In this document: positions 1-42,890 of the stretch, piece after piece
Layout: every line of letters begins with the position of its first letter
Numbering within the stretch: the first letter of the stretch is position 1
Virus record (IMG/VR): IMGVR_UViG_3300032309_000321
Location: 1-42,890 of that record
Length of the DNA stretch: 42,890 nucleotides
Origin: a virus
Direction: 5' to 3' (one strand)
Notes under the pieces: generated by a model
What the model saw: only the letters and a program-made list of their open reading frames with translations
Told to the model about the DNA's origin: nothing
The model's database searches: none
Made by a program: the position numbers and the translations under genes

Positions 1-123
1 AAGAAAGTTCCACGATAGTAAGTTGAGAAATCGTAGGTGAATTGGACTACTGGCCATTGAATACCCATGTAATCTTGAACATTTACTGCTGCCCAAACAT
101 CAGATACTTCTGTATCAGGAATT
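1..123. repeat. Terminal direct repeat, left copy (contig closure)
   Basis: This stretch is identical to 42768-42890. It lies inside the major capsid gene, and joining the two ends restores an unbroken 559-codon reading frame. That argues for a circular or circularly permuted map with an assembly overlap rather than true physical ends, because real ends here would cut the capsid gene. Confidence 0.97.
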
Positions 124-1628
124 GGCAGAGTGTATGACAATACAGGGCTTACGCCTTGTTGTAGCCATGGGTGAACAGTCAGAGGCACCATTTTGCCTGT
201 GATTTCATTGTATAGCGCACCGATTGTGGTACCGCCTACATAACTCCCAACATCAGTCTGTTGTAGATTGATACGGTAGTTAGCAGTTGAACCATTCTTG
301 ATTGCATCAGACAATTGTTTGCGGTCTGAACCATTGATAAGAATCTCATCAGGATCAGCCTTAACATTGTTGTATAGATTGTAAAATACTGTCTGGTATT
401 CAACACCCGGATTTGATGTGCTAAATGCAGCACCATTGCGGTTGTTGTTGAAACCTGTGTTAGCACCTAGAACTGTTGGAAGAATTCCGTCATATCCAGT
501 TGCGTAAGCAGATGTATCTGCGTTAGCACGAGATGCAGCAGCACCGCTTGTTGAAAACGCGAAGTTATCAAGTGTTAGGTTAGTTGCGGAAGCACCTTGG
601 ATAACTGCAGAATTACCTTCTGCTGTACCAACATACTTGCAATTTGCTGTTCCTGTTGCAGTTCCAACATAAATGTTGTAACCGATAGCGCCTGTTACGG
701 CTGTCCATGTTAGACCAAGTACATCGCCAGAAGCAACTGTTTCTGAGGCTACTGCGGAAACGATTGACTCACCGAATCCTGAACCTGTGATACCTGCGTT
801 TGCTGTGATGTAAACATAATAGACACCTGCTGCTAAAGCAGTTTGTCCTGTTACTGCTGCTGGTGAAGAAGCAACAATACCTGTTGGTGCTGCTAATGCG
901 CCTGAGAAACCTGAAGCGGTTCCACGAGCATATAGGAACATTCTTTCTTCCATCAACATTGTTGCGTAAAGTGTTGAAGTTGAAGAAAGTTGACGTAGGT
1001 CTTGGTAACCCATACCTGAGAAATTAGCATCAAAAGATACCTGATCAGATAGTGAGTATGAGTTGTAAGGAATTACTAAATCATCAGCAGCGTATGAAAT
1101 CTGCGGACCACGCTCTAGATAGAAAGCATTTGCTGATCCAGGAGCGAAGTTATTTTGTGTTGTTTCTGTGATTCCTGGCCATAGGTTTCCTACTCCGCCT
1201 GTACCTGTACCTGTGTATCCAAGAATTCTCTTAACACGGCGAGAAGTACCAATTCCTTTTTTACGAGGAATCTTATTGCGTAATGGTGTAGGGCGAGGTG
1301 TCAGCATCTTTGCTGGTGCTTCTAAGTCGAAAGCAGCGAAAGATGTTGAAAGAGGGTTTGTTAGTGTGATTTCTTTATTGATATCACCTACGGCGCCTCT
1401 TTGTGCAGTTAGCGCAGTCTGTAGGGAAGCCAACGCATCTGGAGTTAATGACTTGCTTAGTGCAAGTGACTCTAATTGCTTTGTTGGGTCTTGTCCTAGT
1501 TCGCCATTTACGAATGGTCGTGGAGATGAAAGCGATTTGCTTAATTCCCCAAGATAATCTTCGTGGCGCTCTGCGGCAACTTTAGGGTTGGACTCGTTAA
1601 ACAAGTCCTGAACTTTTAAGTTTTCCAT
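1..1628 (-). CDS. Major capsid protein, main part (continues at 42767-42716)
   Basis: HK97-type major capsid protein that forms the head shell. The ATG at 1628 follows AGGAG. The frame is open to base 1 and, after closing the circle, ends with TAA at 42716-42718, giving 559 aa. The call rests on size, position directly after the protease gene, and body text such as PGITETTQNNFAPGSANAFY near residues 151-170 and MLMEERMFLY near 224-233. Residues about 245-357 look like an inserted fibronectin/Ig-like beta domain (APTGIVASS, GVYYVYITA, LTWTAVTGAIGYNIYVG), which would lie on the capsid surface. The N-terminal 100 residues are charged and could be a delta-like scaffold region, but the neighbouring protease gene also carries a scaffold-like tail. 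Family call strong; insert call by pattern only. Confidence 0.9.
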   Translation of the reverse strand, partial: MENLKVQDLFNESNPKVAAERHEDYLGELSKSLSSPRPFVNGELGQDPTKQLESLALSKSLTPDALASLQTALTAQRGAVGDINKEITLTNPLSTSFAAFDLEAPAKMLTPRPTPLRNKIPRKKGIGTSRRVKRILGYTGTGTGGVGNLWPGITETTQNNFAPGSANAFYLERGPQISYAADDLVIPYNSYSLSDQVSFDANFSGMGYQDLRQLSSTSTLYATMLMEERMFLYARGTASGFSGALAAPTGIVASSPAAVTGQTALAAGVYYVYITANAGITGSGFGESIVSAVASETVASGDVLGLTWTAVTGAIGYNIYVGTATGTANCKYVGTAEGNSAVIQGASATNLTLDNFAFSTSGAAASRANADTSAYATGYDGILPTVLGANTGFNNNRNGAAFSTSNPGVEYQTVFYNLYNNVKADPDEILINGSDRKQLSDAIKNGSTANYRINLQQTDVGSYVGGTTIGALYNEITGKMVPLTVHPWLQQGVSPVLSYTLPIPDTEVSDVWAAVNVQDYMGIQWPVVQFTYDFSTYYRGTF

Positions 1629-1651
1629 TGAGTTATTTCTCCTGTAAAGAG

Positions 1652-3070
1652 TTATTTAGATTCTACTTCAGGAGCGGATTTGGCAAGAAAATCTTTAGCC
1701 ATATCACGATATCCCTTAGCAAGAATCAGGTCGGTTGTTGCGGAAGCCTTTGCGAAATATAAATCCGATTTGGCTTTCCACTCGTTTGTTTTATTAGCAC
1801 CTGTCGCTATGGTTGTCCGTTTAGGACCGCCACCTATTGCGAGAGATTTTGCCGTTGCTAATTCAGTTTGTAGTTCAGTTGCTTTATTCTCTACCGCCTC
1901 TTTTGCGGACTTCAATAATGCAACTTCGGCTTCAACCGAAGACATAGCACTCTTTACGGCTTTCTCAATGATGTCGTTTAATTTAACATCAGCGAGCAGG
2001 GACTTATCTGCTGAGTTTTCCTCATCAGAATCTTCTTCTTCTATAATTGTTCCTACTTCTTCAATCGTTGAAGGTGGAACTATTGTATCAACTGATTTAG
2101 AGTTGTTTGGTGTTTGTGGTGCTGTTGCAGGTGAACCTACTGGCATCTGGTCAGGTGAAGACATTACCGCAGTAGATACGTTAGCAGTTTCATTTGCTGG
2201 TGTTCCGCCTGTTACTGGCACTTGTGTTAATCCGTGTGTTGCTCCTGGCATATTGCAACCACACTCTAAACATTTATTAGTTGCTTCGGCTGACATTTGA
2301 ACATTATCGTTTTGATCAACCATTTCTTTTTTGGCTTCGCCTAGTTCATGTTCGGCTCCGCTACCAGCAGGACCTTCAATTGATTCTTGTTCTGCTGACT
2401 CGCCGTATTGTTTGTCAATATCTTCGTAGCCATAAGATTTACATTCCATTGTTATTTCATCTAGTGCTTTGCGTGCAGAAGCATATCTAGACATCATTTC
2501 TTCTCGTGAAGGAATAGCCTTGGATTCTCCACCCATAGCCGTTGTATCTTCCGCCACTTCTTTCTCTATGTTGGTTTCCAAGAGTTCCTCTACTTTCGTT
2601 AGTGTTTTCTCACCATTCAGTGATTTAGCCAAAACTAATTGGCAATTTGGATTTGCTGGTCTATCTACTAGAGATACTTCAACAATCTGACCATCAACTA
2701 TACGGCCATTTGCTGCTTTCTGGTCACGAACCACGCGAGGTGATTTGATGCCAATACTAAATCCGCGTAATACGCGATTTTGAACTTTCAAGACTGATAC
2801 TGGGTCAACTACTAAAGCGCTGATGTAGTGTCCGTCTGCTTTTGATTCATATTCTTTAGCAACTCCAGCAGCAATGTTGCTGTGTTGTTCTCGGATATTG
2901 CCACCAGTTCTAAACCAATCAGGCATAGCCTTGTCTAGCCATACTGGGTCGCAAATCTGTTGATCAATGTCTAGCGCATCATCTGTTGCTTTGCCATAGA
3001 CTGTTAATGTTCCGTCGCCATTATCATCGTATTTGAGGATATCAGCATAGACATTTGTATTTTCGCTCAT
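1652..3070 (-). CDS. Prohead protease fused to a scaffold-like C-terminal half
   Basis: 472 aa. Residues 1-150 resemble HK97-family prohead proteases (peptidase U35/S78): candidate catalytic His63 in NIREQHS, Ser105 in LRGFSIGIKS, and the conserved strand EVSLVDRPANP at 131-141. This enzyme trims capsid and scaffold during head maturation. After residue 150 the chain becomes acidic and low in complexity. It holds a Cys cluster CLECGC near 268 and then a long helical, probably coiled-coil part near 345-415, as expected for a scaffolding domain that would be self-digested. The start ATG at 3070 has GGAG upstream. The gene lies 23 bp before the capsid gene. Protease call firm; the scaffold role is inferred from composition and position. 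Confidence 0.88.
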   Translation of the reverse strand: MSENTNVYADILKYDDNGDGTLTVYGKATDDALDIDQQICDPVWLDKAMPDWFRTGGNIREQHSNIAAGVAKEYESKADGHYISALVVDPVSVLKVQNRVLRGFSIGIKSPRVVRDQKAANGRIVDGQIVEVSLVDRPANPNCQLVLAKSLNGEKTLTKVEELLETNIEKEVAEDTTAMGGESKAIPSREEMMSRYASARKALDEITMECKSYGYEDIDKQYGESAEQESIEGPAGSGAEHELGEAKKEMVDQNDNVQMSAEATNKCLECGCNMPGATHGLTQVPVTGGTPANETANVSTAVMSSPDQMPVGSPATAPQTPNNSKSVDTIVPPSTIEEVGTIIEEEDSDEENSADKSLLADVKLNDIIEKAVKSAMSSVEAEVALLKSAKEAVENKATELQTELATAKSLAIGGGPKRTTIATGANKTNEWKAKSDLYFAKASATTDLILAKGYRDMAKDFLAKSAPEVESK

Positions 3071-3078
3071 GTTTCTCC

Positions 3079-3360
3079 TTATTGACCTGAGTAGAGAATA
3101 GATATATCGCCAGCAGAAGTACCAGCAGCAGAAACTGCATAAAAACTATCTCCGCTATGCGCCCATATTTGAAGGTTGCCGTTAGCAGCAATCCGAGTGC
3201 CACGACCTGCGCCTGTTGCTGTAATTGTTGAATCACCGATAAAAATCGGTTGAGCGTTTTGATTGTTAATCTGTACAGGAACTGAACCTAATCCTGTCTG
3301 GATTGTGCAAATCAAAGTAGGGGTTGTTCCTGCTGTTGTGCTGATGTGAACTAAAGCCAT
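3079..3360 (-). CDS. Small virion protein, possible head decoration protein
   Basis: 93 aa starting MALVHISTTAGTTPTLICTI. I chose the ATG at 3360 because AGGA lies 6 nt before it and the preceding MuF gene stops only 9 bp upstream; a longer reading would overlap that gene. The protein is all-beta in appearance, rich in G, T, S and A, with no Cys pair or membrane segment. Its place between the MuF-like gene and the protease suggests a head component such as a decoration or stabilising protein, but I do not recognise the family. Confidence 0.75.
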   Translation of the reverse strand: MALVHISTTAGTTPTLICTIQTGLGSVPVQINNQNAQPIFIGDSTITATGAGRGTRIAANGNLQIWAHSGDSFYAVSAAGTSAGDISILYSGQ

Positions 3361-3368
3361 TTTATTTC

Positions 3369-4214
3369 CTATTCTTCTTCTAACCAAGTCCACAAGCCAG
3401 TATCCACGACATAAGGTGCTATGTCACACATACAGTTCGGGTGAACTGGTGGGTCGCCATTTATCCATTCTTCATCTATGCCAATCGGTGATTGTTCATA
3501 GTTTTCTTGACATTCGTCGCAAGGGTCTGCAACTAGGTATTGAATTTGCTCTACACCGCTATCGGCATAAAGGTCTTTGCTAGCCTGTACTACTGCTCGG
3601 CTCATTTCTGTGCCAGCAATAGTAATTGCTCTTGAATCGTCGCCAATGATGTATGAAATATCATCAGCCACTTCTTTGCGTGTAGCACCTCGTTCTAAGC
3701 CCTCAGCGAGCGCTGTGCCAATTCTATTTAGGGTAGTGTTAGTAATTCCTTGAATAACTATTGAACGACTCTGTAATAGGCGTCTAAGGCTTTCTGGTGG
3801 GTCAACTAAAGCAGCAGCAGCACGATTGCCTGCTTTCCATTTATTCCAGTTAATAGTTAATGCTCTTTGCAATTGTTTCTTATTAGGAGCAGCCTTTTGT
3901 ATTCCTATTGCCCTAGCCAACTCATAAGTTGTTATGTCTTCGCCAAGGATATACGCTTCTGCATATAACCTACCGAGTGCAGAGTTGAGCCGACTCGCAT
4001 CAAGTTTAGGTGCGTGTATCCGTACCCAGTCCCGAGCCAATTGGCTATGAACTTTCGCTGGCAAGTTTTCATTTAGATTATCCATAGGATTCTGTAACGA
4101 ATACCAAGAATCAAGAATTTGTTCAACTGAGAACATATCTTTTATGCCCAGTCTTATTGAACGAACGAAGCGAACCGCAACTCTAACTTTAAGTCGGGTT
4201 CTATTCGGTTTCAT
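3369..4214 (-). CDS. MuF-like head morphogenesis protein
   Basis: 281 aa. The C-terminal third holds the phage Mu F / SPP1 gp7 pattern: TEMSRAVVQASKDLY, then DPCDEC, then GDPPVHPNCMC near residues 225-263, a probable metal site of Cys and His. These proteins enter the prohead with the portal and take part in head assembly or DNA ejection. The first 40 residues are basic. The ATG at 4214 overlaps the portal stop as TAATG, so translation is probably coupled. No extra toxin or peptidase domain is fused to the C-terminus. Confidence 0.88.
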   Translation of the reverse strand: MKPNRTRLKVRVAVRFVRSIRLGIKDMFSVEQILDSWYSLQNPMDNLNENLPAKVHSQLARDWVRIHAPKLDASRLNSALGRLYAEAYILGEDITTYELARAIGIQKAAPNKKQLQRALTINWNKWKAGNRAAAALVDPPESLRRLLQSRSIVIQGITNTTLNRIGTALAEGLERGATRKEVADDISYIIGDDSRAITIAGTEMSRAVVQASKDLYADSGVEQIQYLVADPCDECQENYEQSPIGIDEEWINGDPPVHPNCMCDIAPYVVDTGLWTWLEEE

Positions 4215-6088
4215 TAGAGTCCTATATATCTTTCGGCGTACCAGCGAGCAGATTCTTCATCGTTGATAGCAACATATTTGTTAATAACTTCTGCGTAATC
4301 TGCTTCAACCACTTCAAAGTTGAATGGTCGTTTGCGATTGCTCTTGCGTAGCCACTTTAGAAATGCTTTAACTTCTTTGACCGCATTGTCTGTATTATCT
4401 TCAGACACTTCTTCAACCACACTTGGCTCAGGTTTTCCTGTTTCGGTTTCAGGCTTCTCGCCGATAGTTAATTGATTATCAACTGGCGTAGCATCATCAC
4501 CGCTTAATGCAGAAGCATAACTAGCAGTAGCAGCATCAATAATTCCGTCAGGTGACAAGAAGAATAATCCTGCGCCACTATAAAGCATTGGCATATCCGC
4601 TTGTGGTGTATCTAGTAAAGGTAATCCCATAGTTGATCGGGCTTCGTTTACTGTGCGTCCGCCATTCTTTAATTCAATATCAACTCGTCGGGCTTCTGAT
4701 TCAGTATCAATCTTGCTCTCGAATAGAATCTTAAACTCTAATTCACGAGGCATTCCTAGATATAGATAAGATAGATTAGTTAATTGTCTGCTAATCCAAT
4801 CAGCCAATGGTTGAATACCGATAATCTCTGCTGAAAGTGATTCGCCTTTCTGTAAGCCAGAAGCACCCAGAGAGCCACTACCGCTAAATCCAATTTCACT
4901 TGGCAATACCCCGAAATGTCCGCAGATAGAAGTAATCAAATAGTTATCTAATACATCTTTGAACTTCTCACCATATCCGTCATATTGAATTGGTGTCATA
5001 CCAGCAGGTAATAAACGAGCACGCTTTCTTTGTGCGGTTTGTCCTGCTAAATCATCATTGAAGATATTCTCATACGCTCTTAATAGTTCAGGATTGTTAC
5101 CGAAAGTAGCATCGGTAGTAAATAACAGTTCAGGCAATACGCCATCTGTATATTCGGCTCTTATCCATTGTTGTCTGCGTAAATAAATATCTGCTAGAGG
5201 TAATGCTCTTTCTACTGGGCTAAATCCATAGATAGTCCATGAACGACGATTCTTAACTAAATAAGATAATTCATCAGCAGTGAATTCACCATCAGCATCT
5301 TCTACTTCATTTGGCGCCATGAACTCTGAACGAGGAAAGCCAAACAATATCTGTTGAAATGCTGGATTCGGTGCCATTGGTCGCATGCCTCTGTCATCAA
5401 TCAATGGTTTGATAGTTGAGCCATCAAGTATTTGAAATCCGAATAAATCTCCGCCTACTGATTTCTGTGGCCAGATAGCCCAAGCATCAATAACTAGAAT
5501 TTCTTCCAATGCTAAGTTAATCCAGTCAGACCATGTGTATCCGTTGTTCTTATCAGGTTGTTCCCAGAATCCTCTTAGCCTAGCAATGTCTTCAGTAAAA
5601 TTAACTCTTGCTTCAGCCATAGCGCGAACATGATCTTTGCCTGATTCAGCAGCAATCTTTTCTGACGCATCATCAGACAGAACAATGTCCCAGTCCATGC
5701 CAGTAATTTTATTTTTTACTACTTCAATACATCTGCGGATAATATCTACTTGATCAGCAGTTGAACGTAAAGTAGTGAAAGGAATAAGTTTAGTTGGCGT
5801 GATATTGATATTTTGCGCAACTTGATATTCATATCTTCTTGGGTCGGCTCTGCCATCTTCACGAACAGGGTTGATTGCTCCCGGAACTAAAGGATTGCCT
5901 GGACTGAAAGGTACATTTGGCCATACTGGATTTCGTGGCAACGAAACTGATTGACCATACTGCTGTGCCATGGCGCCTGAGCGATTAACCATTTCTTGTT
6001 CAGTCATAGTTACAGAACCAGCAGGTAGATTTGGTGCTTTCTCTAACTCTGCTGCAACTCGCTTAGCGAATCTATCTAATAGACCCAC
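4214..6088 (-). CDS. Portal protein
   Basis: 624 aa, within the upper range for siphovirus portals (SPP1/HK97-like). The portal forms the dodecameric ring at the head vertex, to which terminase docks and through which DNA passes. Support: size, the position terminase - portal - MuF - protease - capsid, and portal-like blocks such as IIRRCIEVVKNKITGMDWDI and ITSICGHFGVLPSEIGFSG. The start is GTG at 6088 with an ideal AGGAGG six bases upstream; no nearby ATG has such a site. The C-terminal 100 residues are acidic and then basic (LRKSNRKRPF) and are probably a lineage-specific extension. Confidence 0.92.
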   Translation of the reverse strand: MGLLDRFAKRVAAELEKAPNLPAGSVTMTEQEMVNRSGAMAQQYGQSVSLPRNPVWPNVPFSPGNPLVPGAINPVREDGRADPRRYEYQVAQNINITPTKLIPFTTLRSTADQVDIIRRCIEVVKNKITGMDWDIVLSDDASEKIAAESGKDHVRAMAEARVNFTEDIARLRGFWEQPDKNNGYTWSDWINLALEEILVIDAWAIWPQKSVGGDLFGFQILDGSTIKPLIDDRGMRPMAPNPAFQQILFGFPRSEFMAPNEVEDADGEFTADELSYLVKNRRSWTIYGFSPVERALPLADIYLRRQQWIRAEYTDGVLPELLFTTDATFGNNPELLRAYENIFNDDLAGQTAQRKRARLLPAGMTPIQYDGYGEKFKDVLDNYLITSICGHFGVLPSEIGFSGSGSLGASGLQKGESLSAEIIGIQPLADWISRQLTNLSYLYLGMPRELEFKILFESKIDTESEARRVDIELKNGGRTVNEARSTMGLPLLDTPQADMPMLYSGAGLFFLSPDGIIDAATASYASALSGDDATPVDNQLTIGEKPETETGKPEPSVVEEVSEDNTDNAVKEVKAFLKWLRKSNRKRPFNFEVVEADYAEVINKYVAINDEESARWYAERYIGL

Positions 6089-6098
6089 GCTATGCCTC

Positions 6099-7550
6099 CT
6101 AAGCGTGTACTACTACACGATATTGATTTGAAGTTGGTGCTACTGTGAAGTTCAAAGTAATCGCAGTTGTTGAAGTATGTTCAACATCGCATACTACTTC
6201 GGCGTACGGAGAAGAATTATCGTACACAGATACTATCACATCTCTTGTGTTTAGATTGTGTGTCACAGTAATTGCTTGTGAAGAACCATTACCAACATTG
6301 GCTGCGTATTTGGTTACTACTGTAGCAGTGTCAATATTGATGCCACCGCTAGTAACAGTGATGCCTGTACCAGCAACAGCAGAAATAACATTAGAGGTAA
6401 TGTCAATACCATTACCCTCGGTGAATGTTCCTGGACCTGCTAATTGAACCCATGTTTGACCAGCGAAAGAAGTTAAATAATGGTTACTTTGCGTCCATGA
6501 AGTTCCTGCTTTAGTCGTGCCTTCAAGAATGTAAATTGTTGCGCCTTCAAGTTCTTGGTAAGTAGAACCATCTGCAGAACGGCTAAGAGTATAAGTAGTT
6601 CCGTTATCGCTATATACATAGATACCATCTTCGGTATCGGTTGTTTGATTTGATAATACAATGCGATATCCGTTATCTGCCGAAGTAAGCGCACCATAAG
6701 TATCAATGTTCAAAGTGTTTGTATTACCTGTCAGCGCGACATTAGAAGAAGCAAAAAGATTGGCTGCTGTCTTCCATGTTAAACCTTCAACTGCTGCATC
6801 AACATAACCTTTATTGGCTGCATCAGTAGAAGCAGTAGGGGTAGCAACATTTGTTAATTTGAAACCACCGATAGATACATCTGCTGTCGGTACTGCAAGT
6901 GCAGATAAATTGATTGCTGAATGTGCGGCATTATCATGTACTGGTGTTCCATGAGTATGGTCATTACGAGCAAACTCTGTACCTGAACCATTAGCAGATG
7001 AAGCACCGAAAGTTGTTTGTGCTGAAACATTGCCGAAGTTTGGTAATGCGTGAACATGGTCTGCTCTTGCTGGTGTAATTGCAGTTCCTACAACATTCGT
7101 TCCACCTGCGGCAAGAGTTTGTGGCGCAGTTGAAGTTAGGCTAGGAGTTCCGTGTGTATGGTCTGCGCGAGCATAATCATTTGAAGTACCGTTGCCAGAA
7201 GTATCGCCATAAGAAGTTTGTGCTGATACTGAACCGAATGATGAGATTTGATCCCATACGCTTGCATCAGATAAATAAAGTAAGTTGGTATCAGTAGCAA
7301 AGAATAATGTTCCTGCTGGTACTGTATTGGCTGCTGGGCGATTAGCAAATGTATTGTATTGAACTTGAGTTGTTTGAACAAAATTTACCCATGAAGTTCC
7401 ATTGTAAAAATACAATGTGTTATCTGCTGTGTTGTAATAGATTTGACCAGCGACAGGAGTGCTAGGAGCGGTACCAAGATTTTGAATTCTTGCATTTTGC
7501 AGTTCATTCTTGTTAAGGTCTAAGCCAACTAAAAATTTCTTTGATGCCAT
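6099..7550 (-). CDS. Fibre-type virion protein with DHTHG repeats
   Basis: 483 aa. The N-terminal 50 residues carry the fibre motif GQIYYNTADNTLYFYNGTSW. Next come three repeats of about 40 residues ending ARADHTHGTP, ARADHVHALP and ARNDHTHGTP. The DxTHG type occurs in trimeric phage fibres and may bind metal. The C-terminal 60 residues (VTHNLNTRDVIVSVYDNSSP) match a beta domain common at fibre tips. It lies between terminase and portal rather than in the tail cluster, so it may be a head or neck fibre. It could bind host surface sugars. The start ATG at 7550 has GGAGATAA upstream. Fibre call firm; attachment site inferred. Confidence 0.8.
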   Translation of the reverse strand: MASKKFLVGLDLNKNELQNARIQNLGTAPSTPVAGQIYYNTADNTLYFYNGTSWVNFVQTTQVQYNTFANRPAANTVPAGTLFFATDTNLLYLSDASVWDQISSFGSVSAQTSYGDTSGNGTSNDYARADHTHGTPSLTSTAPQTLAAGGTNVVGTAITPARADHVHALPNFGNVSAQTTFGASSANGSGTEFARNDHTHGTPVHDNAAHSAINLSALAVPTADVSIGGFKLTNVATPTASTDAANKGYVDAAVEGLTWKTAANLFASSNVALTGNTNTLNIDTYGALTSADNGYRIVLSNQTTDTEDGIYVYSDNGTTYTLSRSADGSTYQELEGATIYILEGTTKAGTSWTQSNHYLTSFAGQTWVQLAGPGTFTEGNGIDITSNVISAVAGTGITVTSGGINIDTATVVTKYAANVGNGSSQAITVTHNLNTRDVIVSVYDNSSPYAEVVCDVEHTSTTAITLNFTVAPTSNQYRVVVHA

Positions 7551-7560
7551 TATTTATCTC

Positions 7561-7848
7561 CTAGATTATATATGCGACGCCAGTGAAGGCTGAGTTGAAG
7601 GTTATTACCATTTGATTAACTGTTGGATAACTGAAACTGCCCTCGCAATTAGTTCCTGCTGAATCCAATACTACTGCTGTTGGATTAAAACCCAAACTAT
7701 GGTTTATCGTCCATGTTGCACTTGCTGTTGTTTGTGTATGTGTGTAAGCGACATCTCCTGGGCTGAAAGCACCTGCTGGTCCTTGTGGTCCTGGGGCAGT
7801 TACTTCAACAATAGGAATTACTGGTTGAACTACAATTATATCGCTCAT
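7561..7848 (-). CDS. Small collagen-like virion protein
   Basis: 95 aa. A short collagen-like stretch, GPQGPAG, at residues 19-25 links an N-terminal beta strand (IIVVQPVIPIVEV) to a C-terminal domain beginning TWTINHSLGFNPTAVVLDSAG. That domain resembles the C-terminal domain of the neighbouring fibre (HNLNTRDVIVSVYD), so the two may be related. The ATG at 7848 overlaps the stop of the gene before it by 4 bp (ATGA). It is probably an accessory head or neck fibre. Function inferred from motifs and neighbours. Confidence 0.72.
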   Translation of the reverse strand: MSDIIVVQPVIPIVEVTAPGPQGPAGAFSPGDVAYTHTQTTASATWTINHSLGFNPTAVVLDSAGTNCEGSFSYPTVNQMVITFNSAFTGVAYII

Positions 7849-8201
7849 GGTGTTCTCGTTACTTGTGGACTAACTTGAACTGTTCCTTGAACTAATCTTG
7901 TAACAACACCAGTTGATGGTGCCGTAATTTCAATATCGTATGCATATTTACCATTAGTAATTAATGCTGTTTGTGCTGCTGTCGCACGACATTCAATTAA
8001 ACCAGTGGCGCCAGTAATAGTAATCCCATTACTTGGTGAAGTTAATGTTAATACTGCTGTCGCTGCCAATGGTGAAGTTCTAATTTGAAGTGCTGCGGTA
8101 TATCCAGTTATATTAACTGGTGTTCCGTTTGGGTTCTTGTAACTAAAGTTTATGAACCAATCGGCACCTTGATCAATAACTGTATTGTATGTGACTGCCA
8201 C
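7845..8201 (-). CDS. Ig-like/beta-sandwich virion protein
   Basis: 118 aa, starting with GTG at 8201, preceded by GGAGAATAA that includes the TerL stop. The text (MAVTYNTVIDQGADWFINFSYKN, then PVNITGYTAALQIRTSP) resembles a beta-sandwich module found in phage structural proteins near fibres. It has no Cys, membrane or catalytic signature. It is co-translated with the collagen-like protein, suggesting that both belong to one appendage with the DHTHG fibre. I do not recognise a named family. Confidence 0.7.
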   Translation of the reverse strand: MAVTYNTVIDQGADWFINFSYKNPNGTPVNITGYTAALQIRTSPLAATAVLTLTSPSNGITITGATGLIECRATAAQTALITNGKYAYDIEITAPSTGVVTRLVQGTVQVSPQVTRTP

Positions 8202-9629
8202 TTATTCTCCGTTCAGCGAAGTATTGCAATAATTACAGACGATGCTTGTTTTAGGACTAGGCATCTGACAACTTGGGCAGATATTAGCCATACCAGCAAG
8301 ACCAGCATGCGATACTGAGCCGTCTTTCAATTCTGTCAATGCCCATACTAGCGCATCTAATCTATCAGGTGAATCAGGTGCTTCTGGTGTCCACATAACC
8401 ATTTGGTCTTCTAACTGTGGGAACGCACCAACATGATGAACTCTTTGTTGTTCATACAATGCTGAGATAGGTTCTGCTCTTACTCTCTTACCTCTAGTCG
8501 CATGAACTTTAGTAACAGGTGCATTTCTATCTACTTGTTGTAATACCATAATGACCATATCTCCGCCATTATTTGTTTCGGCGACGATTCGGTCTGCTTT
8601 CCAATTTCTAAATGCTTCAACTGCCTTTTTGCCCCACTCGTTTGGAGTAGCACGTAAAGTGTCATCAGCGAGCACGTAGAAGTGTCCGTCTGCACTTGCT
8701 CCTGCTGTGACAATTCCTGTTTCATCTGAATCTTCTCCGCTAGTTACTGCTGGGTCAATCGCTACTACTATGCGATAAAGAGGCGGAAGTTTATCTGGCG
8801 TGATTCTGGTATCTTCAATCCAGTTACGTATCCATAATGCGCCTTCGGCAGCATCAAGAAGTTCGCCATATAATTCTTGCCTTCCTGTGCGAGTACCTTC
8901 GTATCTCGCTCGCAACTCAACGAGTGCGGTCTCAGATAAGTTCTTAGCATTATCAAATGTACTGCCTCGCGTAACATAAACAGAACCATCTGTTCGTGTT
9001 GTCCAATCACGGAGGAGTTTGATTGGCTTCGGAGTTGTAGTAACGACTACTCTTGGTCTGTCGCCTATACGGAGTGCTGGTGCTAAACCTTCTGTCCATG
9101 TTTCATACGGATATGGCCACATAGCCAACTCGTCTAACCAAGCACCTGATAAGTTCAAGCCTCGTCCTGCGTCCGGTGAATCAGCACCGAACATGTGAAC
9201 TACTTGACCATCTTTGAATAATATCTTGTATGAAGATTTGTTGTATATGTAATCTACATCAGATATAAGTCCGCGATGATTTAATGCTTTTAGAAATCCT
9301 GATGGTCCCTCTACACACACATTCTTAGTGTCAGCGAATCGTGGCGCGATGATTGCCCACTGTGTAGGTGTGCCGTCAAATGTCTTTGGTTCTTCTAATA
9401 TCCTTTGGGCTAACCACTCGCCACCAGTTCTTGTCTTACCCCAACCACGACCTGAAAGAATTAACCAAACATTCCAATCGCCTTCGGGTTCTTGCTGTTC
9501 AGGTCTGCCAATGAACCACCATGGCTTACGAGATAAATCTTTGATTACATTATCAGGAAGGGTCTGTATCCATTTCGCTCGTTCCTGCTTCGTCAACGAT
9601 TGAATCTGATCCCGAATTGATGAACTCAT
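8202..9629 (-). CDS. terL: Terminase large subunit
   Basis: 475 aa motor-nuclease that packages DNA through the portal. The ATPase domain has Walker A SGRGWGKTRTG (59-69) and Walker B GAWLDE (162-167). The RNase H-like nuclease domain shows Asp292 in VVAIDPAVTSGED, Glu351 in RIVAETNNGGD and Asp425 in DRLDALVWAL. An unusual C-terminal tail carries a four-Cys zinc ribbon, CPSC (451-454) and CNYC (465-468). The start ATG at 9629 lies 77 bp inside the small-subunit gene, and the stop abuts the GTG of the next gene. Function certain; the role of the zinc ribbon is unknown, perhaps contact with DNA or portal. Confidence 0.97.
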   Translation of the reverse strand: MSSSIRDQIQSLTKQERAKWIQTLPDNVIKDLSRKPWWFIGRPEQQEPEGDWNVWLILSGRGWGKTRTGGEWLAQRILEEPKTFDGTPTQWAIIAPRFADTKNVCVEGPSGFLKALNHRGLISDVDYIYNKSSYKILFKDGQVVHMFGADSPDAGRGLNLSGAWLDELAMWPYPYETWTEGLAPALRIGDRPRVVVTTTPKPIKLLRDWTTRTDGSVYVTRGSTFDNAKNLSETALVELRARYEGTRTGRQELYGELLDAAEGALWIRNWIEDTRITPDKLPPLYRIVVAIDPAVTSGEDSDETGIVTAGASADGHFYVLADDTLRATPNEWGKKAVEAFRNWKADRIVAETNNGGDMVIMVLQQVDRNAPVTKVHATRGKRVRAEPISALYEQQRVHHVGAFPQLEDQMVMWTPEAPDSPDRLDALVWALTELKDGSVSHAGLAGMANICPSCQMPSPKTSIVCNYCNTSLNGE

Positions 9630-10050
9630 CTTTTGAATCGCCCTCGTCTAAGTATGCTAGAACTGCCTTCTTCGCATCTTCAATTGATAGTACTAGTGGT
9701 AATCCGTTAGGACCACTAATCTCTTGTCTTATCTTATCGTTCCTGCCCCATCGCTCTCCGTATTTTCTTTCAAGCCACCATGCTGATGCTTGCCATCTAC
9801 CATTTTGTGCTGCTTGTTGAATTCTTGCTACTGCAGCAACTTCAGCCTCGGCTTCAGCCTGTGTGAGCGACTCCCGAAACTCCCGAAATTCTTCTGGTGA
9901 GTCTGATTTATCAGCCATCTCTAACCAGCGATAAAGAGTTGTTTCACCGATTCCTGCCATCTCAGCAGCAACTTTCTTGTCATTACCTGCTCGTATAGAC
10001 ATCAGGAAACGAGCCTTTACATCTTCTGTTAATTTACTTGGGCGCGCCAT
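9553..10050 (-). CDS. terS: Terminase small subunit
   Basis: 165 aa. Residues 1-60 form an HTH of the phage terminase small-subunit type (KKVAAEMAGIGETTLYRWLEMA), followed by a helical oligomerisation region rich in A, E and Q and the block WQASAWWLERKYGERWGR typical of the family. TerS recognises the phage packaging site and regulates TerL. It overlaps terL by 77 bp in a different frame. The acidic C-terminal 35 residues are encoded in that overlap. The ATG at 10050 has AAAGGA upstream. The DNA-modification cassette lies directly before it in the same operon. Confidence 0.93.
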   Translation of the reverse strand: MARPSKLTEDVKARFLMSIRAGNDKKVAAEMAGIGETTLYRWLEMADKSDSPEEFREFRESLTQAEAEAEVAAVARIQQAAQNGRWQASAWWLERKYGERWGRNDKIRQEISGPNGLPLVLSIEDAKKAVLAYLDEGDSKDEFINSGSDSIVDEAGTSEMDTDPS

Positions 10051-10061
10051 TGCCTATTCCT

Positions 10062-10847
10062 TTATGGTCGTTGATATTTATTAAGGGTAATAGGCTTCAA
10101 GCGAAGATTGACTACTCCACCTGCTTTGATTTGAATTGAAGATATATCAGGGTATCTTGATTGCACCCATCTTAATTCTTCAGCGTGCCTATCCGCTCTC
10201 TTTGCTCCGTCTTCCGTGACGCAAGCATCTATACCGCCAGTAGCAAAATACTTTGTCTTGGGGCATAGAAATTCTAATCTAACTACTGAACCGTAACGAG
10301 TGAAACCTCTTAGAGTGCTGTGATGGTCTTCGCCTGTTGGTGTCATACGACGATTAGGGTCTGTGAATATCCAATCACCTGCAAATGTTCCCATGAAATT
10401 AGCACAAATATATCTCAAGCCTACTGACACATGATTTTTTAAGAAGAAATGATTCATTGTAGGATTGATGCCCCACATCTTTGCATTCTCTAACTCTGCG
10501 TATTTATATCCCATACTAATAATATCATCTATTGTGTATTGTGTAGGAATTAATTTCTTATCGCCTAATTCTAGTAAGTCTGCCATGTCATCATCAATAC
10601 TGACAATGCGTTCGCCAATCGGAAACCAGTTATGATAGAACTTTCTTTGGCTAGATATACCACGAACACCTACAACAATTTGATACTCTCCGTTGAGTAC
10701 TGTGTTGTAGGTATCGTATTCTTCTTCATCGGCAACAAATATAACAATGTTGTCACGATTAACTGAAAGTCTATCCAATACTGCGAGTGTCTGATTTTTT
10801 AATATATCAGGTCGTCTATAAGACGGTATCGCAATAGTGTATTTCAT
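10062..10847 (-). CDS. TET-associated glycosyltransferase-like protein
   Basis: 261 aa GT-A-type glycosyltransferase. The N-terminus MKYTIAIPSYRRPDILKN is the nucleotide-sugar binding start, and the metal/sugar motif is SIDDDMADLL with the DDD at 85-87. Further blocks (GISSQRKFYHNW, DACVTEDGAKRADRHAEELRW) fit the phage TAGT families described in TET/JBP operons, where they add a sugar to an oxidised base in DNA. The start overlaps the dioxygenase stop by 4 bp (ATGA), which strongly links the two steps. Sugar and base identity cannot be read from sequence. Confidence 0.82.
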   Translation of the reverse strand: MKYTIAIPSYRRPDILKNQTLAVLDRLSVNRDNIVIFVADEEEYDTYNTVLNGEYQIVVGVRGISSQRKFYHNWFPIGERIVSIDDDMADLLELGDKKLIPTQYTIDDIISMGYKYAELENAKMWGINPTMNHFFLKNHVSVGLRYICANFMGTFAGDWIFTDPNRRMTPTGEDHHSTLRGFTRYGSVVRLEFLCPKTKYFATGGIDACVTEDGAKRADRHAEELRWVQSRYPDISSIQIKAGGVVNLRLKPITLNKYQRP

Positions 10848-11707
10848 TTTATTTTGAAAGCGATATCACCTTTGACTGCTGACGCTAATCCAACTTCGCG
10901 TTCAGTTCTGCGCTTCCGTGCTTCCTTTTGTTCTACTGCATAAGTAAAACAATCTTTCATGCCACGCAAGCAGTAGTACACAACTGTATATCTGTATGAA
11001 TCTTTTTGAACATGTTTAATTGGTGTTACGCCATGCAGATATCTAAATCCTGGAAAGAATAATACCCAACCATCACGACATTCAATAGTTAAGTCATATT
11101 CAGGCATTGATAAATAACCACCACGAGTACCTCTACGAATAACAGGCATAGCAGACCACATATCAAAATTATTACCATCAAAATGATATGGAAGTGTAGA
11201 AGTTTTATTGATAACTCCGCTAGTCCATAGCGAGCGCTCGCTGATACGCCACTCGTCTGTGACTGCACCAGTTTCTTGCACATCTTTATCGTAAATATCT
11301 GGAGCAAATTCACGCATCATATCTGCTAATAAATCTGCTGTTTCAACTAATACATCATGTTCTTCGGGTTGTTCGTATGTAAGACTAGTAGGTCTGCACG
11401 CTTCACGGGTTTGAAATGGTTTGCGTGGTGCCATGCCGAATGTGCGAGAATGATTTTCAGTTCCAGTTGATTGACGAGTAACACCTGATGAACTGTATTT
11501 AACATTACGAACTGCTTGACGCAATTTAGGAACTGCATCTGCTGGCATTTCACAATAAACTAAAAATGGTTCATTAGTTTCAGCATCAACATAGATACCT
11601 GCTTTAGTAACATTTGCTTCTAAGTCAGGAACATCGTTGCCTTTAATTTCTTTTGATTCATCTCTTGAGATGACTCGCTTGACTGGAACTATTTCTAGAT
11701 CAATCAT
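10844..11707 (-). CDS. TET/JBP-family 2-oxoglutarate/Fe(II) dioxygenase
   Basis: 287 aa. The iron ligands are visible as HxD in LPYHFDGNN (His175, Asp177) and a distal His225 in PGFRYLHGVTP. Arg239 in SYRYTVVYYCL is the expected 2-oxoglutarate contact. This layout matches phage TET/JBP proteins, which hydroxylate the methyl group of 5-methylcytosine (or of thymine in JBP) in DNA. It is coupled by 4-bp overlaps to the ParB-like gene before it and the glycosyltransferase after it. I find no cytosine-C5 methyltransferase in the genome, so the source of a methylated substrate is open. A different substrate is possible. Confidence 0.85.
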   Translation of the reverse strand: MIDLEIVPVKRVISRDESKEIKGNDVPDLEANVTKAGIYVDAETNEPFLVYCEMPADAVPKLRQAVRNVKYSSSGVTRQSTGTENHSRTFGMAPRKPFQTREACRPTSLTYEQPEEHDVLVETADLLADMMREFAPDIYDKDVQETGAVTDEWRISERSLWTSGVINKTSTLPYHFDGNNFDMWSAMPVIRRGTRGGYLSMPEYDLTIECRDGWVLFFPGFRYLHGVTPIKHVQKDSYRYTVVYYCLRGMKDCFTYAVEQKEARKRRTEREVGLASAVKGDIAFKIK

Positions 11708-12345
11708 GATGGACTGTTTTCTCCTGTCGCTTCTTCTACTAATCTTCTAATTGCATCAGCGTTACTTTCAACGCCATATTGTGTTCTGAGTGCTGTCAGT
11801 TTTTCAATTATCCAAACATATTGTGCGTTAGGATATTCACACATCAATAAACGAATTGTTCTTTCTGCATAATGTTCTGCTCGTTCAGATAATGTAGGAC
11901 GATGCTGAACATTTTCTTGCTGTCCTTCTAATGTGTTGCCTGTTTTCCAATCAACTGCGACTTTTTCTTCTAAGAATGCTAATAAATCATCAACATCTGC
12001 TGGTTCATAACCAGTTCCTTCTAAATTGATTTCTTCTAATAAGTTTAATAATGCTTGCTCGTCGTATGTTCCTAATTCGCCAAGACGATTATCTGCCGCA
12101 ACAATTTTTTTCGCTTGCTCGTCATTGACATCTATCTCAACAACATTTATTTCTGTCCAACCTAATTCTTTTGCTGCTTTCCACAGATGATTACCGGCAA
12201 GAATTTGTTGTGTTGATTTTTGCACGACAATAGGTTTGTACTGACCATTGGTAGTTAATGACTCGGCTAGTTTTTTAACATTACCTTTGCGTGGATTGCC
12301 AGGAAATTCTTTTAATGTATCAACTAATACTTTGGTTGCTTCCAT
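11704..12345 (-). CDS. ParB/Srx-type nuclease-domain protein of the DNA-modification operon
   Basis: 213 aa. Residues 1-90 form a ParB N-terminal fold: LKEFPGNPRKGNVKKLAESL, then GQYKPIVV, then AGNHLWKAAKELGW, where family members usually have GxHR. The rest is helical and acidic, without the central HTH of chromosomal ParB. Such proteins recur next to phage TET/JBP genes and may guide the modification or act as a nuclease. The ATG at 12345 is chosen because AAAGG lies 5 nt upstream; a TTG at 12363 has no such site. It is the first gene after the 12.43-kb promoter and leader hairpin. Family firm; role inferred. Confidence 0.85.
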   Translation of the reverse strand: MEATKVLVDTLKEFPGNPRKGNVKKLAESLTTNGQYKPIVVQKSTQQILAGNHLWKAAKELGWTEINVVEIDVNDEQAKKIVAADNRLGELGTYDEQALLNLLEEINLEGTGYEPADVDDLLAFLEEKVAVDWKTGNTLEGQQENVQHRPTLSERAEHYAERTIRLLMCEYPNAQYVWIIEKLTALRTQYGVESNADAIRRLVEEATGENSPS

Positions 12346-12368
12346 GTTTGCCTTTCGTTGCAACAGGC

Positions 12369-12418
12369 GAGGCTATCTAATTTCTGGAAGGGTAAATAAC
12401 AGATTTTAGATAGACCTC
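12369..12418 (-). promoter_or_regulatory. Late leader stem-loop with anti-RBS loop
   Basis: In minus-strand RNA, 16 base pairs form in three blocks (GAGG/CCTC with one bulged T, CTATCTAA/TTAGATAG, TCTG/CAGA) around a 13-nt loop, UUAUUUACCCUUC. The 5' end of the stem coincides with the expected start site of the 12.43-kb promoter. No T-run follows, so it is not an intrinsic terminator. The loop is exactly complementary to the GAAGGGTAA(A) ribosome-binding boxes of early genes. Stem and complementarity are seen directly; the regulatory role is inferred. Confidence 0.72.
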
Positions 12419-12423
12419 ACCCA

Positions 12424-12452
12424 TTGATAGGAAGCATAACACACTTTGACAA
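12424..12452 (-). promoter_or_regulatory. Predicted sigma70-type promoter of the late unit
   Basis: The -35 box TTGTCA (12452-12447) and -10 box TATCAA (12429-12424) are separated by 17 bp. Transcription would start near 12417, at the foot of the leader stem-loop, and run into the ParB-TET-TAGT-terminase operon. The -35 box sits just beyond the stop of the HTH gene. Confidence 0.5.
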
Positions 12453-12462
12453 GAAAGTATTC

Positions 12463-12645
12463 CTACAACTTGTTTCGGCGTGTTTGTAGTGCCAGAACAT
12501 CAGCGAGAAGGAATCGGCTTCTCCGCTTTTGCCTTCCGACTGGCACTAATTTTTTTCTATATACAAGCATGCGTAATGCGTCAGGAGTAACTCCTAACAT
12601 CATTGCAGCCACTTCGGAATCAATAATGCCGTCGCCTTCACTCAT
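12463..12645 (-). CDS. Small MerR/excisionase-like HTH protein
   Basis: 60 aa. A winged-helix HTH spans most of the chain (SEVAAMMLGVTPDALRMLVYRKKLVP, then RRSRFLLADVLAL), as in excisionase and MerR-type DNA-binding families. The ATG at 12645 has a strong GGAGG four bases upstream. It is the last gene of the early unit and lies immediately before the late promoter, so it may regulate that promoter. No effector domain is present. Family call good; target inferred. Confidence 0.82.
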   Translation of the reverse strand: MSEGDGIIDSEVAAMMLGVTPDALRMLVYRKKLVPVGRQKRRSRFLLADVLALQTRRNKL

Positions 12646-12656
12646 TAATCCTCCAG

Positions 12657-12791
12657 TTAATCTACGCAGTCAAAACAATAATTAACTGCTCGTATTTCTT
12701 TCTCCCCTACGATATACCACCTACCACAGTGATAACACTGCGTTTTGATGGTTTGTGATTTACCAAGGAAATTCTTCAATAGGTTCTTCAT
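12657..12791 (-). CDS. Small zinc-finger-like protein
   Basis: 44 aa from ATG 12791 (MKNLLKNFLGKSQTIK). It has CYHCGRW and CFDC, a likely four-Cys zinc knuckle. It overlaps the ssb gene end by 32 bp. An upstream in-frame TTG would add a hydrophobic segment wholly inside ssb, which I think is not translated. GGA lies about 10 nt upstream. Unknown function. Confidence 0.6.
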   Translation of the reverse strand: MKNLLKNFLGKSQTIKTQCYHCGRWYIVGEKEIRAVNYCFDCVD

Positions 12792-13158
12792 CTGATTTGT
12801 CCGATATCGGTACTTGTGGTTCAGGAGCAAACTTAGGCACAACACCTACTCCGTCAGCATTGATTTCTAAAGATTGGCGGTCTTCACCATCTTTGGTTGT
12901 GTATTTAGATATTTGTAATCGCCCAGTGACTAATACTTTGTCGCCTTTGCGTAACGCAGTTGCGGTTCCAGCAGCATCGTAATTCCATACGAACACTCTG
13001 AACCAAGTAGTATCGCCATTCACCCACTCACCATTAACTGATTTGCGTGGAGTATTGGCTATATTGAAAGATGTAACAGGTGTTCCTTTAGGTGTTTTGC
13101 GAAACTCCGCATCGCTGCCTAAATTACCAACAACTGTAACGATTGCTTCACCAGCCAT
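12760..13158 (-). CDS. ssb: Single-stranded DNA-binding protein
   Basis: 132 aa OB-fold SSB. Residues 1-110 contain the family pattern: VTVVGNLGSDAEFRKTPKGT, TTWFRVFVWN, and KGDKVLVTGRLQISKYTTKDG. The C-terminal tip is acidic, EEPIEEFPW, which resembles the host SSB tip (DDIPF) that recruits partner proteins but ends in Trp rather than Phe. I chose ATG 13158 because AAAGGA lies 6 nt before it; ATG 13164 is only one base from that site. It protects ssDNA during replication and Redbeta-type recombination. It overlaps the HNH gene before it by 11 bp. Confidence 0.93.
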   Translation of the reverse strand: MAGEAIVTVVGNLGSDAEFRKTPKGTPVTSFNIANTPRKSVNGEWVNGDTTWFRVFVWNYDAAGTATALRKGDKVLVTGRLQISKYTTKDGEDRQSLEINADGVGVVPKFAPEPQVPISDKSDEEPIEEFPW

Positions 13159-13498
13159 TGCCATTCCTTTCTAGGTATTTATAGTTGCCTTCATTGTCAA
13201 GCATAACAATACTTTTATCAGGAAGCGTAACAAGACACTCCCAAGGGTCTTGCCAAGTTGGCACCATCAGACCTAATCGCTCTGCGAGCGCTGGGTTCAG
13301 GTGAACTGAGTCAGTATTGAGATTATGACACCCATGATGAAGCGCAACGAAATTAGATATTTCGTCTTTACCGCCTCTTGATTTTAGTTTTCTATGATGA
13401 AGCGCCCAACTCTCGGGAAGTGCATTTCCGCATTTTTCGCAGTACCCTTTGCTTCGTGCGTAAACTATCTCCCTCATCTTGCTTAACTCGCTTGCCAT
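13148..13498 (-). CDS. HNH endonuclease
   Basis: 116 aa from ATG 13498. HNH signature: zinc pair CEKC (20-23), His-His 34-35, Asn49 in DEISNFVALHHGCHN, and His58. A C-terminal tail of about 50 residues has no known motif. A TTG start at 13531 would lengthen the protein into the upstream gene and is less likely. HNH enzymes in phages nick or cut DNA and some assist packaging. Here it lies among replication and recombination genes rather than next to terminase, so a repair role or a homing-type origin is possible. Confidence 0.85.
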   Translation of the reverse strand: MASELSKMREIVYARSKGYCEKCGNALPESWALHHRKLKSRGGKDEISNFVALHHGCHNLNTDSVHLNPALAERLGLMVPTWQDPWECLVTLPDKSIVMLDNEGNYKYLERNGNGW

Positions 13499-14013
13499 GT
13501 GAGCCACTTTCCAGTCAGAGGATTCCTGCAAGCACTATTGACACAGATGAAATTATCATTCATACGCACTACGGAACGGTGCGAGCAGTTATCGCAGATC
13601 AATTCGGATTGATAGGCATAAATATCTCCATCATTGACCCTGACTTTGATTCGGGTATGCCAATGGAGTACCTCGTCGCTTAAAGTTTGAGATAACGATT
13701 TGTTACGTTGTTTTAATAAATGCCAGTTATTGCCTATCCACTTAACACGATACATAACAACAGGACAAGGACCTACCTCTGTTTTGCGTATGTGGTTTGA
13801 TAAATCTATCTTGGCTGAATTAGATATAAGTTTTGATGACACATGAACCCAGTCATGAAAGTCAATTATTAGACTGAGAGTGCCTATTGGAACAGGATAT
13901 CTTTGTGCATATTTTGGCGCACGAGCCTTCTCGCCATCGTTATGTTTATAGAATTCCCAAATGCGTGGGTAGTCGCTGAGTATTTCTTCTAGTAATCTTA
14001 CTGGTGATTCCAT
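13483..14013 (-). CDS. Unknown protein with C-terminal zinc ribbon
   Basis: 176 aa from ATG 14013, which overlaps the rusA stop by 16 bp and is probably coupled. ATG 14034 is the alternative but sits one base after AAGGAG. The N-terminal 50 residues (MESPVRLLEEILSDYPRIWEFYKHN) and middle (GTLSLIIDFHDWVHVSSKLIS) are helical. The C-terminus has CDNC and CVNSAC, a zinc ribbon. Architecture resembles uncharacterised actinophage proteins near replication genes. I do not recognise a function. Confidence 0.75.
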   Translation of the reverse strand: MESPVRLLEEILSDYPRIWEFYKHNDGEKARAPKYAQRYPVPIGTLSLIIDFHDWVHVSSKLISNSAKIDLSNHIRKTEVGPCPVVMYRVKWIGNNWHLLKQRNKSLSQTLSDEVLHWHTRIKVRVNDGDIYAYQSELICDNCSHRSVVRMNDNFICVNSACRNPLTGKWLTWQAS

Positions 14014-14423
14014 ACCTGTTCTATGGTTACCCATACTCCTTCTCTTTGTCCGTATGTTTTTGTTGCTTGTAGTAAAATTACTTGGCAATCATCTTCATAG
14101 GCTACTCCTGTAAGACCATCTAGTACAGCACGACATAATTTATCTATGTCAGGTTTCACCCAAGGAAATGCTCGGTTAGTTGATTTTGGTTTGAGGAATA
14201 TGAAATCTAATTCTAATTTCACTCCACCAGCAACAGGTTTGAAACCAGCAAGTTCTGCGTTTCTTGCTACATCAGCACGCCAAAGAGCCAAATCATGTGC
14301 CCGAGAATGAATCATCACTCCTGGTCTTATGAATTTCATAGACCCTTGTGGAACAGGTCGTCCTTTGACGAAGAATGAACTACTAATACCAATTCCTCTT
14401 TTCGTGATGCTCCCATGCTTCAC
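13998..14423 (-). CDS. rusA: RusA-like Holliday junction resolvase
   Basis: Up to 141 aa. RusA motifs: FFVKGRPVPQGSMKF (17-31), PDIDKLCRAVLDGLTGVAYEDD (91-112), with the acidic cluster Asp92, Asp94, Asp102 and Asp111/112 that binds Mg2+ for symmetric cleavage of four-way junctions. The start is uncertain. GTG 14423 lies inside the preceding gene with no clear ribosome site; GAGGA lies six bases before an in-frame ATT at codon 13. It works with the annealing protein and SSB in recombination, and it may debranch DNA for packaging. Confidence 0.9.
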   Translation of the reverse strand: MKHGSITKRGIGISSSFFVKGRPVPQGSMKFIRPGVMIHSRAHDLALWRADVARNAELAGFKPVAGGVKLELDFIFLKPKSTNRAFPWVKPDIDKLCRAVLDGLTGVAYEDDCQVILLQATKTYGQREGVWVTIEQVWNHQ

Positions 14424-14844
14424 AAGGTGAACCGTAACGGTGATCTATGTAGTTGAGTCCCCACGACACTTGAATAATTGGATTACTTAGAAATCTTTCA
14501 ATCTCTTCTTTTGTATTTTTGCTCATGTGTCTTTGTGGTATGCCGTAATCTTGTGTAGGTGATTCGGCTTCATAATTCCATGCGGATTCTTTGCCCCACA
14601 ACTTGCCTAAACATTTTAATTCTTCATCTTTCCAGTTATATTGTGTTGTAGCCAAAGCCCTTGCATAAGTCTTGCTGTCTATATTGACTGCTCCTGCTTT
14701 CGTAGGGTCAAAGACTGGGGCATGAACGGGATTTATCGGGGCTAGAAGGGTCATTAGGAAGGCGAAGTAAGAGCCAACGGTAAACCTTACCCGCCATTTT
14801 TTAGTCTTCCTCACAGCGCCTTGCAGTAATTTATTTGTTTTCAT
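14383..14844 (-). CDS. Secreted lytic transglycosylase-like protein
   Basis: 153 aa. A basic N-terminus and hydrophobic segment (residues about 21-35, FTVGSYFAFLMTLLA) form a signal peptide or anchor. The lysozyme-like SLT domain follows: YARALATTQYNW, CLGKLWGKESAWN with catalytic Glu86, DYGIPQ (99-104), IIQVSWGLNYIDHRYGSPCEAW. This cleaves peptidoglycan glycan strands. The layout is that of actinobacterial host proteins, so the gene may be host-derived. It is in the early unit, not in the lysis cluster, which suggests wall remodelling or superinfection effects rather than final lysis. GAGGTG precedes ATG 14844. Confidence 0.85.
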   Translation of the reverse strand: MKTNKLLQGAVRKTKKWRVRFTVGSYFAFLMTLLAPINPVHAPVFDPTKAGAVNIDSKTYARALATTQYNWKDEELKCLGKLWGKESAWNYEAESPTQDYGIPQRHMSKNTKEEIERFLSNPIIQVSWGLNYIDHRYGSPCEAWEHHEKRNWY

Positions 14845-14853
14845 ATTTACACC

Positions 14854-15162
14854 TCATAGGGTTCTAGTTTTAGACTTTTCATCGTCGTCATAGGCTTTTG
14901 CTCTTTGATGAGTTCCACGCTTGCGTAGTCTTTCAAATAAATCAAGTCGTGTTTTTGATGTCATGAATATTTCATAGCGATCAGGGTCGCACATAGGGCA
15001 CGGCGAAACACCTTCAAATGTTTCCGTTACAGTTGAACTTATGCCATTAGGTAATTTAACAATCTTATCTTCTGTAAACTTCCCTAATATCCAACCCTTA
15101 TCGCAACCTTGCGTGTGGGTGCATATACAACCACTACTGCCACAATGTTTTTCTAAGTCCAT
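14854..15162 (-). CDS. Small Cys-rich zinc-binding protein
   Basis: 102 aa. N-terminal CGSSGCICTHTQGCDKGW and a later SPCPMCDPDRY give at least six Cys, suggesting one or two zinc sites. The C-terminus is basic and charged. The start is coupled to the previous stop as TAATG. The pattern CxH...CDxGWI...PCPxC recurs in small actinophage proteins of unknown role. No enzyme motif is visible. Confidence 0.72.
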   Translation of the reverse strand: MDLEKHCGSSGCICTHTQGCDKGWILGKFTEDKIVKLPNGISSTVTETFEGVSPCPMCDPDRYEIFMTSKTRLDLFERLRKRGTHQRAKAYDDDEKSKTRTL

Positions 15163-15359
15163 TAGTTTCCCCTTCTACGAAACCTAAACCAATCCCAGAA
15201 AGTTGGAACTGGATTTTCATGTTCTAGGTATATGTGTGTATCCATTTGAAGTCCTGAATCATAAGCATCTCCTCGCTTCCATACGAGTATGTATCCACAA
15301 CTGTAGATACAACTCATGCTTTCCCAGTCTTCTGGAATATCATGACCACCAACTATCAT
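15162..15359 (-). CDS. Small unknown protein
   Basis: 65 aa, MIVGGHDIPEDWESMSCIYS. It is rich in Trp and Tyr and has a basic end (FRFRRRGN). It is coupled at both ends: its ATG overlaps the stop of the replication-initiator-like gene, and its stop overlaps the start of the Cys-rich gene (TAATG). The tight packing supports a real gene. No recognised family. Confidence 0.68.
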   Translation of the reverse strand: MIVGGHDIPEDWESMSCIYSCGYILVWKRGDAYDSGLQMDTHIYLEHENPVPTFWDWFRFRRRGN

Positions 15360-16144
15360 TACGCTTTCCTATCTGCATACATTCTTTGAGCCACTCGGAA
15401 AGCATAACTCACTAAGTCGGTTAAGTCTTTACTTGATGCTTCATCTATTGCAAGCAGGGCTATCCTGCCGAACCGCTTAGTCATTTGCCCTATGCGTGAT
15501 ATTTCAGCACTAGTAAGTTGCCTTGATTGAAGTTCAGACACATACCAAGCCGTCAACGCAATACAGCCACCGATGTCATTTGATTCATGCAACTTATCCC
15601 ATTCATCTTCAACTAATTTAGATAAATTCCAAGCATTGACGCCAGCGCCTCTTGCTTCTTCTAACTTGTTACCTATCCTGATAACTGCCTCTTTTGCTGT
15701 TTTTACTCTTGGCTGAGGAATTATCTCTAGGGAGTAGTTATCTTTATCTATATTTGGGTTGGGTTGGGTTGGGTTGGGTTGGGGGTGCAGTTTCTTTTGC
15801 GTTTCATCTGCGTTGCTTTGTTTATCCCTATACCGCTTCAATCTTTCCCTTGCTTCATCTCGTTTCTTATGAACCTTGTCACGAGTGGGTTGATACTCTG
15901 TGTAAGAACGGATTTGAAATCCTCTATCAATCCGTTCCCACAACCCTTGATCTTCTAATTCATCACTAGGTTTTTCAGGATTATCACCTACCCAAGCACT
16001 AACAATTTGATAAGGAATTACCCCGTCAGTTAATTGCCTGTTTGAATAACATAATCCAGTTATGAATAATCTGAAAGCAGTATCACCTAAAGCAATTATC
16101 TTCGGGTGATCTGCAAAGTTATCATCTAATCTTACCCAACCCAT
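15359..16144 (-). CDS. Replication-initiator-like winged-helix protein
   Basis: 261 aa from ATG 16144. This start has AAGGGG four bases upstream and overlaps the nuclease stop. Residues 1-85 (MGWVRLDDNFADHPKIIALG, FITGLCYSNRQLTDGVIP) match the winged-helix N-terminus of phage replisome-organiser proteins. A charged linker with PNPTQPNPN follows, then a helical C-terminal domain that may contact the host helicase loader or DnaB. It is the best candidate for starting phage replication, since no polymerase or helicase gene is present. The linker DNA is a GGGTT repeat on the other strand. Confidence 0.72.
   Translation of the reverse strand: MGWVRLDDNFADHPKIIALGDTAFRLFITGLCYSNRQLTDGVIPYQIVSAWVGDNPEKPSDELEDQGLWERIDRGFQIRSYTEYQPTRDKVHKKRDEARERLKRYRDKQSNADETQKKLHPQPNPTQPNPNIDKDNYSLEIIPQPRVKTAKEAVIRIGNKLEEARGAGVNAWNLSKLVEDEWDKLHESNDIGGCIALTAWYVSELQSRQLTSAEISRIGQMTKRFGRIALLAIDEASSKDLTDLVSYAFRVAQRMYADRKA
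15756..15785 (+). repeat. GGGTT tandem repeat (G-quadruplex-type)
   Basis: Five GGGTT units followed by GGGGG on the plus strand. On the minus strand it encodes the Pro/Asn/Thr/Gln linker of the replication-initiator-like protein. Five or more G-runs separated by TT fit the classic quadruplex pattern. The repeat may also expand or shrink by slippage. Confidence 0.85.
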
Positions 16145-16809
16145 TATTCCCCTTTCTTCTTGCCAGCGCAACCCTTAGTGCCAGTTGAATCGTAATAACT
16201 ACAATATGATTTGCAGAAGAATGGATCTTTTTCTGCCAATGGTCCGTAGCCTTTAGATTCACGAACCATCTCTAACCATTTGATTGCTTCTTTAGCAATC
16301 TCTCTATCATAGGGTTCGGTGTGATAAACAATATCTCGTTCATCGCCATCTCTTGGGATACCAACAAGTGTTACATTTTTAACTTCATAAGTATTTTGCT
16401 CTAGAAGCCAACCATATACTTGAACTTGCCAGCGTTGTTGTTCAGAAGGGAAGCGAGGTATTTTTGATTTAGTAATTGTTTTCCAGTCAACCACCTCGCA
16501 ATTTTCTATATCAAATAAATCAATATGACCCTTGATGCCTTCGGCTTCCATTGATTCTTCTAACAGATATTTTTCACTGAATGGGTCTTCTTTCTTAAAG
16601 ACTTCATGTATGTATGTATGAATTGCGTTGCCCATAATTGCTGGTAAGTTGATTGTGTTGAAATTAGTCTTTGGCCAGTTTCCCATTTTCAGCCATACCT
16701 TTCTACGACAACCACCAATCTCGCTAGGTCCTACTTCTTCCTGTAAAGACCTAGCACTAGTTTTACTACTACCAGCAATAGTCTTGATTAGATCATTGAC
16801 TATTGTCAT
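16144..16809 (-). CDS. Cas4/RecB-like PD-(D/E)XK exonuclease with Fe-S Cys set
   Basis: 221 aa from ATG 16809. RecB-family core: His64 in GNAIHTYIHEV, Asp97 in GHIDLFD, Asp108 and Lys110 in CEVVDWKT, and Gln residues near 124-130. Four Cys (34 in GGCRRKVW; 199, 203 and 214 near the end) match the 4Fe-4S arrangement of Cas4/AddB-type nucleases. It probably resects DNA ends to supply ssDNA to the Redbeta-type annealing protein at 19 kb. I chose ATG over the upstream GTG because AAGGG lies 5 nt before it. There is no CRISPR array, so an adaptation role is not suggested. Confidence 0.87.
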   Translation of the reverse strand: MTIVNDLIKTIAGSSKTSARSLQEEVGPSEIGGCRRKVWLKMGNWPKTNFNTINLPAIMGNAIHTYIHEVFKKEDPFSEKYLLEESMEAEGIKGHIDLFDIENCEVVDWKTITKSKIPRFPSEQQRWQVQVYGWLLEQNTYEVKNVTLVGIPRDGDERDIVYHTEPYDREIAKEAIKWLEMVRESKGYGPLAEKDPFFCKSYCSYYDSTGTKGCAGKKKGE

Positions 16810-17068
16810 TATCACCCTTCTTAGTTTTATTGAATGCTACCTCAACGCAATACCTGAATGAACCCATTATTTCTTGCCACACACCTTCATCGCTATTCAT
16901 TTTATCAACGATATCTGACCAATCATATTCTGAAAACTTAAAATCTTTTTCATCATTCAAGTTACTCATGGCATGTTCGTCGGCTTCATCTTTATCAAAT
17001 AAAGCAATGAACAAGATATCATCATCAGGCATATCTTTGATAACTTCTTTTAGTTCTTTCACTTTCAT
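16793..17068 (-). CDS. Small acidic unknown protein
   Basis: 91 aa, MKVKELKEVIKDMPDDDILF. Strongly acidic in the first half, with a short Asn/Lys-rich end. The middle (WSDIVDKMNSDEGVWQEIMGSFRYCVE) is helical. The ATG at 17068 overlaps the secreted-protein stop by 4 bp (ATGA), and the ribosome box is GAAGGGTAAAA. No recognised family. Confidence 0.7.
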   Translation of the reverse strand: MKVKELKEVIKDMPDDDILFIALFDKDEADEHAMSNLNDEKDFKFSEYDWSDIVDKMNSDEGVWQEIMGSFRYCVEVAFNKTKKGDNDNSQ

Positions 17069-17712
17069 TTTTTACCCTTCTTTCTAATAAGTGCTTTAGC
17101 ATTTTCTTTTGTAGTTATTTGCACACCATTTTTCGTGCCCATAATTACAGTAGATTTTTTGACAATAGGCTTCACTGAAAATGTGCTATTCAATTTTCCT
17201 ATTGTCAATGTAGTTGCTGTCGCAGTAGCAGTTGTTGTATCTACTGGCGTTAGCGTTGGCGTTGGCGTTGGTTCAAGTGTTGTCTCAGGTGTCGGTTCAG
17301 GTCTGACTATCGAAACAACAGGTCTATCGTTGCCAGGACTAGTTGCTGGTGTAAATTTCTCAACTGTTTGAGCAGTATAAGAAATAACAGTTTGATCATT
17401 GATGATAATTGGCTCAGCAGGTTTGATTTCAACTTGCCTAGTCACAGTCCATTCTGCAGTTTCAATATCAACCTTGACTTGCGTATTAAGGTTGTTGTTA
17501 CCAATACCTGCTTGACCAGTTCCTTGTAGTACATACTGTTCACCTGCTTGAAGTGTCAGTTGTGAATACTGTGAACCAGCACCACAAGTGCCAGCATCAC
17601 ACATGATGGCTCCGCCAATAGCATTACCATTAGCATCTACTTTGACATAAACATCTGCATACGCAGGTGTTGCTCCTAGAATTAACGCTAGGATTATTAT
17701 TATTTTTTTCAT
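17065..17712 (-). CDS. Secreted Thr/Pro-rich protein with signal peptide
   Basis: 215 aa. Clear signal peptide, MKKIIIILALILGATPAYAD, with probable cleavage after AYA. A compact domain follows (residues 20-120, with a Cys pair in IMCDAGTCGAG), then a low-complexity stalk of PEPTPETTLEPTPTPTLTP and repeated TA (about 140-175), and a basic tail ending RKKGKK. The export signal on an early gene suggests action at the host surface, for example superinfection exclusion or wall interaction. The ribosome box is GGAAGGGTAAA. Export call good; function not recognised. Confidence 0.75.
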   Translation of the reverse strand: MKKIIIILALILGATPAYADVYVKVDANGNAIGGAIMCDAGTCGAGSQYSQLTLQAGEQYVLQGTGQAGIGNNNLNTQVKVDIETAEWTVTRQVEIKPAEPIIINDQTVISYTAQTVEKFTPATSPGNDRPVVSIVRPEPTPETTLEPTPTPTLTPVDTTTATATATTLTIGKLNSTFSVKPIVKKSTVIMGTKNGVQITTKENAKALIRKKGKK

Positions 17713-17730
17713 TTTACCCTTCCCTATCTA

Positions 17731-18078
17731 CTATACCTCTAAAGAGGCGCGAACACTCGTTCCGATTGAACGAGCGATATCAACTTGTGTGCGAACACGA
17801 TTTGTGTTTGCTCTTGCTGCCTTGACTAGTGCCTCAGCAGTTTGTAAATCAATCCATTGTTTCTCACACTCTAACAATGCTTTATCTGCAACATCGCCTA
17901 CACGAAGTTTTTGATTGTTAGTTCCAATATGAATTCTTGATCTAGCAATTGCTATTTCAAAAACTGCTTTATCGGTGTGATACTTTTTTTCGGCAGCGAC
18001 TAATTCATCGTGAGCGACATCAATTTCTTTGCTCAGTTCGTATAGTCTTGATTCTATTTTTTCAGGCGTTATTGTCAT
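17731..18078 (-). CDS. Coiled-coil protein near the recombination genes
   Basis: 115 aa from ATG 18078 (AAGGA five bases upstream); the longer TTG reading runs into the gene before. It is almost all helix with heptad-like spacing (RLYELSKEIDVAHDELVAAEKK, then KQWIDLQTAEALVKAARANT). Small helical partners of this sort often accompany phage annealing proteins, but no specific family is recognised. The 4-bp overlap with the zinc protein before it supports co-translation. Confidence 0.72.
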   Translation of the reverse strand: MTITPEKIESRLYELSKEIDVAHDELVAAEKKYHTDKAVFEIAIARSRIHIGTNNQKLRVGDVADKALLECEKQWIDLQTAEALVKAARANTNRVRTQVDIARSIGTSVRASLEV

Positions 18079-18251
18079 GCGCTTCCTTTCATAGTTTGAC
18101 CGCACAGCGAACACTGGCGGTTTATTTCTACATAATTACCTGTACACGCACACCGAAAAATTGTTTCTCGATATGCCTGTTTAGGTTGTTCAGGTAATGG
18201 GTGTGGATAAGTTAAGAACCACCCATCTTTCCATGAGTATTTTTTAGACAT
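18075..18251 (-). CDS. Small zinc-ribbon protein
   Basis: 58 aa from ATG 18251 (MSKKYSWKDGWFLTYPHPLP). C-terminal CAC and CSLC give a zinc-ribbon-like set. The start overlaps the stop of the winged-helix gene by 8 bp, and its stop overlaps the next ATG by 4 bp. A longer upstream reading would lie inside the previous gene. Function unknown. Confidence 0.65.
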   Translation of the reverse strand: MSKKYSWKDGWFLTYPHPLPEQPKQAYRETIFRCACTGNYVEINRQCSLCGQTMKGSA

Positions 18252-18816
18252 TAGCAAACAGCATTCCGTTAGTGAATTCACTTGCTTCAACCCAAACAAT
18301 ACAATCATTGTCGTTTTGATTCTTGCGTGTTCTGCCTGAATCAACTAAGAAACCATCAAGCACTAGCGAGCGCCTACTGGCTGAAATGGTTTGATGACTA
18401 CCTTTCAATACCATCTCTAATTCATAATCAGTATAGCCATAATCATTATTTGATTTGATAGTATCAAAAACTAATCTACGAATACTGCCGGTATGGGGCA
18501 ATACTTTCTCCGCAGATTTACGGCTAGTGCCTTTTGCTTTCTTGCTAATCATTACAACATTATCATCAACTTCACGAATATATTTACCGCTCCGTTGTGC
18601 TTTAGTAATGTGATAATCTTTTCTGATTATTTGAAATACATCTTTCCTAGTCTGATGAGGCGCCCAATCATCAGTTTTAGATAGATTCATCAAGTCGTAT
18701 GCGACTGGACTATCTTCACAATGCGAAGATTCATAATCACACACCCATAACATATTGTCGCTTGGTCTTGTGATGCGTGTTTCGCACCAAAAGCATTTAT
18801 CTTCCATTAGTTTCAT
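18244..18816 (-). CDS. Zinc finger plus winged-helix DNA-binding protein
   Basis: 190 aa. An N-terminal CFWC...CDYESSHC zinc site is followed by a basic linker. The C-terminal winged helix (residues about 108-178) contains TGSIRRLVFDTI, GYTDYELEMVLKG, ISASRRSLVLDGFLVDSG and IVWV. This C-terminal pattern is widespread in actinophages and probably binds DNA as a regulator or replication factor. The ATG at 18816 has GAAGGGTAATC upstream, and the stop of the 53-aa gene before it is embedded in that box. Confidence 0.78.
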   Translation of the reverse strand: MKLMEDKCFWCETRITRPSDNMLWVCDYESSHCEDSPVAYDLMNLSKTDDWAPHQTRKDVFQIIRKDYHITKAQRSGKYIREVDDNVVMISKKAKGTSRKSAEKVLPHTGSIRRLVFDTIKSNNDYGYTDYELEMVLKGSHQTISASRRSLVLDGFLVDSGRTRKNQNDNDCIVWVEASEFTNGMLFANV

Positions 18817-18818
18817 GA

Positions 18819-18980
18819 TTACCCTTCGTGTAGTAGTTGTATATATTGCTCTATATTTGTTTGTACCTCACGCATTACTGCTTCAGCGAATTCAATATCA
18901 CCGCTTTGTGCAGCATTGAACAATCTAGTGGAAGATCGAGTTAGATAATCTGCCACTAGTGGATTTAGTACTTTGCGCAT
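18819..18980 (-). CDS. Small unknown protein, 53 aa
   Basis: Reads MRKVLNPLVADYLTRSSTRL, then helical text ending IQLLHEG. The ATG at 18980 overlaps the annealing-protein stop as TAATG. Its own stop TAA is part of the GAAGGGTAA box of the next gene. That tight fit on both sides supports a translated gene. No family recognised; it may be a partner of the annealing protein. Confidence 0.7.
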   Translation of the reverse strand: MRKVLNPLVADYLTRSSTRLFNAAQSGDIEFAEAVMREVQTNIEQYIQLLHEG

Positions 18981-19759
18981 TATGATAACGACGCTACCTT
19001 CTGAATCAATACCTCACGCAAGGTAGTTGGTGGATTGCTTTCAGGGAAGACCGCATCAAGTATTTCTTTTCGTGCGTTCCACATACTCTTGACAGCATCT
19101 TTATCTTCTAATGCATCAATCGCTTTGGCTAATGTTTTCCAATCAACACCAGTTGTATCTACTGGCTCTTTTGCTGGTATATGTAAATCAACCTTCTTCA
19201 GTTTGACTTTATCTTCTACCGATACATCAACTTGGCTCATTTCCTCGTCGGTGTATATACCTGATAAATCATTAGGAAATGCTTTGCGTAGTGCTAATGA
19301 TTCTGCGCACTTTGCTAGCATGACATCAGGCATTTTTTTCCATATTGGATTATTTAATACAGCATAAGATTCCCAACGAGCGATAGCCCATGTAGCCTCG
19401 GTGAAGTTTGCTCGATACACACCGATCTTTGCTGCTACTGGTGGTGTGCTTGATAGCCATACATCTTTCCACGCACCATCATCTCCGCACCAGTAAGGCG
19501 CAGTCTGTCCAGCATATTGACCGCTTCTTTGTGCGATGATTCTGAATCCATCAATACTGGTTTGAATGCCCCATCTTCCGCCACGATTTATCATGTAAAT
19601 CTGACGAGCGAATGGGTCAAGTCCAGTTCTTTGTGCTTGATGAAAGAAGAATGCTAAATCTCCTGAATCGGCTTGCGCTAACCCAAGTGATTTAAGTGCT
19701 GCTAATTGCTGAGGCGACCAATAGGTCTGCTCATTTGTTATTGCTAGTGTTGTACTCAT
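18980..19759 (-). CDS. bet: Redbeta/RecT-type ssDNA annealing protein
   Basis: 259 aa. Matches the phage Bet family: FFFHQAQRTGLDPFARQIYM (37-56), GGRWGIQTSIDGFRIIAQRS, and MLAKCAESLALRKAFPNDLSGIYTDEEM. These proteins anneal complementary strands and drive recombination and concatemer formation. The C-terminal 80 residues form a separate helical tail. It works with the Cas4-like nuclease, SSB and RusA. ATG 19759 has GGGGAAGG upstream, inside the overlapping end of the 51-aa gene. Confidence 0.9.
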   Translation of the reverse strand: MSTTLAITNEQTYWSPQQLAALKSLGLAQADSGDLAFFFHQAQRTGLDPFARQIYMINRGGRWGIQTSIDGFRIIAQRSGQYAGQTAPYWCGDDGAWKDVWLSSTPPVAAKIGVYRANFTEATWAIARWESYAVLNNPIWKKMPDVMLAKCAESLALRKAFPNDLSGIYTDEEMSQVDVSVEDKVKLKKVDLHIPAKEPVDTTGVDWKTLAKAIDALEDKDAVKSMWNARKEILDAVFPESNPPTTLREVLIQKVASLS

Positions 19760-19886
19760 CGTTGCCTTCCCCTTTGATTGTGTATATATCTGAGTCGTCT
19801 TCTTCTTCTATTTCTTGCAATACTTCTGCAAGTGTTTCAGTAGCGATTTTTTCCATTTCAATAATCCATTCAGGTTTATTCTTCAT
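19731..19886 (-). CDS. Small acidic protein, 51 aa
   Basis: Begins MKNKPEWIIEMEKIATETLA and has an acidic middle, EIEEEDDSD. It overlaps the annealing gene by 29 bp and the preceding small gene by 11 bp. GAG lies 7-8 nt before ATG 19886. No family recognised. Translation through its end would expose or occlude the ribosome site of bet, so it may also act as a translational coupler. Confidence 0.6.
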   Translation of the reverse strand: MKNKPEWIIEMEKIATETLAEVLQEIEEEDDSDIYTIKGEGNDEYNTSNNK

Positions 19887-20055
19887 GGCTTATCTCATCT
19901 GTTCTAATTACGCCTTGCCACTCAACTTCAAAAACACTTAGATAATAAGTGCCATCAAGTTCAGTTTTGATTGCTTCTTGTATTTCTTCTGCATTCAAGT
20001 CTTCGGAATCTTCTTTGAGATATACCGCTAACTTATATACATGAATTGGTTTCAT
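19876..20055 (-). CDS. Small unknown protein, 59 aa
   Basis: Reads MKPIHVYKLAVYLKEDSEDL and continues as a small alpha/beta fold ending in RTDEISHEE. The ribosome box is GGGAAGGGTAATG, with the start directly at the box end. It lies 15 bp after the stop of the MSMEG_6728-type gene. No known family, but length and composition resemble the 59-60-aa proteins at 23572 and 23776. Confidence 0.68.
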   Translation of the reverse strand: MKPIHVYKLAVYLKEDSEDLNAEEIQEAIKTELDGTYYLSVFEVEWQGVIRTDEISHEE

Positions 20056-20070
20056 TACCCTTCCCTTCGT

Positions 20071-20736
20071 TTATTTGATTGGTATAACTGGTGTACGCAA
20101 ATCTTTGCGCCACTCTTGAATTGTGGAGTGCTTCCACAATGGTGTCCTGCCGTATTCACGGTCAGGCTCTGGCATTTGACCTCTGGCTTTGTAAGCGCTA
20201 ATAGTTTTAGGTGATACACCTAATAACTCTGCGACTTGCTTGGAAGTCAAATACACTATTCCGTTAGGTAGCAATTCAGTACCGTTCCTTTCTTTTAGAT
20301 TTCCGCACCAAAATGCTCGCTCGTCATCTAATGGCCATAAATAAGGTAGGTCATCAGGCACACGAAATTGCTGAGAATAAAAATCCCAGTCTTTTCTGAG
20401 CAAGTTTGATTGATGAGTAAGTTGTAGAGCACGATTATTGACCCACCAAGGTTTCATGCTTGGTGGATTATCTGCCATATATTGTTTGAAGTGATCGCTA
20501 AGAGAATCAATGAATCCCCTAGCAATCCATTCTTGACACACGACATAACCATAATTTGCTAATTGCCATTCATAGCCACGCCACATACGAGTAGCAGGGT
20601 GATTGACCCAGCCATTTGATTTGCCTGTTAAAGCATTAAGAATTTGAAATGCTTCAACACGCTGTTTGCCTAATCGTTTATTGTCTAATGATTTGGCGCT
20701 ACCTTGATAATCACTATCAGGCATAAATGTTTGCAT
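20071..20736 (-). CDS. MSMEG_6728/pyrimidine-dimer-glycosylase-like domain fused to HTH
   Basis: 221 aa from ATG 20736, which has GGGGG upstream and overlaps the previous stop. Residues 1-140 match the actinobacterial MSMEG_6728 family, which is related to the Pyr_excise group of DNA glycosylases: MQTFMPDSDY, SAKSLDNKRLGKQRVEAFQI, NHPATRMWRGYEWQL. Residues about 160-205 are an excisionase/MerR-like HTH (YLTSKQVAELLGVSPKTISAYKARGQMPEP). The fusion suggests targeting of a base-repair or DNA-handling activity. Catalysis is not proven: I see conserved Lys, Arg and His but cannot assign a nucleophile. Confidence 0.78.
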   Translation of the reverse strand: MQTFMPDSDYQGSAKSLDNKRLGKQRVEAFQILNALTGKSNGWVNHPATRMWRGYEWQLANYGYVVCQEWIARGFIDSLSDHFKQYMADNPPSMKPWWVNNRALQLTHQSNLLRKDWDFYSQQFRVPDDLPYLWPLDDERAFWCGNLKERNGTELLPNGIVYLTSKQVAELLGVSPKTISAYKARGQMPEPDREYGRTPLWKHSTIQEWRKDLRTPVIPIK

Positions 20737-20969
20737 TAGTACCCCCAAGTAAATGAACAAGTAGTGGTGTCACAATTCCACCACATACCATTAACAAGAA
20801 CTATAAATAGAGCAATTGCTATACCGATAGATATAGCAACTACTAACCGACCACGAACAGTAAGTTTTGATTTGACTTGTCTTTCGCGATCTTCAATAGC
20901 CATGAGGCGTAATGCAATTACAGTGCCAACTAAGCCACTTACAATAAATGAACCGATCATAAACAACAT
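20736..20969 (-). CDS. Small protein with two membrane segments
   Basis: 77 aa with hydrophobic helices at about 3-24 (MIGSFIVSGLVGTVIALRLM) and 43-64 (LVVAISIGIAIALFIVLVNG), joined by a charged loop. A Cys pair lies near the C-terminus (WNCDTTTCSF). The ribosome box is GAAGGGTAATC. Being early rather than next to endolysin, it is more likely an inner-membrane accessory protein than the holin; an antiholin role is possible. Confidence 0.7.
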   Translation of the reverse strand: MLFMIGSFIVSGLVGTVIALRLMAIEDRERQVKSKLTVRGRLVVAISIGIAIALFIVLVNGMWWNCDTTTCSFTWGY

Positions 20970-20993
20970 ATTGATTACCCTTCTGTTAGTTTG

Positions 20994-21173
20994 TTATGCT
21001 TCTTGTTTTATTTTTTTAGCAGTGTGTCGGCGTTGAACACCTTCACGCTTTGTAGTAGTCATGCGTCCGCAAACTATGCAAGCATTTTTAGTTCCTGCTT
21101 CGTATGGGGATTCTTTCAATGAGCCGTCACATAGATTGCGTGATGAGCCATTCAGTTTTGTTGCCTTCGCCAT
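20994..21173 (-). CDS. Small zinc-binding basic protein, 59 aa
   Basis: Begins MAKATKLNGSSRNLCDGSLK. Three Cys (15, 32 and 35, the last two in CIVCGRM) and a basic end with HTAKKIK suggest a zinc ribbon that binds nucleic acid. AAGG lies five bases before ATG 21173. It follows the 223-bp non-coding stretch that holds the large hairpin. No named family. Confidence 0.68.
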   Translation of the reverse strand: MAKATKLNGSSRNLCDGSLKESPYEAGTKNACIVCGRMTTTKREGVQRRHTAKKIKQEA

Positions 21174-21288
21174 ATTTGCCTTCCGTTAATGAATGAAACC
21201 GATTTGATTTCATGTCATATTTTACAGTTTGAACCTGCTATAAGAAGTCAGGCTCGCCATCATAAATTCCCGTTCATTTAGAAGCCTT

Positions 21289-21368
21289 GTGCGCCTATTA
21301 GAGCGGTTTTCATAATTGGGTCAGGTAAAGGGTTAGACCAAATAAATGAATCGCCATAACAGGCGCAC
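21289..21368 (-). ncRNA. Long structured leader/intergenic RNA hairpin
   Basis: In minus-strand RNA, a 13-bp outer stem (TGTGCGCCTGTTA with TAATAGGCGCACA, one G-U pair) encloses further pairs TTCAT/ATGAA and TTGGTC/GACCCAA, forming an 80-nt rod. It is in the 223-bp gap 21174-21396 between DUF932 and the small zinc gene. No T-run follows. I see no reading frame of note and no clear promoter in the gap. Structure is seen; function unknown. Confidence 0.6.
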
Positions 21369-21385
21369 AGCAACATTAAACAAAC

Positions 21386-21397
21386 AGGGTAAATAAC
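21386..21397 (-). promoter_or_regulatory. Anti-RBS element after DUF932
   Basis: Minus-strand RNA reads GUUAUUUACCCU directly at the DUF932 stop. The same 12 nt occur in the loop of the late leader hairpin (12389-12400). It is complementary over 11 nt to AGGGTAAATAA, the ribosome box of DUF932 itself (22394-22384), so the 3' end of that coding segment could pair with its own start region. Confidence 0.5.
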
Positions 21398-22383
21398 TAG
21401 GCTAGAAGTAATTGCGCTTTCTGCTTTAACTTCTCACCATTGCCTAGAATTATTTTTTCAGCACGAAGTTCTTGCTTATCTTCGCCACCACGAACTGGTT
21501 TGACCCAATCAGAGTATTCAACAACAGCATTGTAAGCAGCCCACTTAGTGTTGGCTACGATGGCTTGTGTAGGTGCTTTCCACAATCCCATCAATTCAGC
21601 ACGAACCTTCTCAACTGAATTTTCTTTGCGTGTAGTTGAATCGTTTTTTGGCTCGGGAATAAGTGCCTCAACGAATTTCTTATATTGCGTGTCTGTGAAT
21701 TTCTCAGACAATAACTTCTCAACTTCCTTCTCGAATTCCTCTTGATATTTGAATACGATACCTAGAGTTTCACGAGCCTGTTGAACTTTAGCACTAGCAC
21801 CAGCAGTATGCTTCAACGAAAGTTTAGATACGGCTGAATTAAGTGCCAAGCGAACTGTATTAGTGCACACAGCACGAATAGGTGTTACGGCTACCGTGAA
21901 AGAAGATGAGCCGTCATGACTATTAACAGCCATAATGTAGTTATCAATTACATCTTGACCGCTTGCTAACTTCATTGACTCAGGAAATTTCATAGTCATA
22001 AATACTCGTGCGCCACCATTCAACGAACCAGCAGTTTCAAATGAAGCGCCTGACTCGTCGGCTATATGATTCAAGAAATCAAATGCCTCTAAGTTTTGAA
22101 TAGGTGTATAACGATTACCGACAACACCTAAAGCAGATAATCCTGTTTTTGGGTGATCACGATATGTTAGATACTTGTCATTGAGTTGCATTGTTTTGTC
22201 ATCAACTTTGCTGTAAATAGGTTGTTCAGTCACTTTGACTACCCAATCTAATTGTGCAGTTTTCAACGCATCTTTTGCTGACAATGCGTCAGGTGTTATT
22301 GTGCCTAGTTTGTGCCAAGCAACTTCCCTTGCTGAAAAGAACGCAGAACTTCCGTCTGCGAATTCTTCTATGTTATGTGCCAT
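21397..22383 (-). CDS. DUF932 phage/plasmid-like protein
   Basis: 328 aa, the usual length for the DUF932 (TIGR03299) family found in phages and plasmids. Recognisable text: AWHKLGTI (23-30), YLTYRDHPKTGLSALGVVGN, MTMKFPESMKL, NSHDGSSSFTVAVTPIRAVC and NTVRLAL. The family function is not settled; it is often near replication or recombination genes. The C-terminal third is helical and charged. The ribosome box AAAGGGTAAATAA precedes ATG 22383 and has a perfect 11-nt complement just past the stop. Confidence 0.88.
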   Translation of the reverse strand: MAHNIEEFADGSSAFFSAREVAWHKLGTITPDALSAKDALKTAQLDWVVKVTEQPIYSKVDDKTMQLNDKYLTYRDHPKTGLSALGVVGNRYTPIQNLEAFDFLNHIADESGASFETAGSLNGGARVFMTMKFPESMKLASGQDVIDNYIMAVNSHDGSSSFTVAVTPIRAVCTNTVRLALNSAVSKLSLKHTAGASAKVQQARETLGIVFKYQEEFEKEVEKLLSEKFTDTQYKKFVEALIPEPKNDSTTRKENSVEKVRAELMGLWKAPTQAIVANTKWAAYNAVVEYSDWVKPVRGGEDKQELRAEKIILGNGEKLKQKAQLLLA

Positions 22384-22641
22384 TTATTTACCCTTTCCGC
22401 TAACTTCAGTCAACTCAATTTGAGTTGCTGAACTGTTCAACTCTTTGGCTGCTGATATAGCAAGACCATAAGAGTCAGTTATGAATACTGGCTTAGTAAC
22501 GACACCAGTATCCATAAATTTCTTGAATGATTTCCAGTCAATAACAAATGCTTGACCAGAGTTTATCCATTCTTTTTTACGGCAAGCATCGCCGTAATAA
22601 CCGCCTGACTGACATGCTATGAATGAATTAACCTCACTCAT
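22384..22641 (-). CDS. Small unknown protein
   Basis: 85 aa, MSEVNSFIACQSGGYYGDAC. The middle WINSGQAFVIDWKSFKKFMD and the rest form a small alpha/beta fold. It uses GAGGCAACA before ATG 22641 rather than the early GGGTAA box. The start overlaps the stop of the 69-aa gene by 4 bp. Its stop codon abuts the DUF932 start, so its last codons contain the DUF932 ribosome box. Not recognised. Confidence 0.68.
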   Translation of the reverse strand: MSEVNSFIACQSGGYYGDACRKKEWINSGQAFVIDWKSFKKFMDTGVVTKPVFITDSYGLAISAAKELNSSATQIELTEVSGKGK

Positions 22642-22847
22642 TGTTGCCTCACTTTCAATATTGCGTAAGAGCCATTTTTATTTAGTTCTTCAAGAATTGG
22701 CTCTATCTTTGGAACTAGCAGGTCATTGACCATTTGATTGATCATTGCATTTCTTAGTGGAGTAGGTAGTGCTAACATACGCATAGCCACTTCGTGTTTT
22801 TCATCTAGCACAGTTTCTAACTTTATAGAGTGCTTGATTGTTTTCAT
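22638..22847 (-). CDS. Small helical unknown protein
   Basis: 69 aa, MKTIKHSIKLETVLDEKHEV, then a helical core MRMLALPTPLRNAMINQMVN. The ribosome box is AAAGGGTAAACGC before ATG 22847. It has 4-bp overlaps with the genes on both sides, typical of co-translated early genes. No family or motif recognised. Confidence 0.66.
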   Translation of the reverse strand: MKTIKHSIKLETVLDEKHEVAMRMLALPTPLRNAMINQMVNDLLVPKIEPILEELNKNGSYAILKVRQQ

Positions 22848-23029
22848 GCGTTTACCCTTTCTTGTAGTGTGGTTAGTTTTTTATTCAACTTATATATTTC
22901 ATCTTGAACTTGTTCTGCTTTATCGCATTCTGCACACCAATAGCCATAAAGACCATTGGCGAACAGCGACTCAGCAACTACTTGTTTCATTTGCATGCAG
23001 ACATTACAATTTTTATATTTACTTATCAT
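22844..23029 (-). CDS. Zinc ribbon plus coiled-coil protein
   Basis: 61 aa. CNVC (8-11) and CAEC (32-35) form a four-Cys zinc ribbon, followed by a heptad-type helix (AEQVQDEIYKLNKKLTTLQE). Such proteins often bind nucleic acid or RNA polymerase as dimers. GAGGACTAATC precedes ATG 23029. It may regulate transcription; this is inferred from fold only. Confidence 0.68.
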   Translation of the reverse strand: MISKYKNCNVCMQMKQVVAESLFANGLYGYWCAECDKAEQVQDEIYKLNKKLTTLQERVNA

Positions 23030-23031
23030 GA

Positions 23032-23484
23032 TTAGTCCTCATCTTCAATCATGACTTCAGACCAGTCTTCGTTTTGATCGTACACTTCGCCAACTCCGTT
23101 GTATTCCATATTGACGCGGAAGTCGTCGCTATCAACTTCTTCATCTAAATCACAATCAATAGTCAAATTGTATGTGACTGTGAATTCAACTGTTACTCGT
23201 TTAGTTAGAGTGAAGTCAAGTTCGGCTGCTAGTGTTTTCAGTTCATCAACTGTGGCTGACTCATCATCTCTGACATGTTCAGTTATGAAGTTCTTGACTA
23301 TATCTAGTTTGCCACCCAAGTTGGTATTGCGTGTTCTTTCATATTCAAGTTGGCTTCGTAATGAATCAACTGAATTGCTGTATTTAACTAACTCCTGAAC
23401 TATCTCAGTTGAGTTATGGTCTTTAACGAATTCCTCAGCAACTGCTTCTACTGTTGGTTCGTCGTATCGTGTTTCTGTTGTCAT
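23032..23484 (-). CDS. Acidic coiled-coil/beta protein downstream of hammerhead 1
   Basis: 150 aa, strongly acidic, ending EDWSEVMIEDED. Residues 1-90 are helical, with a coiled-coil-like stretch (VKYSNSVDSLRSQLEYERTR). Residues 95-150 are a beta region (VTVEFTVTYNLTIDCDL). Its net charge would suit a DNA mimic, but that is a guess. ATG 23484 has AGTAAGGGTAAACC upstream. The hammerhead cut site lies 56 nt before the ATG, so after cleavage the mRNA would start with a short hairpin followed by this ribosome site. Confidence 0.72.
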   Translation of the reverse strand: MTTETRYDEPTVEAVAEEFVKDHNSTEIVQELVKYSNSVDSLRSQLEYERTRNTNLGGKLDIVKNFITEHVRDDESATVDELKTLAAELDFTLTKRVTVEFTVTYNLTIDCDLDEEVDSDDFRVNMEYNGVGEVYDQNEDWSEVMIEDED

Positions 23485-23510
23485 GGTTTACCCTTACTGT
23501 TTGTCTAACG

Positions 23511-23572
23511 ATGGCTCGTCAGTATCGGTGTTTACCGATAGACCCTGCTGACGGAGAGCAGGGTTTCGCCAT
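23511..23572 (-). ncRNA. Type II hammerhead ribozyme (HHR1)
   Basis: All core strands are present in minus-strand RNA. Stem II 5' strand AUGGC is followed by GAAA. Stem III CCCUGCU/AGCAGGG has a 7-nt loop. The cleavage triplet is GUC (after 23541). Stem I UAUCGGU/ACCGAUA has loop AAAC. CUGACGA is followed by stem II 3' strand GCCAU. Stem II is the open one, hence type II. The 5' end overlaps the stop of the 59-aa gene. Every catalytic-core base matches the consensus, including A15.1-U16.1. Confidence 0.93.
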
Positions 23573-23751
23573 TAGTTAAGTGAGCCGTATTGTTTGATAT
23601 GTAGTGTCGCTAATTTCTTGGCTTCGATTCTGGTAACATATTTATAGATTTTAGAGCCAAGCGATAAATCGCCAACACTTGCTCGTACCATGATTTGGTA
23701 ATCAGTCTTGATAATCACCCAATCAATATCTTCTAGGTTGATAGTAGTCAT
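23572..23751 (-). CDS. Small unknown protein, 59 aa
   Basis: Reads MTTINLEDIDWVIIKTDYQI and ends LATLHIKQYGSLN. A small alpha/beta fold of basic character. The ribosome box is GAAAGGGTATGTA, six bases before ATG 23751. Its stop codon overlaps the first base pair of hammerhead 1, so ribosomes finishing here would run into the ribozyme. No family recognised. Confidence 0.7.
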   Translation of the reverse strand: MTTINLEDIDWVIIKTDYQIMVRASVGDLSLGSKIYKYVTRIEAKKLATLHIKQYGSLN

Positions 23752-23775
23752 TACATACCCTTTCGTTAGTAGTTG

Positions 23776-23958
23776 TTAATATACTTTTGCGTAGTCTGGA
23801 ACTATTTCTGTCTTGATCATTTCGTTGATAACGATAGTGGTATCTGCCCAACCACTATCTGCACGATTTATCAATGTGTCAGCAGTTAATTCTGCCTGTT
23901 TTTTGCTATCAGCAGATGTATAAACAGTCACTCTATAAGTTATTGCGTAGTCAGTCAT
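23776..23958 (-). CDS. Small unknown protein, 60 aa
   Basis: MTDYAITYRVTVYTSADSKK, then AELTADTLINRADSGWADTT and a beta end. A compact beta-alpha-beta pattern. The ATG overlaps the preceding stop (TAATG) and AGGTGG lies upstream. It resembles small actinophage proteins of unknown role. No enzyme signature. Confidence 0.66.
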   Translation of the reverse strand: MTDYAITYRVTVYTSADSKKQAELTADTLINRADSGWADTTIVINEMIKTEIVPDYAKVY

Positions 23959-24329
23959 TATGCTTCCACCTCTTTTGTTATCAATGACTCGTCAAGTTTT
24001 GACCAGTCAATCTTGTTCAATGAATCAGCAACTTGATCTAGTGATCGTTGCCACATAGCCTTCTTAACTTTCTCTGCATAAACTTCATTAACTGACAATG
24101 AAATAACTTGTGACCAGTTGATAGCGAAGTTATTGAGAATTGATGCTTCTGGTTGCTTAGGGTCAACAGTCGTTGAAGCCAAGTTGATAATCTTGCGGTC
24201 AGTAATGTGTAAATCATTATTGACTACTGTACTGATGCCACGAAAATGACCAGTAACGACTGTGCCATTTTTTACTTCAACTGATATTACTTGGTTGTAC
24301 TTGATGTCATCTATCTTGATTGGTTGCAT
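23958..24329 (-). CDS. First protein of the early operon, unknown
   Basis: 123 aa from ATG 24329 (MQPIKIDDIKYNQVISVEVK), with GAAGGGTAATAAA upstream. The longer frame upstream contains hammerhead 2 and is not protein-like. The N-terminal 50 residues suggest a small beta-barrel (Sm- or SH3-like: VEVKNGTVVTGHFRGIS), then helices. It is the first gene after the 24.55-kb promoter and hammerhead 2, so it is probably made very early. Role unknown; RNA- or host-protein binding is possible. Confidence 0.72.
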   Translation of the reverse strand: MQPIKIDDIKYNQVISVEVKNGTVVTGHFRGISTVVNNDLHITDRKIINLASTTVDPKQPEASILNNFAINWSQVISLSVNEVYAEKVKKAMWQRSLDQVADSLNKIDWSKLDESLITKEVEA

Positions 24330-24354
24330 TTTATTACCCTTCATGTCGCAGACG

Positions 24355-24422
24355 AGGCTCGTCAGTTGTGTCCGATAACACAAGACACACAAGCAACTCA
24401 TAATTACTTGTGTGTTTCGCCT
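24355..24422 (-). ncRNA. Type II hammerhead ribozyme (HHR2)
   Basis: Minus-strand RNA: stem II AGGC then GAAA. Stem III CACACAAG/CUUGUGUG has a 13-nt loop. The cut triplet is GUC (after 24384). Stem I UUGUGU/ACACAA has loop UAUCGG. CUGACGA is followed by GCCU, closing stem II. The stems differ from HHR1 in sequence yet pair perfectly, which is covariation between two copies. It lies in the 5' leader of the early operon, cutting 54 nt before ATG 24329. Confidence 0.93.
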
Positions 24423-24529
24423 TAATAATTTAGAGCGACAGCACTTTCGATATATCGCCATTTGTCGTTGTATCTAGAACTCGGTGCGTTGCGTAATTGA
24501 TAGAGGTCAGTAATCGCTATACATATCTG

Positions 24530-24559
24530 CTAATAAGTAGTCATCGCGTAACATGTCAA
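24530..24559 (-). promoter_or_regulatory. Predicted early promoter
   Basis: A perfect -35 TTGACA (24559-24554) and -10 TATTAG (24535-24530) with 18 bp between them. The start would be near 24522, placing hammerhead 2 about 100 nt into the transcript and before the first early gene. Confidence 0.5.
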
Positions 24560-24591
24560 TCAGGTTATCCTCGGGCGTCGCACCGTAGTAG

Positions 24592-24611
24592 GGCTAGCCG
24601 ATTCTAGAATC
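24592..24611. promoter_or_regulatory. Twin palindromes, operator-like
   Basis: Two adjacent perfect palindromes, GGCTAGCC (24592-24599) and GATTCTAGAATC (24600-24611), sit about 33 bp upstream of the early -35 box. Symmetric sites of this size suit a dimeric regulator. No second copy of the pair was noticed. Confidence 0.45.
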
Positions 24612-24746
24612 TAACTTAACAACTTCTTGGCTTCGCTATGTAATTATCAGGTAATAACCTTTTCTGTCAGGTTAAGAAGTTCCCTAAGGATTTAATGACT
24701 TCCTAACTTCACCAGAGTTTTATCCCTGACCACTGATTTTTCACTT

Positions 24747-24780
24747 TTGAGTTTTGCCCCTAGAGGATTCTAAAAACTCA
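24747..24780 (+). promoter_or_regulatory. Possible plus-strand promoter within an inverted repeat
   Basis: TTGAGT (24747-24752) and TAAAAA (24771-24776) are 18 bp apart and would serve the plus-strand gene. The same bases form the inverted repeat TGAGTTTT/AAAACTCA around CCCCTAGAGG. Weak match to consensus. Confidence 0.3.
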
Positions 24781-24834
24781 GCCGTGCCAGTCCCTTCAGT
24801 TTAGCAGTTTGAGGCTGTAAGACAAGCCCCGAGG

Positions 24835-24898
24835 CTCGCCGAGCAGGTCGGCTTAATAATGAGGCTTCTATGCGCCTTTGGGCGTGGCGAGGTTTTTT
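24835..24898 (+). terminator. Possible plus-strand attenuator/terminator
   Basis: CTCGCC (24835-24840) can pair with GGCGAG (24886-24891), enclosing the hairpin CGCC-TTTG-GGCG (73-84 of the 24.8-kb block), and is followed by TTTTTT at 24893-24898. It lies just before the plus-strand ATG 24915, so it may end a short RNA or attenuate the gene. The stem is open and long-range, so confidence is low. Confidence 0.3.
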
Positions 24899-24914
24899 GG
24901 GGTATTGTCCAGCC

Positions 24915-25124
24915 ATGCCACTAGCCAAAGTAATCATCAATCTAGGCGGATTGAATATAAGAGTTGAACAAGAATCTGCTTATCCAGATATGGTTACAGA
25001 CTTATGTAATCGTGCTGCTGTACTGTTTGGCACAGCATTAGCACAAGCCCAAGCCAGTGAATTAAATGTTATGGCGAGTACTTGGGTTGATTATGGCGAT
25101 GATGAAGAAGACGAAGAAGAATAG
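24915..25124 (+). CDS. Small acidic protein, the only plus-strand gene
   Basis: 69 aa from ATG 24915 (MPLAKVIINLGGLNIRVEQE). An in-frame ATG at 24870 has a better GAGG site but would add 15 residues coded by the GC-rich structured stretch, so the start is uncertain. The chain is a small beta-helix fold ending in DDEEDEEE. It is followed 14 bp later by the strong terminator. Codon use looks phage-like. It may be an early host-takeover or regulatory protein; no family is recognised. Confidence 0.75.
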   Translation: MPLAKVIINLGGLNIRVEQESAYPDMVTDLCNRAAVLFGTALAQAQASELNVMASTWVDYGDDEEDEEE

Positions 25125-25138
25125 GCAAAAAAAATAAA

Positions 25139-25162
25139 CCCCTACCGTAGTAGGGGCTTTTT
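25139..25162. terminator. Strong bidirectional intrinsic terminator
   Basis: CCCCTAC-CGTA-GTAGGGG followed by CTTTTT on the plus strand; on the minus strand the same stem is followed by an AT-rich tract ending in T8. It ends the plus-strand gene and also the late unit, whose last gene stops at 25173. Confidence 0.92.
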
Positions 25163-25172
25163 GTTTCTGTTA

Positions 25173-25442
25173 TTAATTGGTTGCCAACTCTCCAGCACCA
25201 GCGATATAAGCAATAGCGTCGATGTAGTTATCCGTATGTGTTGAATCATTAGCAATTCTAGATATTTTAACTAGCGCCATCATGACTGCTACTAGTTCGG
25301 GAGTTATAGGTTCTTCAAGTTGTAATAACTCTGCCCACATAACACCAATTCTTCTATGGTTATCCCAGAAGTTTCCGTAAGTTTGTTGACGAGCATCAGT
25401 CAATAAACAACTTGCTTCTGCTAGTAAATCATTTATGTCCAT
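25173..25442 (-). CDS. DUF6378 family protein
   Basis: 89 aa from ATG 25442 (coupled as TAATG to the previous stop; ATG 25454 is one base from AAGG). The text ARQQTYGNFWDNHRRIGVMW, VAVMMALVKISRIAN and NYIDAIAYIAGAGEL matches the DUF6378 family, common in phages and resembling all-alpha MazG-type folds. Function unknown; a nucleotide-related role is possible. It is the last gene of the late unit. Confidence 0.82.
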   Translation of the reverse strand: MDINDLLAEASCLLTDARQQTYGNFWDNHRRIGVMWAELLQLEEPITPELVAVMMALVKISRIANDSTHTDNYIDAIAYIAGAGELATN

Positions 25443-26473
25443 TAATCTAACCATACCTTATAGGCTGCTGTTACTCTGCCTTTGATTGGATCAATGAAAT
25501 GCAATCTTTGTGACGGAGTTGCGCTTGCTGCCAACATAACACCAGCATAGCGATTATCCGATTCTGTGCTTCCAGTTTGATAGACACTTCCTTGTCCGTT
25601 AGCCATTGGCCATTCTGCGTGGGTGTGGTAGTGACCAATATAGACATCTCTGAAATCCCAATCATATGCCCCCGACCGCCATCTGTTAGCGTGTTGGACA
25701 ATTGATGACGGACTTGCAAATCCATTCCGCCCAACTTCGTCGCCATGAATAAGGAGCGCTTTATAGTTTCCGATTTGAACTCTCTGGATATCTTCTGGAC
25801 ACTCCTGCCATGTGAGTCGTTTTTCATTTGATAATAGTTGTCGGGCAAGTTCGTAGCACATTCTGTCGAAGTTATCTGATCGCGGAACATTATCACGCTT
25901 AGACCCTATACGACCATGATTGCCCCATTCAGGAACGACATGCACTTTCTCGTAATTAGATAAAGCATATTGAACTACTTCTACTAGTAGCCTAGAAACA
26001 TTTACATACTGCTCGAACAGAGTTGAATCTATCTCAAATACCTGTCCTGGAAAATTGAATAAACCTTCAACCATATCGCCACCGAACATGATAGTTAAAT
26101 CTTTAACTGGGTGGTCGGCTCGTTGAATATCTGTGATACGCACAGCCTTCTCAACGAAACTGATTACTCGCTCGCGCATCACCTCGCTGTTGTAAGACTG
26201 TGTTCTTTTAGCGCCTTGCCAATCTGTCAAATGCCATAACGCAACTTCAGATTTAATTTTTCTTTTATCTACCTCGGGTGTTTTAATTTCATGCATTTTG
26301 CCTATTGCCAACACCGCATCATGAGAAGCCTGAATAGTTGCTTCAACTAACTCGTCAGTTCTTTGCTTCGCCTGTTGTAATTGTTTCTGCGTTCGCTGTA
26401 ATGCTTTGCGCAGTTCTGCAATTTCAGGGTCGGCTTCTTTATCTAATTTTTCTAAATCTTTATCTAGCGACAC
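25442..26473 (-). CDS. Calcineurin-type metallophosphoesterase
   Basis: 343 aa. The N-terminal 65 residues are a coiled coil. The catalytic domain follows with metal motifs in order: LTDWQGAKR, GGDMVEG, PEWGNHGRIG, LLIHGDE and YIGHYHTHAEW. The first motif has DWQ where many family members have DxH, so one metal ligand is altered. SbcD-like nucleases and phosphatases share this fold; related actinophage proteins are labelled exonuclease or phosphatase. It lies between lysis genes and DUF6378. Substrate unknown. Confidence 0.85.
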   Translation of the reverse strand: MSLDKDLEKLDKEADPEIAELRKALQRTQKQLQQAKQRTDELVEATIQASHDAVLAIGKMHEIKTPEVDKRKIKSEVALWHLTDWQGAKRTQSYNSEVMRERVISFVEKAVRITDIQRADHPVKDLTIMFGGDMVEGLFNFPGQVFEIDSTLFEQYVNVSRLLVEVVQYALSNYEKVHVVPEWGNHGRIGSKRDNVPRSDNFDRMCYELARQLLSNEKRLTWQECPEDIQRVQIGNYKALLIHGDEVGRNGFASPSSIVQHANRWRSGAYDWDFRDVYIGHYHTHAEWPMANGQGSVYQTGSTESDNRYAGVMLAASATPSQRLHFIDPIKGRVTAAYKVWLD

Positions 26474-26705
26474 CAGTGCACCTGTTCCGCCTGTGACGAC
26501 CTATGGTGCTATCGCTTATTGAATAACCATTGTCTTTCAAAACATTGGCAATAGACATGTGGGTAATTTTTATATTATCCAGTCGTAGTTTTAAGGCTTG
26601 GCTTTCTTTGTCTGGTAATTCTTTTAATAAATTACAGACCGAACACCAAGCCCTACGAATGTCTGGGAAATTGCTCTCGTTACCGAGGTCTTCCAGCAAT
26701 CCCAT
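26460..26705 (-). CDS. Zinc/HTH DNA-binding-like protein
   Basis: 81 aa. CSVC (21-24), LLKELPDKESQALKLRLDN and a C-terminal HTH-like block VLKDNGYSISDSTIGRHRRN with a last Cys (76). This layout accompanies the metallophosphoesterase in many actinophages. It overlaps that gene by 14 bp. It probably binds DNA; a role with the phosphoesterase is inferred from constant pairing. Confidence 0.75.
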   Translation of the reverse strand: MGLLEDLGNESNFPDIRRAWCSVCNLLKELPDKESQALKLRLDNIKITHMSIANVLKDNGYSISDSTIGRHRRNRCTGVAR

Positions 26706-26707
26706 AA

Positions 26708-26956
26708 CTATTTCTTCTTAGTCTTTTTCTTAGACAGTCTGGCTAATTTATCCAGATCAACTGATACTTTATTTTCAGTCATACCGAATGCTGAATCTTT
26801 AGGATTCATAGCCCGAATCGCAGGTCCAAGAATTGCAATTAATCCTGCTACGGCTAGGTCTTCAACATCTGTCTTTCCCATGCTATACGCAGTTAATACT
26901 GCTACGGCAAAAGAACGAGCGTATGAAGCGAGTGCTGATTTCATTTTTGTATTCAT
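26708..26956 (-). CDS. Holin (r1t-type)
   Basis: 82 aa. Two hydrophobic stretches (SYARSFAVAVLTAYSMG and VAGLIAILGPAIRAM) and the motif NPKDSAFG match the r1t-like holin group of actinophages, with a basic end KKKTKKK. The holin permeabilises the membrane so that the endolysin can reach the wall. It follows the endolysin gene in the same operon. GGAAGGAAG precedes ATG 26956. Confidence 0.85.
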   Translation of the reverse strand: MNTKMKSALASYARSFAVAVLTAYSMGKTDVEDLAVAGLIAILGPAIRAMNPKDSAFGMTENKVSVDLDKLARLSKKKTKKK

Positions 26957-26971
26957 CTTTTCTTCCTTCCG

Positions 26972-27430
26972 TTAGGGACGAACAACAGCCATAACAGTAG
27001 CATACGATCTTTTCTTTTGATATACGCCACCACCATTTGACTGTGAACCTTTATTGTTAGGAGATGTATTACCTTCAATAGTTTTCAACGCCTTCAATCT
27101 TTTCATATTCTTTTCAACGATTCCTACATGATCAGGCTGAGCATCATTATCAAATTGAAAGAATACTATGTCGCCTTCTTTTGCTTCGCCGACAGGCACA
27201 ATTTTGCCTTTCTTCGCAAACCATTTCAGTCCTGCATCGCAAGAGGCAAAACCTTTCTTGCTTTGCGCAGTTACTTTATCTAGTAATCCTGCTTTGTCGT
27301 AACACCAAGACACGAATATTGCACACCAAGGTTGTTTATTGACACCATACCATGCGCCATATTTAGTTTCGTTATCGTTCTTTTCTGTATAGCCAACTTC
27401 AAACTTGGCACGATCTAATACAGGGTTCAT
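26972..27430 (-). CDS. Endolysin, CHAP amidase/peptidase
   Basis: 152 aa CHAP-fold enzyme. Catalytic Cys36 lies in QPWCAIFVSWCYDKAG, and His101 in QPDHVGIVEK with IEGNT (118-122) following. It cuts peptide bonds of peptidoglycan at the end of infection. No separate wall-binding domain or signal peptide is present, so release depends on the holin. AGGTGG precedes ATG 27430. The gene lies between two membrane-protein genes. Confidence 0.92.
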   Translation of the reverse strand: MNPVLDRAKFEVGYTEKNDNETKYGAWYGVNKQPWCAIFVSWCYDKAGLLDKVTAQSKKGFASCDAGLKWFAKKGKIVPVGEAKEGDIVFFQFDNDAQPDHVGIVEKNMKRLKALKTIEGNTSPNNKGSQSNGGGVYQKKRSYATVMAVVRP

Positions 27431-27437
27431 ACGCCAC

Positions 27438-27668
27438 CTACTTCTTATTGATTAACAGTAAGTATATCTGATCTAATCGGCTTTCTAGTATTCTAATTTT
27501 ATTGTCAATATCATTGACTTTGTCTTTTACGCTAGAGCCACCATTAGGTTTAAGTTCGCTGAGATAATCACGAATCAATGATTTAGTAATAAATCTATGT
27601 ATCGCCCAAAACGATGCTAGTATCGCTACTACGGCAGAAGTCGTAGTAGCCCAATCAGGTATAGACAT
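27438..27668 (-). CDS. Membrane-anchored coiled-coil protein, second lysis protein
   Basis: 76 aa. One N-terminal membrane segment (TTTSAVVAILASFWAIHRFI) followed by a heptad-rich helix (VNDIDNKIRILESRLDQIYL). This is the layout of accessory lysis membrane proteins adjacent to actinophage endolysins. It could be a second holin or holin regulator. Topology is seen; function inferred from position. Confidence 0.75.
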   Translation of the reverse strand: MSIPDWATTTSAVVAILASFWAIHRFITKSLIRDYLSELKPNGGSSVKDKVNDIDNKIRILESRLDQIYLLLINKK

Positions 27669-27686
27669 TTCTTTGAAACCTTTCGA

Positions 27687-27923
27687 TTATGGTGGTGTAT
27701 ATGTAGATTGATTTAGTTTATGCCAACTAGTTCCATTGTAATAAACTAACTGACCTAAATCTGTAGCGAAATACAAGTCGCCTTCTCTTGGATTAGTTGG
27801 GGCATCGGTAGAGAAATCTAACGAAGGGCAATTGAATCTAAAGGCAGTTTCTAGCGCACGAATTCTTCTATCTAAATCCCAAAACAATTCAGAAGCAACT
27901 GGTGGCAAATTAATATATGGCAT
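27687..27923 (-). CDS. Small fibre-associated protein
   Basis: 78 aa. The N-terminal helix (FWDLDRRIRALETAF) is followed by GDLYFATDLGQLVYYNGTSW, the same fibre motif as in the proteins at 6099-7550 and 33842-34099. Probably a virion protein that joins fibre and tail tip. AGGA precedes ATG 27923. Confidence 0.72.
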   Translation of the reverse strand: MPYINLPPVASELFWDLDRRIRALETAFRFNCPSLDFSTDAPTNPREGDLYFATDLGQLVYYNGTSWHKLNQSTYTPP

Positions 27924-27929
27924 GAGTTC

Positions 27930-29060
27930 CTAAACTGTTGGTTCGGTCAGAGTTAATGTTACTCGCTCAGGACCATCTTCTCCTGGCTGAACACTAATCG
28001 CTACTATTCTGAATACTTGTGATAACCCGAAACCACTACCATTGTTAGGGAATCTATCGTCTGTGATTCTTAGTAAGCATTCATCGCCAGTCTTATATGA
28101 ACCTAGAACTGGAGAAGCGTAAGCAGGAATTACAATCTTGGGTGTTACTATCGGTGCTTGTTTGGCTGTAACTTCGCCAAGAGTTTGTTCAAATAAAATG
28201 TTAGGGTCATACTGATCTGTATAAGAAACTGTGTCTTCTAGTAGCGGATAACCTGCGGCAATTTGATTAACAGGCGATACGGCAGTAGCACGAATCTTGG
28301 CTTCGTTAGATTGCGGACCAATTCCGTACATAGTATTTGCAACAACTGAACCATCATCTGGCCATTCATATAAAACTATATTGCCAGGAAATTCAAATAC
28401 TAAAGCACTAGGACTCGTAGATACATAAGGAGTTCCTCGTTGTGGGTAAGCGGTCTGTGCATATTTTCTAGGTTCTAGATTTGCGTCGTAAGCCACATCT
28501 ATATTAAAGTCAAATCCATCTTGTTGATTACTGAGGTCTTTGATAGCGCCCCATACATCTTTGAATTCATAACTGTAATAAACGCGAGTTACATCTATGC
28601 CTGAAACATTGTTAGGAATAACAATACCAATATCGCCACCAGATACTTGTTGGGCTAAATCTAATAAATCTTGTGCGATAAATAATTGATCTTCGGTATC
28701 ATAAACTAAAGCCTGAGCATTGGACATAAACGCACCGGTAATTCTTCTGCGTTCAAAATAAGAACCAAACTCTCTAGCACTAAATGTGAAGTGTTGAGAA
28801 TCTGTATCCCATGTGCGTAGCCAAATTATTCCTCCCCAAATAAGCACACCATCACGATCAACATAAATTGCTGTGCGTGAAGGTATCGTACTTCCTACAA
28901 TATCGTAGCCTCGTTCTTGTGCGTCTGAGCCAAGAATGCTTCCACTAAAACTGCCAGGAGTATTTAGCGACTGCGTAAAACTAACATTAGTTAATGGTAT
29001 TTCAGCAAGAATATCGTTTGTTACTAAGTCGGCGAATAGATACCTATAATTGGTTGCCAT
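27930..29060 (-). CDS. Minor tail protein (tail tip/hub)
   Basis: 376 aa. The start (YLFADLVTNDILAEIPLTNV, SFSGSILGSD) and middle (VLIWGGIIWLRTW, FGSYFERRRI) match siphovirus minor tail proteins of the gp37/hub type found in actinophages. The rest is beta-rich with no catalytic motif. It is likely part of the tail tip that contacts the host and holds fibres. GGAG precedes ATG 29060. Confidence 0.83.
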   Translation of the reverse strand: MATNYRYLFADLVTNDILAEIPLTNVSFTQSLNTPGSFSGSILGSDAQERGYDIVGSTIPSRTAIYVDRDGVLIWGGIIWLRTWDTDSQHFTFSAREFGSYFERRRITGAFMSNAQALVYDTEDQLFIAQDLLDLAQQVSGGDIGIVIPNNVSGIDVTRVYYSYEFKDVWGAIKDLSNQQDGFDFNIDVAYDANLEPRKYAQTAYPQRGTPYVSTSPSALVFEFPGNIVLYEWPDDGSVVANTMYGIGPQSNEAKIRATAVSPVNQIAAGYPLLEDTVSYTDQYDPNILFEQTLGEVTAKQAPIVTPKIVIPAYASPVLGSYKTGDECLLRITDDRFPNNGSGFGLSQVFRIVAISVQPGEDGPERVTLTLTEPTV

Positions 29061-29069
29061 CTACTCTCC

Positions 29070-29156
29070 TTAAATTGGTGAATCTAGTACCTCATCTACG
29101 GCATCATCAATCGTGCGACTATGTTCCCTAGAGCAAGCACCACAATCTTTGCACAT
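29070..29156 (-). CDS. Possible 28-aa Cys-rich micro-protein
   Basis: Reads MCKDCGACSREHSRTIDDAV and ends VLDSPI. The ATG overlaps the previous stop as TAATG, and its stop lies 9 bp before the next gene with that gene's GGAG between. Three Cys and a His in 12 residues suggest a zinc knuckle. Translation is unproven. Confidence 0.45.
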   Translation of the reverse strand: MCKDCGACSREHSRTIDDAVDEVLDSPI

Positions 29157-29386
29157 TAGATTACTATTGCTGCTGCTTCTTTGTCAGTTAGTTTCTCGCC
29201 AGCAATTAGTTTTGCTTTAGCGGAATCTTTTAATGCTTGTAGTTCTTGTGCATCGGCTTCACGCTTTGCTTGTTCCTCAGCGTATTTGGCTGCTGCTTGA
29301 TCGCGCTCTGCTATTTCTTGTGCTGTTAATGGCACAATAGTTTGAGTGCCTTTTGCGCAATCTACAATGATTTTATTCAGCGTCAT
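29156..29386 (-). CDS. Small helical tail-region protein
   Basis: 76 aa, MTLNKIIVDCAKGTQTIVPL, then a long Ala/Glu/Lys helix (AEEQAKREADAQELQALKDS). It resembles small proteins encoded beside fibre genes that act as fibre assembly chaperones or spacers (xkdW-like start, VxLTxxE). The start lies inside the previous gene by 14 bp. Role inferred. Confidence 0.65.
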   Translation of the reverse strand: MTLNKIIVDCAKGTQTIVPLTAQEIAERDQAAAKYAEEQAKREADAQELQALKDSAKAKLIAGEKLTDKEAAAIVI

Positions 29387-29684
29387 TTGTTATCTCCTTG
29401 ATTTCGTGATCTTTATTGGCACAAGTCCAATCGGCACTATCTGTGTTTAATACTGCTTCATTATGACATTTAGGTGCAATGAATGCATCTAAGTCTGCAT
29501 CATACTTGAATCCAACACCAGCAAAACGCTTGCGAATATTGTTGTTGTATGAAGTCTGAACCCAAGTGCCACCAAGTCCTAAATCATTAGCAAGAAAATC
29601 TTGACCTCTATGCTCTTGATCATCACCAACAACGAGAACGCGTAATACTGTTCCATCACTATCTATTTCAGCAAAGTGTGCCAT
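29373..29684 (-). CDS. Conserved phage virion-associated protein of aquatic phages
   Basis: 103 aa. MAHFAEIDSDGTVLRVLVVG, GGTWVQTSYNNNIRKRFAGV and YDADLDAFIAPK match a short protein very common in marine cyanophages and other aquatic phages, normally beside tail fibre genes. Its exact role is unknown. It supports an aquatic origin. AAGGAG precedes ATG 29684. Confidence 0.82.
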   Translation of the reverse strand: MAHFAEIDSDGTVLRVLVVGDDQEHRGQDFLANDLGLGGTWVQTSYNNNIRKRFAGVGFKYDADLDAFIAPKCHNEAVLNTDSADWTCANKDHEIKEITNDAE

Positions 29685-29692
29685 GTTTCTCC

Positions 29693-31063
29693 TTATTTTG
29701 CGTATCTTAATATAACTATTCCTGAACCGCCATTACCACCAGTTGATTGACCTGAGTTATCAGTATAACCACCGCCACCACCGCCACCACCACTAGAAAC
29801 AGTTGCAGGTAAACCATTTTGTCCACTACGCCCACCATTACCGCCACCGCCTAAACCACCAGCACCGCCAGTACCGCTTCCAGTAGTAGCACTATCATTT
29901 CTAGCACCTGAACCGCCACCACCAGCATAATATGCAGAAACACCTGAAATGCTTGTTGCTACACCAATACCACCAGCCGCACCAACACCAAAACTTGAAG
30001 AACTGCTACCAACTGCACCAGCACCACCACCACCACCTGGTCGTCCAGCATTAGTAGAAGCACCAGCGTAGCCCTCATTAGAAGTTCCAGAACCTGCAGA
30101 ACCACCTTCACCATTATTGTTTCCGCCACCGCCACCTGAGCCACCAGATAAACCATTAGTGTTAGGAGCACCCGAACCAGCACCGCCACCTGCTGTTGAA
30201 GTGATAGTTGAAAAAACAGAATTACTTCCGCTAGAACCTCGTGACCCACCTGAAGCACCAGCACCACCTGCACCTACAGTAACTGAATATGCTTGAGCAG
30301 TTAAAGAAAGTGGTGAAGGTAATGAACCACCACCGCCTGTGCTACCTACTGAACAACGCAAACCACCAGCACCACCACCAGCACCAACCTGCCATCCACC
30401 GCCACCACCACCTGCTACAACTAAAAAGTCAGTAGTAATTGATTGGGTTGGAGTAAATACTCCTGAAGACAAAAATGTGTGGTAGTAGTAATTATCATCT
30501 TGTGTGATCAAACCACCAGTTGCTTTTGCACCATAAGCAGTAGATCTAACTCCATATAAATAAGCAGTTGAGTATTGAACTAAATTACCTATAGAAGAAG
30601 ATATTGATAAAGATGAAATTGCAGTATTTTGTGACCAATATCCTGTTGTCCATCTAAGTTCATTATTAGATGAACTATTATTTTCTGTTGCTACATCAAC
30701 TAAAAAAGATTTAGTGCTGGAACTTGTATAGTTAGTAATACATACCTCAGCATTATTAAATGTTGAACTAGTTACAAGTGCTCCAGGCACAGTTCCTATT
30801 GTGCCTCCAGTACCACTAGTTGCAGCAGTTAAATTGCCTTGATAACCTATTATAGTTCTAAAAGTTCTATTAGTAGTAACGCCATTTATACTCAAATTAA
30901 ATACAGTTGATTGAGCAGTACCACCTGCTTCATCTGATCTAATAGAAATTTTAACTACTAAATCAGTATAAGTTTGTGGAATGCTATTAAAATCAATGCT
31001 AGATGCTCCACCAGCACCGACAGTTACTGCTTGAATTAAAGTTAAAGTATTATCAATAGCCAT
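29693..31063 (-). CDS. Glycine-rich tail fibre/adhesin A
   Basis: 456 aa. The first 175 residues are a beta domain (AGGASSIDFNSIPQTYTDLV up to AYLYGV) shared with the next two genes. Residues about 200-456 are a glycine-rich lattice: LVVAGGGGGGWQVGAGGGAG, many GGSGG blocks and a closing GGNGGSGIVILRYAK. Glycine-rich tips of this kind (as in T4-like gp38 adhesins) form polyglycine-II bundles that bind host receptors. The ATG overlaps the stop of its paralogue as TAATG. Adhesin role is inferred from architecture. Confidence 0.82.
   Translation of the reverse strand: MAIDNTLTLIQAVTVGAGGASSIDFNSIPQTYTDLVVKISIRSDEAGGTAQSTVFNLSINGVTTNRTFRTIIGYQGNLTAATSGTGGTIGTVPGALVTSSTFNNAEVCITNYTSSSTKSFLVDVATENNSSSNNELRWTTGYWSQNTAISSLSISSSIGNLVQYSTAYLYGVRSTAYGAKATGGLITQDDNYYYHTFLSSGVFTPTQSITTDFLVVAGGGGGGWQVGAGGGAGGLRCSVGSTGGGGSLPSPLSLTAQAYSVTVGAGGAGASGGSRGSSGSNSVFSTITSTAGGGAGSGAPNTNGLSGGSGGGGGNNNGEGGSAGSGTSNEGYAGASTNAGRPGGGGGAGAVGSSSSSFGVGAAGGIGVATSISGVSAYYAGGGGSGARNDSATTGSGTGGAGGLGGGGNGGRSGQNGLPATVSSGGGGGGGGYTDNSGQSTGGNGGSGIVILRYAK
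29757..30420. repeat. Low-complexity glycine-coding DNA, fibre A
   Basis: Dense CCACC/CCGCC triplets on the plus strand encode the glycine lattice. Long runs are shared with the block in fibre B, so the two genes could exchange segments by recombination or slip in copying and assembly. Confidence 0.75.
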
Positions 31064-32454
31064 TAGACTGCATACCTCACTATTACTATACCTGAACCAC
31101 CATTGCCAGTTGGAGGAGTAGCATTGTATCCACCGCCACCACCGCCACCTGTATTAGGTGTTCCAGCAGTTCCGCCACCGCTTGCTGAACCTGCACCACC
31201 ACCACCAGCACCGCCCGAACCAGCACTACCAGTATCTTTACCACCGCCACCGCCACCTGCGTAGTAACCACTTACACCAGTTCCAGTAGCAGAAGCCCAA
31301 GTTGAGAAAGCATTAGAACCTGTACCACCATTACCAGCAGAATTACTACCGCCAGTACCGCCAACGGCAGTTGCACCGCCACCACCACCTGCACCTACTC
31401 CTGGAAAACCTCCATATAAACCACCAGTTCCACCAGCATAACCTTGAACTGGTGAAGTAACTGGAGATGCGGCACCGCCAGCATTACTACCGCCACCACC
31501 GCCACCAGTTTCACGATATCCACCACCACCACCGCTTCCACCGCTTGCTCCACTTTGTTGATCACTTGCACCACCGCCACCGCCAGTAGATAAAAGTGAG
31601 TTAATACTAGAATCGCTTCCATTACCAGCAACGCTAAAATTAAGATTAACTACTGCACCACCAGCACCAACGATTACAGGATAATTTCCAGCAGTTAAAG
31701 TTTGAGATGTTGCACTTCTAAATCCGCCAGCACCACCGCCACCACCATAAATCTTTCCACCAGCACCGCCACCCGCAATTACCAAATAATCACAAGACAA
31801 AGTTTCATTAGGAATAAATGTTCCTGAAGATGTAAATGCGTGATACCAATAACCACCTGAAGAAATAATAATGTTTCCACCAGTTGCCTTTGTTGCTAAA
31901 GCATTACCTTCTTGAATACCGTAAAGAGCAAAAGTTGAGCCTGAGACAAAGTTTGGTCCAACATAAGGTGCCAATGTAATTGAAGTTATTGCTTCAAATG
32001 TTGAGCCAGTTGAGCCTCTCCATAAACCAACCATTGCTCCCTGAAAATAACCAGGACTAACTGTTGTCGCGTTACCGCCTCTAGCAAGCATTGTCTTAAA
32101 AGTTGACGTATTGCTGTAAGATTGAAAGTTAAATAGATTTGTGCCAAATTCATTTGCATTAGATTGCGCTCCAGGCACAGCACCTACTGCCATAAATGCT
32201 TGATTTGTTTCTCTGTATGAATAAGGAGAACTACTTTCATTTGATCCTATAACTGTATCAGAATAATAAGATGCACTACTTCCATTGTAAATAACCTTTA
32301 TTAAATCTGTTGGGCGATTGGCTTGATCATTGCGGTCAGTTCTTGCATTAATAACCATAACTAAATCAGTATAGCCTTGCGGAATGCTAGCAAAAGTAAC
32401 TGAAGATGCAGAACTAGTAAGTGTCTGAGTTGCTATCGGTGTGTAGGTACTCAT
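31063..32454 (-). CDS. Glycine-rich tail fibre/adhesin B (paralogue of A)
   Basis: 463 aa. Same order as its neighbour: beta domain (SSASSVTFASIPQGYTDLVM to FALYGI), then a linker with GGYWYHAFTSSGTF, then a glycine lattice (LVIAGGGAGGKIYGGGGGAG) ending GGSGIVIVRYAV. The two closing motifs are nearly identical (GNGGSGIVI-RYA), which marks a duplication. Divergence in the first domain suggests different host contacts. Start and stop are tightly coupled to both neighbours. Confidence 0.82.
   Translation of the reverse strand: MSTYTPIATQTLTSSASSVTFASIPQGYTDLVMVINARTDRNDQANRPTDLIKVIYNGSSASYYSDTVIGSNESSSPYSYRETNQAFMAVGAVPGAQSNANEFGTNLFNFQSYSNTSTFKTMLARGGNATTVSPGYFQGAMVGLWRGSTGSTFEAITSITLAPYVGPNFVSGSTFALYGIQEGNALATKATGGNIIISSGGYWYHAFTSSGTFIPNETLSCDYLVIAGGGAGGKIYGGGGGAGGFRSATSQTLTAGNYPVIVGAGGAVVNLNFSVAGNGSDSSINSLLSTGGGGGASDQQSGASGGSGGGGGYRETGGGGGGSNAGGAASPVTSPVQGYAGGTGGLYGGFPGVGAGGGGGATAVGGTGGSNSAGNGGTGSNAFSTWASATGTGVSGYYAGGGGGGKDTGSAGSGGAGGGGAGSASGGGTAGTPNTGGGGGGGYNATPPTGNGGSGIVIVRYAV
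31120..31780. repeat. Low-complexity glycine-coding DNA, fibre B
   Basis: A second block of CCACC/CCGCC-rich DNA coding the glycine lattice of fibre B. It is similar in composition and length to the block in fibre A, 1.4 kb away. Confidence 0.75.
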
Positions 32455-33306
32455 TTATGCTCCTTTAATTCCGTATAAAGAAAATTCAGAATACTGAAGA
32501 AAATCTATACCTGTTAATACTGAAAATGTTATAGAAGTAATTGCATTTGTATTTCGCCATAAACCTGAACTAAAACCTACAACTCCACCAAAAGACGCTA
32601 CTGTTCCATTTACATCTACACCTGTTAGCATTCTTGCTGTCTTATATTTGTTAGTATTGGCGTAGTCAAAAATATCTAAAATCATACAACCGACATTACC
32701 AGCACCAGGACCGTTATTAGTTCCTACGCTATCTGTTGGCTGGATATAATTTTGATTAGCAGCAGCACCTGCGTATGCACTAGAACCGTCACCTACTAAT
32801 TGGTGATGAGAATAATTTGCTCCTGTATCTGCATTAAAAATAATTTTCATAGTGTCTGCACCATAAGTGGCTCTATTAGCCCGTGCATTTGATCTAATTT
32901 GTAGATGTGTATAAGTAGAAGGTATTGAACTAAATGTAATTGAAGAAGCACCAGCAGGACCTACTGTGGTTGTTGCAATAGCGAACATAGAGCCAAGATC
33001 ACCAATTACTGGAGTAATTGAGTTAGATGATGCAGATGCAAGAGAAGTTACGCCATAATTAGTAGTGCCTGTAACTGTAAATGTGTAGGCTGTTCCATTA
33101 CTTAAACCTGTGACTGTAATTGGTGAAGTAGCACTTGTGGCAGTAATACCACTAGGGCTTGAGGTTGCAGTATAAGTAATTGTGCCTTTACCAATATAAG
33201 TTGAAGGTGTAAAAGCAACACTTGCAGTTGTATCGCCTGCTGTTGCTGTTCCAATAGTTGGCGTTGAAGGTTGCAAACCACCAACGATGCTAATTATTCT
33301 AGTCAT
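32455..33306 (-). CDS. Fibronectin-type fibre protein (paralogue C)
   Basis: 283 aa from ATG 33306, coupled as TAATG. Residues about 10-105 are a fibronectin III domain (STPTIGTATAGDTTASVAFT, GLSNGTAYTFTVTGTTNYGV). Residues 120-283 repeat the beta domain of adhesins A and B (GPAGASSITFSSIPSTYTHL to SEFSLYGIKG) but without the glycine tail. It probably sits at the base of the adhesins or competes with them. Confidence 0.8.
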   Translation of the reverse strand: MTRIISIVGGLQPSTPTIGTATAGDTTASVAFTPSTYIGKGTITYTATSSPSGITATSATSPITVTGLSNGTAYTFTVTGTTNYGVTSLASASSNSITPVIGDLGSMFAIATTTVGPAGASSITFSSIPSTYTHLQIRSNARANRATYGADTMKIIFNADTGANYSHHQLVGDGSSAYAGAAANQNYIQPTDSVGTNNGPGAGNVGCMILDIFDYANTNKYKTARMLTGVDVNGTVASFGGVVGFSSGLWRNTNAITSITFSVLTGIDFLQYSEFSLYGIKGA

Positions 33307-33842
33307 TAGGCGCTCAGATCTCCAATAGCAACCCAAGTATTTTCTGCTCGCTTGATCAAAGTAGCAGACGACCATTGCGCACGAAGTTTAAGACCAGGAG
33401 TTCCGTTGATGGTTACGCCACCAGTAGGAGTAATTGTTGTTTGACCTGCACCTGTTTGTAGAATTGTTACAGTAGTTCCTATTGGAAATGCTACTGATGA
33501 ATTAAGTGGAACTGTTAATGTATTAGCAGATGCGTTATTTATTTCAACAAGATCGCTTTGGTCAGTTAAAACTAAAGTATAAGATGCTGCTTGTGCATTT
33601 GTAGCAATAGTAATAATTGGTGCAGTTAAGGTTTTGTTTGTAAGTGTTTGAACGCCAGTTAGTGTTACATCACCTTGTCCGCCAAAATAAGATAATGAAG
33701 TCCAAGTAGATGAACCATTACCAATTTTTGCTTTATTTGTATCGGTTTCAAATCCCCACTCGCCAGAAGCAAGAGTTGGATTAGTAGAAGTCCATTGAGA
33801 AGCAGTACCTCTGCGGACTTGAATTTGCGTGACGACTGCCAT
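33306..33842 (-). CDS. Tail fibre protein
   Basis: 178 aa. Begins VTQIQVRRGTASQWTSTNPT, then GEWGFETDTNKAKIGNGSST, the N-terminal module of many phage fibres and of the major tropism determinant family. The C-terminal half (TNKTLTAPII; TTITPTGGVTINGTPGLKLR; WSSATLIKRAENTWVAIGDL) is shared with the C-terminus of the protein at 34096-35097. A trimeric fibre shaft or connector is likely. Confidence 0.82.
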   Translation of the reverse strand: MAVVTQIQVRRGTASQWTSTNPTLASGEWGFETDTNKAKIGNGSSTWTSLSYFGGQGDVTLTGVQTLTNKTLTAPIITIATNAQAASYTLVLTDQSDLVEINNASANTLTVPLNSSVAFPIGTTVTILQTGAGQTTITPTGGVTINGTPGLKLRAQWSSATLIKRAENTWVAIGDLSA

Positions 33843-34099
33843 TATGGAGTTCCCCCATTAACTGTTTGTGTTGCGGCATCTGAAGGATTTGCTCCACCCA
33901 TGTATGGTGCTATTCCGTCAAACATACCTGCATCTATTTCGGTGAGTGATGTTGATGATACTGATTCCCATGCAGAACCATTGTAAACTTTTAACCCTGA
34001 TGAAGTATTGAAATATAAATCGCCAGCCCTAAGTGTTGGATAAGCAATATCTGTTGCGCTCGCAGGAACATTAGTTGGTGTTAATGCTAATCTACTCAT
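33842..34099 (-). CDS. Small fibre-associated protein
   Basis: 85 aa, MSRLALTPTNVPASATDIAY, with the fibre motif AGDLYFNTSSGLKVYNGSAW. Same motif family as 27687-27923. The ATG overlaps the previous stop by 4 bp. Probably a small virion fibre subunit or cap. Confidence 0.72.
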   Translation of the reverse strand: MSRLALTPTNVPASATDIAYPTLRAGDLYFNTSSGLKVYNGSAWESVSSTSLTEIDAGMFDGIAPYMGGANPSDAATQTVNGGTP

Positions 34100-35097
34100 G
34101 CGCTAAGATCACCTACCAATAGCCAGTTGTTTGTTGAAACCTGCACTAGTGTAGCACTTGAATACTGAGTTCTTAATTTTAATCCTGGAGTGGCGTTAAT
34201 TGTTACTGGGTTAGGGCTAGAAGCGCCTACTACTGTAACTTGACCTACTCCGAATTGACTAATAGTAATCTGCGTTCCTACTGGTAGTGCCTGAGTAGCA
34301 TTAGAAGCAACTGTTAAAGTGATTGCGCTTGCGTTGCTGAGTGTTACTAATTTTTGAGCATCACCAGCAACTAATGTATATGTAGTTCCTGACTGTGTAT
34401 TGACTGTGAAGTTAGGATCATAGGTTGCCGCAGTAGTTTGAGTTGAACCATCTTGAAATGTAAGGGTTCCGTCTAAAGATACTGCAAATTTCTGTGTTCC
34501 TGTATTGTCGTTGATGCGTAATAATTTGCCTGTTTGCCCAACGATACCTTCTAGCGCCAAAGTGTTTGCTGCTGTGGCGGAAGCCGATATTATAGTTTCT
34601 GTTAGTTCAGCAGTTGTGCGAGTATCTGTAATATTTCCATTTACAACAGTAGTTTGATTGGCGGCAACTGCAATAGTTGCAAGACTAATTGAGTTGGCTG
34701 GTGTAGCAGGAGCAACTGGGCTTGCATTAGGGGTTCCAGTTAATGCTTGAAAAATAACTTGATTGTTAGCAGTTCCGCCATAAAAAGAATCTTGAACTGT
34801 AACAACAATTTTATCAATGCGTGGCAAAGTAGGAGAAGCAGTAGCAATAGCAACTGTTGTTGCCGCATCATTGTAAGAAATATAGAAACCTTGATTAGAA
34901 GTTTGCGTACCAGCAATTAACGCATGTCCAGCAGCAATAGAAACTGTCATAGCAGGAGTACCTGATTGAGATACTTTCATTGAACCATAGTCTGCAACAC
35001 CTTGTGATTTCCACAAAATACCTGTCGTAGTTAAACGATCATTCTCGGCAGGGTGCGAGCCATTTTGTAACCATGACGGTGGGGTTCTTAATGCCAT
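34096..35097 (-). CDS. Tail fibre/baseplate-associated protein
   Basis: 333 aa. The N-terminal half (LRTPPSWLQNGSHPAENDRL; AGHALIAGTQTSNQGFYISY; IDKIVVTVQDSFY) matches the fibre-base proteins encoded after Dit in actinophages. The end (GLKLRTQYSSATLVQVSTNN, VGDLSA) is shared with the 178-aa fibre gene, indicating duplication of a tip module. AGGAG precedes ATG 35097. Confidence 0.8.
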   Translation of the reverse strand: MALRTPPSWLQNGSHPAENDRLTTTGILWKSQGVADYGSMKVSQSGTPAMTVSIAAGHALIAGTQTSNQGFYISYNDAATTVAIATASPTLPRIDKIVVTVQDSFYGGTANNQVIFQALTGTPNASPVAPATPANSISLATIAVAANQTTVVNGNITDTRTTAELTETIISASATAANTLALEGIVGQTGKLLRINDNTGTQKFAVSLDGTLTFQDGSTQTTAATYDPNFTVNTQSGTTYTLVAGDAQKLVTLSNASAITLTVASNATQALPVGTQITISQFGVGQVTVVGASSPNPVTINATPGLKLRTQYSSATLVQVSTNNWLLVGDLSA

Positions 35098-35106
35098 TTA
35101 TATCTC

Positions 35107-36003
35107 CTAAATGTAAGCATTCCGCCAACTGACTACACATGAAGTATTTCCATCTGTACCAGTTGCAAGGAAAGTATAGTATGAAGTTCCGGGTGGAGCA
35201 GCAAACCAAGTTGATGAGTTGTTTAATAACGCTCGTCTATTAACACCATTAAGCGTAACAGTTCTATAATCGGTGTTAAATTCAAGCACATCGCTAGTTC
35301 CTATTGTGCCGTCTATCAGCAAGAAAGCGCCAGTAGTAACATTAGTTACTTTAGGATTTATAGCAGGTCCTTCAATCGTTATGGTTGGATAAGTAGTAGT
35401 CCAGCCATCATTAGTTATCAAGTTGGCAGAGGTTGAACCTGAGCCGTATGACATACCAGTGTTATTAGGATTTGACGGATTAGTTGCGGTGCTTGTATAT
35501 ACACGATTGTATGTGCGACCAGCAACTGTAATAGCATTAGTTAAATCTGTAGTTTTTTCTTGATCATCATAGTAGCGTGGGTCTGGGCAAAAGAATTCAT
35601 ACATAACTGAAGCGCGACCTGAAGAATAATCTGTATTGATTTGAATTGCTCTACGACGAACACGAGCATTGATTCTTTGTAAATCATCACCAGGAAGTTG
35701 AAATTGCAATAACCCAGTTCCCTGTTGTTGTGGCACTAGGGCTGCTTGAAGTTGATTAAGTTTTTCTTGCATGCTGTTATTTGAATCGCCAAATACCATG
35801 ATAGTAAATGTAAGTGTGCGACCTGATAAGAAATCTCTACCTGTCCACATGCCGTCTTGATAACCACGATTATCGTCTTGGCTGCGAATTACAGGTAAGT
35901 CTTCTAATCCGTCAAGAGTCATTATTTGATATGGTGAATTACCGCCACCAAATTCAAAATCATTGAAAGCGAAACGATAATTCAATAATGATGCTACTGG
36001 CAT
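35107..36003 (-). CDS. Distal tail (Dit-like) protein
   Basis: 298 aa, right after the tape measure gene and coupled to it as TAATG. The text RSQDDNRGYQDGMWTGRDFL, GRTLTFTIMVFG and YEFFCPDPRYYDD is typical of the siphovirus tail protein (Dit) family, which caps the tail tube and forms the baseplate hub. The C-terminal part is a beta domain with a probable carbohydrate-binding look (TYPTITIEGPAINPKV). Position and motifs agree. Confidence 0.85.
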   Translation of the reverse strand: MPVASLLNYRFAFNDFEFGGGNSPYQIMTLDGLEDLPVIRSQDDNRGYQDGMWTGRDFLSGRTLTFTIMVFGDSNNSMQEKLNQLQAALVPQQQGTGLLQFQLPGDDLQRINARVRRRAIQINTDYSSGRASVMYEFFCPDPRYYDDQEKTTDLTNAITVAGRTYNRVYTSTATNPSNPNNTGMSYGSGSTSANLITNDGWTTTYPTITIEGPAINPKVTNVTTGAFLLIDGTIGTSDVLEFNTDYRTVTLNGVNRRALLNNSSTWFAAPPGTSYYTFLATGTDGNTSCVVSWRNAYI

Positions 36004-38657
36004 TATCTATCCCTGCCTGTCATTGCGTATTTGCTGCTAGCATTATATTGTACATCTGACGAAGTTCTAATAGCCCATCCTACATCATTAGCGATTGATT
36101 GTGATGAAGCGTTAGTATTCGCCGTAACATTAACTGTAACGCCTTGTGCTGCAATTTGTTTCTGGTAGTAGTCAACTGCTTGTGCAGTATATCTTCCACT
36201 AGAAGAAGCCATAGCATTGTTCATGCCTTGTGATAATAAATCTTTACGAGTTTGTTCGCCTACCGAAACAGCACTCGCTCCTGATGTAATAGCCTCTAAC
36301 AATTTAGGACTGACTTGACTTAATTGATATTCTAAAGTTGTACCTACGGGTGCTGGAGTTGGTGTTGCAGTTCCTGGAGCATTTAGATTAGCCAATGATT
36401 CTAGCGCTGCTTTGAGTTGTGCTATCTTTGCAATTAACTCTGCAATTTGACTATCTATTGCTTTGATTTGTTCAGCAGTCTTAGCCTGAATAGCAGTAAG
36501 AGCATCTGAGTATTCTTTGAAAGCCTCTGATAATGCTGCGGTTAATTCAGTTTGAACATCTGCTAATTGAGCAGTTAATTCTTCTGTGGCTAGTGTTAAA
36601 CCAGCATTTAATTTATAGGCAACTGAATCTACGCCATGTAATGTTATCTTTTCTAGCGCAAGCCAGTATGACTGTAATTGTTTGACAGACTCAGGGCTAC
36701 CAGCAAGAATAGTATCTGCTAATGCGCCACCGACATCAGGACCTTGCGCAACTACTTCTTCAATGAAAGTCTGAGTAAATCCTAGTGCTTGTAATTTACC
36801 TGCTTTGTCAGCGAGTGAAGTTGCTTTGGCTGCTTGTTCGGCGAGTTTATTTGTTATCGCTTCTAGCGTTCCGCCTTGTAGGTATTTACCTTCAAATGTT
36901 AATCCTGAAAATATATCGCCGATGCTTCGGTAAGTAGCACCCTTGAATATATTCCGTAATTGATCAACTGACTGTTTTACAATTTCAGCACTGCGCTTAG
37001 CAGCATCTCGTTGTAATTGCAGAACTTTAGTATTGTAATCTTTTTGAAGTTGCAGTTCTTCTTTGTGTGCATCTTCTAATACGGTCTTACGATCTATTCT
37101 TAATTCAGCAACTTTCTTTTCAGCATCAATAACTGCATCAATCATTTCTTGTTGCAACGCAGTAATGTCTTTCAACGCTGTGCCCATGCTATCTTGCAGG
37201 CTTTTAACTAATGCTTCCGCTCGCTTCAACGCACTTTCAGTAGAAGCAATAAGAGTTTTATTGCCTGATTTGACCGCATTGGTGTATGAGTTCTGTGCGT
37301 TCTTCAACCCTAATAATGCTGATTGATATTGCCCAGAAGCAGTTTGATATGCTTTTACAGCAGTATTAGTTTTAGTAACTAATTTATCAATAGGGTTCAA
37401 TAAACCTTCGGTTATAGCAGCACTGAAGTCTTTGCCGACAACATTTGTCCATGAAGATTTTAAGTCTGTGAAAGTAGATTTGATTTCAGTATTGAAGTCT
37501 TTGATTCTTTGTGTAACTTCAATTAACTTTTCTTCTAATTTACCAAGACCAGCAGTAGGGTATTTCACGCCATCGCCAACTGCGTCTAGATTTAATTTGA
37601 GGTCTTTGACTTCTTCATTAGTTTTCTTTGCGTCTGCAATAGTTTTTACCATAGCGCCAAGTAATACTGCGCCAGCAGCAGCACCTAGTAATGGATTGAT
37701 AGCCATTCTTTGTGCAACAGCAGCAGCAAGACCAGCAACTTTCAATGTGTTATATGCTGCTACTAAACCTCTGATTGCTGTTATAGCAAGCGTTACTCCT
37801 GCTTGTATTTTAGCGAATGCCCAAATGCTAGCGAAAGCAACACCAAAGTTAATAATGATTTGTTTATTTTTGTCAATGAAGGCAAAAAATTTACTCAATG
37901 CAGGTATCAATTTAGTGTTCAAGAAATTAACTAACTTGATAAGCGCAGGCAACAACGCATAACCTACTTGCTCTTTCAACTCACTCATTTGCGCATTGAA
38001 AATAGCCATCTTGCCAGCAGCGGTATCAGCAAATGCTTCTGCCATTCCACCAATACGATCTTCAATCGCTGCAAGGATTTCTTCGTATGATGCGCCTTGT
38101 TTGAGAGATACGCCCATCGCAATACCTAGATCACGCAATCCTCTTGCTTGACCTGTACTTGCTCTCGCTAATAAATCAGATGCCTCAGTCAATGAAATTT
38201 GTTTGAATCGTGCTAAATCGGCAGCAACAGACATTGACGCCATCGCTGTTTTAACACTACCTGTGGCAGCAGTTAGTTTAGATAACGAAGCATAAGTATC
38301 GTCATCAGCAAAACCTAATTGTATTAACGACTCTGCTGTCTGTGAAATGAAAGGAGTAGCAGCAGCAAAACTTTGACCAACATTATCAACTGCTGTTTTA
38401 AGTTTTAATAGAGCAACTTCTTCTTTCATCGCTTCTCTTACGCCAACCGCACCCAGTATTCCAAAAGAAGCAGCAAGAGCCATTACAGCGATTCTTGTCA
38501 TCTTAGTTGCAGCCTGCATTCTTGCCAATGACCTAGAAGTATTATCTGCTTCTTTGCCCATGTTTTGCAGTTCTTTATTAACCTTCTTAAAATCTGCAAC
38601 TGCTTGATCTGCTTTTGCCTTAATCTCGAAGATAACAGGTGGCAAAAATGTATTCAT
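36003..38657 (-). CDS. Tape measure protein
   Basis: 884 aa, the longest gene, in the expected place between tail chaperone and Dit. Helical throughout, with long coiled coils (residues 5-55, 390-560, 720-800) and hydrophobic segments near 270-345 that may enter the host membrane. The N-terminus (IKAKADQAVADFKKVNKELQ) is typical. At roughly 0.15 nm per residue, the family rule predicts a tail of about 130 nm. No peptidase motif is seen. AGGAG precedes ATG 38657. Confidence 0.93.
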   Translation of the reverse strand: MNTFLPPVIFEIKAKADQAVADFKKVNKELQNMGKEADNTSRSLARMQAATKMTRIAVMALAASFGILGAVGVREAMKEEVALLKLKTAVDNVGQSFAAATPFISQTAESLIQLGFADDDTYASLSKLTAATGSVKTAMASMSVAADLARFKQISLTEASDLLARASTGQARGLRDLGIAMGVSLKQGASYEEILAAIEDRIGGMAEAFADTAAGKMAIFNAQMSELKEQVGYALLPALIKLVNFLNTKLIPALSKFFAFIDKNKQIIINFGVAFASIWAFAKIQAGVTLAITAIRGLVAAYNTLKVAGLAAAVAQRMAINPLLGAAAGAVLLGAMVKTIADAKKTNEEVKDLKLNLDAVGDGVKYPTAGLGKLEEKLIEVTQRIKDFNTEIKSTFTDLKSSWTNVVGKDFSAAITEGLLNPIDKLVTKTNTAVKAYQTASGQYQSALLGLKNAQNSYTNAVKSGNKTLIASTESALKRAEALVKSLQDSMGTALKDITALQQEMIDAVIDAEKKVAELRIDRKTVLEDAHKEELQLQKDYNTKVLQLQRDAAKRSAEIVKQSVDQLRNIFKGATYRSIGDIFSGLTFEGKYLQGGTLEAITNKLAEQAAKATSLADKAGKLQALGFTQTFIEEVVAQGPDVGGALADTILAGSPESVKQLQSYWLALEKITLHGVDSVAYKLNAGLTLATEELTAQLADVQTELTAALSEAFKEYSDALTAIQAKTAEQIKAIDSQIAELIAKIAQLKAALESLANLNAPGTATPTPAPVGTTLEYQLSQVSPKLLEAITSGASAVSVGEQTRKDLLSQGMNNAMASSSGRYTAQAVDYYQKQIAAQGVTVNVTANTNASSQSIANDVGWAIRTSSDVQYNASSKYAMTGRDR

Positions 38658-39076
38658 CTTATGCTCCTAAAGTATTTATCAACGATTTGTTTGTGTATAT
38701 TGCTTCTGTACATAGCATAAGCAGGTTCCATATAAGGAAATCTAACTCCTGCTTTCCAATTACCGCCACCTAATTCTACTCTACGACCATAAATAATTGT
38801 AGGTCCTACTATTGCAGAATAAGAAGCAAAACCTGACCTGAATTTCTCGCCCATGATAGAGCGACGCAAATCGCCAGTTCTATTCATTGGTGGTAATCCT
38901 GCAACTGCTTTTGTGTAACGACCATTAACTTTAGGTCGCCTACCTTGAATTTGCTCTTTCGCTAATTGAATAAGAGCCAACATCATTTCATCTCGGGCTA
39001 CACGAGTGGCAACATCAATTTTAGCAGTCTTTTTTTCCCAAGTTTTTCTAACGAGTCTTAGATTGTTTGCTATCAA
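38654..39076 (-). CDS. HK97 gp10-like tail/neck protein
   Basis: 140 aa. Matches the HK97 gp10-like pattern: ALIQLAKEQIQGRRPKVNGR, PPMNRTGDLRRSIM, YSAIVGPTIIYGRRVELGGG, RFPYMEPAY. The start is TTG at 39076 with a weak GAAG site; no ATG is available before residue 31. It overlaps the frameshifted chaperone end by 29 bp. This family normally sits between connector and tail tube genes, so its place just before the tape measure is unusual. Confidence 0.78.
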   Translation of the reverse strand: MIANNLRLVRKTWEKKTAKIDVATRVARDEMMLALIQLAKEQIQGRRPKVNGRYTKAVAGLPPMNRTGDLRRSIMGEKFRSGFASYSAIVGPTIIYGRRVELGGGNWKAGVRFPYMEPAYAMYRSNIHKQIVDKYFRSIR

Positions 39077-39616
39077 TTTGCTTCACTTTCACTTCGTCAA
39101 CAAGGGTACTTATAGACAATAGCCAATCAACTAAATATGCTGGTTGTTCATCTACTTGGTCTGGTGTCCAACCAAATTTGTCAGCAGCGGTATAGTAAAA
39201 CCATTCCTCATCAGGGTAACTGAATGATTCATGTCTTTCGCCACCTTCAAGTAGCCATTTTAATCGTTGGCGTTTACGAAAGGGGATTCAGGATCCGCTT
39301 CTGTTTCTTCTGTCTTGCTTAATGAAGGGAATAGCATCTTCTGTGCTTTTCCTGCTTCTTCTGCTAATACATCATAATCAGCCATAGTTAGTTCTTCTAG
39401 TATGTTGATTTTCACTGATGGTAGCATGTAATCAAATGACCATTCCTCTACAAGAACAGCAATTAAACCATCAACGATGCTGAGTGCTTGCATCAAACCT
39501 TCTTCGGCGCTCGCAGCACGCAATACCTTCTTGCGATCTTTCACTCTCAGGGTTGAAGGATCTTTGAAGATTGCCCAAGCACCTGATGGTAGTTCTAACT
39601 TCTTTTTTTCTGCCAT
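39048..39616 (-). CDS. Tail assembly chaperone, -1 frameshift product
   Basis: Predicted 189 aa. Ribosomes slipping -1 on CCCTTTC (39284-39278; zero frame C CCT TTC) leave the short frame five codons before its stop and continue RKRQRLKWLLEGG, then FGWTPDQVDEQPAYLVDWLL, to TAG 39048. The downstream frame has no start of its own, matches the usual T-part, and overlaps the next gene. It is the G-GT type chaperone that loads the tube protein on the tape measure. Confidence 0.85.
39260..39616 (-). CDS. Tail assembly chaperone, short form
   Basis: 118 aa from ATG 39616 (MAEKKKLELPSGAWAIFKDP); longer readings enter the upstream hairpin. GGAAGGAATATC lies upstream. It has the typical AWAIFKDPSTLRVKDRKKVL start and an acidic end (ETEADPESPFVNAND). 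Zero-frame product of the frameshift pair, normally made in excess over the fused form. Confidence 0.88.
   Translation of the reverse strand: MAEKKKLELPSGAWAIFKDPSTLRVKDRKKVLRAASAEEGLMQALSIVDGLIAVLVEEWSFDYMLPSVKINILEELTMADYDVLAEEAGKAQKMLFPSLSKTEETEADPESPFVNAND
39278..39284 (-). promoter_or_regulatory. -1 ribosomal frameshift site CCCTTTC
   Basis: A perfect X XXY YYZ heptamer with zero-frame codons CCT TTC, re-pairing as CCC TTT. It sits 15 bp before the zero-frame stop, in the standard place for tail chaperone genes. Confidence 0.82.
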
Positions 39617-39644
39617 GATATTCCTTCCGTAGTTGCCTTCCGTT

Positions 39645-39707
39645 ATTATAGAGGTAAGTGAGGCAGAATGTGGGAAGGCGGCACATTCACTTGAAATCCC
39701 CACTTAC
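39645..39707 (-). promoter_or_regulatory. Stem-loop and TATAAT box after the tail tube gene
   Basis: Minus RNA: GTAAGTGGGG pairs with CCTCACTTAC around an inner 7-bp hairpin GAATGTG/CACATTC. Directly below it is a perfect TATAAT (39650-39645). No T-run follows. It may be an attenuator, processing site or weak promoter controlling chaperone and tape measure levels after the abundant tube protein. Confidence 0.5.
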
Positions 39708-39723
39708 CGACTTGCGCTAGATG

Positions 39724-40713
39724 TTACTGATATGTACCAGAAACAACAGCATTCTGAAGTGTCCACTTGATTGGCGCAAAACCACCACTCGCACCTGCAT
39801 CAGTAGAATTAGCAATTGCTGAGAAATCAACAGCGATTGAAACATGATCTGCTGAACGATCAATAGCAGCAGCAGTATAAGCACCTTTAGTGATTGTGAA
39901 AGCAATAGAGGTAGCAGATGCTCCTGCGCCTTGTGCGAAGGTAAGTGTTAATGCTGGTTGAGAGTTAGATAAGAAACGAGTTAATTCAGCATCGTTTTCC
40001 ATAACGAATGTGAAATTACCTGTTGCGTCTAATGCTCCAACAAATACTTCGTATGGACCTTGTGTGGTGTCAATACCGAAGATTGCTTCTGATGAGCGAG
40101 TTAATGTTAATGAGCCATCAGTTGTATAACCAACTGTTGAGCCACCAATAGAAACTGAACCACGCCATACAGGAGTAGGAACTACTGAACTGAATGATGG
40201 TGCCGCAGTCGCTGTGGTTGTTGATGGGAAACCCATAAGTTTTGCTGTGTATTCAAGCATACCTTCTGAGTTGAAATTGAAAGTGAAGTCTGTAACTTTG
40301 CAGCCAGGATAGTAACGATTCTCAGCAACATACATATCTTCAATAGTGAAAGATGTGGGTTGTGCGTCTGCTCCAATACCTGTTGCATTTTTCAATGAAA
40401 TTACATGTGTGTATGGTGCGGAAACTCCTGTGGTCGCAACTGCGCCCATAATTCCACCTAGCCAATAGCCAACTGTGTCGGCAAATACTGGACCACCAAG
40501 ATCAATCTCTGTATAACGACGACCTTGAATGTAATTGTAATTCTGCGCCATAGAACCACGAAGTCCTGTGTCGTATAGTGGTGCAATAATATCTACTGGC
40601 TTTAATGAATCTTTCGCCAATGGAATAAAATCTGTTGCATTTACTGGTGTTCCTGGAGTTACTTCTTTGGCTATGCCAACGTAACTGCGTACGGAAGGTA
40701 GTGCTGATGCCAT
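39724..40713 (-). CDS. Major tail tube protein
   Basis: 329 aa. The N-terminus (YVGIAKEVTPGTPVNATDFI, PLYDTGLRGSMAQNYNYIQG) and DFTFNFNSEGMLEYTAKLMG are typical of phage tail tube proteins. The C-terminal 80 residues may form an extra surface domain. It lies between connector/terminator genes and the chaperone, as usual. It would be among the most abundant virion proteins. Confidence 0.88.
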   Translation of the reverse strand: MASALPSVRSYVGIAKEVTPGTPVNATDFIPLAKDSLKPVDIIAPLYDTGLRGSMAQNYNYIQGRRYTEIDLGGPVFADTVGYWLGGIMGAVATTGVSAPYTHVISLKNATGIGADAQPTSFTIEDMYVAENRYYPGCKVTDFTFNFNSEGMLEYTAKLMGFPSTTTATAAPSFSSVVPTPVWRGSVSIGGSTVGYTTDGSLTLTRSSEAIFGIDTTQGPYEVFVGALDATGNFTFVMENDAELTRFLSNSQPALTLTFAQGAGASATSIAFTITKGAYTAAAIDRSADHVSIAVDFSAIANSTDAGASGGFAPIKWTLQNAVVSGTYQ

Positions 40714-40717
40714 TTAT

Positions 40718-40954
40718 TCACGCTCCTGCTGTAATGTCAGGCGAGGCTGACTGTTTGTTTTCTGTTTTATTTATTTCTTTTACTGCTTCTTTTGTTGCTG
40801 TTGGTACCGCAGGTGCGGACTTAGCATTTGAATCAAGAGATAATCCTCTAGCCCTTAGACCTTCGGGACCATCAAACGATTCACCCTTTTTCACGGTGAT
40901 ACCTAAAGACGGAAATACTCTGTCTTCTTCACCATTGTATATATAACGAGCCAT
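40718..40954 (-). CDS. Small acidic/helical head-tail protein
   Basis: 78 aa. A short beta start (MARYIYNGEEDRVFPSLGIT, VKKGESFDGPEG) is followed by a low-complexity Ala/Lys/Glu tail (KEAVKEINKTENKQSASPD). The first half resembles small proteins encoded between connector and tube genes in actinophages. Function not known. AGGAG precedes ATG 40954. Confidence 0.7.
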   Translation of the reverse strand: MARYIYNGEEDRVFPSLGITVKKGESFDGPEGLRARGLSLDSNAKSAPAVPTATKEAVKEINKTENKQSASPDITAGA

Positions 40955-40962
40955 GGATTCTC

Positions 40963-41475
40963 CTATGATTCAATCATTTCTGTGACGGTAAAGCGGATAG
41001 CAGCCCAAGTTTCAGTTGCGCCACCTTCGTTAGAAAGTGGTTCACCATATTGGACATCTATTGCTGGTTCTGCTGCTTGCCAGATTATATTGGGATTGTC
41101 TTCACCTAAAGTGTGCTGACCAGCCCTTAATCTAGTTTTTACTGCATCTATCAAATCATCAAACGCAGACATAGCGTCTTCTGCATTTCTTTCTAACGAG
41201 TGATGAAATATCTGTAGAGCAATTCCATAATCAACACGCTTCCAGCCTAGTCCTGCACCACCAGAAGACATTGATTCAACTCCGCCAATAGCAATACGGC
41301 TTTCTGTTTCATTCTCAATGAATACAACAGCAGCAGCACGACTATTCTGCCCCGGAAATGAATTTACTTGAAAGTTAAGACGCTTTGGGAAAGAAGATAA
41401 TGTTTGATTCAGCGTAGTAATTTGAGCGCTGTCTATCCAACTGCGTACGGCTTCCCGAACAGTTGCTCTTGACAT
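40963..41475 (-). CDS. Tail terminator/completion protein
   Basis: 170 aa. Small alpha/beta protein (REAVRSWIDSAQITTLNQTL; VDYGIALQIFHHSLERNAED; IDAVKTRLRAGQ; ETWAAIRFTVTEMIE), the pattern of tail terminators that cap the tail and join it to the head. It sits between the connector and the tube gene. The start overlaps the connector stop (TAATG). Confidence 0.75.
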   Translation of the reverse strand: MSRATVREAVRSWIDSAQITTLNQTLSSFPKRLNFQVNSFPGQNSRAAAVVFIENETESRIAIGGVESMSSGGAGLGWKRVDYGIALQIFHHSLERNAEDAMSAFDDLIDAVKTRLRAGQHTLGEDNPNIIWQAAEPAIDVQYGEPLSNEGGATETWAAIRFTVTEMIES

Positions 41476-42374
41476 TATCTAATCCTGCGATAAGGCTTCA
41501 ATAGATCCATAGCCATAGCCATATCACTACCGATATTCTCTTGAATTTGAGTTGTTGAAGATTGATTAGGTAATGTACCTACACCCATAGTTAAACTCGC
41601 ATCTCCACGAACTTTCAACATAGCAGTTGTAGCGAGGATTGTAGCCTCTTTAATTGCTGGTGGCAACGCTGAGATAGAAACTCCTGCGGTGTGTGAATAT
41701 AACAATACTTGTGTAAGTGGAACTGTAGTTGAGCCGAATACATAATTGCTAGCAACCGTAACATATTCTGAATACATTCCGTCATAAATCTTTAGGTCTT
41801 GTCCTACTGTTATGCCAGTTCCGCTCTTAACTGTTAATGTTGATTGACCTGCGGTAGCTGACATAATGGTTGTGTTTGCGTAACCATTGACATAAGTATA
41901 TTTCAAATAAACTAGTTGTCCTGATGTTTGAGGGAAACCGAACTGAAGCGGACCTTGACTTGTGTATAACCCACCCATATTCGCGTAAGGAAATATAATC
42001 TGTTGATTTTCAAGCCAAGCGACTGAACAATCTTGTGCCTGGTAAAGTTGTGTAGAAGGATTACCATACCAGAAATCTGTTAATGCTATTACTGGATTAT
42101 ATCGTGGGTGAAATTTAATTGTGCCGTCTGATGAAATTCTAGAGCGTTGCGTTTCGGTTTCAGTCGTCGCGCCTAATACTTGATTACAATAAGTATCTAC
42201 CCAAGAAGAAGCGCGAGATATAACATTAGTTAATTCGCTTTCTTGAATTGCTGGGTCAGTTGAATTGAATACTAAGTTATCAATATCTATGGCGGTGGGT
42301 GCGTTACGGTATTCGTTATTAGTTAAATATGAAGTTGAACCCTGTTGAGTTGTTGGGTTAATCGCATTAGCCAC
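41475..42374 (-). CDS. Head-tail connector (gp6-like adaptor)
   Basis: 299 aa. The N-terminal part (AIQESELTNVISRASSWVDT, YCNQVLG) has the helical adaptor pattern of head-tail connectors that bind the portal. A beta insert follows (AGQSTLTVKSGTGITVGQDL), and the C-terminus (IKEATILATTAMLKVRGD) returns to helices. The start is GTG at 42374, overlapping the previous gene by 8 bp, with no strong ribosome site, so coupling is likely. Confidence 0.8.
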   Translation of the reverse strand: MANAINPTTQQGSTSYLTNNEYRNAPTAIDIDNLVFNSTDPAIQESELTNVISRASSWVDTYCNQVLGATTETETQRSRISSDGTIKFHPRYNPVIALTDFWYGNPSTQLYQAQDCSVAWLENQQIIFPYANMGGLYTSQGPLQFGFPQTSGQLVYLKYTYVNGYANTTIMSATAGQSTLTVKSGTGITVGQDLKIYDGMYSEYVTVASNYVFGSTTVPLTQVLLYSHTAGVSISALPPAIKEATILATTAMLKVRGDASLTMGVGTLPNQSSTTQIQENIGSDMAMAMDLLKPYRRIR

Positions 42375-42648
42375 TAGAACTGTCCATCTCTATTCGATTG
42401 TTTAATTCGCCACATCTAGAACATTTCTTGAACCAACTGCCGAATCCGCAACTGGTACACGGATAGCCACCATTAGTGGAAAATCCATTTAATCCTGCTT
42501 CGCCTAAACCTTCTTTTTTTAATTGCCTTGCTAATTTTGAGTCTTGTACATCAAACAAACCATCTTTGCCTGCTCTGATAACTTTTTTGCCTCTACTGGT
42601 TTCTACTTCTATTTCTCTTAATCCTGTTGGTGGAATTATTCTTGACAT
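42367..42648 (-). CDS. Small zinc-ribbon head-tail protein
   Basis: 93 aa. The N-terminal half (REIEVETSRGKKVIRAGKDG, LFDVQDSKLARQLKKEGLGE) is basic. The C-terminal half has CTSCGFGSWFKKCSRC, a zinc ribbon. It directly follows the capsid gene and its hairpin. AGGAGG precedes ATG 42648. Not a named family; it may be a connector accessory. Confidence 0.72.
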   Translation of the reverse strand: MSRIIPPTGLREIEVETSRGKKVIRAGKDGLFDVQDSKLARQLKKEGLGEAGLNGFSTNGGYPCTSCGFGSWFKKCSRCGELNNRIEMDSSSG

Positions 42649-42663
42649 TTTGCCTCCTAGTTA

Positions 42664-42699
42664 AATAATGGTGCGCCCGATATATGACGCACCACTATT
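42664..42699 (-). promoter_or_regulatory. Stem-loop after the capsid gene
   Basis: Minus RNA: AATAGTGGTGCG pairs with CGCACCATTATT (12 bp, one G-U) around a 12-nt loop. No long T-run follows, so it is more likely a partial attenuator or mRNA-stabilising hairpin that sets capsid above downstream products. Confidence 0.6.
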
Positions 42700-42715
42700 G
42701 TTATTCAATTACGAA

Positions 42716-42890
42716 TTAAACATTACCGATTCCTGAAACTGCTCCATTCCACGCAGGTGCGTAGCATAAGAAAGTTCCACGATAGTAAGTTGAGAAATCG
42801 TAGGTGAATTGGACTACTGGCCATTGAATACCCATGTAATCTTGAACATTTACTGCTGCCCAAACATCAGATACTTCTGTATCAGGAATT
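42716..42890 (-). CDS. Major capsid protein, C-terminal end (plus duplicated overlap)
   Basis: The same frame as 1-1628. Bases 42767-42716 supply the last 16 codons (ending NGAVSGIGNV) and TAA at 42718-42716; 42768-42890 repeats 1-123. Joined length is 560 codons including the stop, so the two pieces fit without any frame change. Confidence 0.9.
   Translation of the reverse strand, partial: IPDTEVSDVWAAVNVQDYMGIQWPVVQFTYDFSTYYRGTFLCYAPAWNGAVSGIGNV
42768..42890. repeat. Terminal direct repeat, right copy
   Basis: Exact copy of bases 1-123. One copy should be removed when the genome is written as a circle of 42,767 bp. Confidence 0.97.

Follow-up and report, generated by a model that had tools for sequence, protein, structure and literature searches.

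The window, i.e., the whole stretch of DNA analysed here, is a phage contig of 42,890 bases from IMG/VR with a G+C content of 41%, and nearly all of its long ORFs lie on the minus strand. The genes located between about 24.3 and 12.5 kb encode, among others, RecT, a PD-(D/E)XK exonuclease, a DUF932 protein, and SSB, and those from position 12345 on include genes for a ParB-like protein, a Tet/JBP oxygenase, a glycosyltransferase, the terminase, and the portal protein. Based on this gene content, we inferred that the former group is early and that the stretch from ParB to portal runs in late direction. The gene following the ParB-like gene (10847-11707, minus strand) carries the PHROGs label queuine tRNA-ribosyltransferase and was assigned by Pfam to the Tet/JBP 2OG-Fe(II) oxygenases (PF12851, E 5e-11), and the next gene (10062-10847, minus strand) showed a weak match to a TET-associated glycosyltransferase. 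The two genes, which lie in the late operon immediately ahead of the terminase, probably act as a pair in DNA hypermodification. A strong intrinsic terminator (CCCCTACTACGGTAGGGGTTTATTTTTTTT) at 25125-25157 on the minus strand is likely to be the end of the late transcript. Furthermore, an inverted repeat (24376-24424) just before the first early gene with a ribosome box (see below) and a region of about 700 bases in which no clear gene was recognised (24462-25170) seem to represent the early control region.

Between the end of an HTH gene (12463) and the start of the ParB-like gene (11704..12345, minus strand; phrog_723, E 2.5e-48), both again encoded on the minus strand, we identified a hairpin, the putative late leader, whose full stem-loop spans 12361..12426 on the minus strand and comprises 24 bp, interrupted by a single bulged U and a mismatch in the inner part. 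Its minimum free energy was -30.5 kcal/mol compared to -16.1 +/- 2.8 kcal/mol for shuffled sequences (z -5.1), and it ranked first in stability among 253 hairpins scanned on both strands of the window. The loop of 13 nt, UUAUUUACCCUUC (also written TTATTTACCCTTC; 12387..12399, minus strand), is complementary to nine gene starts, and its core is kept in relatives. Thus, a stable hairpin with a single-stranded loop, as expected for an RNA that displays an anti-Shine-Dalgarno (SD) sequence in the manner of c4 RNA or RNAIII, is present. A search against Rfam revealed no family, including c4, at gathering score anywhere in the window.

A putative extended -10 element, TG-T-TATGCT (12433..12441, minus strand), was recognised by reading the sequence and predicts a transcription start at about 12426, i.e., at the base of the stem; the motif TGTGTTAnnnT occurs at similar spacing from the hairpin in L002-L005, L007, L008, L013, and L015. 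A simple sigma-70 scan at the hairpin found neither a two-hexamer promoter nor a consensus -35. The preliminary description, made from the sequence alone, had placed the hairpin at 12369-12418 and had its stem begin where a late promoter would initiate. The first claim held in part, since these positions cover only the inner part of the stem; the second fits the putative -10 element, though without a -35 and with the transcript itself inferred. The loop lies about 40 nt ahead of the first late start codon and away from the late ribosome-binding site (RBS), and the RBS of the ParB-like gene itself is GAAAGGCAAAC and not a box. An independent small RNA gene with its own terminator was also considered and is unsupported, as no terminator-like site was found within 12300-12650 and the RBS of the ParB-like gene follows directly after the hairpin. 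It remains conceivable, and no more than possible, that the hairpin is processed out of the late mRNA.

The counterpart of the loop was found in front of the early genes. The sequence AAGGGTAA occurs in nine minus-strand copies, each directly upstream of an early ATG and with a complementarity to the loop of 9-12 nt, and only twice on the plus strand, where one copy corresponds to the hairpin loop. The claimed complementarity of 9-12 nt to the ribosome boxes of nine listed genes was thereby confirmed for all nine. Six of these boxes, all on the minus strand, read GAAGGGTAA (9 nt) and are located at 24334..24342 (before ATG 24329), 20975..20983 (before ATG 20969), 20055..20063 (overlapping ATG 20055), 18819..18827 (before ATG 18816), 17714..17722 (before ATG 17712), and 17072..17080 (before ATG 17068), the match being extended to 10 nt as GAAGGGTAAA in the last two. 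Two further boxes read AAGGGTAAA (9 nt; 23487..23495 before ATG 23484 and 22851..22859 before ATG 22847, minus strand), and the longest match, AAGGGTAAATAA with 12 nt (22384..22395, minus strand), precedes the DUF932 gene at ATG 22383. In addition, a partial box AAGGGTA (AAAGGGTATG) was detected at 23756..23762 (minus strand, before ATG 23751) and a degenerate box GAAGGGTGA at 16812..16820 (minus strand) before ATG 16809 of the PD-(D/E)XK exonuclease gene, whose start carries the box GAAGGGTAA in the close relative L005.

A perfect box is present in only about a third to half of the early genes, and ssb and recT have none in the window. Many late genes carry AGGAG-type sites, and none of the listed late genes has a box. 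A duplex energy with the loop of -10 kcal/mol or lower was reached by 11 of 29 early starts versus 0 of 12 late starts of the window. The hairpin also topped the 253 scanned hairpins with regard to matching gene starts, with nine matches of at least 8 nt compared to three for the runner-up, so that the complementarity of the loop to translation initiation regions exceeds chance, as would be required for a c4- or RNAIII-like mode. The genes at 12463-16809 (minus strand; ssb, HTH, and others), between the boxed region and the putative late promoter, mostly possess AAGGGG, AAGGC, or AAAGGA boxes and might constitute a third, middle class of ribosome sites.

Relatives were gathered from IMG/VR by scans for ParB, the Tet/JBP oxygenase, and DNA patterns, resulting in about a dozen divergent lineages; the comparison is limited by fragmentary contigs and by mechanically called gene starts. 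The hairpin heads the late operon in every relative of the hairpin clade whose contig covers the site, the carriers being the window, L002-L005, L007, L008, L013-L019, L021, L041, L073, L081-L084, L090, L135, and L138. While the stems differ between lineages, with that of L008 sharing little with the stem of the window, the core UACCCUU (UACCCUUC) is kept in all carriers except L021. The complete loop reads UUAUUUACCCUUC in the window and L005, UUAUUACCCUUC in L007, L073, L081, L082, and L090, UUACUACCCUUC in L008, UUACUUACCCUUC in L041, UUUCUUACCCUUC in L013, L135, and L138, UUUUUUACCCUUC in L015, UUCUUACCCUUC in L017, UUUUACCCUUU in L016 and L018, and UUAAUCCCUUUU in L021. In the outer eight stem pairs, 99% of the cells pair and double changes were found at seven pairs, leading to a covariation score of 0.806 versus 0.378 in shuffles (none of 500 reached it) and no more than 0.28 in slid controls. 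Covariation was counted on these outer pairs only; MAFFT aligns the inner stem poorly on account of length changes. Structure and conservation are thus shown.

In some relatives, other genes are located behind the hairpin, namely a sugar-nucleotide epimerase gene between hairpin and ParB in L018 and L019 (L018 9055-9990), another gene at this place in L082 and L083 (L082 about 9800-10000), and a different gene directly behind the hairpin and ahead of ParB in L073 (after 2300). Since the hairpin stays first in spite of these genes, it is an element of the operon head and not an autoregulatory site of ParB.

The active strand could also be determined. Given that the plus-strand fold is stable in the window as well (-20.3 kcal/mol for 50 nt), a plus-strand RNA presenting GAAGGGUAAAUAA might act as a decoy that binds the ribosome or a protein. 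However, G-U pairs numbered 54 on the sense strand, i.e., that of the late mRNA, versus 6 on the complement, the sense strand was the more stable one in 17 of 17 hairpins, and the flanking genes are on the minus strand, all of which virtually rules out the decoy. The bias in G-U pairs shows that the RNA corresponds to the late-mRNA strand.

Beyond the clade, no isolated phage showed DNA similarity to the region or the hairpin, and a query with L073 matched downstream epimerase-like sequence only. The best listed ParB relatives in isolated phages reached at most about 42% identity. Typha, Ottawa, and Prairie have hairpins before their ParB genes, none with this loop, and neither the more distant viral ParB loci inspected (L091-L093 and L120) nor the sister phages sharing the Tet/JBP oxygenase, which served as negative control, have such a hairpin. 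The DNA-pattern scan resulted in 59 stretches, with strong hairpins in clade members only. In a genome scan for the host, the only ParB genes found, those of Bifidobacterium and Mycobacteroides, were distant ones. With the host unidentified, and as late viral RNAs could reach host messages, one might assume that host mRNAs are the main targets and the early phage boxes incidental. This appears very unlikely: in 198 genomes of the phylum to which Bifidobacterium belongs, AAGGGTAA followed by ATG is rare, with no more than 26 occurrences in any one genome and frequently near the level of the reversed control, but it is abundant in the early region of the phage.

Restriction of the boxes to early regions was also shown across the relatives. 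When 13 lineages were pooled, at least 8 contiguous nt complementary to the lineage's own loop were found in 112 sequence windows at early ATGs versus 2 at late ones; 1000 shuffles of the loop gave a mean of 13.9 and a maximum of 36 early windows. It should be noted that such windows can overlap and that the shuffles preserve composition only. AAGGGTA followed by ATG occurred 93 times in 180 kb of early sequence of the relatives versus once in 106 kb of late sequence; in 33 sister loci without the hairpin, some of which are near-duplicates, the sequence preceding the oxygenase (about 276 kb in total) contained only six. Thus, boxes and hairpin occur together and are missing together. The boxes match mostly the shared core, and a genome is often fitted about equally well by the loop of another lineage and by its own loop.

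More specific information came from lineages with altered loops. L016 and L018 have a U instead of a C at the 3' end of the loop, and all ten of their boxes read AAAGGGTA and none GAAGGGTA, i.e., all have A, compared to 47 boxes with G and 38 with A in lineages with the C loop (Fisher p 0.001). The loop of L021 contains AUCCCUU (AUCCCUUUU), and here AAGGGA was found five times and AAGGGT not at all, compared to 89 T and 16 A elsewhere (p 1.7e-4). This is also visible at orthologous starts. At the DUF932 gene, the window and seven other lineages have AAAGGGTA, compared to AAAGGGAA in L021, and orthologues of the gene at 15162 have GAAGGGTA in L013 and L073 (C loops) and AAAGGGTA in L016 and L018 (U loop), with the exception of L015, which has AAAGGGTA despite its C loop. 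The Fisher tests treat homologous boxes as independent, and since only two evolutionary events underlie the co-change, the p values overstate the evidence. Nevertheless, both shifts run in the direction predicted by pairing, and co-change of loop and targets, a further feature expected of a c4- or RNAIII-like mode, is met on two independent changes only. Loop and boxes had been expected to be conserved together, and this held, the boxes changing to match where the loop had changed; drift of the loop with fixed boxes, named as a possible refutation, was not seen in the relatives, where the loop core is kept and the stem diverges with compensatory changes. The preliminary description's central claim, that an anti-RBS loop shuts off early translation, is therefore supported by comparison, with late timing and repression still inferred.

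These data also bear on two rival explanations. First, the hairpin might merely shield the 5' end of the late mRNA, the loop match being coincidental or due to an unrelated constraint. Stabilising leaders typically consist of a stable hairpin, as seen here at the predicted 5' end, with an RBS behind it, and the element may do both. As the sole explanation, however, shielding is very unlikely, as the loop is conserved while the stem drifts, and as the boxes are nearly absent from sister phages without the hairpin and change along with the loop. Second, control could be reversed or run both ways, so that abundant early mRNAs pair with the leader and destabilise the late mRNA until early mRNA falls. 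Pairing is symmetric, and all comparative evidence fits either direction. The complement is located exactly at many early boxes, but in the late leader away from the RBS, and a single loop facing many RBSs is how a repressor of many genes would be built; reverse control is hence considered unlikely.

The reading we prefer, and regard as likely, is that the late transcript begins with a trans-acting anti-SD element by which one class of early genes is repressed; the promoter, its late timing, the direction in which control runs, and the repression itself are all inferred. In this model, the hairpin would form the 5' end of the late transcript and its loop of 12-13 nt the anti-SD element. At the onset of late transcription, the loop would be exposed by every late mRNA, or by a hairpin released from it through processing, and would form 8-12 base pairs with boxes of the GAAGGGTAA type at many early genes; 12 pairs within a loop of 13 nt would be strained, and 8-9 are more realistic. 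Pairing would deny access to the ribosome and perhaps invite cleavage by RNase III, while late genes, ssb, and recT would escape via other SD sequences and stay on.

Similar modes of action have been described. The c4 RNA, an antisense RNA that phages P1 and P7 direct against ant mRNA, is likewise a phage-encoded structured RNA with loops complementary around a phage ribosome-binding site, and it blocks translation (PMC12197685). While c4 acts on one gene in immunity, the loop identified here fits about ten dispersed starts and sits in the late mRNA. OOP, sar, and aQ of lambdoid phages are also antisense RNAs of phages that regulate phage genes during development (PMC12197685), but of one gene each, whereas here a single loop, encoded elsewhere, fits many targets. 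RNAIII and the Rsa sRNAs of Staphylococcus aureus pair via C-rich UCCC loops with the SD of several mRNAs and thereby repress translation, in some cases with cleavage by RNase III (PMC3861533). In contrast to these bacterial chromosomal sRNAs, the loop with the ACCC core is viral and tuned to a dedicated early box instead of the general SD. Shut-off of early proteins in phages is known to be achieved through promoters, through proteases, or, as with T4 RegA, through proteins that bind RNA. With respect to the outcome, the element resembles RegA, a phage-encoded repressor acting on about 30 mRNAs at their initiation regions (PMC3014915). RegA, however, is a protein with loosely defined sites, and the proposed repressor is an RNA with base-paired sites; an RNA is favoured over a protein of this type because loop and boxes are related by complementarity and not by shared sequence. 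A search of the open-access literature revealed no phage late-leader element addressing a dedicated early SD class. Altogether, the mode is known from c4 and RNAIII, while the multi-target action, with repression inferred, and the placement within a late mRNA set this element apart.

Taken further, and again likely though with repression inferred, this would be an RNA-only, virus-wide translational switch from early to late, in which a dedicated class of early SD sequences is silenced jointly and late genes are spared. The model makes a clear and cheap prediction for compensatory mutants of loop and box and shows how comparable switches could be searched for in other viruses. If true, it would provide these phages with a simple, protein-free coupling of early shut-off to late transcription and would explain the unusual SD confined to their early genes.
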